A stretch of DNA of 46,856 nucleotides from Alphaproteobacteria bacterium. Lineage in GTDB: Bacteria > Pseudomonadota > Alphaproteobacteria > Rs-D84 > NBLK01. Where the stretch lies: assembly GCA_016937865.1 (NCBI GenBank), contig JAFGVS010000031.1, positions 1 to 46,856 on the forward strand, read 5' to 3'. Positions 1 to 46,856 of the stretch are shown in pieces. The notes under the pieces were generated by a model. The model searched no databases and was not told where the DNA came from. It saw only the letters and a program-made list of their open reading frames with translations. The position numbers and the translations under genes are program-made. Within the stretch, counting starts at the first letter, position 1. Each line of letters begins with the position of its first letter.

Positions 1-1
1 A

Positions 2-355
2 GAAAACGTTGAAATTATATATAATACAGAATTAAAAGAAGCCAAAGGCGATAAGTTTTTAACAGAAATTAAACTGATAAACAACGTAACAAAAGACGTT
101 TCTACAGTGGAAACCGACGGATTATTTGTCGCCATTGGCGTGATTCCAAATACAGAATTTATAAAAGATTTCATTGGGTTAAACCAATGGGGATTTGTGA
201 CAACAAAAGGTATCAGTACGGCCACAAATAAAAAAGGTATTTTTGTGGCGGGGGATATTACAGCCGATATTTTTCAACAAGCGGTGATTGCAGCCGGAAC
301 CGGGGCCTCCGCAGCGTTAGAAGTTGAACATTACCTAAATAGTCTGGAGGACTAA
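2..355 (+). CDS. trxB: Thioredoxin reductase, C-terminal part (5' end outside window)
   Basis: Open frame continues to the window edge (ENVEIIYNTELKEAKG...). C-terminal motif GIFVAGDITADIFQQAVIAAGTGASAALEVEHYL is typical of TrxB. Confidence 0.85.
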   Translation, partial: ENVEIIYNTELKEAKGDKFLTEIKLINNVTKDVSTVETDGLFVAIGVIPNTEFIKDFIGLNQWGFVTTKGISTATNKKGIFVAGDITADIFQQAVIAAGTGASAALEVEHYLNSLED

Positions 356-362
356 AATCAAA

Positions 363-1598
363 ATGAAAGAAAAAGATATTTATCAAGAATCGCTTGAAAT
401 GCACGAATCAGGACAAGCCGGAAAATTCGAGATTACACTGACGAAAGCGTTAAATACACAGAAAGATTTGTCTTTGGCTTATTCACCAGGGGTGGCAGAA
501 CCAGTTCGAAAAATCGCGCAACATGCTTCAAACGCGTATCGCTACACAGGAAAAGGAAATTTTGTGGCGGTAATTAGTAATGGGACGGCTATTTTAGGAT
601 TAGGGGCGCTGGGGTCATTGGCTTCAAAGCCCGTCATGGAAGGAAAAGCAGTTCTTTTTAAAAAATTTGGGGGCGTTGACGCCATTGATTTAGAATTTGA
701 CACACTTGATGTGGATGAATTTGTAAGAACGGTTGAAATTATATCAGGGACTTTTGGCGGCATTAACTTGGAAGATATCAAGGCACCAGAATGCTTTGAA
801 ATTGAACGACGCTTGCAAGAAACCGTCGATATTCCAGTTTTCCATGACGACCAACATGGAACGGCAATTGTAACAACCGCAGGTTTGATCAGTGCGTTGG
901 ATTTAGTAAATAAAAAAATTGAAGACATTAAAATTGTCGTCAGTGGCGCAGGGGCCGCGGCGATTGCTTGTATCGAGCTCATGAAAACTATGGGGATCAA
1001 AGATGAAAATGTGCGGATGTGTGATTCAAAAGGCGTTTTGTACATTGGGCGACCAGAAAGTATGAATCAATATAAGATTAAACACGCGGTCGAAACCACA
1101 GATCGAACTTTGGCGGATGCAATTATTGGCGCAGACGTTTTCTTAGGATTATCACAACCAAATGTATTAACCGCAGAGATGTTAAAAGCCATGGCGCGTG
1201 ACCCAATTGTGTTTGCCTGTGCCAACCCAGATCCGGAGATTAAACCAGAACTCGCAAAAGCAACGCGTGATGATGTCATTATGGCAACCGGTCGATCCGA
1301 TTATCCAAACCAGGTGAACAATGTCTTGTGTTTCCCATATTTATTCCGAGGTGCATTGGATGTCCGTGCAACAAAAATCAATGCGGAAATGAAAGTTGCG
1401 GCGGTAAAGGCCTTGGCGGCTTTGGCAAAAGAACCAGTGCCAGAAGAGGTCAAAAAAGGCTATGGTAAAACCGAAATGTCCTATGGACGGGAATATATTT
1501 TACCAACCCCAATGGATCCACGTTTGAAAGAATTTGTCGGAAAGGCTGTGGCCAAAGCCGCAATCGAAAGCGGTGTCGCCCAGATCTGCAAAATGTAA
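363..1598 (+). CDS. NAD(P)-dependent malic enzyme
   Basis: 411 aa; LAYSPGVAEPVR, NGTAILGLGALGSLASKPVMEGKAVLFKKF, FHDDQHGTAIV and FACANPDPEI motifs. Confidence 0.92.
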   Translation: MKEKDIYQESLEMHESGQAGKFEITLTKALNTQKDLSLAYSPGVAEPVRKIAQHASNAYRYTGKGNFVAVISNGTAILGLGALGSLASKPVMEGKAVLFKKFGGVDAIDLEFDTLDVDEFVRTVEIISGTFGGINLEDIKAPECFEIERRLQETVDIPVFHDDQHGTAIVTTAGLISALDLVNKKIEDIKIVVSGAGAAAIACIELMKTMGIKDENVRMCDSKGVLYIGRPESMNQYKIKHAVETTDRTLADAIIGADVFLGLSQPNVLTAEMLKAMARDPIVFACANPDPEIKPELAKATRDDVIMATGRSDYPNQVNNVLCFPYLFRGALDVRATKINAEMKVAAVKALAALAKEPVPEEVKKGYGKTEMSYGREYILPTPMDPRLKEFVGKAVAKAAIESGVAQICKM

Positions 1599-1609
1599 TT
1601 AAGCAGAAG

Positions 1610-1631
1610 AGCCCCGAAAGGGGCTTTTTTG
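1610..1631 (+). terminator. Intrinsic terminator after the malic enzyme gene
   Basis: GCCCC-gaaa-GGGGC followed by a T-run. Confidence 0.8.
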
Positions 1632-1688
1632 TTGTATTGGAATCCAAAATATGATACAGTCGTACATACACTCAAGGAGATTTAAAAA

Positions 1689-2207
1689 ATGAATATATTC
1701 AAAGCATCTTTATTTGTATTAAGCCTGACGATGGCGTCAAACGCTTTCGCCGCAACAGGAACTGGACATGCACAAGCAGAGTTAGCCAATCCACTGAGTA
1801 TCACAAATCAACAAAACATCGATTTCGGTAGTGTTGCGATTGATCCTTCTGCGGGGACGCAAACTATATCAATTAGCGCGAGCACAGGGGGGATAGCTTG
1901 TCCGGCAACATATGTCTGTGATTTTAGTGGTACACCTGGACGAATCTCGATAGCAGGGGCAGGATCTATGCGCTTAAGTGTCGGAGGATCAACGGCAACA
2001 CTTTCAGATGGTCAAGGAAATACACTTACTTTCGACCCATGGATAGGCTCATCCAAAGGGGAAAGTATAGGGATATCATTTTCTGGAGATTCATACGTTG
2101 TTTCTTTAGGGGGTGAAATCACCTTTACCGGAAATGAAGTAGGTGGAACATATTCATCATCGAATACAGGTGGTACAGGATACCAGATTACCTTGAATTA
2201 TATGTAA
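1689..2207 (+). CDS. Secreted DUF4402-like protein, paralogue of the 46300 ORF
   Basis: Signal peptide, then ATGTGHAQAELANPLSITNQQNIDFGSVAIDPSAGTQTISI and GGEITFTGNEVGGTYSSSNTGGTGYQITLNY. Shares TGHAQAEL.PLSIT and FG...IDPSAG with the ORF at 46300. Confidence 0.65.
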   Translation: MNIFKASLFVLSLTMASNAFAATGTGHAQAELANPLSITNQQNIDFGSVAIDPSAGTQTISISASTGGIACPATYVCDFSGTPGRISIAGAGSMRLSVGGSTATLSDGQGNTLTFDPWIGSSKGESIGISFSGDSYVVSLGGEITFTGNEVGGTYSSSNTGGTGYQITLNYM

Positions 2208-2208
2208 A

Positions 2209-2240
2209 GAAAAAAGAGCCCTATGACTCTTTTTTTAATG
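2209..2240. terminator. Putative bidirectional terminator between convergent genes
   Basis: AAAAAAGAG-ccctatga-CTCTTTTTTT. Confidence 0.6.
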
Positions 2241-4802
2241 GGCTTCGTCCCAATTATCGCCGACATTGGTATCGACTTTAAGGGGAACAGATAATTGGAT
2301 GATATGCTCCATTTCTTCCCGGAGTAGTTTAATCACCTTTTGCGTTTCATGTTTAGGGGATTCCAAAATAATTTCGTCATGAATTTGCAGTAATATTTTT
2401 GTTTCAAATTGATCTTTTTTCAAACGATCCGAAACCTTAATCATCGCCAATCGCATAATATCCGCACTGGTCCCTTGCACGGGGGCATTGACCGCAACGC
2501 GCATTGTAAAATTTGCATCCCGACCATGAGTTAAGGCAATCGGACATTTGCGTCCGAACAAGGTTTTTACAAAACCTTTTGTTTTGGCTTCATCCTGTTT
2601 TTCCGCCATATAATGTTTAATCTCTGGGTATAGATTAAAATATGCCTGCATAAAACTTTTCGCCGTATCGATGTCGACCTCTAAATTATCGGCCAATCCA
2701 TAAGGGCTGGCGCCATAAATCATAGAAAAATTAATGATTTTTGCTTTACGACGTTGAGAAGCGGAAACAGAATCATTGTCGATATCAAAAATTTTCGAAG
2801 CCGTTTCTGTATGGATATCGCGATGGTTATTAAAAGCCTCAATCAGGTTTTTAACGTTGGCCAAATGCGCCATCACCCGAAGTTCAATTTGAGAATAATC
2901 AGATGCAATTAAATCCCAACCTTTTTGAGGGATAAAAAGTTTACGGAATTGGCGGCCAGTTTCGGTACGAATTGGAATGTTTTGTAAATTAGGATTACGG
3001 GAAGAAAGCCGTCCGGTGTTGACATGATTTTGCAAATAAGTCGTATGAATCCGTCCGTCATTTGAAAGACTATCGCGCAAACCTTGAACATAAGTCGTTT
3101 GTAATTTAACTAATTCACGTCGATTTAAAAGGGGTTGAATAACGGGGTGAACCTCTAAATAATCTTTCAACTTACTGCTGTCGGTGGAATATTGCCCGCT
3201 CGCCGTTTTACGTCCTTTATAAGTCAGTCCCAATTTTTCAAATAAGAAAGTCCCTAACTGTTTTGGGGAATCTAAATTTAAATCTTCGGGGATTGTCTTG
3301 AAAATATCGGTTTCCAAGGCCGAAATTTTGCCCGTTAAATCGGCCTCAATGGTATCGAGCAAAGGAACATCGAGCGTGATTCCATTTTGCTCCATTTCAG
3401 TTAATACCGGGATCAAAGGAAAATCAATATCATCGTATAATTTTTTGGCCTCTATATCTTCTCGCATTAAAGGCAATAAATGTTTATAAATGGCCCAGAT
3501 TTGAAAAGCCTCATAGCCATCCTTGTCATAAGCGGATTGGAATAAGGGCGGAAGTTCGATATTAAAGTGCGCAGATAAATCTTTTAAATTATTTTTTTCA
3601 GATCCAAAAAGATCATACGCCATGGTTTGCAGACAAGTCATTTTTTTGGCGTTTGGAAATTCTTTTAAGATATCTTTTAAATCCCAAACGATTTTTTTTA
3701 TTAACCCATTTTCCAATAAGTCTTTCAACATTGGGGGCAGGGTGTTTTCAGACGGCTCGGCAAATAAATCTGTTGTTGTCGCTTTCAGAGGAAAAACACC
3801 AATGGCATTTGAAACAGCCAACCCAATGGCGACATCATTGATTAAAAAAGCGACTTCACCAGAATCAAAAATTTGGCGTAAAAACCGCTCTTGTTGGGCC
3901 TCTGTTTTTAAAAATGTCAGAGGAGGGACGACAGAATCCCCATTTTGTCCGAGTAATTTTAAGCGTGGCATTAAACGTTTAAACTCTTGGATTTCGAAAA
4001 AGGTTTGAAGGCTGTCCAGATTGATTTCAGCCGGCTTTATGTCTTCAAGCGAGGGGATGTCCGGCACATTTTGATCAAGCGTTACAAGTTTTTTAGAAAG
4101 ATAAGCGGTGTCCTTGTATTGGATCAGTTTTTCCTTGATGCCCTTCTGAGTGATCTTTTCGACATTTTCATAAATACCATCCAACGTGCCATATTCCGTT
4201 AGTAAGGCGGCTGCGCCTTTGGGACCAATCCCTTTGACGCCAGGGACGTTATCAGACGAATCGCCAACGATGGCTTGATAGTCGATAATTTGTGATGGAG
4301 GAACCCCCATTTTTTCAACAACATCTTTCGGATAATAAAATTTATCTTTCATCGAATCATACATGAAAATATCATCGGTCACCAATTGCATCAAATCTTT
4401 ATCGGAAGATACAATTTCCAAGGTGTGCCCCGCCGCTTTTGCTTGGGCGGCATAGGTTGCGATAAGGTCGTCGGCCTCAAAGCCCTCTTTTTCTAAAAGG
4501 GGCAGACCAAACGCTTTTATAGTATCTCGTAAAATATCAAATTGTGGAATCATTTCATCGGGTGGGGCGCTACGATTTTCTTTATACGCAGAATATAAAT
4601 CATTCCGAAACGTTTTTCCCGGGGCATCTAAAATAACGGCGTAACGACCATGTTTCTTTTGTTCAATCAATCGAAGGAGCATCGTGCAAAATCCAAAGAT
4701 GGCATTGACCGGGGTGCCGTCACTCCGAAACATCAGCGGGATTCCATAGAATGCCCGAAAGATAAATGAATACCCATCAATAAGGAAAAATTTCTCTGCC
4801 AT
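2235..4802 (-). CDS. polA: DNA polymerase I
   Basis: N-terminal MAEKFFLIDGYSFIFRAFYG and C-terminal ASDYSQIELRVMAHL, RRKAKIINFSMIYGAS, LLQIHDEIILE. ATG at 4802 is the likely start; the supplied ORF extends to 4862. Confidence 0.95.
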   Translation of the reverse strand: MAEKFFLIDGYSFIFRAFYGIPLMFRSDGTPVNAIFGFCTMLLRLIEQKKHGRYAVILDAPGKTFRNDLYSAYKENRSAPPDEMIPQFDILRDTIKAFGLPLLEKEGFEADDLIATYAAQAKAAGHTLEIVSSDKDLMQLVTDDIFMYDSMKDKFYYPKDVVEKMGVPPSQIIDYQAIVGDSSDNVPGVKGIGPKGAAALLTEYGTLDGIYENVEKITQKGIKEKLIQYKDTAYLSKKLVTLDQNVPDIPSLEDIKPAEINLDSLQTFFEIQEFKRLMPRLKLLGQNGDSVVPPLTFLKTEAQQERFLRQIFDSGEVAFLINDVAIGLAVSNAIGVFPLKATTTDLFAEPSENTLPPMLKDLLENGLIKKIVWDLKDILKEFPNAKKMTCLQTMAYDLFGSEKNNLKDLSAHFNIELPPLFQSAYDKDGYEAFQIWAIYKHLLPLMREDIEAKKLYDDIDFPLIPVLTEMEQNGITLDVPLLDTIEADLTGKISALETDIFKTIPEDLNLDSPKQLGTFLFEKLGLTYKGRKTASGQYSTDSSKLKDYLEVHPVIQPLLNRRELVKLQTTYVQGLRDSLSNDGRIHTTYLQNHVNTGRLSSRNPNLQNIPIRTETGRQFRKLFIPQKGWDLIASDYSQIELRVMAHLANVKNLIEAFNNHRDIHTETASKIFDIDNDSVSASQRRKAKIINFSMIYGASPYGLADNLEVDIDTAKSFMQAYFNLYPEIKHYMAEKQDEAKTKGFVKTLFGRKCPIALTHGRDANFTMRVAVNAPVQGTSADIMRLAMIKVSDRLKKDQFETKILLQIHDEIILESPKHETQKVIKLLREEMEHIIQLSVPLKVDTNVGDNWDEAH

Positions 4803-4901
4803 GCGGGGGATCCTAGCACAGCAATCCAAGACTGACAAATAGATTCTTGAAAATCCATACACAAAGAGATAAGCTACACAAAGAAAATAAAAAGGGACAC
4901 G

Positions 4902-5936
4902 ATGAACATACTTTCAACAATTTATTTTGGCAATACAGTTCAAAATTACGCGATTGCATTTGGCTTGATTTTTATTGGCCTTTTTTTGGCAAGATCAATT
5001 ACATGGTTTGCCAAAAACATACTGTTACGATTGGCACAGAAAAGCGAAACCCGTTTGGATGATATTATTGTTGAAAGACTCGAAAATCCATTTGCCTCGA
5101 TCGTGATGTTAATGGGGTTTGAACTGGGGCTGTCCCAACTTGTATTGCCACAGGCGATTACTTTTTGGGCAGATCAAATCATTTTTATTTTAATGACATT
5201 TATTGTTGCGCAGGGGGTATCAGGATTAATAAACGCTTTGACCGAAGAATATTTTTCAACAGAAAAAGTATCAGCCTCAAGCATGCAGGTCGTTCCTGTT
5301 CTTCGAAAAGCCTTACATTTTTTCATTTGGACGATTGCTGTTATTATGATGATTAACCACGCGGGGTATAACGTAACCAGTTTATTAGCCGGATTGGGGC
5401 TAGGTGGATTAGCCTTCGCGATGGCATCGAAGGACTATATTTCAAATATTTTCGGGGGCGTAACGGTTTTTACAGATAAAACATTCAAGATTAAAGACCG
5501 TGTGCGCATTGGGGCATATGATGGAACGATCGAAGAAATTGGATTGCGCAGCACACAACTCAAAACATTAGATGGGACAATCGTGACCATTCCAAATTCT
5601 CAATTTACGGGGTCTATGGTTGAAAATGTTTCAAAAGAAACCGCCAGAAAAATAAAAATAAATCTGGGTATAGTATATGAAACCCCAATTAAAAAGATTG
5701 AAAAAATACAAAAAATCTTGGAAAAAATGGCCAAAGATAATCCAGACGTGAAAGACGATGTGATTGTAAGCTTGAATCAGTTTGGAGATTTTGCCCTCAA
5801 TATACTTTTCATTTTTTATGTTAAAAAAGGGGCAGATATTTTAAAAACCATAAACGATATTCATATTGAAATTTTAAAACAGTTTGAAAAAGAAAAAATT
5901 GAATTTGCCTATCCGACACGAAGAGTGATTAAATAA
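4902..5936 (+). CDS. MscS-family mechanosensitive ion channel
   Basis: GYNVTSLLAGLGLGGLAFAMASKDYISNIFGGVTVFTDKTFKIKDRVRI... TIVTIPNSQF. Confidence 0.9.
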   Translation: MNILSTIYFGNTVQNYAIAFGLIFIGLFLARSITWFAKNILLRLAQKSETRLDDIIVERLENPFASIVMLMGFELGLSQLVLPQAITFWADQIIFILMTFIVAQGVSGLINALTEEYFSTEKVSASSMQVVPVLRKALHFFIWTIAVIMMINHAGYNVTSLLAGLGLGGLAFAMASKDYISNIFGGVTVFTDKTFKIKDRVRIGAYDGTIEEIGLRSTQLKTLDGTIVTIPNSQFTGSMVENVSKETARKIKINLGIVYETPIKKIEKIQKILEKMAKDNPDVKDDVIVSLNQFGDFALNILFIFYVKKGADILKTINDIHIEILKQFEKEKIEFAYPTRRVIK

Positions 5937-6466
5937 TGTTAAAAATCACAGGGGGGACATTCCGCGGAAAAAAATTAATCCTGCCAGAAGAAAGTCTGGT
6001 GCGCCCAACATCCACACGCGCACGCGAAGCCCTTTTTTCGGTGCTGTATGCGAAATATCCGGACGGGTTTGAAACAATCATAGAGCCATTCGCCGGATCC
6101 GCCGCGATGAGTTTTGAGGCGTTGTCGCGCAAAGTGGTTAAAAAAGCCATTGTTTTCGAAAAAGAAACAAGCGTGATTAAAATAATTGAAAAAAATAGAG
6201 CCTCTTTTAAAGAAGCCTTGCCAATGAAGATAAAAGAAGCCGATGTTATGGCCGAAACATTTTCGGAATATGGGAAGGCGCTCGTCTTTATTGACCCACC
6301 CTATAAAGATTTTGAAAAAATTGAAAAGATCATCCAAAAACTAAAAGAAAAGTGTAGCGAAGGCTCGCTTTTTATCTGTGAAACGGAAAGCGAAACAGCG
6401 CCTTTGGAAAATCCAACCGATACCCGAAAATACGGCCGCGCGCATTTTTATTTTTATGAAGTTTAA
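5936..6466 (+). CDS. rsmD: 16S rRNA (guanine966-N2)-methyltransferase
   Basis: ITGGTFRGKKL, RPTSTRAREALFSVL, DPPYKDFE motifs. Confidence 0.9.
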   Translation: MLKITGGTFRGKKLILPEESLVRPTSTRAREALFSVLYAKYPDGFETIIEPFAGSAAMSFEALSRKVVKKAIVFEKETSVIKIIEKNRASFKEALPMKIKEADVMAETFSEYGKALVFIDPPYKDFEKIEKIIQKLKEKCSEGSLFICETESETAPLENPTDTRKYGRAHFYFYEV

Positions 6467-6918
6467 TTAGAAGCAATCTTATCGAAATGTGTTTTCCAGT
6501 AATCTGGCACGCGCACAGGTCGGAAAGTGGAGCGGTTAATATAAACCAAAACGACATCAACGGTTGCCAAGATCTCTTCCCCGCGTTTAAAGGTATGGGT
6601 AAAGGTAATCGAAGAATTACCCCATTTCGTCATTTGGGTTTCAACGGTCAGGATATCATAAAGCTTGGCCGGGCTTAAATAATTCGCCGTGACTTTGCGT
6701 GCAACAAACAGACCATCATTTTCTAAATCTTGTTTAAATTGGCCATTCGTCGAAGATTGGTCTTCTTGAAATAAATGCCAAAGCGCAACACGGGTGCGTT
6801 CGGCCCACGTAATATAATTACCGTGGTACATGATACCACCGGCGTCGGTATCGTCATAAGCAACCCGAAAAGGGTAAAGATGAATTTGGTTAGAAAAAGA
6901 GCCGTTTAAATCAGACAT
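6463..6918 (-). CDS. ybgC: Acyl-CoA thioesterase, YbgC/4-hydroxybenzoyl-CoA thioesterase family
   Basis: FRVAYDDTDAGGIMYHGNYITWAERTR signature. Confidence 0.85.
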   Translation of the reverse strand: MSDLNGSFSNQIHLYPFRVAYDDTDAGGIMYHGNYITWAERTRVALWHLFQEDQSSTNGQFKQDLENDGLFVARKVTANYLSPAKLYDILTVETQMTKWGNSSITFTHTFKRGEEILATVDVVLVYINRSTFRPVRVPDYWKTHFDKIASN

Positions 6919-7298
6919 TAAACCTCTGTTAAAATTGTCTTCAAGGCTTTTAAATCAGATAAAACCGACGAAAGCGTGCCGCGTAAATCGGGATAAGTTG
7001 GTTTTGTGGAAACAACAGTCGTTGTGCGGAGGTCAGACGGATCTTCTCTGGAAGTCGTTTGAAACGCTTCTTGACGTAAAAACTTTTGAGCCCCTTTAAT
7101 GGTGTAGCCTTTTTTATAGAGTAAATCTTTGATTTTGTATAAAAGCTCAACATCACGGGTATGGTAATAGCGTCGTCCCCCATTTCGGCGAACTGGGCGA
7201 ATGCTTTTGAAATTTTCTTCCCAAAATCGCAGAATGTGTGTCGCCACATCCAATTCTTTTGAGACTTCACCAATAGACTTAAAAAGTTTTTCAGACAT
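6918..7298 (-). CDS. MerR-family transcriptional regulator
   Basis: KSIGEVSKELDVATHILRFWEENFKSIRPVRRNGGRRYYHTRDVELL. Confidence 0.85.
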   Translation of the reverse strand: MSEKLFKSIGEVSKELDVATHILRFWEENFKSIRPVRRNGGRRYYHTRDVELLYKIKDLLYKKGYTIKGAQKFLRQEAFQTTSREDPSDLRTTTVVSTKPTYPDLRGTLSSVLSDLKALKTILTEV

Positions 7299-7310
7299 AG
7301 GCGGTTTCCT

Positions 7311-7589
7311 CTAACTGTCTTTTTTAAGTTTTTCAGAAGGGCGGAAAGAAACAACCGTTCTTCCTGAAATCATAACTTCCTCTTTTGTTTTTGGGTTGCG
7401 TCCAACACGTGGATTTTTCTTACGCAATTCAAAAGACCCAAAGTCAGAGATTTTGATATCGTCGCCATTGGCGAGAGATTGCCCAATAATATCAAAAATA
7501 TCTTTGACGAAATTATCTGTATCTAAAACAGATAAGCCAACAGAATCTGATACGTGTCGTGCAATATCTTTACGAGTTAATGTTGCCAT
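7311..7589 (-). CDS. ihfA: Integration host factor alpha / HU-family DNA-binding protein
   Basis: TRKDIARHVSDSVGLS...ISDFGSFELRKKNPRVGRNPKTKEEVMISGRTVVSFRPS. Confidence 0.88.
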   Translation of the reverse strand: MATLTRKDIARHVSDSVGLSVLDTDNFVKDIFDIIGQSLANGDDIKISDFGSFELRKKNPRVGRNPKTKEEVMISGRTVVSFRPSEKLKKDS

Positions 7590-7684
7590 TATAACTATCC
7601 TTTCATAACTAAAAAAGGTGCATGTCGAAAATCATATCCCTCTCATACACCTTAGAAAACCACATTTAAAGCATTGAGTCAAGT

Positions 7685-8929
7685 CTACTTTTTAGACTTA
7701 ACGGTTTTCTCTGTGATGGTTACTTTATCCAAAAGTTGTACCAAGACCTTATCTTCAAAAATCATGGCATACAATCCAGAGAATTGATTTGGATTTTTAT
7801 CAAAATCTTTTAACAATTGTTGTGGGTTCGGATGGCGTGCCATCATCGCTTGTTGGATAAGAGATTGTTTCATTTCTTGTTGAGAAATTTTAATTTCGAA
7901 TTTCTTACCTAAATCCCCTAACAATAAGCCAAGCTTCACACGTTGTTCGGCTTGTTTTAAGATGTCTTTTTCTTTCATATCCTTATGTTGTTCTTTTAAC
8001 ATATGAACTTCTTGATCGACCAAAGACTGTGGTAGGTCTAATTTGATTTTATCCGTCAAAGCATCCAATAATTTATCTTTTAATAGACGCATGGATTGAT
8101 CATCATTTTGCTTTTGAAGTTGTTCCGTAATTGTTTTTTTCAAATCAGCAAGATCTTTAAGCTTTAGTTCTTTTGCAAAATCATCGTTGATTTCAGGCAG
8201 AACTTTGGTGCGGATTTCTTTTACATCAACTTTGAACAAAACGGCTTTGCCAGCCAAATGTTTCGCACCGTAATCTTTTGGGAAAGTAACATGAACGTCT
8301 GTTTTCCCAAGCTCTTTACCAATAAGCGCTTCTTCAAATCCTGGAATAAATTGATTAGAGCCAAGTTCTAAGAAATGGCGTTCGCCTTTGCCGCCTTCGA
8401 AAGGTTTGTCATCCAAAAAGCCTTCAAAATCAATCACAGCAACATCTCCTTTTTTCAAAGGACGTTTTTCTGTCATTTTTTCCATAGTACGACGGGATTC
8501 AGCCAAGTTTTTCAGGCTGGTTTGAATTTGGTCGTCATCAACAGGGGTAATTTCTTTTTCAAGTTTGATCTTTGAAAAATCAAAATCAGGCATGTCTGGC
8601 AGAACATCTAATTCAACATCTAGAGAGATAGCTTTTTTCTCTTCTTTAATGTCGACTTTTGGTGTTGCTGCAGGACGCACATTTTTATCTGCATAATAAG
8701 CTTTTAAAGATTTTTCAGCTTCGTTTTGAATAACGCGATAGCGAACTTGTTCGGCATACATGGCTTTTGTTTGAGCAAGAGGTGTTTTTCCTTTACGGAA
8801 GCCTTTTGTTTTAACTGTTTTTTGAAGCGCAAGATATTCAGAATCCATTTTGCTTTCAAAAGCATCTAGGTCCATAGAAAAGATTAAGGAATGGTGGAGT
8901 TTTTTTATTTTATCTGTTTTTAATTTCAT
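7685..8929 (-). CDS. tig: Trigger factor
   Basis: FRKGKTPLAQTKAMYAEQVRYRVIQNEAEK, GDVAVIDFEGFLDDKPFEGGKGE..LELGSNQFIPGFEEALIG. ATG at 8929 is likely. Confidence 0.9.
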   Translation of the reverse strand: MKLKTDKIKKLHHSLIFSMDLDAFESKMDSEYLALQKTVKTKGFRKGKTPLAQTKAMYAEQVRYRVIQNEAEKSLKAYYADKNVRPAATPKVDIKEEKKAISLDVELDVLPDMPDFDFSKIKLEKEITPVDDDQIQTSLKNLAESRRTMEKMTEKRPLKKGDVAVIDFEGFLDDKPFEGGKGERHFLELGSNQFIPGFEEALIGKELGKTDVHVTFPKDYGAKHLAGKAVLFKVDVKEIRTKVLPEINDDFAKELKLKDLADLKKTITEQLQKQNDDQSMRLLKDKLLDALTDKIKLDLPQSLVDQEVHMLKEQHKDMKEKDILKQAEQRVKLGLLLGDLGKKFEIKISQQEMKQSLIQQAMMARHPNPQQLLKDFDKNPNQFSGLYAMIFEDKVLVQLLDKVTITEKTVKSKK

Positions 8930-8996
8930 GAAGTCTCTCACTTAGGTTTAAAAGTCAAAAGTGAAGATGACTTCACTTTTGACAATACAGTTAGAT

Positions 8997-9623
8997 TTAA
9001 GAGTCTTTTTCAGAAGATTCTTCCATCGCAGGAGCAGCTTCTTCAGCTTCTTCTTCAGGAGCCTCGGCATCCGCTTTTTTTTCAGCTTCAAGAGTTTTCT
9101 TGGCATCATCTGCTTCGCGTTTTTTGGCTTTTTCAGATTCATCTTTTTCGGCTTCAAGAAGAGATTTTGCTTCGTCTTCAGATTGGGCAACGATAATGCG
9201 GAAATTAATCATAACATCACCATAAGGCACCAATGCAAGAGGAAAGATCCCAATTTCTTTTAAAGGTGTTCTAAGACGAACAGCGTGAGCATCAACCGTT
9301 GATCCAAACTTCTTATTAATGTGTTCTGCAATATCGCGTGCAGAAACAGATCCATATAGACGTCCTGTTTCGCCGGCTTGACGTGTCAGGATAAAATCAA
9401 CGCCATTAAGTTTTTTTGAAAGAGAATCTGCATTTTGTTGAGAATCTGCATTTTTCTTTTCAATTTCTGAACGTTTTGATTCAAAAATAGTTTTATTAGC
9501 TTCGCTAGCACGAAGCGCTTTTTGCATTGGAAAAAGATAGTTACGTGCGTAACCAGGGCGGACGGTGACAACGTCTCCGACTTTTCCTAATTTTCCAATA
9601 TTTTCCATTAAAATAATTTCCAT
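8997..9623 (-). CDS. rplI: 50S ribosomal protein L9 with long charged C-terminal tail
   Basis: MEIILMENIGKLGKVGDVVTVRPGYARNYLFPMQKALRAS; Lys/Glu/Ala-rich tail. Confidence 0.95.
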   Translation of the reverse strand: MEIILMENIGKLGKVGDVVTVRPGYARNYLFPMQKALRASEANKTIFESKRSEIEKKNADSQQNADSLSKKLNGVDFILTRQAGETGRLYGSVSARDIAEHINKKFGSTVDAHAVRLRTPLKEIGIFPLALVPYGDVMINFRIIVAQSEDEAKSLLEAEKDESEKAKKREADDAKKTLEAEKKADAEAPEEEAEEAAPAMEESSEKDS

Positions 9624-9637
9624 AAAAATGACCTCTT

Positions 9638-9859
9638 TTATTTATTGTTCTTTACGTAAGGAAGCAATCCGATATAGCGCGCACGTTTAATGGCTTGCGC
9701 TAAGGCACGTTGGTTTGTTGGCGTAACGCCTGTAATACGTGAAGGAAGAATTTTCCCACGTACAGAAAGATATTTTTCCAAAAGATCAATATTTTTATAA
9801 TCGATCAATTTCCCATTTAAAGGGTCAGATTTTTTTCGAAATACAAGTGATTTAGGCAT
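9638..9859 (-). CDS. rpsR: 30S ribosomal protein S18
   Basis: [52 protein letters not shown]. Confidence 0.96.
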
Positions 9860-10202
9860 GTTTACGTACTCCCTGTTCTTTAAGACGTTTCATCATTGGG
9901 CTTGGTTTGTCACTTGGCGTTTCCAATTTAACACTCAAGAAGCGTAGGACAGATTCATCAAGGCCTAATAAACGATGTGTTTCGTTTAAAGATTCGGTAC
10001 TTGTTTCTGTTTCAAGCATAACATAATAAGCTTTTGTGTTTTTCTTAATCGGGTAAGCTAAAGGCACAAGTCCCCAGTTTTCGATTTTGTGGAGTTTTCC
10101 ACTTTTATCAGTAAGAAGTTTTTCGTATTTTTTCGCAAGATCTTCAACCTGTTGTGGTGTCAAATCGCGACGAAAAACGAGAGTAGTTTCGTATATTTTC
10201 AT
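9852..10202 (-). CDS. rpsF: 30S ribosomal protein S6
   Basis: [29 protein letters not shown] at 10202, ORF track over-extends to 10463. Confidence 0.95.
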
Positions 10203-10416
10203 AACTTTCCTTTTGGTTGTCCGTGCTTTCACGGGGTATCTGGTATAGGTGTATCCGCACCAGAAAGGTTTCTTTACAACAAAAATGCTTTTAACAAACG
10301 AGGCCATCTTAAGACATAAAACATTTTTTTTCAAGGAAAAAGGAGAAAAAGCTTTTATTGGAAGGCAAATTATGATAAAATAAGCAAGGAATAGAGAAGA
10401 AAACTTGAGGAATGAG

Positions 10417-12513
10417 ATGCGTAAATATCTGATTTTTAGTATTTTTGTACTGGTGGCGTCCATGGTGATGCCTCAAGAAAGTTTCGCCGAAAGAAGCGGC
10501 GGTACGAGTGCACGACGGGCGAAAGGGGCGACAAGTCCTAACCGTACCCGTATTAATGTCGGACGAACCGCGGGAGTTACCGGGGTTCTTGATAACAAAG
10601 ATTCATTGACTGGTGCGACAAATACATCGACTTTTACAACCGAAGCGGCAACAACAACATTAGATAACCAACAATGTGTCAATTCTATCACACAATGTTT
10701 GTCTGCCGATAATCTTTGTGGATCTGGTCTATTTAAATGTAAAGATGTTTTTGCCGATGGAGCAGCCCTGTTAGCTGATTCTCGAGGGCAGTCATGCTCA
10801 GATAAATTAACCAGCTGTCAATGCTATTATGCAAATGATCCTGCGGTACCGTTAACCGATTGTGCGTTTGTGTGGGATCAAGCTGTATTACAAATACAAG
10901 ATTCAGGGTATGATATGGGCCAATGTCAGTCTAAATTTATGACCTGCGCCAAAACGGAGTGTTCGGGCGCTAATTACAGTGCGTGTGTTGATTTGATTGA
11001 TACCGCGATAAATTCTGCTGGGGCTGATGACGAAATTGACACACAAGACTTTTTGAGAAATTGGTTAAATGATTCAACAGATCCATCTACGACGGCTCTG
11101 TCTACAGGGTTGCGTGGGTTATTAATGCAACGTTTAGCACGTTGTGAAGCGGATGTCTTGACGCAGTGCCAAGATTATGATCCGTTGATCCCAGCAGCAA
11201 ATGTAACGGCAGATAATACGATTTCACGGACATTAAATTATTTCTTCCAAGATTTTGCACGTAAAGCCAGTGAAGGGTTGATTGATTACCAAGAAACCCA
11301 TGCGAAAGATAAATGGTTAAAGGCAGAAGCTTGTGTGAACACCGTCGATCAATGTATGGCAAAACATTGTGGAGATGGTTATAAAAAATGTCTCCATGAA
11401 GATTCAACCGTTGATTTCGTTGCAGCAAATAACTTTAGAACGCTTTGCCAAACAGAAATGATTACATGCTCTGAAATACGTGTGGAAGTTGGATTGCCAG
11501 GCTATCAGTTCCTTCAAAATCCAGCAGTGGACGGTGTCGAAGCGGTTTGGAATGAATTTATCAGCAAGAAATTGTTGGCGCATGGAAATAAGGCAGCCAC
11601 AGATCGCCGTGAATTAGAACGGGAGCTCGATATCAAAATTGCGAATGCGCAACGAGAATGTGAATTAAGTGGTGGAGAATTTGGTTACACACAGGAAGCA
11701 CTCCTTAATTACCAAGTTAAATTTGGAAGTCAAACAGATGATTATAAAGGCGATAGTGGTCTTCTAAATAATAAAATTATGGATCATGATGGAGATGGTG
11801 TGCCAGATGTGTATCCAAGTGGAACAGACACGACACCAGATTCGACAGTATACGGGGCTCAGAGTAATGCAAATTCCGGTGGTGGAGAAAAAATGCAACG
11901 TTTCTATGATCGTCCAACCTGTATGTATACAGTGGTCTTGCAACGTGCCCATAGCATAATGGCCAAAGCAAGTAATGATCGTGGACGTGTTAAAGTAGAC
12001 ATGCGTCAAAATGGGGTGAAATGTAATGAAATGCTTTTCCCTGAGGCGCTTAAAGGCGAATCAAATATTTGGGCTGGTGTTCTTGGTGGTGTCATTGGTG
12101 GGGCCGCTGGTGTGGTTGGCGGACAGGTTGCGATTCAAAAAGAAGAGCAGAAGAATTTAAAAACAGCAGGTCTAGGCGTGGCCGGAACCGGTGGTGGTAT
12201 ACTTGCCGGGACCGCAATTCAACGGGCACAAATGATGAAAAAACTTTCTTGTGCAGTTGAAAATGCCCGCCGAGATGTAAATGGAGATCTTATTGGATCT
12301 ATTGGATATATTCCAGTAGCAAAATTTGGCGAATCCATCAGTTTGCCTCCAGTCAATGTGACGGAAACAGCCGGCGCAGGACGTAAAGCAGGCGTGGCCG
12401 GAAGAACAAGCAGTGGGACAAGTACAATGTTAAATGCGTTTGATGCGGTGGATGAATTTTATCGTGCGCATCCAGAGCTAGTTGTACAGCGCGGCGAATA
12501 CAACGCGAATTAA
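10417..12513 (+). CDS. Exported Cys-rich protein of unknown function
   Basis: Signal peptide MRKYLIFSIFVLVASMVMPQESFA, many Cys, DHDGDGVPDVYPSG motif, Gly-rich hydrophobic segment GVLGGVIGGAAGVVGGQVA. ATG at 10417 preferred over TTG at 10405. Confidence 0.75.
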   Translation: MRKYLIFSIFVLVASMVMPQESFAERSGGTSARRAKGATSPNRTRINVGRTAGVTGVLDNKDSLTGATNTSTFTTEAATTTLDNQQCVNSITQCLSADNLCGSGLFKCKDVFADGAALLADSRGQSCSDKLTSCQCYYANDPAVPLTDCAFVWDQAVLQIQDSGYDMGQCQSKFMTCAKTECSGANYSACVDLIDTAINSAGADDEIDTQDFLRNWLNDSTDPSTTALSTGLRGLLMQRLARCEADVLTQCQDYDPLIPAANVTADNTISRTLNYFFQDFARKASEGLIDYQETHAKDKWLKAEACVNTVDQCMAKHCGDGYKKCLHEDSTVDFVAANNFRTLCQTEMITCSEIRVEVGLPGYQFLQNPAVDGVEAVWNEFISKKLLAHGNKAATDRRELERELDIKIANAQRECELSGGEFGYTQEALLNYQVKFGSQTDDYKGDSGLLNNKIMDHDGDGVPDVYPSGTDTTPDSTVYGAQSNANSGGGEKMQRFYDRPTCMYTVVLQRAHSIMAKASNDRGRVKVDMRQNGVKCNEMLFPEALKGESNIWAGVLGGVIGGAAGVVGGQVAIQKEEQKNLKTAGLGVAGTGGGILAGTAIQRAQMMKKLSCAVENARRDVNGDLIGSIGYIPVAKFGESISLPPVNVTETAGAGRKAGVAGRTSSGTSTMLNAFDAVDEFYRAHPELVVQRGEYNAN

Positions 12514-12517
12514 ATTA

Positions 12518-12541
12518 AGAGCCTCATTCGAGGCTTTTTTT
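12518..12541 (+). terminator. Intrinsic terminator
   Basis: GAGCCTC-attc-GAGGCTTTTTTT. Confidence 0.8.
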
Positions 12542-12578
12542 CTTGCCTCTGAAATTTTTTAAGGTTATTCTCGTTGCC

Positions 12579-14348
12579 ATGGCTAAATCATTCTCACTTA
12601 CACGACACGACATTGCGTTATTCAAACGTTTGTGGCACTTGTCTCTTAAAATTTATTTTCCAACAATTTTGTTGGCAGTTGTTTTCATGTTAATTTCATC
12701 GGGGGGGGAAGCATACGTACTGTCCTTATTAAAGCCTTTGTTTGACGAAGCCTTTATGGATCAAAATTATCAGGCATTGGGGTTGATTTCAATGCAAGTC
12801 ATTGGCGTATTCTTTTTGAAAAGTGGATCTCTCTATGCGCATACATATTTAATGGGAGTTGTTGGTCTCAAAGCGACAAAAGAAATTCAGATCCGAATGT
12901 TTAAAAAATTCTTATCTATGGATATGAGTTTTTTTGGTCGTAAATCCTTTGGGATCTTACAAACACATTTTGGTTCAGATGCAACAGCACCAACGGCCTT
13001 TTTAGAATCATTTTTTACACGCTTTATGAAAGATATATTTACGATCCTATTCATGGTCGGCTTGATGGTATATGAGGCGCCACAGCTATCTTTAATCATC
13101 TTGGTTTTATTGCCAGCTATTTCCCTGCCTTTGGCTAAATTTGGAAAGCGCTATCGTTCCGTTTTTGGACAAGCACTGGAAAAAACAGAAGAATTTGGAA
13201 CTTATTTTCATCAAATTTTACAAAGCATTCCAATTGTTAAAATATATGTAAAAGAGCGCAAAGAAACAGAGCGAGCGACTGAATATTTAGATCAAATTTA
13301 TAGGCTATCTAAAAAGAACTTAAGGGTAGCATCTCGTGTGCGCCCAACCATGGAAACATTGGGCGGGATAGCAATGGGAGGGGCGCTCTTACTTGGAGGC
13401 TATCAAATTACCGCAGGACTGCTAACAACGGGGCAATTTGTAACCTTTTTGTCCGCCTTATTCGGGTCTTATCGCCCATTGAAATCAATTTCAGGCACAT
13501 TTGTACAAATGCAAGCCGCGATGAAAAACACAGAAAGATTATTTTCTATTTTGGATGAAAAATCAAAAATTCAAGACAAAAAAAATGCGAAAGTTTTAGC
13601 AGGTAAAAAATTGGGACTGACATTTGAAAATGTCACATTTGGATACGAGGCCGATAAACCTGTGATAAAAAATATGTCTTTAGAGGTTAAGCCCGGACAA
13701 ACGGTTGCCCTTGTTGGGACATCGGGGGGCGGAAAAAGTACGATTGTAGGGTTGATTCCACGTTTTTATGATGTTGATGAAGGGGCGGTCAAAATAAATG
13801 GTCAAAACATTAAAAATTTCACAATGCAATCTTTGCGAAAACACATGGCCTATGTGACCCAAGATACGATGTTATTTGAGGGATCTATTGCAGAAAACAT
13901 TGCCTATGGGGCGACGGGAAAAGTCAGTCGCAAAGACATTATCAAGGCTGCCAAATACGCAGCGGCAGATGAGTTTATCGAAGGTTTTGAAAAAGGATAC
14001 GACCAGCCTGTCGGAGAACGTGGGGGACGTTTGTCCGGTGGGCAAAAACAACGCATTTCAATCGCACGTGCTTTGTTAAAAGATGCGCCAATCTTATTGT
14101 TGGACGAAGCAACATCTGCATTGGATACAAAGTCTGAATCGATTGTGCAAAAAGCATTACAAACATTGATGAAAAATCGGACAACAATTGTGATTGCGCA
14201 TCGACTTTCCACGATTATCAATGCGGATAAGATTGTTGTTGTGGATAATGGTATGGTTGTTGAAGAAGGCACACATGAGGCGCTGTTGAAAAAGAATGGC
14301 TATTATGCAAAGCTTTATCAAATGCAACTAAAAAAGAAAGCCTCATAA
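12579..14348 (+). CDS. MsbA-like ABC transporter (fused TMD-NBD)
   Basis: Walker A GTSGGGKST, signature LSGGQKQRISIARAL, Walker B ILLLDEATSALD. ATG at 12579 assumed. Confidence 0.9.
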   Translation: MAKSFSLTRHDIALFKRLWHLSLKIYFPTILLAVVFMLISSGGEAYVLSLLKPLFDEAFMDQNYQALGLISMQVIGVFFLKSGSLYAHTYLMGVVGLKATKEIQIRMFKKFLSMDMSFFGRKSFGILQTHFGSDATAPTAFLESFFTRFMKDIFTILFMVGLMVYEAPQLSLIILVLLPAISLPLAKFGKRYRSVFGQALEKTEEFGTYFHQILQSIPIVKIYVKERKETERATEYLDQIYRLSKKNLRVASRVRPTMETLGGIAMGGALLLGGYQITAGLLTTGQFVTFLSALFGSYRPLKSISGTFVQMQAAMKNTERLFSILDEKSKIQDKKNAKVLAGKKLGLTFENVTFGYEADKPVIKNMSLEVKPGQTVALVGTSGGGKSTIVGLIPRFYDVDEGAVKINGQNIKNFTMQSLRKHMAYVTQDTMLFEGSIAENIAYGATGKVSRKDIIKAAKYAAADEFIEGFEKGYDQPVGERGGRLSGGQKQRISIARALLKDAPILLLDEATSALDTKSESIVQKALQTLMKNRTTIVIAHRLSTIINADKIVVVDNGMVVEEGTHEALLKKNGYYAKLYQMQLKKKAS

Positions 14349-14447
14349 GTCAGTGCACGGTTGTTTTTTTCCGGATTTTCAATTTATATTGGACTTTTGT
14401 CTGTGGGTTTGTTAAAAAGTGCATAACCCTAAAACAAAGAGGTTCAT

Positions 14448-15035
14448 ATGCGTTTTCTATTTGTCTGTTTATATTTAATATCTTTTTCCGCTTCTGCCGC
14501 TTTTCTGTCTGTCTCAACAGATGTCATGGGACTGGCTAATGAGGAGGGGGTTTCCGGAACCGTTTCTTTTCATTTTGATATTCAAAAAGAGATGCGCTTA
14601 GAATTAAGTCATACAATGCAAGAAACAGAAAAAAATAATATAACGATGGATTATATTTCAACCGGAGCCACAAATCTAACAAATGTGACGGCAGATAGTA
14701 CGGCAAATTTTCAAGTGACCTTTGTTTCTTTGTATTACGACTTTAAACCAGAAGAAAAATTTTCGCCTTTTTTAGGGCTTGGACTTGGGGTTGGAGAAAT
14801 TGGCTATCGATTAGAAAATATTCAACATACCGGTGCCATCACATTTCCGTTTATCGAAGAATCAGAAACAAATATGATGGTAAAATTATCTTTCGGGATG
14901 CGTTATACATTTAATAAAAACTTTGAGTCTTTTTTACAATATGATACATTTAAATCTTCCTTCATGGATGAAGTAAAAAGCAAAGGATTAATCTCTGACT
15001 CACAGTTGAATTTAGGGTTGCGCATGCGATTCTAA
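14448..15035 (+). CDS. Outer-membrane beta-barrel-like protein
   Basis: Signal peptide ending SASAAFLS, alternating strands (VSLYYDFKPEEKFSPFLGLGLGVGEIGYRL), C-terminal LNLGLRMRF ending in F. Confidence 0.7.
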   Translation: MRFLFVCLYLISFSASAAFLSVSTDVMGLANEEGVSGTVSFHFDIQKEMRLELSHTMQETEKNNITMDYISTGATNLTNVTADSTANFQVTFVSLYYDFKPEEKFSPFLGLGLGVGEIGYRLENIQHTGAITFPFIEESETNMMVKLSFGMRYTFNKNFESFLQYDTFKSSFMDEVKSKGLISDSQLNLGLRMRF

Positions 15036-15177
15036 AGCCAGATTAAAGGCTTTTAATTTAGATAAAAAGGCATGATCCATTTTCTCCTGCGCACCAAATG
15101 TCTATATGACCTAAAAATCGCTTGATTCACACACAGAAGATCTTTAATCTCGAAGTAGAGAGAAAAGGAGATCAGAA

Positions 15178-15345
15178 ATGCGCTATTTTATTTTAATTTT
15201 ACCTTTAATCATGGTCACAGGATGCTCATGTTTCAGATCATGTCATTGCACACCAGAAATCGAAGAAAACGAAAAACTGATTGTGCCACCAGAGCTTCAA
15301 ACAAATAAGTCGATTTTACTGGAACGAAGAAACAGCAAGAAATAA
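15178..15345 (+). CDS. Small lipoprotein, 55 aa (not in ORF track)
   Basis: MRYFILILPLIMVTGCSCFRSCHCTPEIEENEKLIVPPELQTNKSILLERRNSKK; lipobox VTGC and an AAGGAG RBS. Confidence 0.7.
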   Translation: MRYFILILPLIMVTGCSCFRSCHCTPEIEENEKLIVPPELQTNKSILLERRNSKK

Positions 15346-15351
15346 ACATAA

Positions 15352-18300
15352 ATGCAGATATTCTTGTTAATGCTTTTGTCGACATTTATGGGCGGATATC
15401 ATTATCTGTCCAGCCCTGCCTTAAATATAGGGCATGATTTTTTACCTGAATCTGTACGAACAAAAACGCTAATTATGTGCGTAATTAACGAGCAGAAAAA
15501 AGCCCTAGATGACAATTCAAAAAACCTACGTGAAAACGGGTATGAATTTGAAAAAACGGCGCCTTGTGCAAAATCTAAAGATGTCATCACAACAAAGTTT
15601 TGCATGCAGGACGGCCAAATATCTCCTGATTGTTATGGGCAGGAGGGAAGTGGTGAAGAGTCCAATTATCTATCAGATCACTATTTTATCACGCGAACGG
15701 ACTTACCTAAGGACATGTCGCAAAGTACGGCATTGGATTATATTAAGAAAATGTCTGGTGGTTTGCCTAATTTAGGTTTATTGTTCAAAGGGGAGGATGA
15801 TAAGTACGTTGTTTTAAATCCACAAACAATGACAGAAACCGTTTCAATCCCAGAACAGCTTATCGGGGCCAACAGCCTTCGGAAACATCAAATCGTCTAC
15901 TTCTCACATCATACCCCTTCGGAAGTGGAGGCAATTGCAGAAAGTTCTGAGTGGGAAGCGTTGAAATGTAGCAAAGAATCAGACATTAAGGTTTTTGATG
16001 GCGAAACGCAAACATGGGGATGCCGGCCATTCGACAACTTTAAAAAATGTTTCGGCGATACCATTGAAGATTCAAAAGGAAACTGTATTCCAAATCTAGG
16101 AAAGAAAATAACATGTTCATCGGATGAGCGTGCAACATTTAATTATGAGGCACTGGCGTGGGAATGTAAACGAAAAGTGTCAGTCGTTTGTCAGGCGAAT
16201 GAAACGTTGGGGTGGAACGGCAGTAAATATGTGTGTATGTATAATGAAAAATTTACCGGAAAAGATTGTGAAGATCTTGTGTTTAATGATACGACCCAAG
16301 ATTGGGAAACGGTTCGTTTGGGGGGATCTGCCGCCGGCTATCCGTGTGGTGCATGTGAAATTAATCAAAGCGGGACGTGTGATGACACGTGTTTCCCAGA
16401 TCCGTCAACTATTCCAGAAAACTTGTGTGCTGGACCTAATTGCGCGTACGAATGTGATACAGAAGAAGGGTGCGGCTGGATTAAGGATTGTAATGGGGGG
16501 CAAAATTGCTCTGATTACAAGACAATTTATTGGGAATCAAACGCAAATAAATGGCATTGTGTAAATTGTTATCCTCTAAAAGTGAAAAAACAGTTCAAAA
16601 GGGGGGACACAGGATGTTTTAGTGCAACGATTCGCGATACAGAAGGATTGATTTCGATTGAATCATGTGATCACAATGGGGCTCAGTATCAAGGAGGCGT
16701 TTCAGGGGATAGTTGTACGCTTCAAGAAAATGATAAAAAAGAATATGAATTACAATGTGTTTTCACAGGTTCTGGGGAATTTGGGGAAGACGGAAGTGGA
16801 GAAAAAAGATTTTTTTGTGATACGGACGATATCAATGACACCAATATATGTGGTTCTCTCAGCAATACAACCTGGGCATGGTATGAGTATCAGGGGAAAT
16901 CACCAGGGTGTATGGATCCGTATGATCAGGACACGGATTTACAGGTTTTAAATAAAGATACGACAAAAATCCCTACTTTATATGATTATAATGGTAAAAA
17001 ATATACATTTGGCTGTCCTTCGGGGTATTACAGACCGCGGACAGCAAAAGGTCAACAATTACAAGCGTGTAAAAAAAGAGTTTGTGATAATTTGCCTGAG
17101 AATAATCAACAGCTGACCCCTACTTATTCAGAAAGACGAACGGCCGATGGACAGGACTGTAAAGCCGGTTATATTGATATTTTAAGAACAAGCCTTTACA
17201 CACATGAAGGGGAGTGTTTTTATTGTTGGATTCCACCAGAAGATTTTGAAGAACCAGGGCCAAAAGAAAGAAATTACGTGTGGAAACTACCGCCAGATAA
17301 AATAGAAATAGAATATTTCTCAGTGCAAACCACAACAAAATCGGGACAATACGATCAAACGTCAACGTTTGAACATTATACAGCATGCGAAAAAGGGAAT
17401 CAGTGTCAAGAGTGGAAAACATCCCCAGGGGCGTATGCGGAAATTTCATGTTATAAAGATGACGATGGGTTTTGTCTAGACGCACCGTCTGCACATAACA
17501 GCCCACCAGGATGGCAGCGCACTTGGTCAAACGGCGCATGGTCAGATCCAACACCAAACTGGTGTAACGATAGTGGAACCCCGAATTTTCCACAAGATGA
17601 AAGTGGACAGCTCTTAAACACGTGGGACACCAAAAGTCAGGGACGTTGCCCGCCAAATTATCAGACCAAGCTAAACGGGCGCGTGGCAAACGGTGTTTTC
17701 ACTGCGTGTCTATATTGTTTACCCCAACCTTTTAAAGTGTCGGAAGTTTCTTCTTTACTAAGTGGTGATCCAAATCCACTCCCTACCGATCCAGAAGGAG
17801 ACCCCATAATTGAGAAACCACAACAACCCGGGGCATGGCAATTAAACCGGTGTTATGATGATGTGGCAGAATCAGAATATTCCCTTGCGGATTTATCAAA
17901 TGTTACGAAATGGACAGATCCAGATTATAGCGGGCTTAAATACGCTTACGCACCGAACTATTGTGACATCTCAATCGTTTCCGAAGGCTGCGCTTTGGGG
18001 ACAAAAAGAAGCTGGGTTGGGGGCTGGAGCAATTGTGAACCAAATCTTTGTCGGTCGGAAGACAAAGACAGAACAGGTATGAATATCCCGATGTTATTTA
18101 AAGATGGTGACGGGAATTACTGTGTTTATATGTGGCGCCCGCCATATAATGGAGTACCGCCATATCGGGATGAAAATAGTACATTTTCGGATTGGTCTGC
18201 ATATTATTACAAAGAGATAATATGGCATACGGACGGTACGAATTATATAGATTATCTCAATGATCATGATCACGATGGACAAATATCAGGGTTATATCCA

Positions 18301-21300
18301 AGAGGGGAGAATCTCGATGATGATGGATATTATCTGGATAAAGACCTGGAATACAACGAAGACGGTCATAATTACACATGGGCGGATGAAACCGGGTGGA
18401 CACGCAAACAAATTTGGTGTGGCACGACCCCAACCATAAATGACATCCAGCCAGATTCGTTATTCCCAACAACCGGACAGCTCGAAGGATCCGGTGCGGA
18501 GGCCTGTTATAACACTGTACAACCAACGTTATCTGTGTGGAAGACATGTAAATCAATGTATTGTGAATCAACAGATTGTATGTCAAATTCAGAATTTAAA
18601 ACATGTCTTTTCACAGAATGTACAAATAATGCCGGATGTGTCAAAAATACAGAAGCAAACGATTTTGAGTTTTGTACAGTAGGTCAACCAAGTATCAGCC
18701 CTTGGGATCCGGCAACGGGATGGCAAGACTGTGAAACAAATTGGTGTCGAGATGAGCCAGGTAGAAAGCAAGGTAAGTATATAAAAGTTTTGGATGAAGA
18801 AGAAACGTGTCTATATGCGTGGAAACCTGAATACGTGGAAAGTCTTTGGGAAAACTGGAAAAACACGTATGCCTTTGATGTGCCAGGTACGGATGAAACG
18901 ATCTATTTAGAAGAGGCTGTTGTTGTTGCTTCAAATTGCTGCGTTGAAGGGGCTGACAGCTATTTGCAGGATGGTGGTGAAATAGTCTTTAATACGGGGT
19001 TCAAGGTCATTTGGGAATCAGATACTGTCGGGTGGAAAATCAGACCGAACTGGTGTGATGGGGAAGGTTTGGCAGATACGATGTATCCGAAAAAAGCGGC
19101 GTTTTATCCATGGACGGCAAAACGTGACGAGGTAAATTGGTGTCTTAAAAAAACTCAAGCTTCTTTTGAAAATTGGGGGACGTGCAAAACAACAAGCAAT
19201 TGTCCTGGGGGCGATTGCAAAACAGATGCTTTTCAAACGTGTTTGTATGAAGCATGTATTGGCAGTGCAGAATGTCCATTTAGTAACGCGGTCGAAACAA
19301 GTGCGATCTGTTCATCGGGGGATCAAATTTCAAATTGGGAAGGGGGCGTCGATGGTCGGGGATGGCTCGATTGTGGATTTAATTGGTGTGATGATGCAAC
19401 AAAAACAGACGATCCAGCTTTAACAAATTATCCATGGACAGCCCGTGTGGTTGGGACCTGCTTGAAACCCGTACGTTCAAGTGTAGAAATATGGAATACG
19501 TGTAAAGCAGCCCATTGTCCTTCAAGTACCTGTTCTGGGAATATTCTGTTCCAAACATGTTTATATGAAAAATGCAAAACAGACGCGGTGTGTTTAGAAA
19601 CAACAGACCCAGAATGGAGTCTGCAAACAGTACAAGCGGGCAAGCCAATAAAACAAGTCTGGGATGGCACGGCGCTAACAGGCGGTTGGGGAGAAAAAGA
19701 GCTTAATTTCTGTTCGGGAAATAATGCGCCAGCAGAAAATCTTAGCCAGCTATTTGTGACACAGAGAACGGTTGAATCTGAATTATGTGCAGATATTTGG
19801 TTGCCAGATTATGGAACATGGGATGGATTAAGAACGAAACCAACATGGGAAAGTTTTGATAATACAACGGACATCGAAAGTTTTGACTTTCTCAGCTGTA
19901 CAGGAACGTGTCCAACAGACGCGCAAACAGAAACGGCATTAGGATGCACACTATCTTTCACGCGTCGGACATGGCTAGAAAAAACGATTGGTTGGCCCGC
20001 CACATGCGATACAGAGATCGGGAAATGTGCTTTTGAAACACCACAAACAAACTTTTTCCGTATTAAAGATACAAAAATAGATCCGGAATGTATCCGATAT
20101 TATCGTCCGACGTGGGATTTGTGGAGCGGTGGCCCTCAAGGGGCATGGGATGTAGGAGAAATTCCTAAAATAGAAAAATACTGTGACGATAATCCTGGCG
20201 TAACGGAATGTAAAAACGCAGCCGAAAAAACGAGTGATGGCTGTCCGCATTCTTCCTTACAGGAAAGAACATGGACAAATGATGTGTGGCCAGATACGTG
20301 TACTGTAAAATGGTGTAATGTTACCGCGACGGATCCAACGGGATCAAACGATCGACTTTTGGTGAGCGATGGCGGATGCGCAAAATTATGGCGCCCGGGC
20401 CATAGTGTTTGGAAAGACTACAAGGACACCGGAACATGGAATGCGTATAAGGCGGATCAGACTGCATTTAAACCACATCCATGTGATAAAGACAATTGCC
20501 CAGTAGATTTCGGAAAAGAAACAGATAATAATGAATGTTTATTAACGTCCAGATATCGAAACTGGAATGACGATGGCGGGTGGAGTGATTGTACATCTGT
20601 GACATGGTGTGGGGCTCCTCCAAGTCCAAGCGACGAAGATAAAAGATTTTTAGTCGATGATGGGGCTTGTGGAAAATTGTGGCGTCCGGATTATACGACA
20701 TGGATAGCCGAAACGTACGCAACAACGGCAACGTGGGAGGCGCACAACGCAAATAATAATACATTTGCGCCATATAATTGTAGTTCGGATACTAACTGTC
20801 CGACGGATTATGATGATGGATTGTCGGGTTATGCATTTGAAATAGACAACACAGGTTGCTTAACTTTTAAATACCGCAGGTGGGAAGATGCAACAGGTTG
20901 GTTAGACTCAGATGGGGCAAATACGTGTGAGCATGTAATCAATAAATGTACAACACCATCTGAAGAAGCAACGAAGCCTGCGCATTATTTCCATAAAACA
21001 GACGGTGCATGCGTTCGTTACTATCGCCCAAGCTATAAACTCTGGATCGGTGGTAGTTATTTTGATAGATTAATACGTTCTTGGAAGAATAAAACGTATA
21101 ATGCATGGAGTGATGGGAATCTTGCAGAAATGGAGGCGTACTGTGATGCCAACTCAAGTGCGGATGAGTGTCAAGACAACGAAAACATATCAACAGATAA
21201 TACAGGGTGTACGTTAGGTTTCTTAGAACGCAACTGGGACAACGCAGTAGGGTGGACCGGATGTACACATGAAATCAGGGAATGCAGCGGGGAAGAAGCC

Positions 21301-23469
21301 ACAAAACCGGCCGGATATATCCGCGTAGCAAGCACAGATGGAGATGCAGGCGCCTGTATGCGATACTATCGCCCAACCTATGCATTGTGGAAAGCGCAAT
21401 CCGGCAACATAGATAGAATGGAAACATATTGTAATGGAGGCACGTGTACAGACGCCGAAGGCATAGATGAAGACAGAACAGATTGTACGGCAATTGGTTT
21501 CACATATAACAAATGGGATGCGGCAAGTGGCGTGTGGACAACAGGGTGTACAAATATTGATTGGTCTGCGGGTTTTGAAAATGTTTCACCTGCAACAGCA
21601 TCCGATCCTTTGGCTGTAGACGATGAAAGATTTTTGGTTGAATCTCCAGCCGGGGAAGCAAGTTTATGGATTCCGCCATATACGACCTGGAATACAGGGA
21701 AGCTGATACGAACATGGAATTCGTTCAGAAAAGCATCCGGATATAACACGTATTCTTTGTATAATTGCAGCGGTGATGAAAATTGCCCAACGGATGACGC
21801 AGACCTAAAGGACCATACGGGATGTCCGTTGATATCTATTGATCGGACTTGGACAAACGCAGGCGGATGGTCTGGATGTTCTACTATCACGTGGTGTAAT
21901 GCAGGTGACGCACCAACAAGCGCGAATCAAAGATTTTTTGTCGATGATGGCAGTTGTGCGAAACTATGGCGTCCGAATTATACCATTTGGGATACATATA
22001 AAGGGAGCGCAACCTGGGATGTGTATAATAGTGGGGGGAGTTTTATACAATATAATTGTACCGGAAACAGTGATTGTCCGAATACCGATGCAACATCACC
22101 AGATGACACAGGATGCACAATTCCATTTTTAGAGCGTGTATGGGCTGATGCAACGGGTTGGAGCGGCTGTATAAATATTAATTGGGCCAGTGGATTCAGT
22201 AGTCCAGGTTCGGGAACAGACGATGAACGTTTCTTGGTGGAATCGCCAACTGGGGAAGCAAGCCTTTGGATTCCATCCTATAGTGTCTGGTCTTATGGAA
22301 CAAGAAGGCTAACCGCAACATGGAATGCGTACCGAGGGGCAACCGGATATGCGTATTCACGGTATGATTGTGCAGCTTGTGCAACCGTCCCAACAACAGA
22401 AAACTGTCCAACAACGGGGCATTATTATTACAGAGAATGGACCGATGATGCTGCCGGCTGGCCAACAACGTGTTCGATAAACTGGTGTGCAAGTGCACAA
22501 AGTTTATATAATAATGGTTCTTCTGGATACTTGTTGGAATCCACAGCAGGGGGCTCAGGACTAAAGCCAAATTGCGCCGAGGCAAGTAAAGCCCAACCAC
22601 ATCGGTTTTCGAACAGAACGCTGAGCCAATTGCGCGCTGAATGTAATGGGGATACAGCAGCAGAAGATGCAGATTGTTTCTATAAATCGGGTTATGCAAC
22701 ATCAAATTATGCATATGAAACGCCAACGCAAGCGGAATGTCCGAGTCCCGGATTGGTATGGGATAAAATAATGACATGGAATAACAACACGACAACCGGA
22801 TGGGGGGCATGTGTCGACCGGAATTGCGCGAGCAACGATATCCCGGCGGCCACGGGTGAGCCGTTCACAAGCAACCCATATTTATCCAGTTATTATCAAC
22901 CAACCGCTGTAAGCACAAGTTGTGGGGATGGTTATGTCGAAGCAGGGAAAACGGTCGGCGGAGATGCCACAAAAAGCTGTCGTTTTTGTCAGGTAAGTGA
23001 TGCGAACATAAGTTGTCCAGATGGCATGTTTGCCTATTATATCAGTGGAGGGCAGTTAAAATGTGACATGCCGGCCCCACCGACCGTAACATGTTCTTCT
23101 GAATCAATGACTCCAATGACAGAAGATGGGGCTGTATTACGCTGGGGAGTTCCAATTGATCCAAACGATTTTACTTCTCCTGTTGGGACCGCTAACGTAT
23201 ATCATTATTATTGCCACAATGCAGATCAATCAAATTTTGAATTACATTATTTTGTGCCAGGAACGGCAACGGATAGTTATACCTGTTCAACATCGGCGGT
23301 TGTCTATAATGCAGCGACGGCACCAACAGGGGTGACGGTTACCTATGGAACAATTAAGATTCGCGCTAAAGATGCTGATGGCGCAACAAGTTTTTATAAT
23401 ACTAATAGTTTTATAATCTGTCCAAACGGAGGAAGTGTAATTGGTTGGAAAGAGCAGTTCATAAATTAA
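15352..23469 (+). CDS. Giant (2705 aa) Trp/Cys-rich repetitive, presumably exported protein
   Basis: Single uninterrupted ORF; hydrophobic N-terminus; recurrent GW..C...WC, [KR]LWRP.Y..W / RYYRP.Y..W / SLWIP.Y..W and C...CP motifs. Confidence 0.8.
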   Translation: MQIFLLMLLSTFMGGYHYLSSPALNIGHDFLPESVRTKTLIMCVINEQKKALDDNSKNLRENGYEFEKTAPCAKSKDVITTKFCMQDGQISPDCYGQEGSGEESNYLSDHYFITRTDLPKDMSQSTALDYIKKMSGGLPNLGLLFKGEDDKYVVLNPQTMTETVSIPEQLIGANSLRKHQIVYFSHHTPSEVEAIAESSEWEALKCSKESDIKVFDGETQTWGCRPFDNFKKCFGDTIEDSKGNCIPNLGKKITCSSDERATFNYEALAWECKRKVSVVCQANETLGWNGSKYVCMYNEKFTGKDCEDLVFNDTTQDWETVRLGGSAAGYPCGACEINQSGTCDDTCFPDPSTIPENLCAGPNCAYECDTEEGCGWIKDCNGGQNCSDYKTIYWESNANKWHCVNCYPLKVKKQFKRGDTGCFSATIRDTEGLISIESCDHNGAQYQGGVSGDSCTLQENDKKEYELQCVFTGSGEFGEDGSGEKRFFCDTDDINDTNICGSLSNTTWAWYEYQGKSPGCMDPYDQDTDLQVLNKDTTKIPTLYDYNGKKYTFGCPSGYYRPRTAKGQQLQACKKRVCDNLPENNQQLTPTYSERRTADGQDCKAGYIDILRTSLYTHEGECFYCWIPPEDFEEPGPKERNYVWKLPPDKIEIEYFSVQTTTKSGQYDQTSTFEHYTACEKGNQCQEWKTSPGAYAEISCYKDDDGFCLDAPSAHNSPPGWQRTWSNGAWSDPTPNWCNDSGTPNFPQDESGQLLNTWDTKSQGRCPPNYQTKLNGRVANGVFTACLYCLPQPFKVSEVSSLLSGDPNPLPTDPEGDPIIEKPQQPGAWQLNRCYDDVAESEYSLADLSNVTKWTDPDYSGLKYAYAPNYCDISIVSEGCALGTKRSWVGGWSNCEPNLCRSEDKDRTGMNIPMLFKDGDGNYCVYMWRPPYNGVPPYRDENSTFSDWSAYYYKEIIWHTDGTNYIDYLNDHDHDGQISGLYPRGENLDDDGYYLDKDLEYNEDGHNYTWADETGWTRKQIWCGTTPTINDIQPDSLFPTTGQLEGSGAEACYNTVQPTLSVWKTCKSMYCESTDCMSNSEFKTCLFTECTNNAGCVKNTEANDFEFCTVGQPSISPWDPATGWQDCETNWCRDEPGRKQGKYIKVLDEEETCLYAWKPEYVESLWENWKNTYAFDVPGTDETIYLEEAVVVASNCCVEGADSYLQDGGEIVFNTGFKVIWESDTVGWKIRPNWCDGEGLADTMYPKKAAFYPWTAKRDEVNWCLKKTQASFENWGTCKTTSNCPGGDCKTDAFQTCLYEACIGSAECPFSNAVETSAICSSGDQISNWEGGVDGRGWLDCGFNWCDDATKTDDPALTNYPWTARVVGTCLKPVRSSVEIWNTCKAAHCPSSTCSGNILFQTCLYEKCKTDAVCLETTDPEWSLQTVQAGKPIKQVWDGTALTGGWGEKELNFCSGNNAPAENLSQLFVTQRTVESELCADIWLPDYGTWDGLRTKPTWESFDNTTDIESFDFLSCTGTCPTDAQTETALGCTLSFTRRTWLEKTIGWPATCDTEIGKCAFETPQTNFFRIKDTKIDPECIRYYRPTWDLWSGGPQGAWDVGEIPKIEKYCDDNPGVTECKNAAEKTSDGCPHSSLQERTWTNDVWPDTCTVKWCNVTATDPTGSNDRLLVSDGGCAKLWRPGHSVWKDYKDTGTWNAYKADQTAFKPHPCDKDNCPVDFGKETDNNECLLTSRYRNWNDDGGWSDCTSVTWCGAPPSPSDEDKRFLVDDGACGKLWRPDYTTWIAETYATTATWEAHNANNNTFAPYNCSSDTNCPTDYDDGLSGYAFEIDNTGCLTFKYRRWEDATGWLDSDGANTCEHVINKCTTPSEEATKPAHYFHKTDGACVRYYRPSYKLWIGGSYFDRLIRSWKNKTYNAWSDGNLAEMEAYCDANSSADECQDNENISTDNTGCTLGFLERNWDNAVGWTGCTHEIRECSGEEATKPAGYIRVASTDGDAGACMRYYRPTYALWKAQSGNIDRMETYCNGGTCTDAEGIDEDRTDCTAIGFTYNKWDAASGVWTTGCTNIDWSAGFENVSPATASDPLAVDDERFLVESPAGEASLWIPPYTTWNTGKLIRTWNSFRKASGYNTYSLYNCSGDENCPTDDADLKDHTGCPLISIDRTWTNAGGWSGCSTITWCNAGDAPTSANQRFFVDDGSCAKLWRPNYTIWDTYKGSATWDVYNSGGSFIQYNCTGNSDCPNTDATSPDDTGCTIPFLERVWADATGWSGCININWASGFSSPGSGTDDERFLVESPTGEASLWIPSYSVWSYGTRRLTATWNAYRGATGYAYSRYDCAACATVPTTENCPTTGHYYYREWTDDAAGWPTTCSINWCASAQSLYNNGSSGYLLESTAGGSGLKPNCAEASKAQPHRFSNRTLSQLRAECNGDTAAEDADCFYKSGYATSNYAYETPTQAECPSPGLVWDKIMTWNNNTTTGWGACVDRNCASNDIPAATGEPFTSNPYLSSYYQPTAVSTSCGDGYVEAGKTVGGDATKSCRFCQVSDANISCPDGMFAYYISGGQLKCDMPAPPTVTCSSESMTPMTEDGAVLRWGVPIDPNDFTSPVGTANVYHYYCHNADQSNFELHYFVPGTATDSYTCSTSAVVYNAATAPTGVTVTYGTIKIRAKDADGATSFYNTNSFIICPNGGSVIGWKEQFIN
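20095..22560 (+). repeat. Degenerate tandem coding repeats, ~96-115 aa, inside the giant ORF
   Basis: In-frame [KRS][LY][WY][RI]P motif starts at 20095, 20383, 20674, 21016, 21361, 21661, 21961, 22261; the last four are exactly 300 bp apart. Confidence 0.85.
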
Positions 23470-23482
23470 TTGTGTAATAGAC

Positions 23483-23521
23483 AAAAAAATATCCCAGCTT
23501 AAAAGCTGGGATATTTTTTTT
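23483..23521. terminator. Bidirectional intrinsic terminator
   Basis: ATCCCAGCTT-AAAAGCTGGGAT flanked by A-run and T-run between convergent genes. Confidence 0.85.
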
Positions 23522-23532
23522 ATTTCTCAGTC

Positions 23533-24402
23533 TTATTTTGTATTTTGAACTAAGGCTGTAATATTGGCACCATTAATATCAAGATATTGTTCATTATCAA
23601 GAATTGGATCAACATTTGCTCTTAAAGAATTAAGGACAGCTGCTCTAGAAAAGACGGTTGATGCTGGATCATAGCCAGTCTGACAGTTGCCACCTGTGAA
23701 GTAAACGCCTGTTTCGTTGAATTTCAGGTCATACTCCACGTTACCGCTAGTTAGTGAAGTAAAACGTGCGGCTTCAGCAGGTTTCACAATAGTATAAGGT
23801 TGGTTATCAAAATAAGTCGTTTTATAGTATTTAATATCGCCTGCTTCTGTAAGGTCGTTAAATAACATTTGAGTCGTTGCCGGATCAGCAATCGAAACAC
23901 CGACACCTTCTGTCAGTAAAGCTTGTTCTTCTTTAGCAGAAAGAATGCTTGTGGCACGAATACCGCCTCGGAAATTATAATTATCATCTGGATTTCCAAA
24001 AGGAAGTCCTTCTGTTGATTCAACTTCTAAACTATTTAAATAAACGCGTGTTGTTGGATCTAAAATTAAAGTTCCCTTAGGGGCCGTAAAATTATTATCA
24101 AAGTTAGATTTAGGATATACCAGATCAACATCAGCCATAGATTCAGTAAGGTAGGCACCTTCTGCTGGATCAAAAGTAACAACCAAAGTGTCATTATCAG
24201 TAAAATCGACAGTGGCATTATAAACATCAGACATAACATCGCCAGGGGAAACCAATGTATTATAAACGAGTGTTGTTTTTATTGACTCATCCTCTGGTTC
24301 AGTTACTGTAAATTCCGTAAGACTACCATCTTTATTACAAGCCATAAACGTTACAGCAATCATAGATAGAAAGAAGATTAATTTGTTAGATATTTTTCGC
24401 AT
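23533..24402 (-). CDS. Putative lipoprotein of unknown function
   Basis: MRKISNKLIFFLSMIAVTFMACNKDG has a lipobox-like end; ATG at 24402. Confidence 0.6.
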   Translation of the reverse strand: MRKISNKLIFFLSMIAVTFMACNKDGSLTEFTVTEPEDESIKTTLVYNTLVSPGDVMSDVYNATVDFTDNDTLVVTFDPAEGAYLTESMADVDLVYPKSNFDNNFTAPKGTLILDPTTRVYLNSLEVESTEGLPFGNPDDNYNFRGGIRATSILSAKEEQALLTEGVGVSIADPATTQMLFNDLTEAGDIKYYKTTYFDNQPYTIVKPAEAARFTSLTSGNVEYDLKFNETGVYFTGGNCQTGYDPASTVFSRAAVLNSLRANVDPILDNEQYLDINGANITALVQNTK

Positions 24403-24764
24403 AAGATGCTCCTTTGCATTTTGCAGGGAGCGGGAGAGGGGAAAGGCAATTAGACCTCGTGCTGTCACGCTCCCTCCTTGTTTTTATAACCGAAAGATAG
24501 TCAAGAAACACCCTGAAAAAAAGTAAAGAGCGCCGTATTACAATATGTGGGTATATTTATATAGACAGGTGTACATAAGATGAAAATTATATAAGAAGAT
24601 AAATAACGTAACGAGCACGCCAAAAAAAACCATGCCAGATTCGTTAGGAAATGTAAAGAACTTTTTTAAAAAAACATAAACTTGACAAAATCTTAAATAT
24701 GATTGTATATAGGTCAATTTTTTTTGCTAGATTTTCAAAACAGGCTGCGGTAAAGTCGGTTTTT

Positions 24765-25319
24765 ATGGACGATCTAGAAAAAGCAATTGCAATATTAAAA
24801 TCCGGCGGAGTCATCATTTACCCGACCGATACCGTCTATGGAATCGGATGCGATGCCACGAATCCCGACGCGATTCGCAAATTATATGCTTTAAAAAACC
24901 GATCTTTGGACAAAACTTCGTCCGTTTGTGCGCGAATCGATAAGATAAAAGAGCTGGTCGAGATAACAAATAGTGCAAAAAAGAAAATGGGCGCCTTTTG
25001 GCCAGGAAATTTAACCGCGCTTTTAAAGGCGAAAAAAAATCACGGACTTGTGGATCAGGCTATTTTGGATGGTAAAATCTGTGTCCGCATTCCAAATCAC
25101 CCCTTTGTGTTGGCGTTATTAGATAAAATTGATTTTCCCCTTATTTCGACCAGTGCGAATATCTCTGGCGAACCGGCGCCAAACCGGTTTGATGAAATCA
25201 AAATACAGGCCGACCTAATGATCGAAGGGGATGCTTTTGTAAAAGGGACGCCGTCAACCATTGTTGATTTTACAACCGAGCCATTCAAAGTGATTCGCCA
25301 AGGGGCATTGCAATTATGA
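24765..25319 (+). CDS. tsaC: L-threonylcarbamoyladenylate synthase (Sua5/YciO/YrdC family)
   Basis: AIAILKSGGVIIYPTDTVYGIGCDATNPDAIRKLYALKNR. ATG at 24765 likely, because a TTGACA/TATATA-like promoter overlaps the ORF-track start. Confidence 0.88.
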   Translation: MDDLEKAIAILKSGGVIIYPTDTVYGIGCDATNPDAIRKLYALKNRSLDKTSSVCARIDKIKELVEITNSAKKKMGAFWPGNLTALLKAKKNHGLVDQAILDGKICVRIPNHPFVLALLDKIDFPLISTSANISGEPAPNRFDEIKIQADLMIEGDAFVKGTPSTIVDFTTEPFKVIRQGALQL

Positions 25320-26158
25320 AGGCTTTGATCCTCGCGGGCGCAACCGCATCCGGGAAATCATCTCGTGCATTGGAAATCGCCAAAGCACAAAACGGCGTGA
25401 TTATAAATTGCGACAGCCGACAGCTCTATAAAGATGTTCCTATTTTGGCCGCGTGCCCATTGGAATCTGAAAAAAAAGAGATTCCACATTATTTATATGA
25501 AATTTTAGACGGTACGGAAAAATATGACGCAATGGCGTATGCCCGCGCTGTTGCGCAAATCTTGCCGGAAATGGAATCTATGGGAAAAACGCCGATTTTT
25601 GTGGGCGGAACGGGGCTATATATCAATGCGCTTATGAAAGGATTGTCCCCAATTCCAAATGTAAATGCCTGTGTGGTGGAAGCCTTAAACGCCAAAGCCA
25701 AAGAGCGTCCTGTCCAAGATCTCCATGAAGAGCTTTCCCGCAAAGACCCAGAACTGGCGACGCGTTTATCACCAACCGATACACAGCACATTTTACGTGG
25801 CTTGGCGGTGTTTGATTCGACGAAACGACCACTGTCGTATTTTCAAAGCTTACCAAAACAAAAAGTCATCGATCTCGATGTTGAATTTGAATTGATAGAG
25901 CGACCCGTTAAAGAACTCTGGGAACGGATTGAACAACGCGTGACTTGGATGTTTGAAAATGGCGCAATTGAGGAAGTGAAAAAACTCAAAGCAAAAAATT
26001 ACCCAGAAACAGCACCTGTCTTGGAAAGTATCGGCGTGTCTGAAATCTTGGATTTATTGGATGAAAAAATGACAATGGATGAAGCCAAAGAATTAATTAC
26101 CATCCGCACCCGGCAATATGCCAAACGCCAACGCACGTGGTTCCGCGGTCAGCTATAA
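25316..26158 (+). CDS. miaA: tRNA dimethylallyltransferase
   Basis: LAGATASGKSSRALEIA, NCDSRQLYKDVPI, FVGGTGLYINALMKGLSPIP, RQYAKRQRTWFRGQ. Confidence 0.93.
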   Translation: MKALILAGATASGKSSRALEIAKAQNGVIINCDSRQLYKDVPILAACPLESEKKEIPHYLYEILDGTEKYDAMAYARAVAQILPEMESMGKTPIFVGGTGLYINALMKGLSPIPNVNACVVEALNAKAKERPVQDLHEELSRKDPELATRLSPTDTQHILRGLAVFDSTKRPLSYFQSLPKQKVIDLDVEFELIERPVKELWERIEQRVTWMFENGAIEEVKKLKAKNYPETAPVLESIGVSEILDLLDEKMTMDEAKELITIRTRQYAKRQRTWFRGQL

Positions 26159-26161
26159 AAA

Positions 26162-26611
26162 TTAAAGGCTGCGGTGTTTTTCAATTTCGCCAGTGGCAAG
26201 GTTATCCACATGCTCGTTCCATTGATCGCCACTGTGGCCTTTAACCCAGTGCCACTCAATATCATGGCGATTAACTTGTTCTTGTAAAGCCTGCCAAAGT
26301 TCTTTGTTTTTAACGGGTTTTTTATTCGCCGTACGCCAATTATTTTTCTCCCAATTAAAAATCCATTTGGTCATACCATCTTTAACATAAGTGCTATCGG
26401 TATACAGGGCGACAGTGCATTTTTCTTTGAGGGTTTTAAGCGATTCAATGACGGCGGTGAGTTCCATTTGATTATTGGTGGTGTGTGCGGCATAACCAGA
26501 AAGATCTTTTTGATGTTCGCCGTATAAAAGAACCGCACCCCAGCCACCTTTGCCAGGATTGCCACTACATGCGCCATCCGTGTAGATTGTAATTTTTTTC
26601 ATCTTAAGCAT
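26162..26611 (-). CDS. rnhA: Ribonuclease HI
   Basis: [55 protein letters not shown]. Confidence 0.95.
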
Positions 26612-27758
26612 TTTCCTTTAGGTCAAAAATCACATCCGCAATCATGTTGCCCACTTTTTTGAAATCTTCTTCAGTATAACCGCGGGTGGTCATCGCAGGT
26701 GTGCCGAGGCGAATCCCAGAAGGACGGGTCGGCGGGGCATCATCAAAAGGAATGCCATTCTTATTACAGACAATACCGGCTTTTTCGAGAGTGTCGGCCA
26801 CAATGTCGCCTGTAAGTCCCAAGGGGCGTAAATCAACCAACATCAAATGTGTTTCCGTGCCACCGCCACTTAAGGTCAGGCCTCTTTCAATAAGAGCCGC
26901 CGCTAAAGCTTTGGCATTCTTAATGATCTGAGTCGCATAATCTTTAAAACTTGGATGTAAGGCTTCTTCCAGGGCAATGGCCTTGGCGGCAATCACATGC
27001 ATTAAAGGCCCCCCTTGCGATCCTGGGAAAACAGCAGAATTAATTTTTTTCGCAAGCGCTTCATCATTCGTTAAGATCATCCCAGCACGTGGGCCACGGA
27101 GTGTTTTATGCGTTGTTGTTGAAACAAGATGAGCATATGGAAAAGGGGAGGGGTGAGCGCCACCAGCGATAAGACCGGCAATATGTGAAATATCGGCCAG
27201 CAATGTCGCGCCAACGGAATCAGCAATGTCTCGGAAGGCTTTGAAATCAATTTGGAAAGGATAGGCCGATCCACCGGCAATAATTAATTTGGGTTGATGT
27301 TCTTGGGCTAAGGCTTTAATCGCGTCGTAATCTAAACGGAAGGTTTTCGGATTAACATCATAAGAAACGGCATTAAACCATTTCCCGGAAAGGTTGGGGC
27401 CTGCACCATGGGATAAATGACCGCCAGATTTTAAATTCATACCTAAAACAGTGTCGCCTGGTTTGACGGTGGCAAGAAAAACAGATAAGTTTGCGTTCGC
27501 ACCACTATGAGGTTGTACATTGGCAAAATTACACCCAAAGAGTTTTTTGGCTTTTTCAATTGCGTTGGACTCAATGGCGTCTACAAATTCACATCCTTGG
27601 TAATAACGCGCATAAGGATAGCCCTCGGCGTATTTATTTGTCAGAACAGAACCTTGGGCAGATAGGACAGCATCAGAAACAAAGTTTTCGGATGCAATCA
27701 GATTAATGGCTTTTTGTTGACGCTGGGTTTCTTTTTGGATAAGGTCTAAAATAGTCAT
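26604..27758 (-). CDS. glyA: Serine hydroxymethyltransferase
   Basis: [49 protein letters not shown]. Confidence 0.95.
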
Positions 27759-27809
27759 ATCAATCCTTTTTACTTTATTTTTTCAAAAGACTAATGTAAA
27801 GTCGTTCGC

Positions 27810-28664
27810 ATGACAAGCGCAAAAATTATAGATGGCACTTTTTTAGCCAAAGAAATCTTAGAAAAACTCGAAAAAGATGTAAAAAGTCTAAAGCGCGTTC
27901 CTTCTTTTGTTGTTGTAAAAGTCGGCTGTAATACGGCTTCTGAAATTTATGTCAGAAACAAGCTTAGAAAAGCAGAAGAAATTGGCATAAAAGGTAATAA
28001 AATTGAATGCAGTGAAGATATTTCACAAGAAGACTTAATCACAATTATTGAAAAATTAAACAGGGATTCTGCTGTCGATGGTATAATTGTTCAATTGCCA
28101 CTTCCAAAACATATTGACGAAAATATTATTTTGGAAAAAGTAGCGCCTGAAAAAGATGCGGATTGTTTAAATCCAAAGAATATTGGGCGGGTGATGCTGG
28201 GAAATCCGTTCGTTTTGCCATGTACCCCTCAAGGTATTTTAACGGCGATAAAATCGGTTCGAAAAGAGTTAACAGGAAATAGTGTGGCGATTATTGGTCG
28301 ATCAAACATTGTTGGTAAACCGTTAGTGCCATTACTCTTAAAAGAAGATTGTACCGTTTCTGTTTTGCACTCTAAAACGCCAGATTTAACAAAATATACA
28401 CGGAAAGCAGATATTGTGATTGTTGCTGCTGGGGCACCCAAATTTATAACGGAAACAATTATTAAAGAAGGGGCCATTGTCATTGATGTCGGGATTAACC
28501 GGATTGATGGGAAAATTGTTGGAGACGTGGATTTCGAGCGTGTGAAAGAAAAAGCGTTTGCGATTACGCCTGTCCCTAAAGGAATTGGACCGCTAACGGT
28601 GATTTATTTGATGAAAAACATTGTTGATTTATATAAGAAACAACACGAACCATCAGAATCGTAA
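27810..28664 (+). CDS. folD: Bifunctional methylenetetrahydrofolate dehydrogenase/cyclohydrolase
   Basis: VDGIIVQLPLPKHIDE, PCTPQGILTAIK, VAIIGRSNIVGKPLVPLLL, TPVPKGIGPLTV. Confidence 0.95.
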   Translation: MTSAKIIDGTFLAKEILEKLEKDVKSLKRVPSFVVVKVGCNTASEIYVRNKLRKAEEIGIKGNKIECSEDISQEDLITIIEKLNRDSAVDGIIVQLPLPKHIDENIILEKVAPEKDADCLNPKNIGRVMLGNPFVLPCTPQGILTAIKSVRKELTGNSVAIIGRSNIVGKPLVPLLLKEDCTVSVLHSKTPDLTKYTRKADIVIVAAGAPKFITETIIKEGAIVIDVGINRIDGKIVGDVDFERVKEKAFAITPVPKGIGPLTVIYLMKNIVDLYKKQHEPSES

Positions 28665-28918
28665 CCTTATTTTTTTCTACTAGATTTTTATTTTCAGCCA
28701 TGCTAATTTCCAACAGGAGACAGGGATTATTTTCCAAAAATAAGAAAATAAAAACAAATACCTCAAACAAGAAACAAAGTGAAATTAAAACGTAGTGGTC
28801 ATGCGTTGAGATCATTGTTGTTTTAGGACGAAGATGTGCATGAAGCACATCGAAGGATGTCCGCGAAACGGCAATTAGCGCAGGCAGGATTAATTTCCAA
28901 GAGAGAAAGAATAATATT

Positions 28919-30799
28919 ATGAATGGTTTATTAAGTTTGATTGCAGTGCTTTCTGCGACAGTACTGAGTGTCGCAATTTTGCGTCGATTAGGTCTTGGGA
29001 CCGTTCTCGGGTTTTTAATTGCCGGGATTATCGTGGGGCCGATCGGGTTTGATTTGATCCAACACACCCATACGGTTGAAATGTTGGGAGAATTTGGGCT
29101 TCTATTCTTACTTTTTATTATCGGGCTGGATTTCCGGCTATCCAGATTAAAAGAAATGCGCCGTGCGCTTTGGGGATTGGGCAGTGCCGAGTTTTTTATT
29201 GTCGGCGGGATTTTCCTAAGTATTGGTCTAACCATCGGGCTAACGGTGGAACAAGCATTATTGGTGGGTTTTTCTTTGGCCTTATCTTCAACGGCGATGG
29301 ACCTCCAATTGTTAACAGAAAGAGAAGAGCTCGCAACATCATTTGGGCGTGCCACCTTAGGGACGCTTCTTTTCCAAGATTTGATGGCAATTCCATTGTT
29401 GGCGTTCTTGCCGCTCCTTGCGGATTCAGGGCATTCGGTATCGTTTGATGTCGGGCAAGCCTTTTTAGAGGCGATCATTTTGATTGGATTTGTTTTCATT
29501 TTTGCAAAACGCATTGCCCCCTTTATTTTAAAAACGATTGCGAAGATTAAAAGTCCAGAGGCTTTTACAGTGGCTTCTATCGTCTTGGTGCTTGTGATGT
29601 GTGCGGCAACCAGTGCGGCTGGACTGCCAATGTCTTTAGGCGCCTTTGCCGCAGGGATGATGTTAGCAGAAAGTAATTACCGTCATCAAATTCAAACAGA
29701 TATTATGCCGTTTAAAGCATTGTTGCTGGGTCTTTTCTTCGTCGTATTAGGAAGCACGTTAAACTTGAGGCTTTTGATTGCACATCCAAGCTACATTATT
29801 GCGGCAGTTAGTGGATTAATTGCTTTAAAATTAGTGCTAATATTTCTTATTTCAAAAGGCATTATGAATTTACGGACAAAAGAAAGCTTCAAAACAGCCT
29901 TACTCTTGGCACAAGGGGGTGAATTTGCATTGGTTGTATTCCAATTGGCCTTGGTTAAATTTAAGATATTACCACCAGAAATTGGACAAGGCTTAATGCT
30001 CGTGATTTTGGTTTCAATGACACTCACGCCGATCCTTTGCAAATTAGCAGAGCTATTAGAAAAGAATGGCCGGCTTTTTCCACACAAAATGGATTCTGTT
30101 CCAAATGGGGAATTGGCAGTTTCTGATCACGTTATTATTGGCGGATTTGGACGCGTCGGACAAACCATTGCGTACATGTTAGAAAAAGCAAAAATCCCGT
30201 ATACGGCAATTGATATGGAACCTGATCGCGTCGTTGAAGGACGAAACATGGGGTATCCAGTATATTATGGTGATGTGACGCGTTATGATGTTTTACGGAC
30301 GATTGGTGCCGATCGGGCCAATATCGCCGTCATTGCATTAGATAAAGTTTCTGTTGTAAAACAAACGGTTAATTCAATTGCGGAAAACTTCCCACACATT
30401 AAAATCTTTGCCCGTGCGCGAAACCATTTTGAAAGCGAAGCCTTGAAAAAACATGGCGTGACGGCAACGATGCCAGAAACAATTGAATCAAGCTTACAAT
30501 TAGGGCGTGTTGTTCTTGATGCGGTTGGTGTGGAAAAAGAACGTATTTTTGGATTAATTGGGGATTTACGTCTGGATGATTATGCGGAATTATATAAAAT
30601 TATTGAAGCTTCTCAAAGTCCACAAAAATTGGCGCTGACCCCAAAAGCCCGGAATAAAAAGATTCACGCGGCTTTGGCAAGAATGTTTAAAAAAGCGGAT
30701 GTGCCTGTAGAATTAGTGGAGAATAAAGATAAGAAACCACCTAAACCTAAAAAAATGATAAAAAAAGCAACGAAAAAAGTTGTAAAAAAGAAAAAGTAA
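28919..30799 (+). CDS. KefB/KefC-type cation:proton antiporter with TrkA-N domain
   Basis: Na+/H+ exchanger-like TM domain, then HVIIGGFGRVGQTIAYMLEKAKIPYTAIDMEPDRV; Lys-rich tail. Confidence 0.9.
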   Translation: MNGLLSLIAVLSATVLSVAILRRLGLGTVLGFLIAGIIVGPIGFDLIQHTHTVEMLGEFGLLFLLFIIGLDFRLSRLKEMRRALWGLGSAEFFIVGGIFLSIGLTIGLTVEQALLVGFSLALSSTAMDLQLLTEREELATSFGRATLGTLLFQDLMAIPLLAFLPLLADSGHSVSFDVGQAFLEAIILIGFVFIFAKRIAPFILKTIAKIKSPEAFTVASIVLVLVMCAATSAAGLPMSLGAFAAGMMLAESNYRHQIQTDIMPFKALLLGLFFVVLGSTLNLRLLIAHPSYIIAAVSGLIALKLVLIFLISKGIMNLRTKESFKTALLLAQGGEFALVVFQLALVKFKILPPEIGQGLMLVILVSMTLTPILCKLAELLEKNGRLFPHKMDSVPNGELAVSDHVIIGGFGRVGQTIAYMLEKAKIPYTAIDMEPDRVVEGRNMGYPVYYGDVTRYDVLRTIGADRANIAVIALDKVSVVKQTVNSIAENFPHIKIFARARNHFESEALKKHGVTATMPETIESSLQLGRVVLDAVGVEKERIFGLIGDLRLDDYAELYKIIEASQSPQKLALTPKARNKKIHAALARMFKKADVPVELVENKDKKPPKPKKMIKKATKKVVKKKK

Positions 30800-30874
30800 A
30801 AAAATCTTGCGTTTCGGTGGAAACATTTATATAGTCTGCCAGCAAGAATTTGAAAAAGTATAAAAAGGGGTGTT

Positions 30875-31048
30875 ATGGCCAAAAAAGATACAATTTTCGT
30901 TCGTATGATGAACAAAGCAACCGGCATGTATTATGCGATGAAGAAAAATCCGAAATCGGAAAATACTAAAGGTAAGATGACAATGCGTAAATATGATAAA
31001 AAATTACGTAAACATGTAACTTTTACAGAAACAAAAATGCCTAAATAA
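30875..31048 (+). CDS. rpmG: 50S ribosomal protein L33 (57 aa, not in ORF track)
   Basis: MAKKDTIFVRMMNKATGMYYAMKKNPKSENTKGKMTMRKYDKKLRKHVTFTETKMPK with upstream AAGGGG. Confidence 0.9.
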   Translation: MAKKDTIFVRMMNKATGMYYAMKKNPKSENTKGKMTMRKYDKKLRKHVTFTETKMPK

Positions 31049-31077
31049 GCATAATGGTTTAAGTTTAAAAAATTCAA

Positions 31078-31102
31078 AACAACCCTTCGGGGTTGTTTTT
31101 TT
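31078..31102 (+). terminator. Intrinsic terminator of rpmG
   Basis: AACAACCC-ttcg-GGGTTGTTTTTTT. Confidence 0.85.
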
Positions 31103-31195
31103 TATGCACAAATGTCTGTGTCTAAAAGAAAAAAGACAAATTCAGTTTTAGGTGTTCAAATATAAGTGTAGGGTTAAAAACAAAAGGAGAATATT

Positions 31196-31753
31196 ATGTT
31201 TAACATAAAATTCAAAAGGTATGTTCATCAACTTAAAGAGCTGATGTATAAAAGACCAGTAGGAGCTCAAGAGGTGGCAGAGGCCGAGAACTTAATAGAA
31301 AAGGCCGTTTTATTATCCGAAACAGGTTTTTTTTCTAAAGGAAATAAACGGTTTCTAAAAGAGCAGATGACTAAAATACTGGATTGTGGTAGAGATCATT
31401 TAAAGGCAGGCGAATTTGCAAGTGATTATCGTGCCATAAAGAGTGAGCCGGCGCTAGAATGGTATCGCTCTGCAGATCTTAAAGAGAAACTATACGAAAA
31501 AATATCGCAAAAATGGGATTGGCTTTATGACGAAGAACATCAAAAAAATCTAAATAGAGTCATGCGATTTGAAACATTCACGAATGCCCTTTTTGTAAAA
31601 ACACAACACGGCGAAAATCCTTATCAAGAAGAGATAGATGAAGTCCGAGGTATAAAGCGCGTAGAAGATCCAAAAATCTTAAGAGTAGATTTTAAAAGAA
31701 GAAAAGAATCACCTATTTTAGAAGAAGCAATTCTTTTGAGGCAGCGTGGATAA
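31196..31753 (+). CDS. Hypothetical protein, 185 aa
   Basis: Intact ORF with AGGAG RBS upstream and its own terminator downstream; no family recognised. Confidence 0.6.
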   Translation: MFNIKFKRYVHQLKELMYKRPVGAQEVAEAENLIEKAVLLSETGFFSKGNKRFLKEQMTKILDCGRDHLKAGEFASDYRAIKSEPALEWYRSADLKEKLYEKISQKWDWLYDEEHQKNLNRVMRFETFTNALFVKTQHGENPYQEEIDEVRGIKRVEDPKILRVDFKRRKESPILEEAILLRQRG

Positions 31754-31760
31754 GTCATAT

Positions 31761-31795
31761 AAAAAACACCTCTTAAGTGGGGTGTTTTTTTTATT
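31761..31795 (+). terminator. Intrinsic terminator
   Basis: AAAAAACACC-tcttaagt-GGGGTGTTTTTTTT. Confidence 0.75.
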
Positions 31796-31817
31796 TTGAA
31801 AAAGATTCAATTTATAC

Positions 31818-31846
31818 TTGACTCTCGTGAAAAAATTCTTTATAAT
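31818..31846 (+). promoter_or_regulatory. Near-consensus sigma70 promoter
   Basis: TTGACT (31818-31823), 17-nt spacer, TATAAT (31841-31846). Confidence 0.75.
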
Positions 31847-31852
31847 AGAGTC

Positions 31853-31967
31853 TTGTAAAAGGGGCCGTTGTGCCTTTTTTTTATTTTTAAAACGGATAAC
31901 AGGTCATCTGCTCCACTTTAAAATCGAGCCTTTAAACGATGAACACGCTTTTATAGCGTGTTTTTTT
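31853..31967 (+). ncRNA. Candidate small RNA or leader transcript, ~115 nt
   Basis: Starts about 7 nt after the TATAAT box and ends at ACACGC-ttttata-GCGTGTTTTTTT. No convincing ORF. Confidence 0.5.
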
Positions 31968-32195
31968 CTCTTTAAAACAAGCCAAATGAAATTCAAATAA
32001 TTTAACAATAAAAACGTCAAGCAATAAAAAAAGTGAAATCAAAGTGGCTTTGCCACGGTCATGTTTAAAAGATATTTTTATTTCCAGTATCGCGTACCGC
32101 AGCGTACATATTGTACGTGAGGACACACAGATCACGCCGTAAAATAGATTTAAACAGAATTGGTTTCCAATAGGAACAGAAAGGAACTAATAAAA

Positions 32196-33017
32196 ATGTC
32201 TACATCTATAGACCAAGCTTTTATCAAGCAATTCGAAGTCGATGTCCATTTGGCTTATCAACAAAAAGGGACAAAACTACGTGCGACCGTGCGTTCTAAA
32301 ACAGATATCACGGGAATTTCCACGACTTTTCAAAAAGTCGGAAAAGGAATCGCATCAACAAAATCGCGACACGGTATGGTACCTGTAATGAACCTAGACC
32401 ACACACCTGTGGAATGCGCATTAGAAGATTTCTATGCCGGCGATTGGGTAGATGCATTAGACGAGCTTAAAACAAACGTTGATGAACGTTTTGTTGTGGC
32501 GTCTGCTGGTGCGTATGCTTTGGGACGTAAAACAGATGAGCTAATTGTAAACAAGTTGGGATCTGCAACATCTGCAATCGCGCACGCAACATCTGGTTTA
32601 ACCAAAGATAAAATCATGAATGCGGTGGAAATGCTAAACAGCAATGACGCCCCAGATGATGGTCAAAGATTCGGCATCATCGGTGTAAAACAATGGAGCG
32701 ATTTATTAAATATCCAAGAATTTTCCAGCGCAGATTATGTGGGGGAAAATTATCCATGGCTATCTGGTTCTGAAACACGGAAATGGATGGGCGTGATTTG
32801 GATTTTACATAATGGATTACCGGTAAACACAAACATTCGCGATTGTTTCTTGTATCACAAAAGTGCGATCGGACACGCCGTCGGCAGTGAAGTTCTAACA
32901 GACATTTCATGGCACGGCGAACGTGCTGCACACTTTATTTCAAACCGCATGAGCCAAGGGTCATGCCTGATTGAAGAAAATGGTGTTGTAAAGATCGAAT
33001 GCGATGAAGCTGCGTAA
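32196..33017 (+). CDS. Phage major capsid protein-like (T7-like podovirus type)
   Basis: MSTSIDQAFIKQFEVDVHLAYQQKGTKLRATVRSK..., ...GQRFGIIGVKQWSDLLNIQEFSSADYVGENYPW. Start set at the ATG of MSTSI after AGGAAC. Confidence 0.75.
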   Translation: MSTSIDQAFIKQFEVDVHLAYQQKGTKLRATVRSKTDITGISTTFQKVGKGIASTKSRHGMVPVMNLDHTPVECALEDFYAGDWVDALDELKTNVDERFVVASAGAYALGRKTDELIVNKLGSATSAIAHATSGLTKDKIMNAVEMLNSNDAPDDGQRFGIIGVKQWSDLLNIQEFSSADYVGENYPWLSGSETRKWMGVIWILHNGLPVNTNIRDCFLYHKSAIGHAVGSEVLTDISWHGERAAHFISNRMSQGSCLIEENGVVKIECDEAA

Positions 33018-33155
33018 ACTGTTTGAGCAACTACTCCCACAAATCCTCCTTGTCCTTGCACGGGGGATTTTTTTACGAAAGAAATAAGAAGTAAAAAAAC
33101 TCTATAGACGAAACGAGAGGATTACTTTCTCATAAAATAAAAAAGGAAAGATAAT

Positions 33156-33395
33156 ATGAAACAAGAAAATTTAAGTGTATTGGCCTACGCCAATGGCTTT
33201 ACATTATGGCATTATAAAGATACGGATACATTGCTAAATGTAACCGCATCTACATTTTTCGTGCCGGTGTATAACATTTTAAATGTTGGCGATATGATTA
33301 TGATTAATGCAGGCGCAGGGGCATCGGAAACAGCCGTTGCGTTTGTAAGTGCTCTCAGCAATTCAAGTGTGACACTCAGCACAATGACCCAATAA
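33156..33395 (+). CDS. Small phage structural protein following the capsid gene
   Basis: 79 aa between capsid and gp11-like gene; good RBS. Confidence 0.5.
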   Translation: MKQENLSVLAYANGFTLWHYKDTDTLLNVTASTFFVPVYNILNVGDMIMINAGAGASETAVAFVSALSNSSVTLSTMTQ

Positions 33396-33404
33396 AAGGG
33401 AACC

Positions 33405-33430
33405 AAATCCCCGCTTTTGCGGGGATTTTA
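33405..33430 (+). terminator. Intrinsic terminator
   Basis: AAATCCCCGC-tttt-GCGGGGATTTT. Confidence 0.75.
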
Positions 33431-33456
33431 TATATAGAACTATAAAAGGATTTTAA

Positions 33457-34026
33457 ATGGCTTTTTCATCACTCGATTTGTGCTCTCAAGCGCTTCTTAA
33501 AATAGGGGCATCTCCAATACATTCTTTCGAAGCCAAAACCGCAGAATCTAAAATCGCGAGCGCACTCTATGAATCCATAAAGCAAAATATGCTGTCTTGC
33601 TTTCCATGGACATTTGCAATTAAGACAGAGCGATTGGCAAAGTTGGCAACAGATCCAAAAGCGGATTTTGCCTATGCTTTCCAATTGCCAAACGATTGCT
33701 TGCGTGTGCTATCTGCGGGCGTAAACAAAAAATCAACAGGTCTCGATTATCAAATAAAGGCCACGCAACTCTTAACGACAGCAGACGATATTTATATCAC
33801 GTATCTAACGGATATTCCTGAAACAGATTTTCCGCCCTTCTTTCGACAAGCATTGGTTTCACGGTTGGCCAGTGAGTTTTGTTTGCCTCTCACGGAAAAT
33901 ACAACGCTGGCGACATTCTTATTAAAACAAGCGGAAGTCGATGAAAAAAAATCCCGCGTTATTGATTCACAACAAGAAACCCCACGTGCAATTTTAAACT
34001 TCCCCATGATTGATATAAGGGGATAA
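33457..34026 (+). CDS. Tail tubular protein A (T7 gp11)-like adaptor
   Basis: LDLCSQALLKIGASPIHSFEAKTAESKIASALYESIKQNMLSCFPWTFAIKTERLA...FAYAFQLPNDCLRVL. Confidence 0.75.
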   Translation: MAFSSLDLCSQALLKIGASPIHSFEAKTAESKIASALYESIKQNMLSCFPWTFAIKTERLAKLATDPKADFAYAFQLPNDCLRVLSAGVNKKSTGLDYQIKATQLLTTADDIYITYLTDIPETDFPPFFRQALVSRLASEFCLPLTENTTLATFLLKQAEVDEKKSRVIDSQQETPRAILNFPMIDIRG

Positions 34027-34098
34027 AAAGACCGCAGAAAGAAAGCAATGCTCTCATTTGGGGGGCTTTTTTAATAGCAAAAATCAAAGGAGAAAAAT

Positions 34099-34554
34099 AT
34101 GGGTGCATCAAACGTTGGTACGTTTGTCGACAGTACGATTGGTATGGTCGAAGGCTACCAAAATCGAAAACAGGAAAAAAAAGAAATCCAAGCACGATTA
34201 GACGCCGAACGTCAAAAAATCGCGCTGGAAAAAAAGAAAGAATATGTCCAAAAATCACAATATGACACCGAGCAGAGAAATCTATTAAAACGGGCTCTGG
34301 CCACACAACGGTCTCGGTATGGGGCTGGGGGAACAGCAGGGAAATCTTTTTCGGCCAAATCGGTACTCAAACGTTTGGATGGGGATGCAAAACGAAATCT
34401 AGAAAATTATAAAGAACTCAGTGATCTTCGATTAGAAAAATTAAACAACAATTTATCCGATGCAGAAACAAATGCGCTACTGGATAAAAAGAGATCAAAA
34501 TTAAATCAGCAGGTTAAATTGGCCAAATCTGGGCGAAAATTATTAGGGAATTAA
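34099..34554 (+). CDS. Putative internal virion (gp14-like) protein
   Basis: Gly/Ala N-terminus then a long charged coiled-coil; position in the virion cluster. Family assignment weak. Confidence 0.45.
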   Translation: MGASNVGTFVDSTIGMVEGYQNRKQEKKEIQARLDAERQKIALEKKKEYVQKSQYDTEQRNLLKRALATQRSRYGAGGTAGKSFSAKSVLKRLDGDAKRNLENYKELSDLRLEKLNNNLSDAETNALLDKKRSKLNQQVKLAKSGRKLLGN

Positions 34555-34565
34555 AAGGGGGAAAA

Positions 34566-35267
34566 ATGCTAAAAGTCATATACACAACAGATGGAATTCA
34601 AAAAGAGTTTCCATTTCCACATCGTATTTTCAAAGATGAAAATTTAACCGTTTTTTTAGAGGAAATACAAATGATGACGGGTTTTGTAATCGAAAACGAA
34701 GACAGCCTAAGTGGCGCTAACGTGGTCTTTAATGTCGCCCCGGAATCAGGAAAAGAATTAACCCTGATGCGTCAAATGCAGATAAAGCGAACTTCCGATT
34801 TTCAACCACAAAACCCACTTGATCTAACCATTTTAAATGTCGAATTAGATTATCAAATTGAAACGCTAAAAGATATTTCCGCACAATTGAGCAAGACGGT
34901 TTCACAAGGATTAATCAGTAATGAGTTGCTGAATTTAACGCTACCAGTGCCCGAAGCAGGAAAAGCATTGTTGTGGTCGCCAACGGCAGATTCCTTGGTG
35001 AATTCCGAAATTAATATCAGTCAAACCATTTTAGATTTAGAAACCGACATCGCAGAAATGGAAAGGCTAAATAATGATATTCGCGCATATCTGGAAATAT
35101 CTGGAGATGCCGGAATTTTAGGAATTGTGAATAATTTAATTGGTTTAATGGCTTCATATCATGTCGATGCTTTTATTACTTTCGGTCATATTTCAGACAG
35201 TCCAGATGAAAATCCCGCCTATGGTCTGATTACAGAAAGTGCAGGAGAAACGATTGATTACACTTAA
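34566..35267 (+). CDS. T7 gp17-like tail fibre N-terminal domain protein, short
   Basis: IYTTDGIQKEFPFPHRIFKDENLTVFLE...NPLDLTILNVELDYQIETLKDIS fits T7-type fibre N-domains; only 233 aa. Confidence 0.65.
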   Translation: MLKVIYTTDGIQKEFPFPHRIFKDENLTVFLEEIQMMTGFVIENEDSLSGANVVFNVAPESGKELTLMRQMQIKRTSDFQPQNPLDLTILNVELDYQIETLKDISAQLSKTVSQGLISNELLNLTLPVPEAGKALLWSPTADSLVNSEINISQTILDLETDIAEMERLNNDIRAYLEISGDAGILGIVNNLIGLMASYHVDAFITFGHISDSPDENPAYGLITESAGETIDYT

Positions 35268-35865
35268 TCATCGTAAAAAAGGTTTTTTGACATTTATAAA
35301 ACTATGGAATGATCTTTCAAGGTTCAAAACGCCACAACATCACAATCAAATCGGTGTTTGGTTAGAACAAATTTATCATGGATTGGATCGAAAAGGGCTA
35401 TTGCTAGCGTTTCGCAATAGTGGAAAATCAACCGTTGTAGCTCTATTTTGTGCATGGATTTTATATCAAAATCCAAACGATAGAATTCTGGTTGTTTCGG
35501 CAGACGCGCGTCTGGCTACGAAAATATCACGGCATATTCGACGCATCATAGAACATCATCCATTGACGGAAAAACTTGTGCCAAAGAAAAAAGAAGAGTG
35601 GGCAGGCTGTGCTTTTTCGATTGAAAGGTCTCAAAAACAACGCGACCCATCTGTAACGGCCTTTGGGATTACCAGCGGGATTACAGGCGCACGTGCAGAT
35701 GTGATTATTTGTGATGATGTCGAAATTCCAAAAAACTGTAACACGGAAGAAAAGCGGGAAGATCTCCGCGAGAGATTAGTCGAATTAGAATTTATTTTGT
35801 CACCCAATGGCATGCAAATTTTTATCGGTACGCCACACACATATGAAACTATTTATCAATCGTAA
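35254..35865 (+). CDS. Terminase large subunit, ATPase domain only
   Basis: Walker A-like LLAFRNSGKST, Walker B VIICDDVE, motif III IFIGTPHTYETIYQ, then stop. Start likely TTG 35254 behind AGGAG (ORF track start is GTG 35239). Confidence 0.75.
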   Translation: MITLNHRKKGFLTFIKLWNDLSRFKTPQHHNQIGVWLEQIYHGLDRKGLLLAFRNSGKSTVVALFCAWILYQNPNDRILVVSADARLATKISRHIRRIIEHHPLTEKLVPKKKEEWAGCAFSIERSQKQRDPSVTAFGITSGITGARADVIICDDVEIPKNCNTEEKREDLRERLVELEFILSPNGMQIFIGTPHTYETIYQS

Positions 35866-35878
35866 AAAGGAAAATAGA

Positions 35879-37315
35879 ATGAATAAAGAAGAATTGTTAA
35901 AAAAATTTGAAAAAGCGAAAGCAACACGACGTCCTTGGGAAAGTATCTGGGAAGAATGTTATCATTATGGATTGCCGCATGGGTCAGCCTTTCACGAAAA
36001 TCAAAAGATAAAATCAGATTTATTTGATTCAACGGCCAGCGATGGGGTAGAACAACTGGCAACAAATTTATTGTCTGAAATGACGCCACCATGGGGGGAC
36101 TGGTTTTCAATCCAATCAAATAAAGAAGAAATGAAAGAGGTGCTAGAGAAAAGCGAAAAAGTTCTAAAAAAACATTTAGAGCGATCAAACTTTTCGGTCG
36201 AAATGCATCAATGTTATTTAGACCTTGTCGCCATTGGAAGCGCTTGTCTATTAGTAGAAGAAGCCCCAATAGGCCTGTCTTCTGCTTTTCGATTTAAGGC
36301 GATCCCGATGCGGAATATGTTTGTTTTGGAAAATGCAACAGGGCGACCAGATACTGTTTTTAATACGGTTATATTCTCGAGCGAAGAATTTTTAAAACGC
36401 TGGCCGAATAGCATATTGGATGAGCAATCAAGACGGGATTTATCCAAAAACAAAGAAAATAAAATCGCGGTACTCGAATGTATTTATCCTATTTTTGAAA
36501 AAGGACAAATCAAAGGATATCGTTATTTGGGCTGTCCGATATCTGGTGTCAAATTATCTAAGGACACAGAATTTATTTTCGATAAAACATTGGCAACAAA
36601 TCCGTTTATGGTCTTTCGATGGATGAAAACAGCCGGGGAAACATACGGTCGATCACCGGTGATGAAAGCCTTGCCAGATATTAAAACAGCCAATATGGTG
36701 GTGGAGCTTATTTTAAAAAATGCCAACCTCGCGATCAGCGGCGTTTGGATGGCGGATGACGACGGGGTGTTAAATACAGAAAATCTGTCGTTAAAACCAG
36801 GCACAATTATCCCCAAAGCGGTCGGATCACAAGGGTTAACACCACTGCAAACGGCCACAGATTTTAATGTATCCGACCTGGTGTTAAATGATTTGCGTGC
36901 GTCGATCCGCAGAAATTTGATGATGGATAAATTATCACAGTTCCAAACAAAAACACCCATGACCGCAACCGAAGTTATTGAAAGATCCGGGGAAACACAA
37001 CGCGTGTTGGGGGCGATTTATGGACGTCTTCACGGGGAGTTATTAACTCCTCTTTTGATGCGTTTGGCGGATATTTTGCAACGCCGGGGAGAAATTCCAT
37101 TGCTTGATTTAAAAGGGGTTGTTAGTCATCCAGTGTATCGTTCCGGTTTAAATAAATTACGTAAAAAAGAAGAGCTACAAAATATAATGGAAGGTTTGAA
37201 TATTTTAAAAATGTTAAATATTGGTCCAGAAAATATTTTGAATACCGAAAAGACTTTGGCGTTTCTAGTGGATAAATTAGATTTGCCATCGTCTATTTTA
37301 AAGATAGAGGAATAA
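35879..37315 (+). CDS. Portal / head-to-tail connector protein (T7 gp8-like)
   Basis: RRPWESIWEECYHYGLPHGSAF...LFDSTASDGVEQLATNLLSEMTPPWGDWFSIQ...; ATG 35879 with AAAAGGAAA RBS. Confidence 0.82.
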   Translation: MNKEELLKKFEKAKATRRPWESIWEECYHYGLPHGSAFHENQKIKSDLFDSTASDGVEQLATNLLSEMTPPWGDWFSIQSNKEEMKEVLEKSEKVLKKHLERSNFSVEMHQCYLDLVAIGSACLLVEEAPIGLSSAFRFKAIPMRNMFVLENATGRPDTVFNTVIFSSEEFLKRWPNSILDEQSRRDLSKNKENKIAVLECIYPIFEKGQIKGYRYLGCPISGVKLSKDTEFIFDKTLATNPFMVFRWMKTAGETYGRSPVMKALPDIKTANMVVELILKNANLAISGVWMADDDGVLNTENLSLKPGTIIPKAVGSQGLTPLQTATDFNVSDLVLNDLRASIRRNLMMDKLSQFQTKTPMTATEVIERSGETQRVLGAIYGRLHGELLTPLLMRLADILQRRGEIPLLDLKGVVSHPVYRSGLNKLRKKEELQNIMEGLNILKMLNIGPENILNTEKTLAFLVDKLDLPSSILKIEE

Positions 37316-37316
37316 G

Positions 37317-37520
37317 ATGTTTGATCGAAATAAGGAGGCGCACGATTTCGTGCGCTGTTTCAATACGCCTGCCGGGCGAAAAGTTTTGTCTTATTTGCGT
37401 GGTATGACGGTTGAAAAAGCGATGGGGCCGGAAACACCGGCTCCGACATTGTATTATCGGGAAGGTCAAAAAGCCTTGGTCAAACATATTGAACATATGA
37501 TTGAAAAAGGACAGAAGTGA
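37317..37520 (+). CDS. Small phage protein, resembles Bbp19-like domain
   Basis: 67 aa; DFVRCFNTPAGRKVLSYLRG...YYREGQKALVKHIEHMI, directly after portal. Confidence 0.5.
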   Translation: MFDRNKEAHDFVRCFNTPAGRKVLSYLRGMTVEKAMGPETPAPTLYYREGQKALVKHIEHMIEKGQK

Positions 37521-37535
37521 AAAAGAAGAAATAAA

Positions 37536-37823
37536 ATGACAGAAATACCTTTATCCTGGTGGATCCAGGTTGTTGAAATCCCCGCATTAGCGGGGCTTTT
37601 TTTATGGACAAAATCTATCCGTTCACAAGCCGAAACACAACACGAACATCTACGCGAAACCTTGGAAGATCGTATTGAAAAGACGCGGGAGGTTTTGGCA
37701 ACGCATAAAGTCGAAGTGGCACAAAAATATGCCTCTATTTCCTATATTCGGGATGTCGAAAAAAGATTAACGGATCATTTGATTCGCATAGAAGAGAAGT
37801 TAGAAGGAAGGAAAAGAAAATGA
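37536..37823 (+). CDS. Hypothetical membrane-anchored coiled-coil phage protein
   Basis: 95 aa; N-terminal hydrophobic segment then charged helix; overlaps the next ORF start by 4 nt. Confidence 0.5.
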   Translation: MTEIPLSWWIQVVEIPALAGLFLWTKSIRSQAETQHEHLRETLEDRIEKTREVLATHKVEVAQKYASISYIRDVEKRLTDHLIRIEEKLEGRKRK

Positions 37824-38224
37824 TTCAAGATATTCAAAACGATAGAGCCAGTGCACAATATTTTACGGCAATCACACTGTATCATGAAGGATATGGCTAT
37901 AATTTAAAAGAGTTAGAAGCCATCGGATCTGTGATTAAAAATAGATTTGACTTTTATAGAAATATCAAACAAAAAAAGACGTGGGAGCAAGTGTGTTCCG
38001 ATGCCACAATTTTTAAATTTTGGAAGACAGATGATTGTATTGAAAGTCCAATTATCACAGATGCTTTTTTTGCCATGTGCTCCCGTGTAGCGGGGCGTGC
38101 TATTTCTGGAGTTCTAACAGATATAACCAATGGCGCTTTGCGTTATCACCATTGCACGGATATGCCGCATTGGGCACGTGGAAAAACAGGGCTGGAAATC
38201 GGTGATTTTATTTTCTATGATTAG
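37820..38224 (+). CDS. Cell-wall hydrolase, SleB-like
   Basis: TLYHEGYGYNLKELEAIGSVIKNRFDFYR...GALRYHHCTDMPHWARGKTGLEIGDFIFY. Confidence 0.65.
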   Translation: MIQDIQNDRASAQYFTAITLYHEGYGYNLKELEAIGSVIKNRFDFYRNIKQKKTWEQVCSDATIFKFWKTDDCIESPIITDAFFAMCSRVAGRAISGVLTDITNGALRYHHCTDMPHWARGKTGLEIGDFIFYD

Positions 38225-38259
38225 GCGATAATGTATTAAAATTAAAAAAGGAGTTATAA

Positions 38260-38787
38260 ATGAAGATTCTAAAAACAATTTTGGACGCTCTGAAAAAAGG
38301 ACTGTCTTCGCTAAAAGCCCTTGTTTCCAAAAACACGGCTCCTCCCAAAAAAACATCAACACCACTCAAACCCATTTTACAAATTCGCGGGCAAGATGCT
38401 TCTGGATCTGGAGCGTTTGGAGCCCCCAGAAAACGAAAAGACGGCTCTCGCTATAAACATCAAGGGATTGATATTAAGTCCAATCCCGGACAAAAAATTC
38501 GGGCGTTGAGCGATGGTATTTTTTTACGAAAAGTAGACCCATATGGGGATGGTAAATTTTCCGGTATGGTAATTAAAGATGCAGCGGGAAATGAACAAAA
38601 AATCTTTTATATTAACACGATCAAAAAAGTCGGAGATGTTCTTGAAAAAGGGCAAATTATGGCGATCGCGCAAGATGTTGCGGATGGGCGGGACATGACA
38701 AACCATTATCATTTTGAGGTTCGAGATAAAAACAAAAAACTCTTGGATCCGAATGATTATCTAAAAAAAGACTATAAATTAGTCTAA
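38260..38787 (+). CDS. M23-type peptidase-like protein
   Basis: RYKHQGIDIKSNPGQKIRALSDGIFL...GMVIKDAAGNEQKIFYINTIKKVGDVLEKGQIMAIAQDVADGRDMTNHYHFEVRD. Confidence 0.75.
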   Translation: MKILKTILDALKKGLSSLKALVSKNTAPPKKTSTPLKPILQIRGQDASGSGAFGAPRKRKDGSRYKHQGIDIKSNPGQKIRALSDGIFLRKVDPYGDGKFSGMVIKDAAGNEQKIFYINTIKKVGDVLEKGQIMAIAQDVADGRDMTNHYHFEVRDKNKKLLDPNDYLKKDYKLV

Positions 38788-38804
38788 ATCCTAAACGGAA
38801 GTAC

Positions 38805-38829
38805 AACGGCGCGAAAGCGCCGTTTTTTT
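38805..38829 (+). terminator. Intrinsic terminator
   Basis: AACGGCGC-gaaa-GCGCCGTTTTTTT. Confidence 0.8.
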
Positions 38830-38851
38830 GATTCAAAAAAAGGAGAAGTGA

Positions 38852-40699
38852 ATGCCAAAACAAACCTATACGCAAACCTCATTTTCACACGGAATGGTAT
38901 CGCTGCCCATTTTTGTGCGCAGTGATTTAGAGGCCCAAAGCAATGGCCTAATGACATTGGAAAATGCCTATGTAACACCAACCGGAGGCATAAAAAGACG
39001 GGAAGGGACACGTTTTATTGATACGCTTTTGGGGAAATCTCGCCTGATTAATTTCGGCGCGGCAAAACAAGAAGTTTTGGTTGTTTTAAGTAATCTAAAA
39101 ATAGCCATTTATGAAGAAGATGTTAAGGTTTTTGAGGCGACTTCGCCATGGCGCGAAAACGAAATTCAACACGTGCAATGGACGCAAAATGTAGACACAT
39201 TATTTTTAGTACATCCTGATTTTGCACCGAAGAAGCTCAGGAAGGCAAAAAATGTTTGGCAGTTTCAAAATTGGATATTTCAAACAAATATAGACGGATT
39301 AACCTTAGATCCTTTTTATAAATTTGATGATACGGAAGGCGTGTTGCTAACGCCACTTGGAACCAGTGGCACATTCATTGTAAACGTGTCAACACAGTAC
39401 TTTTCAGAAGAACATATTGGTCTAAAAATACGTCTGAACGACGGTGAGATGATTATAACGCAAGTTATTGATGACAGCAGCATTCAAGTGCAAAGTAGCA
39501 AGGATTTAATCTCCTTGGATCAAAGCAGCGATTGGATTGAATCGTGCTTTTCAGATCAGCGGGGCTGGCCGATTTCGATTTCTTTTCATCAAAATCGTCT
39601 GGTTGTTGGAGGTTCTAAATCCTTGCCACATAAAGTATGGATGTCAAAAACAGGGGATTTTTTCAACTTTGATTTTGGGGAAGGTTTGGATGATGAAGCC
39701 ATTACATTCAGTCTGCTCTCAGATCAGCGCGAACATATTTCAAGTGTGTTTTCAGGAACACATTTGCAAGTTTTAACCGCCCAATCGGAATGGATGGTCG
39801 GCGGTGAACCCTTAACACCCGCAACAATAAACGTAAAGAAACAAACGACCATCGGATCTCATTTGGACCGATATTTGCCACCTCAAAACGTAGAAGGGGC
39901 AACCATCTTTATTGCAAAAAACGGAAAAGAAATCCGTGAATTTATTTATGGTGAGGTTGAAAAAACGTATCAGTCCTATGACTTAGCATTGCTGGCAGGA
40001 CATCTCATGGAAACACCTGTGGATCAAACCTATAATGACGAAAACCGTAAATTATATGTTGTTATGGAAACCGGAAACATGGCGGTCTTGGTATTGAATA
40101 AAAGTGTCGGGGTTGCCGGCTGGAGTGTGTATAAAACACAAGGTAATTTTCAATCAATTGCGATTGTAAATGGGCAAACATATATCAGTGTCGCGCGGGC
40201 AACTGGGGTGTTTTTGGAAAAATTTGATGAAAGAGTGCACTTAGATTCAAGTATTTCCACCAAAGACGCAAATGTGGTTATCTTGCCACACTTAAATAAT
40301 CAAAACAGTGGATGGACAGGGGATGATTTTCGCTCTGGTGAAGATGTGGTTCAAGACAATAATTTAGGCTTGCCAGAAATCATGGAAACAACGGATGCAG
40401 GCTTAAATTATACCCACGTTATCGAACCGCTGCCAATTTTAAATCTAAATGGGGAAGTGGCAAAAAAATGGCGCCTAATTGAGTTGCGTTTAAGTCTGAA
40501 AAAATCTCATTTGTTAGAGCTTAGCATGCAAGATGAAACACACACAGTTCAGTTGGATGAGGACGTGTTTACAGGCAGCTATCGTTTGAAAGCGTTGGGA
40601 TATATTGAAGATCTAACGACATCTTTGTGGAAGATTGAAAGTAACAAACCGTATGCCTTTGAATTCTTGGGATATACCGCATTTATCAAAACCATATAA
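38852..40699 (+). CDS. Tail tubular protein B (gp12)-like / phage tail protein
   Basis: SFSHGMVSLPIFVRSDLEAQSNGLMTLENAYVTPTGGIKRREGTRFIDTL..., SISFHQNRLVVGGSKSLPHKVWMSKTGDFFNF, LTAQSEWMVGG. Confidence 0.75.
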   Translation: MPKQTYTQTSFSHGMVSLPIFVRSDLEAQSNGLMTLENAYVTPTGGIKRREGTRFIDTLLGKSRLINFGAAKQEVLVVLSNLKIAIYEEDVKVFEATSPWRENEIQHVQWTQNVDTLFLVHPDFAPKKLRKAKNVWQFQNWIFQTNIDGLTLDPFYKFDDTEGVLLTPLGTSGTFIVNVSTQYFSEEHIGLKIRLNDGEMIITQVIDDSSIQVQSSKDLISLDQSSDWIESCFSDQRGWPISISFHQNRLVVGGSKSLPHKVWMSKTGDFFNFDFGEGLDDEAITFSLLSDQREHISSVFSGTHLQVLTAQSEWMVGGEPLTPATINVKKQTTIGSHLDRYLPPQNVEGATIFIAKNGKEIREFIYGEVEKTYQSYDLALLAGHLMETPVDQTYNDENRKLYVVMETGNMAVLVLNKSVGVAGWSVYKTQGNFQSIAIVNGQTYISVARATGVFLEKFDERVHLDSSISTKDANVVILPHLNNQNSGWTGDDFRSGEDVVQDNNLGLPEIMETTDAGLNYTHVIEPLPILNLNGEVAKKWRLIELRLSLKKSHLLELSMQDETHTVQLDEDVFTGSYRLKALGYIEDLTTSLWKIESNKPYAFEFLGYTAFIKTI

Positions 40700-40718
40700 C
40701 AAAAAAAAGGAGAAAAAA

Positions 40719-40910
40719 ATGGAAAAAATTATTAACGGGGGCCTTTTAAAAGGCAAAAAAACATACATCACAACCACACTTGGATTGCTGTCTGCGTTAG
40801 GCGCCTATCTGATTGGAGAAATGGATCTCGCGGGCTTTTTACAAACCGTATTTCCGCTCGTTGGGATACTATTTTTACGCAAAGGAATCGCAGATCAATC
40901 ACAAAAATAA
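40719..40910 (+). CDS. Small membrane protein, holin-like candidate
   Basis: 63 aa with two hydrophobic segments; follows hydrolases and tail gene; AAGGAG RBS. Confidence 0.45.
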   Translation: MEKIINGGLLKGKKTYITTTLGLLSALGAYLIGEMDLAGFLQTVFPLVGILFLRKGIADQSQK

Positions 40911-40922
40911 AAGGATACATAA

Positions 40923-41616
40923 ATGACTGAAAGACCAGAGTTCTTACCTGAAAAGTTTTGGGATATGGAAAAAAAATGCGCCTCGTTTAGAAGCGATGAG
41001 TAAATCATACAAAGAATTGGAAAAGCGTTTTTCTCAAACACATCAGTTTTCAAAAGAAAATTTAAATGATGAAGAAAAAAAACAAATCTTAAAAATGTTG
41101 GGACATCCCGAAGCGCCCTCTGCGTATGAGGATGTCTTGGCTGATAAATTCCAAATCGATTCAGAGGCGAATGAAAAGTTGCATGCGGTCGGGTTAACAC
41201 CGGAACAAGTCCAAGTTGTGTATGAATTGGCGAATGAACGTCTGATGCCACAATTAGAAGAGGCCGAAAAAAACACAGAAAGTATGCAACAAAACTTATT
41301 GTTAAAAGATTATTTTGGATCAGAAACGGCGGTTGAATCGGTGGCGAAACAAGTGCTCGCTTATGCCGAAAATAATTTTTCACCAGATGTCGCCGAAGAA
41401 CTCTGTCAAAGCGCCAAAGGGGTGATTGGGATCTATGAAATGATGCAATCGAATAAAGAGCCCGGAATTTTGGCCGGAAAAGGCGAAGATATGGAAAACC
41501 TCTCTGACCAGTCACTCCGTAAAATGATGCAAGACCCGAAATATTGGCGTGAACAAGATCCTGAATTTGTTAAAAAAGTCAAAATTGGTTTTGAAAAGCT
41601 ATACGGCGAAAAATAA
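40923..41616 (+). CDS. Capsid assembly / scaffold-like protein, interrupted by a +1 frame change at an A8 tract
   Basis: Frame 1 MTERPEFLPEKFWDMEK joins NAPRLEAMSKSYKELEKRFSQTHQF... in the next frame at 40969-40976. ORF track shows only 40996..41616. Confidence 0.65.
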
Positions 41617-41621
41617 ATAAA

Positions 41622-41648
41622 AAAAACGCCTCCACGGAGGCGTTTTTC
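41622..41648. terminator. Bidirectional intrinsic terminator at right edge of virion module
   Basis: AAAAACGCCTCC-ac-GGAGGCGTTTTT. Confidence 0.85.
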
Positions 41649-41663
41649 TTTTGAAATCAAATC

Positions 41664-42098
41664 TTATCTATACCGCATCGCACGAAATTCTTCACGCGTC
41701 ACTTTGCCATCACTATTTAAATCCAAAGAATCGAAATGATCCTGTGCCATTTCTTCAGCACATACCATAAATTCTTCCTTAGACACGATACCGTCGTTGT
41801 TTGTATCTTTTTTTGAAAAACGTTTTATTTTTTTTTCTACATTGCAGCCGAGCGTTTGGGTCTCACACTTTAAAAACTCAAATTTTGAAAGTTGTTCATC
41901 TTTGTTTTTATCTTTATTTTCAAAGCTTTTCGCTTTTTTTCCCAAGTCACACTCAGAGTTCTTTCCCAGACGAAACTCTTCCAAAGTAACGACATCATCT
42001 CTATTTTTGTCATATTTGTGAAAGAATCCCCCTTTGGCATCCGCTGTTCCGGCAGATAGAATAAAGGCCATTCCAAATAAGATAGATAATAAACGCAT
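41664..42098 (-). CDS. Secreted four-EF-hand protein
   Basis: Signal peptide MRLLSILFGMAFILSAGTADA, EF loops DKNRDDVVTLEE, DKNKDEQLSKFE, DTNNDGIVSKEE, DLNSDGKVTREE. ATG 42098. Confidence 0.8.
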   Translation of the reverse strand: MRLLSILFGMAFILSAGTADAKGGFFHKYDKNRDDVVTLEEFRLGKNSECDLGKKAKSFENKDKNKDEQLSKFEFLKCETQTLGCNVEKKIKRFSKKDTNNDGIVSKEEFMVCAEEMAQDHFDSLDLNSDGKVTREEFRAMRYR

Positions 42099-42235
42099 TT
42101 TAACGTCTCCGTTGTCTTGAGTGAATGCCACAAGTATAGCGAATTTTAGACAAAGGGGCAAACAAATAAAAAGCTTGAAATCCTTGAGCGTTTTATTTAT
42201 GCTACGCGGGCAATAAATTAAATAGGAGTCTAACA

Positions 42236-42400
42236 ATGGCAGTTCCAAAAAAGAGAACATCTGCATCAAAACGTGATATGCGTCGCTCGCATCATGCGCT
42301 AAAGCCAGAAGCAATGAGCACATGTAAAGCATGTGGTGAAGCAATGTTACCACATCATGTTTGCCCAGCGTGTGGCGAACGTCCAAAGGCGAAAAAATAA
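42236..42400 (+). CDS. rpmF: 50S ribosomal protein L32 (54 aa, not in ORF track)
   Basis: [54 protein letters not shown]. Confidence 0.95.
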
Positions 42401-42415
42401 CGAAAAGGACAGATA

Positions 42416-43438
42416 TTGTCTACCATTCTCGCAGTCGATTGCATGGGAGGGGATAAAGCACCCAAAGCGGTGTTTGACGGCCTCAGTTTAGTTTGTCGTG
42501 AGCGAGGAGATGTTATTTTTCATCTGTTTGGAAAAGAACGTGTTTTACAAAAACATCTAAAGCGCCACCCGTATCTCGCGGGGCGCTCTCTTATTTTTCA
42601 TAGCCCAGGGATCATCAAAGGAACGGATAAAGCCCGTGATGCGATTCGAAATGGTCAAAAATCCAGTCTCTACATGGCAATTGATCATGTGAAACGTGGC
42701 GAAGCCCATGCGATTCTGTCTGCCGGTAATACAGGTGCTTTTATGGGAATGGCAAAGCTTGGATTTCGAACGATATCCTCTATTATGCGTCCGGCCATTG
42801 TCAGTATTCTGCCAACACAAAATGGGCGAACCGTGATGTTGGATTTAGGCGCAAATTCTGAATGTAACGAGGATCATTTATTTCAATTTGGGGTTATGGG
42901 GGCTTTATACGCTCAATTAATGCTGGACAAAAAACGTCCAACGGTTGGCTTGTTAAATATTGGGGAAGAACACACCAAAGGAAATGATGTGTTGCGCAAT
43001 ACATATCAAAAAATGACAACACTTAAAAACGCACCGTTCAAATTTCATGGATTCGTCGAAGGAAATGATATTTTGCTTGGCACAACGGATGTTGTTGTGA
43101 CAGATGGCTTTACGGGTAATGTCGCGTTGAAAACCGCAGAAGGAACGGCAAAGTTCCTAGGTGATTTGATCAAAAGAGTCTTTAAAGATTCATTTTGGGG
43201 TAAAGTGGCCTATTTCCTTGTAAAAGGCGGATTAAAAATTCTCAAGAGTCGAATGGATCCACGTGAATATAGTGGGGCTGTTTTTATCGGATTAAATGGG
43301 ATTGCGGTAAAAACGCACGGGTCTTCGGATAAAGTTGCATTTGCGCGTGGAGCAGAATATGCTATAAGTATTGTTGAAAAAGATCTTAACAAAAAAATTA
43401 AGAAACAAATTGAAAAAATAAATAAAGGAAAAATATGA
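42416..43438 (+). CDS. plsX: Phosphate acyltransferase PlsX (TTG start)
   Basis: AVDCMGGDKAPKAV, ILSAGNTGAFMGMAK, LDLGANSEC, DGFTGNVALKTAEG; rpmF-plsX-fabH synteny. Confidence 0.95.
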   Translation: MSTILAVDCMGGDKAPKAVFDGLSLVCRERGDVIFHLFGKERVLQKHLKRHPYLAGRSLIFHSPGIIKGTDKARDAIRNGQKSSLYMAIDHVKRGEAHAILSAGNTGAFMGMAKLGFRTISSIMRPAIVSILPTQNGRTVMLDLGANSECNEDHLFQFGVMGALYAQLMLDKKRPTVGLLNIGEEHTKGNDVLRNTYQKMTTLKNAPFKFHGFVEGNDILLGTTDVVVTDGFTGNVALKTAEGTAKFLGDLIKRVFKDSFWGKVAYFLVKGGLKILKSRMDPREYSGAVFIGLNGIAVKTHGSSDKVAFARGAEYAISIVEKDLNKKIKKQIEKINKGKI

Positions 43439-44376
43439 AGTCTGTTTTTGTTGCCTCGGGTTCATTTCTACCACCTAAAGTGGTTACAAACGACGATTTA
43501 TCTAAAATCGTGGATAGCTCAGATGAATGGATTTTCCCAAGAACCGGGATTAAGCAACGTCATATCGTTGAAGATGAAACAACAGCGGATTTGGCAACGA
43601 TTGCCTGTGAGCGTGCTTTAGAAAAAGCAGGTTGGACGGCAGATTCAGTGGATTTAATTATTCTGGCCACCTCAACACCCGATATGGATTTTCCGGCAAC
43701 CGCGGCGGTTGTCCAAAAACAACTTGGGGCATCAAAAGCGATTTCATTTGATATGCAAGCTGTGTGTAGTGGGTTTGTTTATGCACTGTCAACAGCCGAT
43801 CTTTACTTAAAAGCAGGTAAAGCCAAACGCGCGCTCGTTATCGGGGCCGAACGGATGTCTTCATTATTAGATTGGACGGATCGTGGCACATGTGTGTTAT
43901 TTGGGGACGGAGCAGGAGCCTTCGCACTGGAAGCAAAAGAAACAACAGAGGAAGAAGGCCTGATCGATTCAATTTTATATACGGATGGGACCCAAGCCGA
44001 TATTTTGTGTGCCGGATCGAAAGAGCATCCAAAAACATTTATGAATGGCCGTGAAGTTTTTCGTCATGCCGTTGCTAAAATGGAAGAAGTTTCTCGCGAA
44101 GTCTTGGATAAAAACGGCTATACAGCAGATGATATAACCTATTTAATTCCACACCAAGCCAATGACCGTATTATTCAACATATTGGAAAATCAATGGGTT
44201 TGCCGGCCGATAAAGTCATCTCAAGCGTTCGGAATCATGCGAATACATCGGCGGCAAGTATTCCGTTAGCTTTTGATGAAATGGCACAAGCCGGAAAAAT
44301 AAAAAAAGGCGATTTGATTGTCTTTACGGCACTTGGCGCAGGGATCACCTGGGGCGCAAGCTTACTTCGCATTTAA
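43435..44376 (+). CDS. fabH: 3-oxoacyl-ACP synthase III
   Basis: RTGIKQRHIVEDETTADLA, DMQAVCSGFVYAL, LIPHQANDRII, NHANTSAASIPLA. Confidence 0.95.
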   Translation: MKSVFVASGSFLPPKVVTNDDLSKIVDSSDEWIFPRTGIKQRHIVEDETTADLATIACERALEKAGWTADSVDLIILATSTPDMDFPATAAVVQKQLGASKAISFDMQAVCSGFVYALSTADLYLKAGKAKRALVIGAERMSSLLDWTDRGTCVLFGDGAGAFALEAKETTEEEGLIDSILYTDGTQADILCAGSKEHPKTFMNGREVFRHAVAKMEEVSREVLDKNGYTADDITYLIPHQANDRIIQHIGKSMGLPADKVISSVRNHANTSAASIPLAFDEMAQAGKIKKGDLIVFTALGAGITWGASLLRI

Positions 44377-44438
44377 TCCTTGCAACGATCTACAAGGTCT
44401 ATAAAATGGTGTTCTGATATAAAAAAGAAGGAGAAATC

Positions 44439-45565
44439 ATGAAATTTCTAAGATTATTTTTGAGTGTTCTATTTATTGGAATGGCTTCAACGGCTTCTGC
44501 ATTAACGGCGGATTTGTTCTATAGCCCAACATGTCCACATTGCCATGATGCGATGCGATTTATTGATGCTAAATTGAAAAAAGAATATCCAAACGTAAAT
44601 ATCGTGCGCCATAATGTTTTCATTAGCAGCGAAGGCGATATGATGAAGGAAAAAGCGCTTGAACTCGGCATTGCACGTCTAGGTGTTCCACTATTTATCG
44701 TTGGCGATGACTTCGTTTCTGGCTTTGGTTCAGATGAAACAACAGGCGACGAATATCGCACCGCCATTGATAACGCCCTCGGGATCAAAAAAAAAAGATA
44801 GTTGGTGGTTCTGGTAACGCCGAAGAATCTAAAGTAATCAAAGCCGGCTGGTTTGGCGAGGTTGATTTACTGGAAACATCTATTCCGGCACTCGCCGTTG
44901 TTCTAGGGCTTGTTGATGGTTTTAACCCATGCGCGATGTGGGTATTGGTCTTTATGATTGGGCTTATTCTTGAAATTAAAGACCGGCGCAAAATCTGGAC
45001 GATTGTCGGAACATTTATTGCCGCCAGCGGAATTCTGTATTTTCTATTTATGACAGTTTGGTTCAATGCGTTCCAATTAATGGGACAAGTCGTATGGATC
45101 CAACGTTTATTGGGTGTCGGTGCGCTTTATATGGGATATGCCAGCCTGCGCGATTATTGGAAAGGGCATGTCGATTGTGAAGTCGGAGATCTGAAATCCA
45201 AAGCGAAAACCCGCGACAAAATCAAAGAAATTATCGAAGCGCCAATGAATTGGGCACTATTTATCTCTGTTGTTGGGTTGGCTTTCACGGTGAACGCCAT
45301 TGAATTTGCGTGTTCCCTGGGATTGCCAGCGGTCTTTACGGGGGTGCTTGCACAGGCGGATTTATCAACATGGGCGTATTATGGCTATATCGGTTTATAT
45401 GATTTCTTCTTTATGTTAGATGATATTGTGATTTTCAGTCTTGCGGCATTTGCTGTGGATAAATTTGTCGGCGATAAATACGTGAAGTACTGTAAATTAC
45501 TTGGCGGAATCGTCCTTGTTCTCCTGGCTGTAATCCTGTTGGTTGCACCTGAAGTGTTGAGATAA
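44439..45565 (+). CDS. Exported thioredoxin/glutaredoxin-fold domain continuous with a CcdA/DsbD-like membrane domain, split by a -1 frame change at an A10 tract
   Basis: Signal peptide, then LFYSPTCPHCHDAMRF. Frame 1 stops at 44801; the -1 frame (44801 onward) reads VGGSGNAEESKVIKAGWFGEVDLLETSIPALAVVLGLVDGFNPCAMWVLVFMIGLI... Confidence 0.75.
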
Positions 45566-45568
45566 AAA

Positions 45569-46264
45569 ATGTATTTGATTAAAAGAATTTCACACAGTGG
45601 TTATTGTTCTCGACGCGAGGCAGAAATTCTTATTCGCGGTGGTCAAGTATATGTTGCCGGGGAAAAAATCACGGATCCTGCGACTCAAGTGGATGAAGAT
45701 ACACCGGTGAAAGTCGAAGGGAAGCTTTTAAAAGCACAGGAAAAAACACGCGTCTTTGCCTTTCATAAACCAATTAAAGTGCTAACAACACATAAAGACG
45801 ACAAAAATCGCCAAACAATCTTTCATTTTTTACCTAAATGGATGAAACAATATCATGCGATAGGGCGTTTGGATTTCATGTCCGAAGGCCTTATTCTATT
45901 GACGAATTCTGCAACATTAAAAGAAAAAATGGAGCGCGGAGATTTAGAACGTGTATACGAAGTTAAGATCAAAGGGCCGGCGCGTCCAACGTTAAAAGAA
46001 ACCCTGGAAAAAGGGATACGGATCAAAGGGATAAAATACAAACCTGTTCAATGCGCGATTGGTCGAAAAAATGAAGGATCAACGTGGTTGACCCTAACGT
46101 TGACCGAAGGCAAAAACCGAGAAATCCGTGAAATTTTGGGCCATCTCGGCTATACGGTGTTGCGTCTTATGCGCGTATCGTATGGAAAATATAAGCTAGG
46201 CGAACTTGAACGCGGCGAGCTCTTTGAATATGTCGAACAAGAAAAAATAAAGAAGAAAAAATAA
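45569..46264 (+). CDS. Pseudouridine synthase, RsuA/RluB family
   Basis: S4-like KRISHSGYCSRREAEILIRGGQVYVAG, AIGRLDFMSEGLILLTN, TLTEGKNREIREILGHLGYTVLRLMRVSYG. Confidence 0.92.
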   Translation: MYLIKRISHSGYCSRREAEILIRGGQVYVAGEKITDPATQVDEDTPVKVEGKLLKAQEKTRVFAFHKPIKVLTTHKDDKNRQTIFHFLPKWMKQYHAIGRLDFMSEGLILLTNSATLKEKMERGDLERVYEVKIKGPARPTLKETLEKGIRIKGIKYKPVQCAIGRKNEGSTWLTLTLTEGKNREIREILGHLGYTVLRLMRVSYGKYKLGELERGELFEYVEQEKIKKKK

Positions 46265-46299
46265 AAGATGATAGGTCAAAGAGGTACAGAAGGTTAGAA

Positions 46300-46812
46300 A
46301 TGAAAAAATTATTACCTATACTCGGGTTACTATTTTCTTCTAATTCAATGGCCGCAATCGGAACAGGACATGCTCAAGCAGAGCTCACAAAACCACTTTC
46401 TATCACATTTGTAAGAAACGTAAATTTTGGGACAATTTCAATTGATCCATCTGCTGGGCCTCAAACAATTCCAATAACAATGTATGGTACTGTTACGTGT
46501 CCGCTAACATATGTGTGTGCGGGAAGTCCAATCGGTGGGTTAATGTATTTTTATGGATCTCCGAACATTCCTATTTCTGTCAGTATTTCTGGTGAAACAG
46601 CAACTCTTACAGATGGGAATGGTAACTCAATTATTTTTGATCCAAGCTTTGGAAGTGGCGATACACACAATACTACGTTAGATAATGTAGGATATCGGGC
46701 ACTCATTATGGGAGGGGAAATCAGTTTTACCGGAAATGAGTCTGAAGGAGTATATTCATCCACAAATGCGAGAGGTGGTCCCAAAAATTCGGACAGTGTG
46801 TTAAGCTACTAA
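46300..46812 (+). CDS. Secreted DUF4402-like protein, paralogue of the 1689 ORF
   Basis: Signal peptide, then AIGTGHAQAELTKPLSITFVRNVNFGTISIDPSAGPQTIPI, GGEISFTGNESEGVYSS. Confidence 0.65.
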   Translation: MKKLLPILGLLFSSNSMAAIGTGHAQAELTKPLSITFVRNVNFGTISIDPSAGPQTIPITMYGTVTCPLTYVCAGSPIGGLMYFYGSPNIPISVSISGETATLTDGNGNSIIFDPSFGSGDTHNTTLDNVGYRALIMGGEISFTGNESEGVYSSTNARGGPKNSDSVLSY

Positions 46813-46836
46813 TTTAGATCAAAAAGGAGATCAAAA

Positions 46837-46856
46837 ATGAGTAGAATACGTAAAAA
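46837..46856 (+). CDS. Start of a CDS truncated by the window edge
   Basis: AAGGAGATCAAAA-ATG AGT AGA ATA CGT AAA; RBS plus start only. Confidence 0.4.

Follow-up and report, generated by a model that had tools for sequence, protein, structure and literature searches.

A conserved podovirus-type virion module with a split terminase in the alphaproteobacterial order Rs-D84: a candidate gene transfer agent

Introduction

The only podovirus-like gene transfer agent (GTA) that we found published in the literature searched is FpGTA of Faecalibacterium, which packages 8.4-8.9 kb fragments (PMC12946183, 2026). As at the locus described here, the virion genes (TerL, portal, scaffold, capsid) form a podovirus-like operon of ~10 kb that is near-ubiquitous in its genus and lacks replication genes. 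It differs in belonging to the Firmicutes, in having two operons and a candidate small terminase, in that its particles have been shown experimentally, and in that no split TerL is reported in those sections of PMC12946183 that bear on it.

Within the Alphaproteobacteria, the closest described elements are RcGTA and the Rhodogtaviriformidae, which likewise consist of domesticated virion genes, inherited vertically and without self-replication, and whose clusters are scattered, as the present genes are in relatives. RcGTA is siphovirus-like, whereas the capsid and portal families of the present locus are podoviral. In a GTA-Hunter survey, neither Rhodospirillales nor Rickettsiales yielded any RcGTA-like cluster (PMC6821227). 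Two Azospirillum strains, A. lipoferum 4B and Azospirillum sp. B510, reportedly release phage-like particles with ~10 kb DNA, that of the 4B particles being described as random host fragments (Boyer et al. 2008, cited in PMC3899980); the genes responsible are not established, and RcGTA-like prophage regions have been proposed as their source (PMC3899980). Among viruses, the Pelagibacter podophages Hodr EXVC031P and HTVC010P have a homologous portal (30-35% identity), and Hodr EXVC031P also a homologous capsid (47% identity), but these are phages with complete ~34 kb genomes, and the annotated terminase of HTVC010P is one gene, in contrast to the split terminase described below.

Results

An intact virion module without mobility genes

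The window analysed here is a stretch of 46,856 nucleotides from a draft genome of the GTDB order Rs-D84 (GCA_016937865.1, contig JAFGVS010000031.1), and coordinates without a further label refer to it. Between 32196 and 41616 lie 14 contiguous intact virion and lysis genes, all on the + strand and most preceded by an AAGGAG-type ribosome-binding site, with rpmG (30902-31045) on one side and rpmF (42239-42397), then plsX and fabH, on the other:

32196..33017, +, major capsid protein (PF19821, 9e-76; 63-73% identity across the order's families)
33156..33395, +, conserved 79-aa protein (B79) 3' of the capsid gene (phrog_18004, 2e-11; syntenic in relatives)
33457..34026, +, gp11-like tail adaptor (phrog_394, 7e-46)
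34099..34554, +, gp14-like internal virion protein (weak profile match, 0.003-0.05; relatives syntenic)
34566..35267, +, fibre stub with a gp17-type N-terminus only (phrog_1640, 2e-7, residues 4-80)
35239..35865, +, TerL ATPase half, without nuclease domain (phrog_38, 1e-50, positions 269-458 of 760; same end point in 11 relatives)
35879..37315, +, portal, the head-tail connector (PF12236, 1e-100)
37317..37520, +, Bbp19-like phage protein of 67 aa, 3' of the portal gene (PF25181, 6e-12)
37536..37823, +, 95-aa protein with a hydrophobic N-terminus and a charged helix (phrog_29007, 4e-24; G004 orthologue 62% identical)
37820..38224, +, SleB-type cell wall hydrolase, Hydrolase_2 (PF07486, 4e-7)
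38260..38787, +, M23 peptidase (PF01551, 2e-9)
38852..40699, +, gp12-like nozzle (phrog_376, 7e-100)
40719..40910, +, holin-like small membrane protein (no family match; syntenic G004 orthologue 56% identical)
40996..41616, +, capsid assembly (scaffold) protein (PF05396, 7e-8)
41619..41650, no strand, terminator-like stem of 14 pairs at the module end (stem search)

The initial annotation, made from sequence alone, had described about 14 intact or near-intact + strand ORFs, most with a ribosome-binding site, between these same flanks, and had named capsid, gp11, gp12, portal, scaffold, SleB and M23 families; all of this held, the families by profile matches. Its gp14 rests on a weak profile backed by synteny, its gp17-like protein was confirmed only in part (the protein has 233 aa, and its match to tail fibres is confined to their N-terminal ~80-100 residues), and its terminase ATPase held, but the gene is not a whole TerL: it encodes 208 aa comprising the ATPase domain only. 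That the small membrane protein is a holin is an inferred role, and a lysis-related role of the 95-aa protein is inferred from its position.

No tRNA was found in the window, no integrase on its contig and no small terminase, in line with the initial annotation, which had seen no integrase, small terminase or tRNA attachment site, and there are no replication genes within the module. A search for att-like direct repeats flanking it returned none that was convincing. GC and GC3 of the module equal those of neighbouring host genes, and a single 185-aa ORF without family assignment occupies the gap between rpmG and the capsid gene.

Terminator-like stems are in excess between 31700 and 42450 (31 found against 10.4 expected, sd 3.0) and stand after the B79, gp11, M23 and scaffold genes; attenuation or antitermination control is one possible explanation. 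An EF-hand protein gene (41664-42386, -) lies between the scaffold gene and plsX, its longest reading overlapping rpmF.

The terminase is encoded by two genes

Relatives in the order carry, beside the portal gene or beside TerL, a gene of ~289 aa that corresponds to the TerL nuclease domain (phrog_38 positions 468-702, 2e-38) and is separate from the ATPase gene (positions 269-458). This order-wide split, and the presence of the ATPase half alone in the window genome, had not been seen by the initial annotation. The ATPase genes stop at one and the same place in all 12 sequences compared (the window and 11 relatives); genomes outside the order encode TerL in a single gene of ~480-670 aa between stops. 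Compared with solved structures, the ATPase profile matches residues 17-211 of the T7-type TerL 8dgc_E (1e-35), and the nuclease profile matches the C-terminal part of the same chain weakly (E 0.0009). Across 14 sequences of the nuclease half, 29 columns are invariant; they include the motifs W-D-P, V-E-x-N-G and D-D-G-x-D, and the acidic residues of these motifs are compatible with an RNase H-like site, the catalytic role being inferred.

The two halves are adjacent in G003, G004 and G006. In the family here called f4, the ATPase gene is separated from the portal and nuclease genes by ftsZ; in family f6 the intervening genes are dnaB, one for a two-HTH regulator and one other.

In the window genome no nuclease half was found with a single protein, profile A1 or phrog_38 as query, or in any frame of the window, and the same search as used on the window genome recovered both halves in G004, G013 and G026. 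The packaging motor is consequently represented by both TerL halves in relatives and by the ATPase half only in the window genome draft. We rejected a frameshift or truncation confined to the window as an explanation of the short TerL: 11 relatives share the end point, and relatives have a separate, conserved nuclease gene. The nuclease gene may have been lost by this lineage or may sit in an assembly gap; either is possible.

Putative small RNA and regulators near the break

At the TerL break three loci carry a putative small-RNA gene (L148, ~5270-5490; L019, ~14230-14410; L047, ~6860-7200), which was also observed downstream of the TerL ATPase gene in the f4 loci L037, L040, L041 and L043. 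It combines a sigma70-type promoter (TTGACA-N17-TATAAT) with hairpins bearing CU-rich anti-Shine-Dalgarno loops and then a terminator, with fold z-scores of -5.6, -4.6 and -3.6. A model built from four f4 copies matches 10 of the 60 order genomes, most strong matches lying just 3' of TerL. It has no match in the window genome, and the putative small RNA is absent after TerL in both the window and f6. An Rfam search of the window and three relatives gave no small-RNA match, the sole match being one tRNA, in L019.

The two-HTH regulator was observed beside plsX in G001 (L142:5551-6579) and beside TerL in f6 (L020:12486-13496). It is conserved between the order's families (35% identity, 1e-65), lies between the TerL halves in f6, and there is a possible candidate for a host regulator of the particle.

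Distribution, selection and inheritance in the order

Genomes of Rs-D84 are reduced throughout, with ~0.9 Mb in Enterousia (PMC12306168). Our sample comprised the window genome (G000; an 852-kb draft in 67 contigs, 99.9% complete) and 59 relatives, mostly of 0.7-1.1 Mb. Portal and capsid were each detected in 57 of these 60 genomes and the TerL nuclease in 55, after exclusion of a chance-like 35-residue match in G002 that had brought the raw tally to 56. Patchy presence, for which we had looked, was not what we found: presence is near-universal. Portal, capsid and nuclease were all undetected in G002 (80% complete) and in G055 (98% complete), the latter implying that the module is dispensable. 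Portal and nuclease were undetected in G001 (72% complete, of the window's genus), in which the capsid is present, the nuclease in G027 (70% complete) and the capsid in G015; G025 and G058 each have a second, divergent portal.

No integrase or replication module belonging to the element was found elsewhere in the genome: those integrases that the window genome has lie on contigs other than this one, and in G026, a relative assembled as one contig, the only two tyrosine recombinases are each >390 kb away from the cluster. Three further phrog_38 matches covering both domains were observed in G026 (C1 27531-29189, 51643-53049 and 845279-846718), apart from its split terminase pair at 908-913 kb; they are likely to be ordinary prophages or remnants.

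All genes for which rates were computed are under purifying selection, which is strong for portal and capsid. Between the window and G001, pN of the capsid gene is 0.086, compared with 0.127 for host plsX. For the genus with the densest sampling (up to 16 species), median pN/pS values are: capsid 0.15, portal 0.16, TerL 0.21, gp12 0.31 and nuclease 0.36, with 0.14 for host DnaB. Many pairs approach saturation at synonymous sites; among pairs with dS <1.5, dN/dS values of 0.03-0.41 were seen. Pairwise pN of module genes correlates with that of DnaB (0.67-0.92).

In the portal tree, the orthologous rows of f4 (11) and of f6 (19) each form a single group, and the tree also groups Ferrovibrio, three named Azospirillum species, a set including Magnetovibrio, and Magnetospirillum, the last together with Terasakiella and a Phaeospirillum record. 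Since the portal plays no part in assigning GTDB families, this agreement is evidence for vertical descent. The window, the phages, L050 and L051 stand on long or odd branches, and the deep branching order was not used as evidence.

The location of the module is not fixed. Relatives in the order run SleB, holin-like, scaffold, capsid, B79, gp11, gp12, gp14, fibre, TerL, with portal and Bbp19-like genes as a separate block; those outside it run portal, Bbp19-like, scaffold, capsid, gp11, gp12, gp14, fibre, TerL. The window order is approximately a circular permutation of the latter, with gp12 moved and the M23 gene added. In G001, plsX has no adjoining cluster and the capsid gene is on another contig, and host genes (ftsZ or dnaB) lie inside the cluster in relatives.

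Taken together, it is very likely that the module is domesticated and vertically inherited in the order. Three criteria for a GTA are satisfied: virion genes (capsid, portal, TerL ATPase, tail proteins and scaffold) derive from a tailed phage; the module has no genes for replicating autonomously or integrating, and no integrase lies nearby in the genomes examined; and inheritance is vertical under purifying selection. The criterion for Rhodogtaviriformidae, homologues of RcGTA head-tail proteins, is not met, as capsid, portal and tail match podoviral families, although RcGTA proteins were not compared directly. The initial annotation's choice of RcGTA and BaGTA as the obvious comparison must accordingly be qualified: the module is podovirus-type, unlike either.

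Related clusters in the class

A scan of GTDB genomes returned at least 572 portal relatives, with representatives in Magnetospirillum, Azospirillum, Ferrovibrio, Roseospira and Micavibrio; they extend across Rhodospirillales-type Alphaproteobacteria. When the class was sampled evenly, the portal was matched in 73 of 296 genomes, in 36 of them at >500 bits. A capsid gene follows the portal gene on the same strand in 42 of 58 loci, these being the loci with >=6 kb downstream of the portal among 80 fetched, and none of the 10 genomes examined outside the order has an integrase within 30 kb of the portal. Evidence for domestication is shallower here than for the order, and domestication of all these clusters is unproven.

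Azospirillum genomes other than 4B and B510 carry portal, Bbp19-like and scaffold genes in that order, one of them with a capsid gene downstream; no cluster was found on Azospirillum plasmids. The gene content of 4B and B510 is not in our data, and a link between their particles and the present kind of cluster is no more than possible.

Several side observations concern these wider loci. An S24-type repressor gene adjoins the cluster in G310 (L171:2291-2956), with a similar protein there in G233, and a GTA_holin_3TM-family gene (PF11351) lies downstream of it in G178 (L169:12291-12878); the G310 and G178 genes possibly hint at damage-linked control outside the order. A GenBank record from human faeces labelled 'Bacteriophage sp.' (MT838907.1, L192) encodes portal, Bbp19-like, scaffold, capsid, B79 and gp11 proteins of a cluster of this type and falls together with genomes of gut Alphaproteobacteria; its origin from a particle fraction is not established. 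No paper describing the present cluster was found in the open-access literature searched.

Discussion

We favour the reading that this domesticated, vertically inherited podovirus-type module makes GTA-like particles that package host DNA, and put its probability at roughly 0.62. A DNA-packaging particle fits because portal, motor, capsid, tail and lysis genes have been kept without mobility genes. The domesticated, GTA-like particle proposed by the initial annotation is supported for the order; particle production, packaging and DNA transfer remain inferred.

In this view, scaffold, capsid and portal would form a small head, and TerL would act as two proteins, the ATPase docking on the portal and pumping DNA and the separate nuclease cutting it. 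With no small terminase found, any chromosomal DNA at hand may be packaged. The gp11-, gp12- and gp14-like proteins and the stub fibre would make a short tail, the holin-like protein and the SleB and M23 hydrolases would lyse a minority of cells, and recipient cells would import the DNA through ComEC and DprA. ComEC is present in 18 and DprA in 19 of 21 order genomes, and the window genome has both; these proteins also serve natural transformation. The window species itself would use another nuclease, have lost cutting, or have its nuclease gene in an assembly gap. With only the ATPase half found it is possibly impaired, and we would not wager either way on whether the module is still functional there.

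One alternative is a domesticated particle with another purpose, either killing or decoy, or a head with little or no transferable DNA, as in PBSX-like elements. This is possible: it draws on the same evidence of conservation (presence and selection), and in its favour are the missing nuclease half of the window genome and the stub fibre. Against it, nearly all relatives keep both motor halves, portal and capsid, which a DNA-free head would not need.

It is also possible that, in the window species, a former GTA-like module is now decaying, with the nuclease gone, gp12 and scaffold moved and the remaining genes due to be lost in turn. The window draft, 99.9% complete, is without the nuclease, which was likewise not found in G001, and G002 is without detected portal, capsid or nuclease; against decay, 14 of 14 ORFs are intact and capsid pN versus G001 is below that of plsX. 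Such decay would be compatible with the GTA-like reading at the level of the order.

It is very unlikely that the module is simply a prophage, decaying or defective, that each genome picked up independently. All module genes are of phage origin, as this reading expects, but near-universal single presence (57/60), purifying selection and a portal tree that follows GTDB families contradict it for the order, as do the absence of an integrase or att site and the identical TerL split point in 12 sequences; a recent prophage is rejected at order level on the same grounds of presence, selection and tree. A phage satellite dependent on a helper would explain a compact module without replication genes, but satellites as a rule retain an integrase and borrow helper capsids, and the lack of an integrase with capsid genes kept, the reverse of that pattern, all but excludes it.

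A bolder version of the GTA-like reading would see a class-wide podovirus-type GTA family, ancestral in Rhodospirillales-type Alphaproteobacteria and of separate origin from RcGTA, in which the terminase of the window's order has become a two-protein motor, its gene opened by an anti-Shine-Dalgarno-type small-RNA gene and host core genes, and in which this cluster is also the source of the 10-kb particles with random DNA known from Azospirillum. As a whole we consider this rather doubtful, with the odds leaning slightly against it.

If the favoured reading is true, the class in which GTAs were first described would have two separate lineages of domesticated particles that carry DNA, the new one in groups that had been scored free of RcGTA-like clusters. 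Genomes of ~1 Mb or less, probably those of symbionts, keep ~10 kb of virion genes together with genes for DNA uptake, and since the virion genes are kept despite strong genome reduction, the particle must pay for itself. The two-gene terminase would offer a test case for an ATPase and a nuclease working in trans, and the cultured relatives Azospirillum and Magnetospirillum make the idea testable now.

Follow-up and report, generated by a model that had tools for sequence, protein, structure and literature searches.

A T7-type terminase large subunit apparently divided between two genes across an order of Alphaproteobacteria

Current models of phage DNA packaging place the ATPase core, the lid and the nuclease of the terminase large subunit (TerL) in a single chain. 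In phage T7 this chain is gp19, or DNA maturase B (PDB 8dgc and 4bij; phrog_38), a protein of 586 residues. The corresponding parts of T4 gp17 are termed engine, transmission and translocation, and a gp17 engineered as two pieces, cut at the lid–nuclease linker, retained its ATPase and nuclease activities while its DNA translocation was abolished (PMC3012670). Part-length TerL-like ORFs also occur in some phage records (phrog_4758, phrog_17672, phrog_15524 and phrog_5573). Among gene transfer agents, RcGTA and BaGTA are compact phage-derived structural clusters with signs of vertical inheritance and constrained capsid and terminase genes, with no report of a split TerL in either (PMC9662315, PMC7947584). 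The Bartonella locus of BaGTA (Bartogtaviriformidae) is larger and combines a BaGTA-type TerL with an HK97-type capsid (PMC9662315), and a survey of RcGTA-like elements listed no predicted members for Rhodospirillales (PMC6821227). Our search of open-access papers turned up no account of a split terminase, nor one of a T7-type gene transfer agent from Rhodospirillales.

The locus described here differs from these systems in how its terminase is encoded. Whereas T7 gp19 is one protein, the order to which the host belongs has two genes, here called TerL-N and TerL-C, both homologous to gp19, and in the host's own genome only the first half was found. The nearest single-gene counterparts, fused TerLs of about 495 residues in Rhodospirillales, Micavibrio and some gut alphaproteobacteria, have the same neighbours and an ATPase core 46–56% identical to that of TerL-N, but in the host's order the protein is split in the loop before the lid. 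The break also differs from that in at least two of the part-length phage families, phrog_17672 and phrog_15524, whose junction is near residue 365 of T7-like TerLs.

The window, the whole stretch of DNA that was analysed, is an entire contig of 46,856 bases from an 852-kb, 67-contig assembly with an estimated completeness of 99.93%. Its structural cluster covers about 10 kb and ends at 41616; it begins with the capsid gene at 32160, or perhaps already at 31196, and has the following features.

31196..31753, + strand: 185-residue ORF upstream of the capsid gene, cluster membership uncertain (no Pfam or PHROG match)
32160..33017, + strand: major capsid protein (PF19821, 9.2e-76; phrog_3437, 3e-72)
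33156..33395, + strand: small conserved phage protein, phrog_18004 (2e-11; orthologues in 17 of 20 relatives' loci)
33457..34026, + strand: tail tube A, T7 gp11 type (phrog_394, 7.1e-46)
34099..34554, + strand: internal virion protein, T7 gp14 type, a weak assignment (PF24072, 0.0027, below cut-off; orthologues in 18–19 of 20 loci)
34566..35267, + strand: tail fibre protein, N-terminal part, overlapping the start of TerL-N (phrog_1640, 2.2e-07)
35254..35865, + strand: TerL-N, the subdomain I (ATPase core) part of a T7-type TerL (phrog_38, 9.6e-51; 8dgc, 3e-28; ribosome-binding site; same-length orthologues in the order)
35879..37315, + strand: portal, or head-tail connecting protein (PF12236, 1e-100)
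37317..37520, + strand: Bbp19-like small phage protein (PF25181, 6.3e-12)
37536..37823, + strand: small conserved phage protein, phrog_29007, the ancestral downstream neighbour of TerL (3.7e-24)
37820..38224, + strand: cell wall hydrolase, lysis (PF07486, 3.9e-07)
38260..38787, + strand: M23 peptidase (PF01551, 1.9e-09)
38852..40699, + strand: tail tube B, or nozzle protein, T7 gp12 type, relocated to the cluster end compared with relatives (phrog_376, 7.3e-100)
40996..41616, + strand: capsid assembly (scaffold) protein, T7 gp9 type (PF05396, 7.1e-08)

The 185-residue ORF was considered as the counterpart of a similarly placed gene in relatives and rejected, the two having no similarity. The fibre gene encodes an N-terminal part only, of 233 residues; fibre ORFs of relatives have 146–240 residues and those of fused-TerL clusters mostly about 400–690, and the receptor-binding part may be separate or lost in the order. 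Elsewhere on the contig lies an ORF of 2,705 residues (15352–23469).

The cluster is flanked by a Na/H exchanger gene on one side and by genes for an EF-hand protein, PlsX and FabH on the other. Family searches over the cluster and the nearby window genes recognised no integrase or replication genes, leaving a virus-derived structural cluster, as would be expected of a gene transfer agent (viriform). It is not the head-tail cluster of RcGTA (Rhodogtaviriformidae): the capsid (PF19821), the portal (PF12236), the tail tubes and TerL are all of T7 type. It resembles RcGTA and BaGTA in being a compact phage-derived structural cluster and differs from them in its T7-type capsid, portal and short tail. 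Base composition is close to that of the surroundings, with a GC fraction of 0.391 in the cluster vs 0.408 in the rest of the contig. The genes are clearly of phage type and the isolated Pelagibacter phage EXVC031P Hodr has the same module, as would suit a temperate or defective prophage of the ordinary kind, acquired recently; this origin is nevertheless unlikely given the host-like composition, the lack of recognised integrase or replication genes, the order-wide presence of the cluster with tree groups that follow host families, and its near-single copy number across the class.

The breadth of the distribution would suit a domesticated particle, for which a gene transfer agent is a candidate. 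In a sample of 240 Alphaproteobacteria genomes, about 40 carry the capsid gene at 47–68% identity, nearly always in one copy; a second group of about 20 genomes, at 36% identity or less, probably represents ordinary phages. On inspection, groups in the TerL tree follow host families and the cluster is near-single-copy at class level, which may, but need not, reflect co-evolution with the host lineage. A 5,084-base human faecal scaffold deposited as 'Bacteriophage sp.' (MT838907.1) is a piece of such a cluster, with a capsid 62% identical, so the element has been deposited as phage DNA.

TerL-N occupies an ORF of 208 residues at 35239–35865 (+), with its TAA at 35863–35865. The original prediction, made from the DNA of the window, had begun the gene at the GTG at 35239; the TTG at 35254 is the likelier start because a ribosome-binding sequence, GCAGGAGA, lies directly before it. 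The landmarks that the prediction had listed are all in place: Walker A, FRNSGKST (35410–35433); Walker B, VIICDDVE (35701–35724); the segment GTPHTYETIY (35827–35856), followed by the stop; and the portal ATG at 35879, 13 nt past the stop with AAAGGA in the gap. Its assignment to the T7 gp19 type also holds, since residues 8–207 align to residues 12–211 of the 586-residue terminase 8dgc (E = 3e-28) and the match to phrog_38 (9.6e-51) covers profile positions 269–458 of 760. Walker A, Walker B with its catalytic carboxylate and motif III, the marks of a T7-type TerL, are all found in TerL-N. The polypeptide has neither the lid subdomain nor the RNase H-fold nuclease because the ORF stops after motif III. 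TerL-N is ATPase subdomain I, less than a whole ATPase domain. The nuclease is absent as predicted, but the ORF, said to end cleanly after the ATPase domain, ends inside it and the lid is missing too.

The 208-codon ORF is a real T7-type ATPase core, more than a chance match, because orthologues that stop equally early are present in 54 of 58 relatives from the same order (48–60% identical; open frames of about 200–250 residues). The same ending in these orthologues means that the stop is neither an assembly join nor private decay. An assembly deletion as its origin was rejected, as the same end recurs in more than 100 independent genomes, and a random pseudogene was rejected on the conserved motifs, the dN/dS values of relatives and the intact neighbouring genes.

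The remainder of the terminase is encoded separately in these relatives. A profile of fused TerLs found homologues in 135 of 142 genomes of the order and gave at least two separate matches in 128 of them, which among the matches listed meet near position 205 of the 492-position model; with G006, where both halves are adjacent, 129 of the 142 genomes have both. The usual arrangement is two ORFs, one for an ATPase core of about 200 residues and one for a lid-plus-nuclease protein of about 290. With a profile of C-terminal halves, taken from eleven phage TerLs, we found a separate TerL-C ORF within the same cluster in 17 of 20 relatives' loci; a profile built from the relatives' own TerL-C added an eighteenth, cut by the end of its locus. 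With an alignment profile, TerL-C was found in 54 of the 58 relatives. Both halves are present in 53 of them, TerL-N alone in the window's genome and in G027, and TerL-C alone in G015. One further TerL-C-like match, in G002, comprised 28 residues with a stop and no cluster genes nearby, and was rejected.

TerL-C is a predicted nuclease. The aligned proteins keep nuclease-type acidic residues (WDP, ETNG and DDGLD) with D106, E173, D250, D251 and D254 invariant; all 16 proteins tested match PF22530, the T7 terminase RNase H family, and 10 of the 16 match Terminase_6C, while the nuclease half matches residues 406–481 of 8dgc. Values of dN/dS in relatives are 0.05–0.13 for TerL-N and 0.04–0.25 for TerL-C, which, with dS near saturation, indicates purifying selection on both halves. 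Together the two proteins make up one complete TerL, covering phrog_38 consecutively, TerL-N at 269–458 and TerL-C at 468–702.

The break coincides with a variable linker of 10–15 residues in fused TerLs, between GTPHxxxTIY and PFLxGFxxLKIPI. Judged by where the motifs are placed, and in the terms used for T4 gp17, the engine (subdomain I) would reside in TerL-N, and the transmission (lid) together with the translocation, or nuclease, domain in TerL-C. Spacing of the two genes varies with host family. The halves found in families f2, f3 and f5 share a strand and are separated by 174–379 nt; the separation is 1.8–7.5 kb in f4 and f6, and in f6 opposite-strand genes, for example those of a DnaB helicase and an HTH regulator, often lie between them. 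Several members of f4 also encode a 527-residue protein of the FtsZ/tubulin family just upstream of the portal gene (8 loci, as at 7067–8647 of L028).

Outside the order the same cluster carries an undivided TerL of about 495 residues, mostly about 470–525. Carriers, free-living relatives among them, include Magnetospirillum, Thalassospira, Skermanella, Caenispirillum, Micavibrio and rumen or gut alphaproteobacteria, and their gene order is portal, Bbp19, scaffold, capsid, the small gene, tail tubes, gp14, fibre, TerL, phrog_29007 and cell wall hydrolase. Full-length orthologues at this cluster, which would have refuted the original claim, were found only outside the order. Among the 40 closest viral contigs, a single ORF spans both halves in 39 and the other contig is split; a later, larger set of viral contigs contains 94 fused and 17 split, with a further eight that have TerL-N alone on short contigs. 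A split TerL was also sought in the isolated phages nearest to TerL-C and not found, their TerLs being fused proteins of 557–561 residues.

A tree of 64 TerL sequences, in which groups track host families, requires one change between fused and split, a value as low as which was never reached in 500 label shufflings. The split group has an SH-aLRT value of 91 (quick method, not starred), and so a single origin is favoured, not proven. These comparisons recast the original claim of a domain loss. The junction is indeed precise and free of random decay, with the same ending in 54 of 58 relatives, but loss was the wrong kind of event: what the comparisons indicate is a gene fission shared across the order, with the cut between ATPase subdomain I and the lid, possibly followed by a later loss in the window's genome. 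The separately encoded nuclease that had been postulated exists in the order, adjacent to the ATPase gene or a few kb from it, and is missing from the host's own assembly.

That assembly was searched in several ways. No TerL-C was found in its 852 kb with the alignment profile, phrog_38, one TerL-C protein or Terminase_6C, and a DNA pattern for DDG-hydrophobic-D, able to pick out TerL-C in six relatives, had no match there. The window itself, translated in six frames, matched neither the phage C-half profile nor that of the relatives, and the contig ends of the assembly hold no TerL-C fragments. The orphan nuclease domain whose search had been suggested thus did not come to light by profiles, protein query, Pfam family or motif pattern. 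The local gene order has also changed. Portal and Bbp19 stand between TerL-N and the phrog_29007 and cell wall hydrolase genes, which ancestrally follow TerL directly; the portal has the place held by the nuclease half or the next genes in relatives and ancestors; and scaffold and tail tube B are at the cluster end, unlike the ancestral order.

A gap in the assembly possibly accounts for this absence, and true loss is about equally possible. The gap is conceivable, even with the assembly origin of the stop itself excluded, because TerL-N alone was also found in G027, G317 and G321 in the search of the 142 genomes, so that pairs with one half missing occur at a few per cent. The assembly is MAG-like, with 67 contigs, and the structural ORFs other than TerL are intact and of normal length, all of which would suit an ordinary two-gene member of the order whose TerL-C went unassembled. 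We put this reading at slightly less than an even chance; against it, the entire cluster sits within a single contig and is flanked by host genes, TerL-C of relatives almost always lies within about 8 kb of TerL-N, and no fragment of it turned up at contig ends.

Alternatively, the window's species may have truly lost TerL-C, the element dying with TerL-N as a leftover at the first stage of decay. An assembly estimated at 99.93% complete without TerL-C and a scrambled cluster are consistent with this, as is the absence of both portal and TerL from the other two genomes of the window's family, from which the element may be vanishing; these two genomes, however, are only 72% and 80% complete. 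The intact neighbouring ORFs, the kept motifs of TerL-N and its lack of a long branch weigh on the opposite side, and we entertain loss tentatively.

A third reading keeps the element active with a packaging ATPase that has no nuclease of its own; a host enzyme such as RuvC or RNase H would then cut the DNA, or the fragments packaged would already be cut. The ATPase core and cluster are intact, the assembled genome has no TerL nuclease, and motors of the phi29 type run without an active nuclease (PMC7672431). The likeness to phi29 gp16 is incomplete, as the gp16 chain still includes a vestigial nuclease domain and phi29 packages unit-length DNA. This reading is improbable: the lid, believed to be the force transmitter, is missing from TerL-N as well, and both halves are kept in 53 of 58 relatives and in 129 of the 142 genomes of the order.

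Taken as a whole, the evidence is best explained by an early-captured, vertically inherited T7-type cluster whose terL was split in the order's ancestor to give a two-protein terminase, a reading to which we assign a probability of roughly 75%. A particle cluster of a T7-type short-tailed phage would have been captured early in Alphaproteobacteria and inherited vertically ever since; it is probably a gene transfer agent or some other domesticated particle. When the window's order arose, terL would in its ancestor have been cut in a variable loop, where subdomain I ends with GTPHxxxTIY and the lid starts at about PFLxGFxxLKIPI, leaving TerL-N (about 200 residues) with the Walker motifs and motif III, and TerL-C (about 290 residues) with the lid and the RNase H-fold nuclease. 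The split, the position and conservation of the break, and the catalytic residues conserved in both halves are read directly from the genes; reassembly of the halves, packaging and transfer of host DNA we infer from them. The halves most likely come together again on the portal as a heteromeric motor, in which TerL-N would burn ATP, the lid of TerL-C would pack on TerL-N non-covalently and relay the stroke, and TerL-C would cut the DNA. In the window's genome a second rearrangement would have brought portal and Bbp19 to the site after TerL-N where TerL-C is expected; TerL-C itself would be either in a gap or lost, leaving an element that is dead, nuclease-free or supplied with a nuclease from elsewhere.

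Because splitting T4 gp17 abolished translocation, a divided motor would be expected to need adaptation in order to work. The two breaks differ, however: that in gp17 lies between lid and nuclease, whereas the natural break of the order sets the ATPase core apart while lid and nuclease stay together. As for the class-wide T7-type cluster, which occurs in Rhodospirillales among others, it may represent a family of gene transfer agents not yet described. We tentatively propose, at somewhat less than even odds, that Alphaproteobacteria harbour an undescribed, vertically inherited T7-type lineage of such agents in which one reduced-genome order uses a two-protein terminase, that a covalent link between core and lid is dispensable for packaging, and that the window's species may even have shed the nuclease subunit. 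The natural, order-wide split would then provide a two-component packaging motor, whose coupling could be tested by mixing the separately purified parts.
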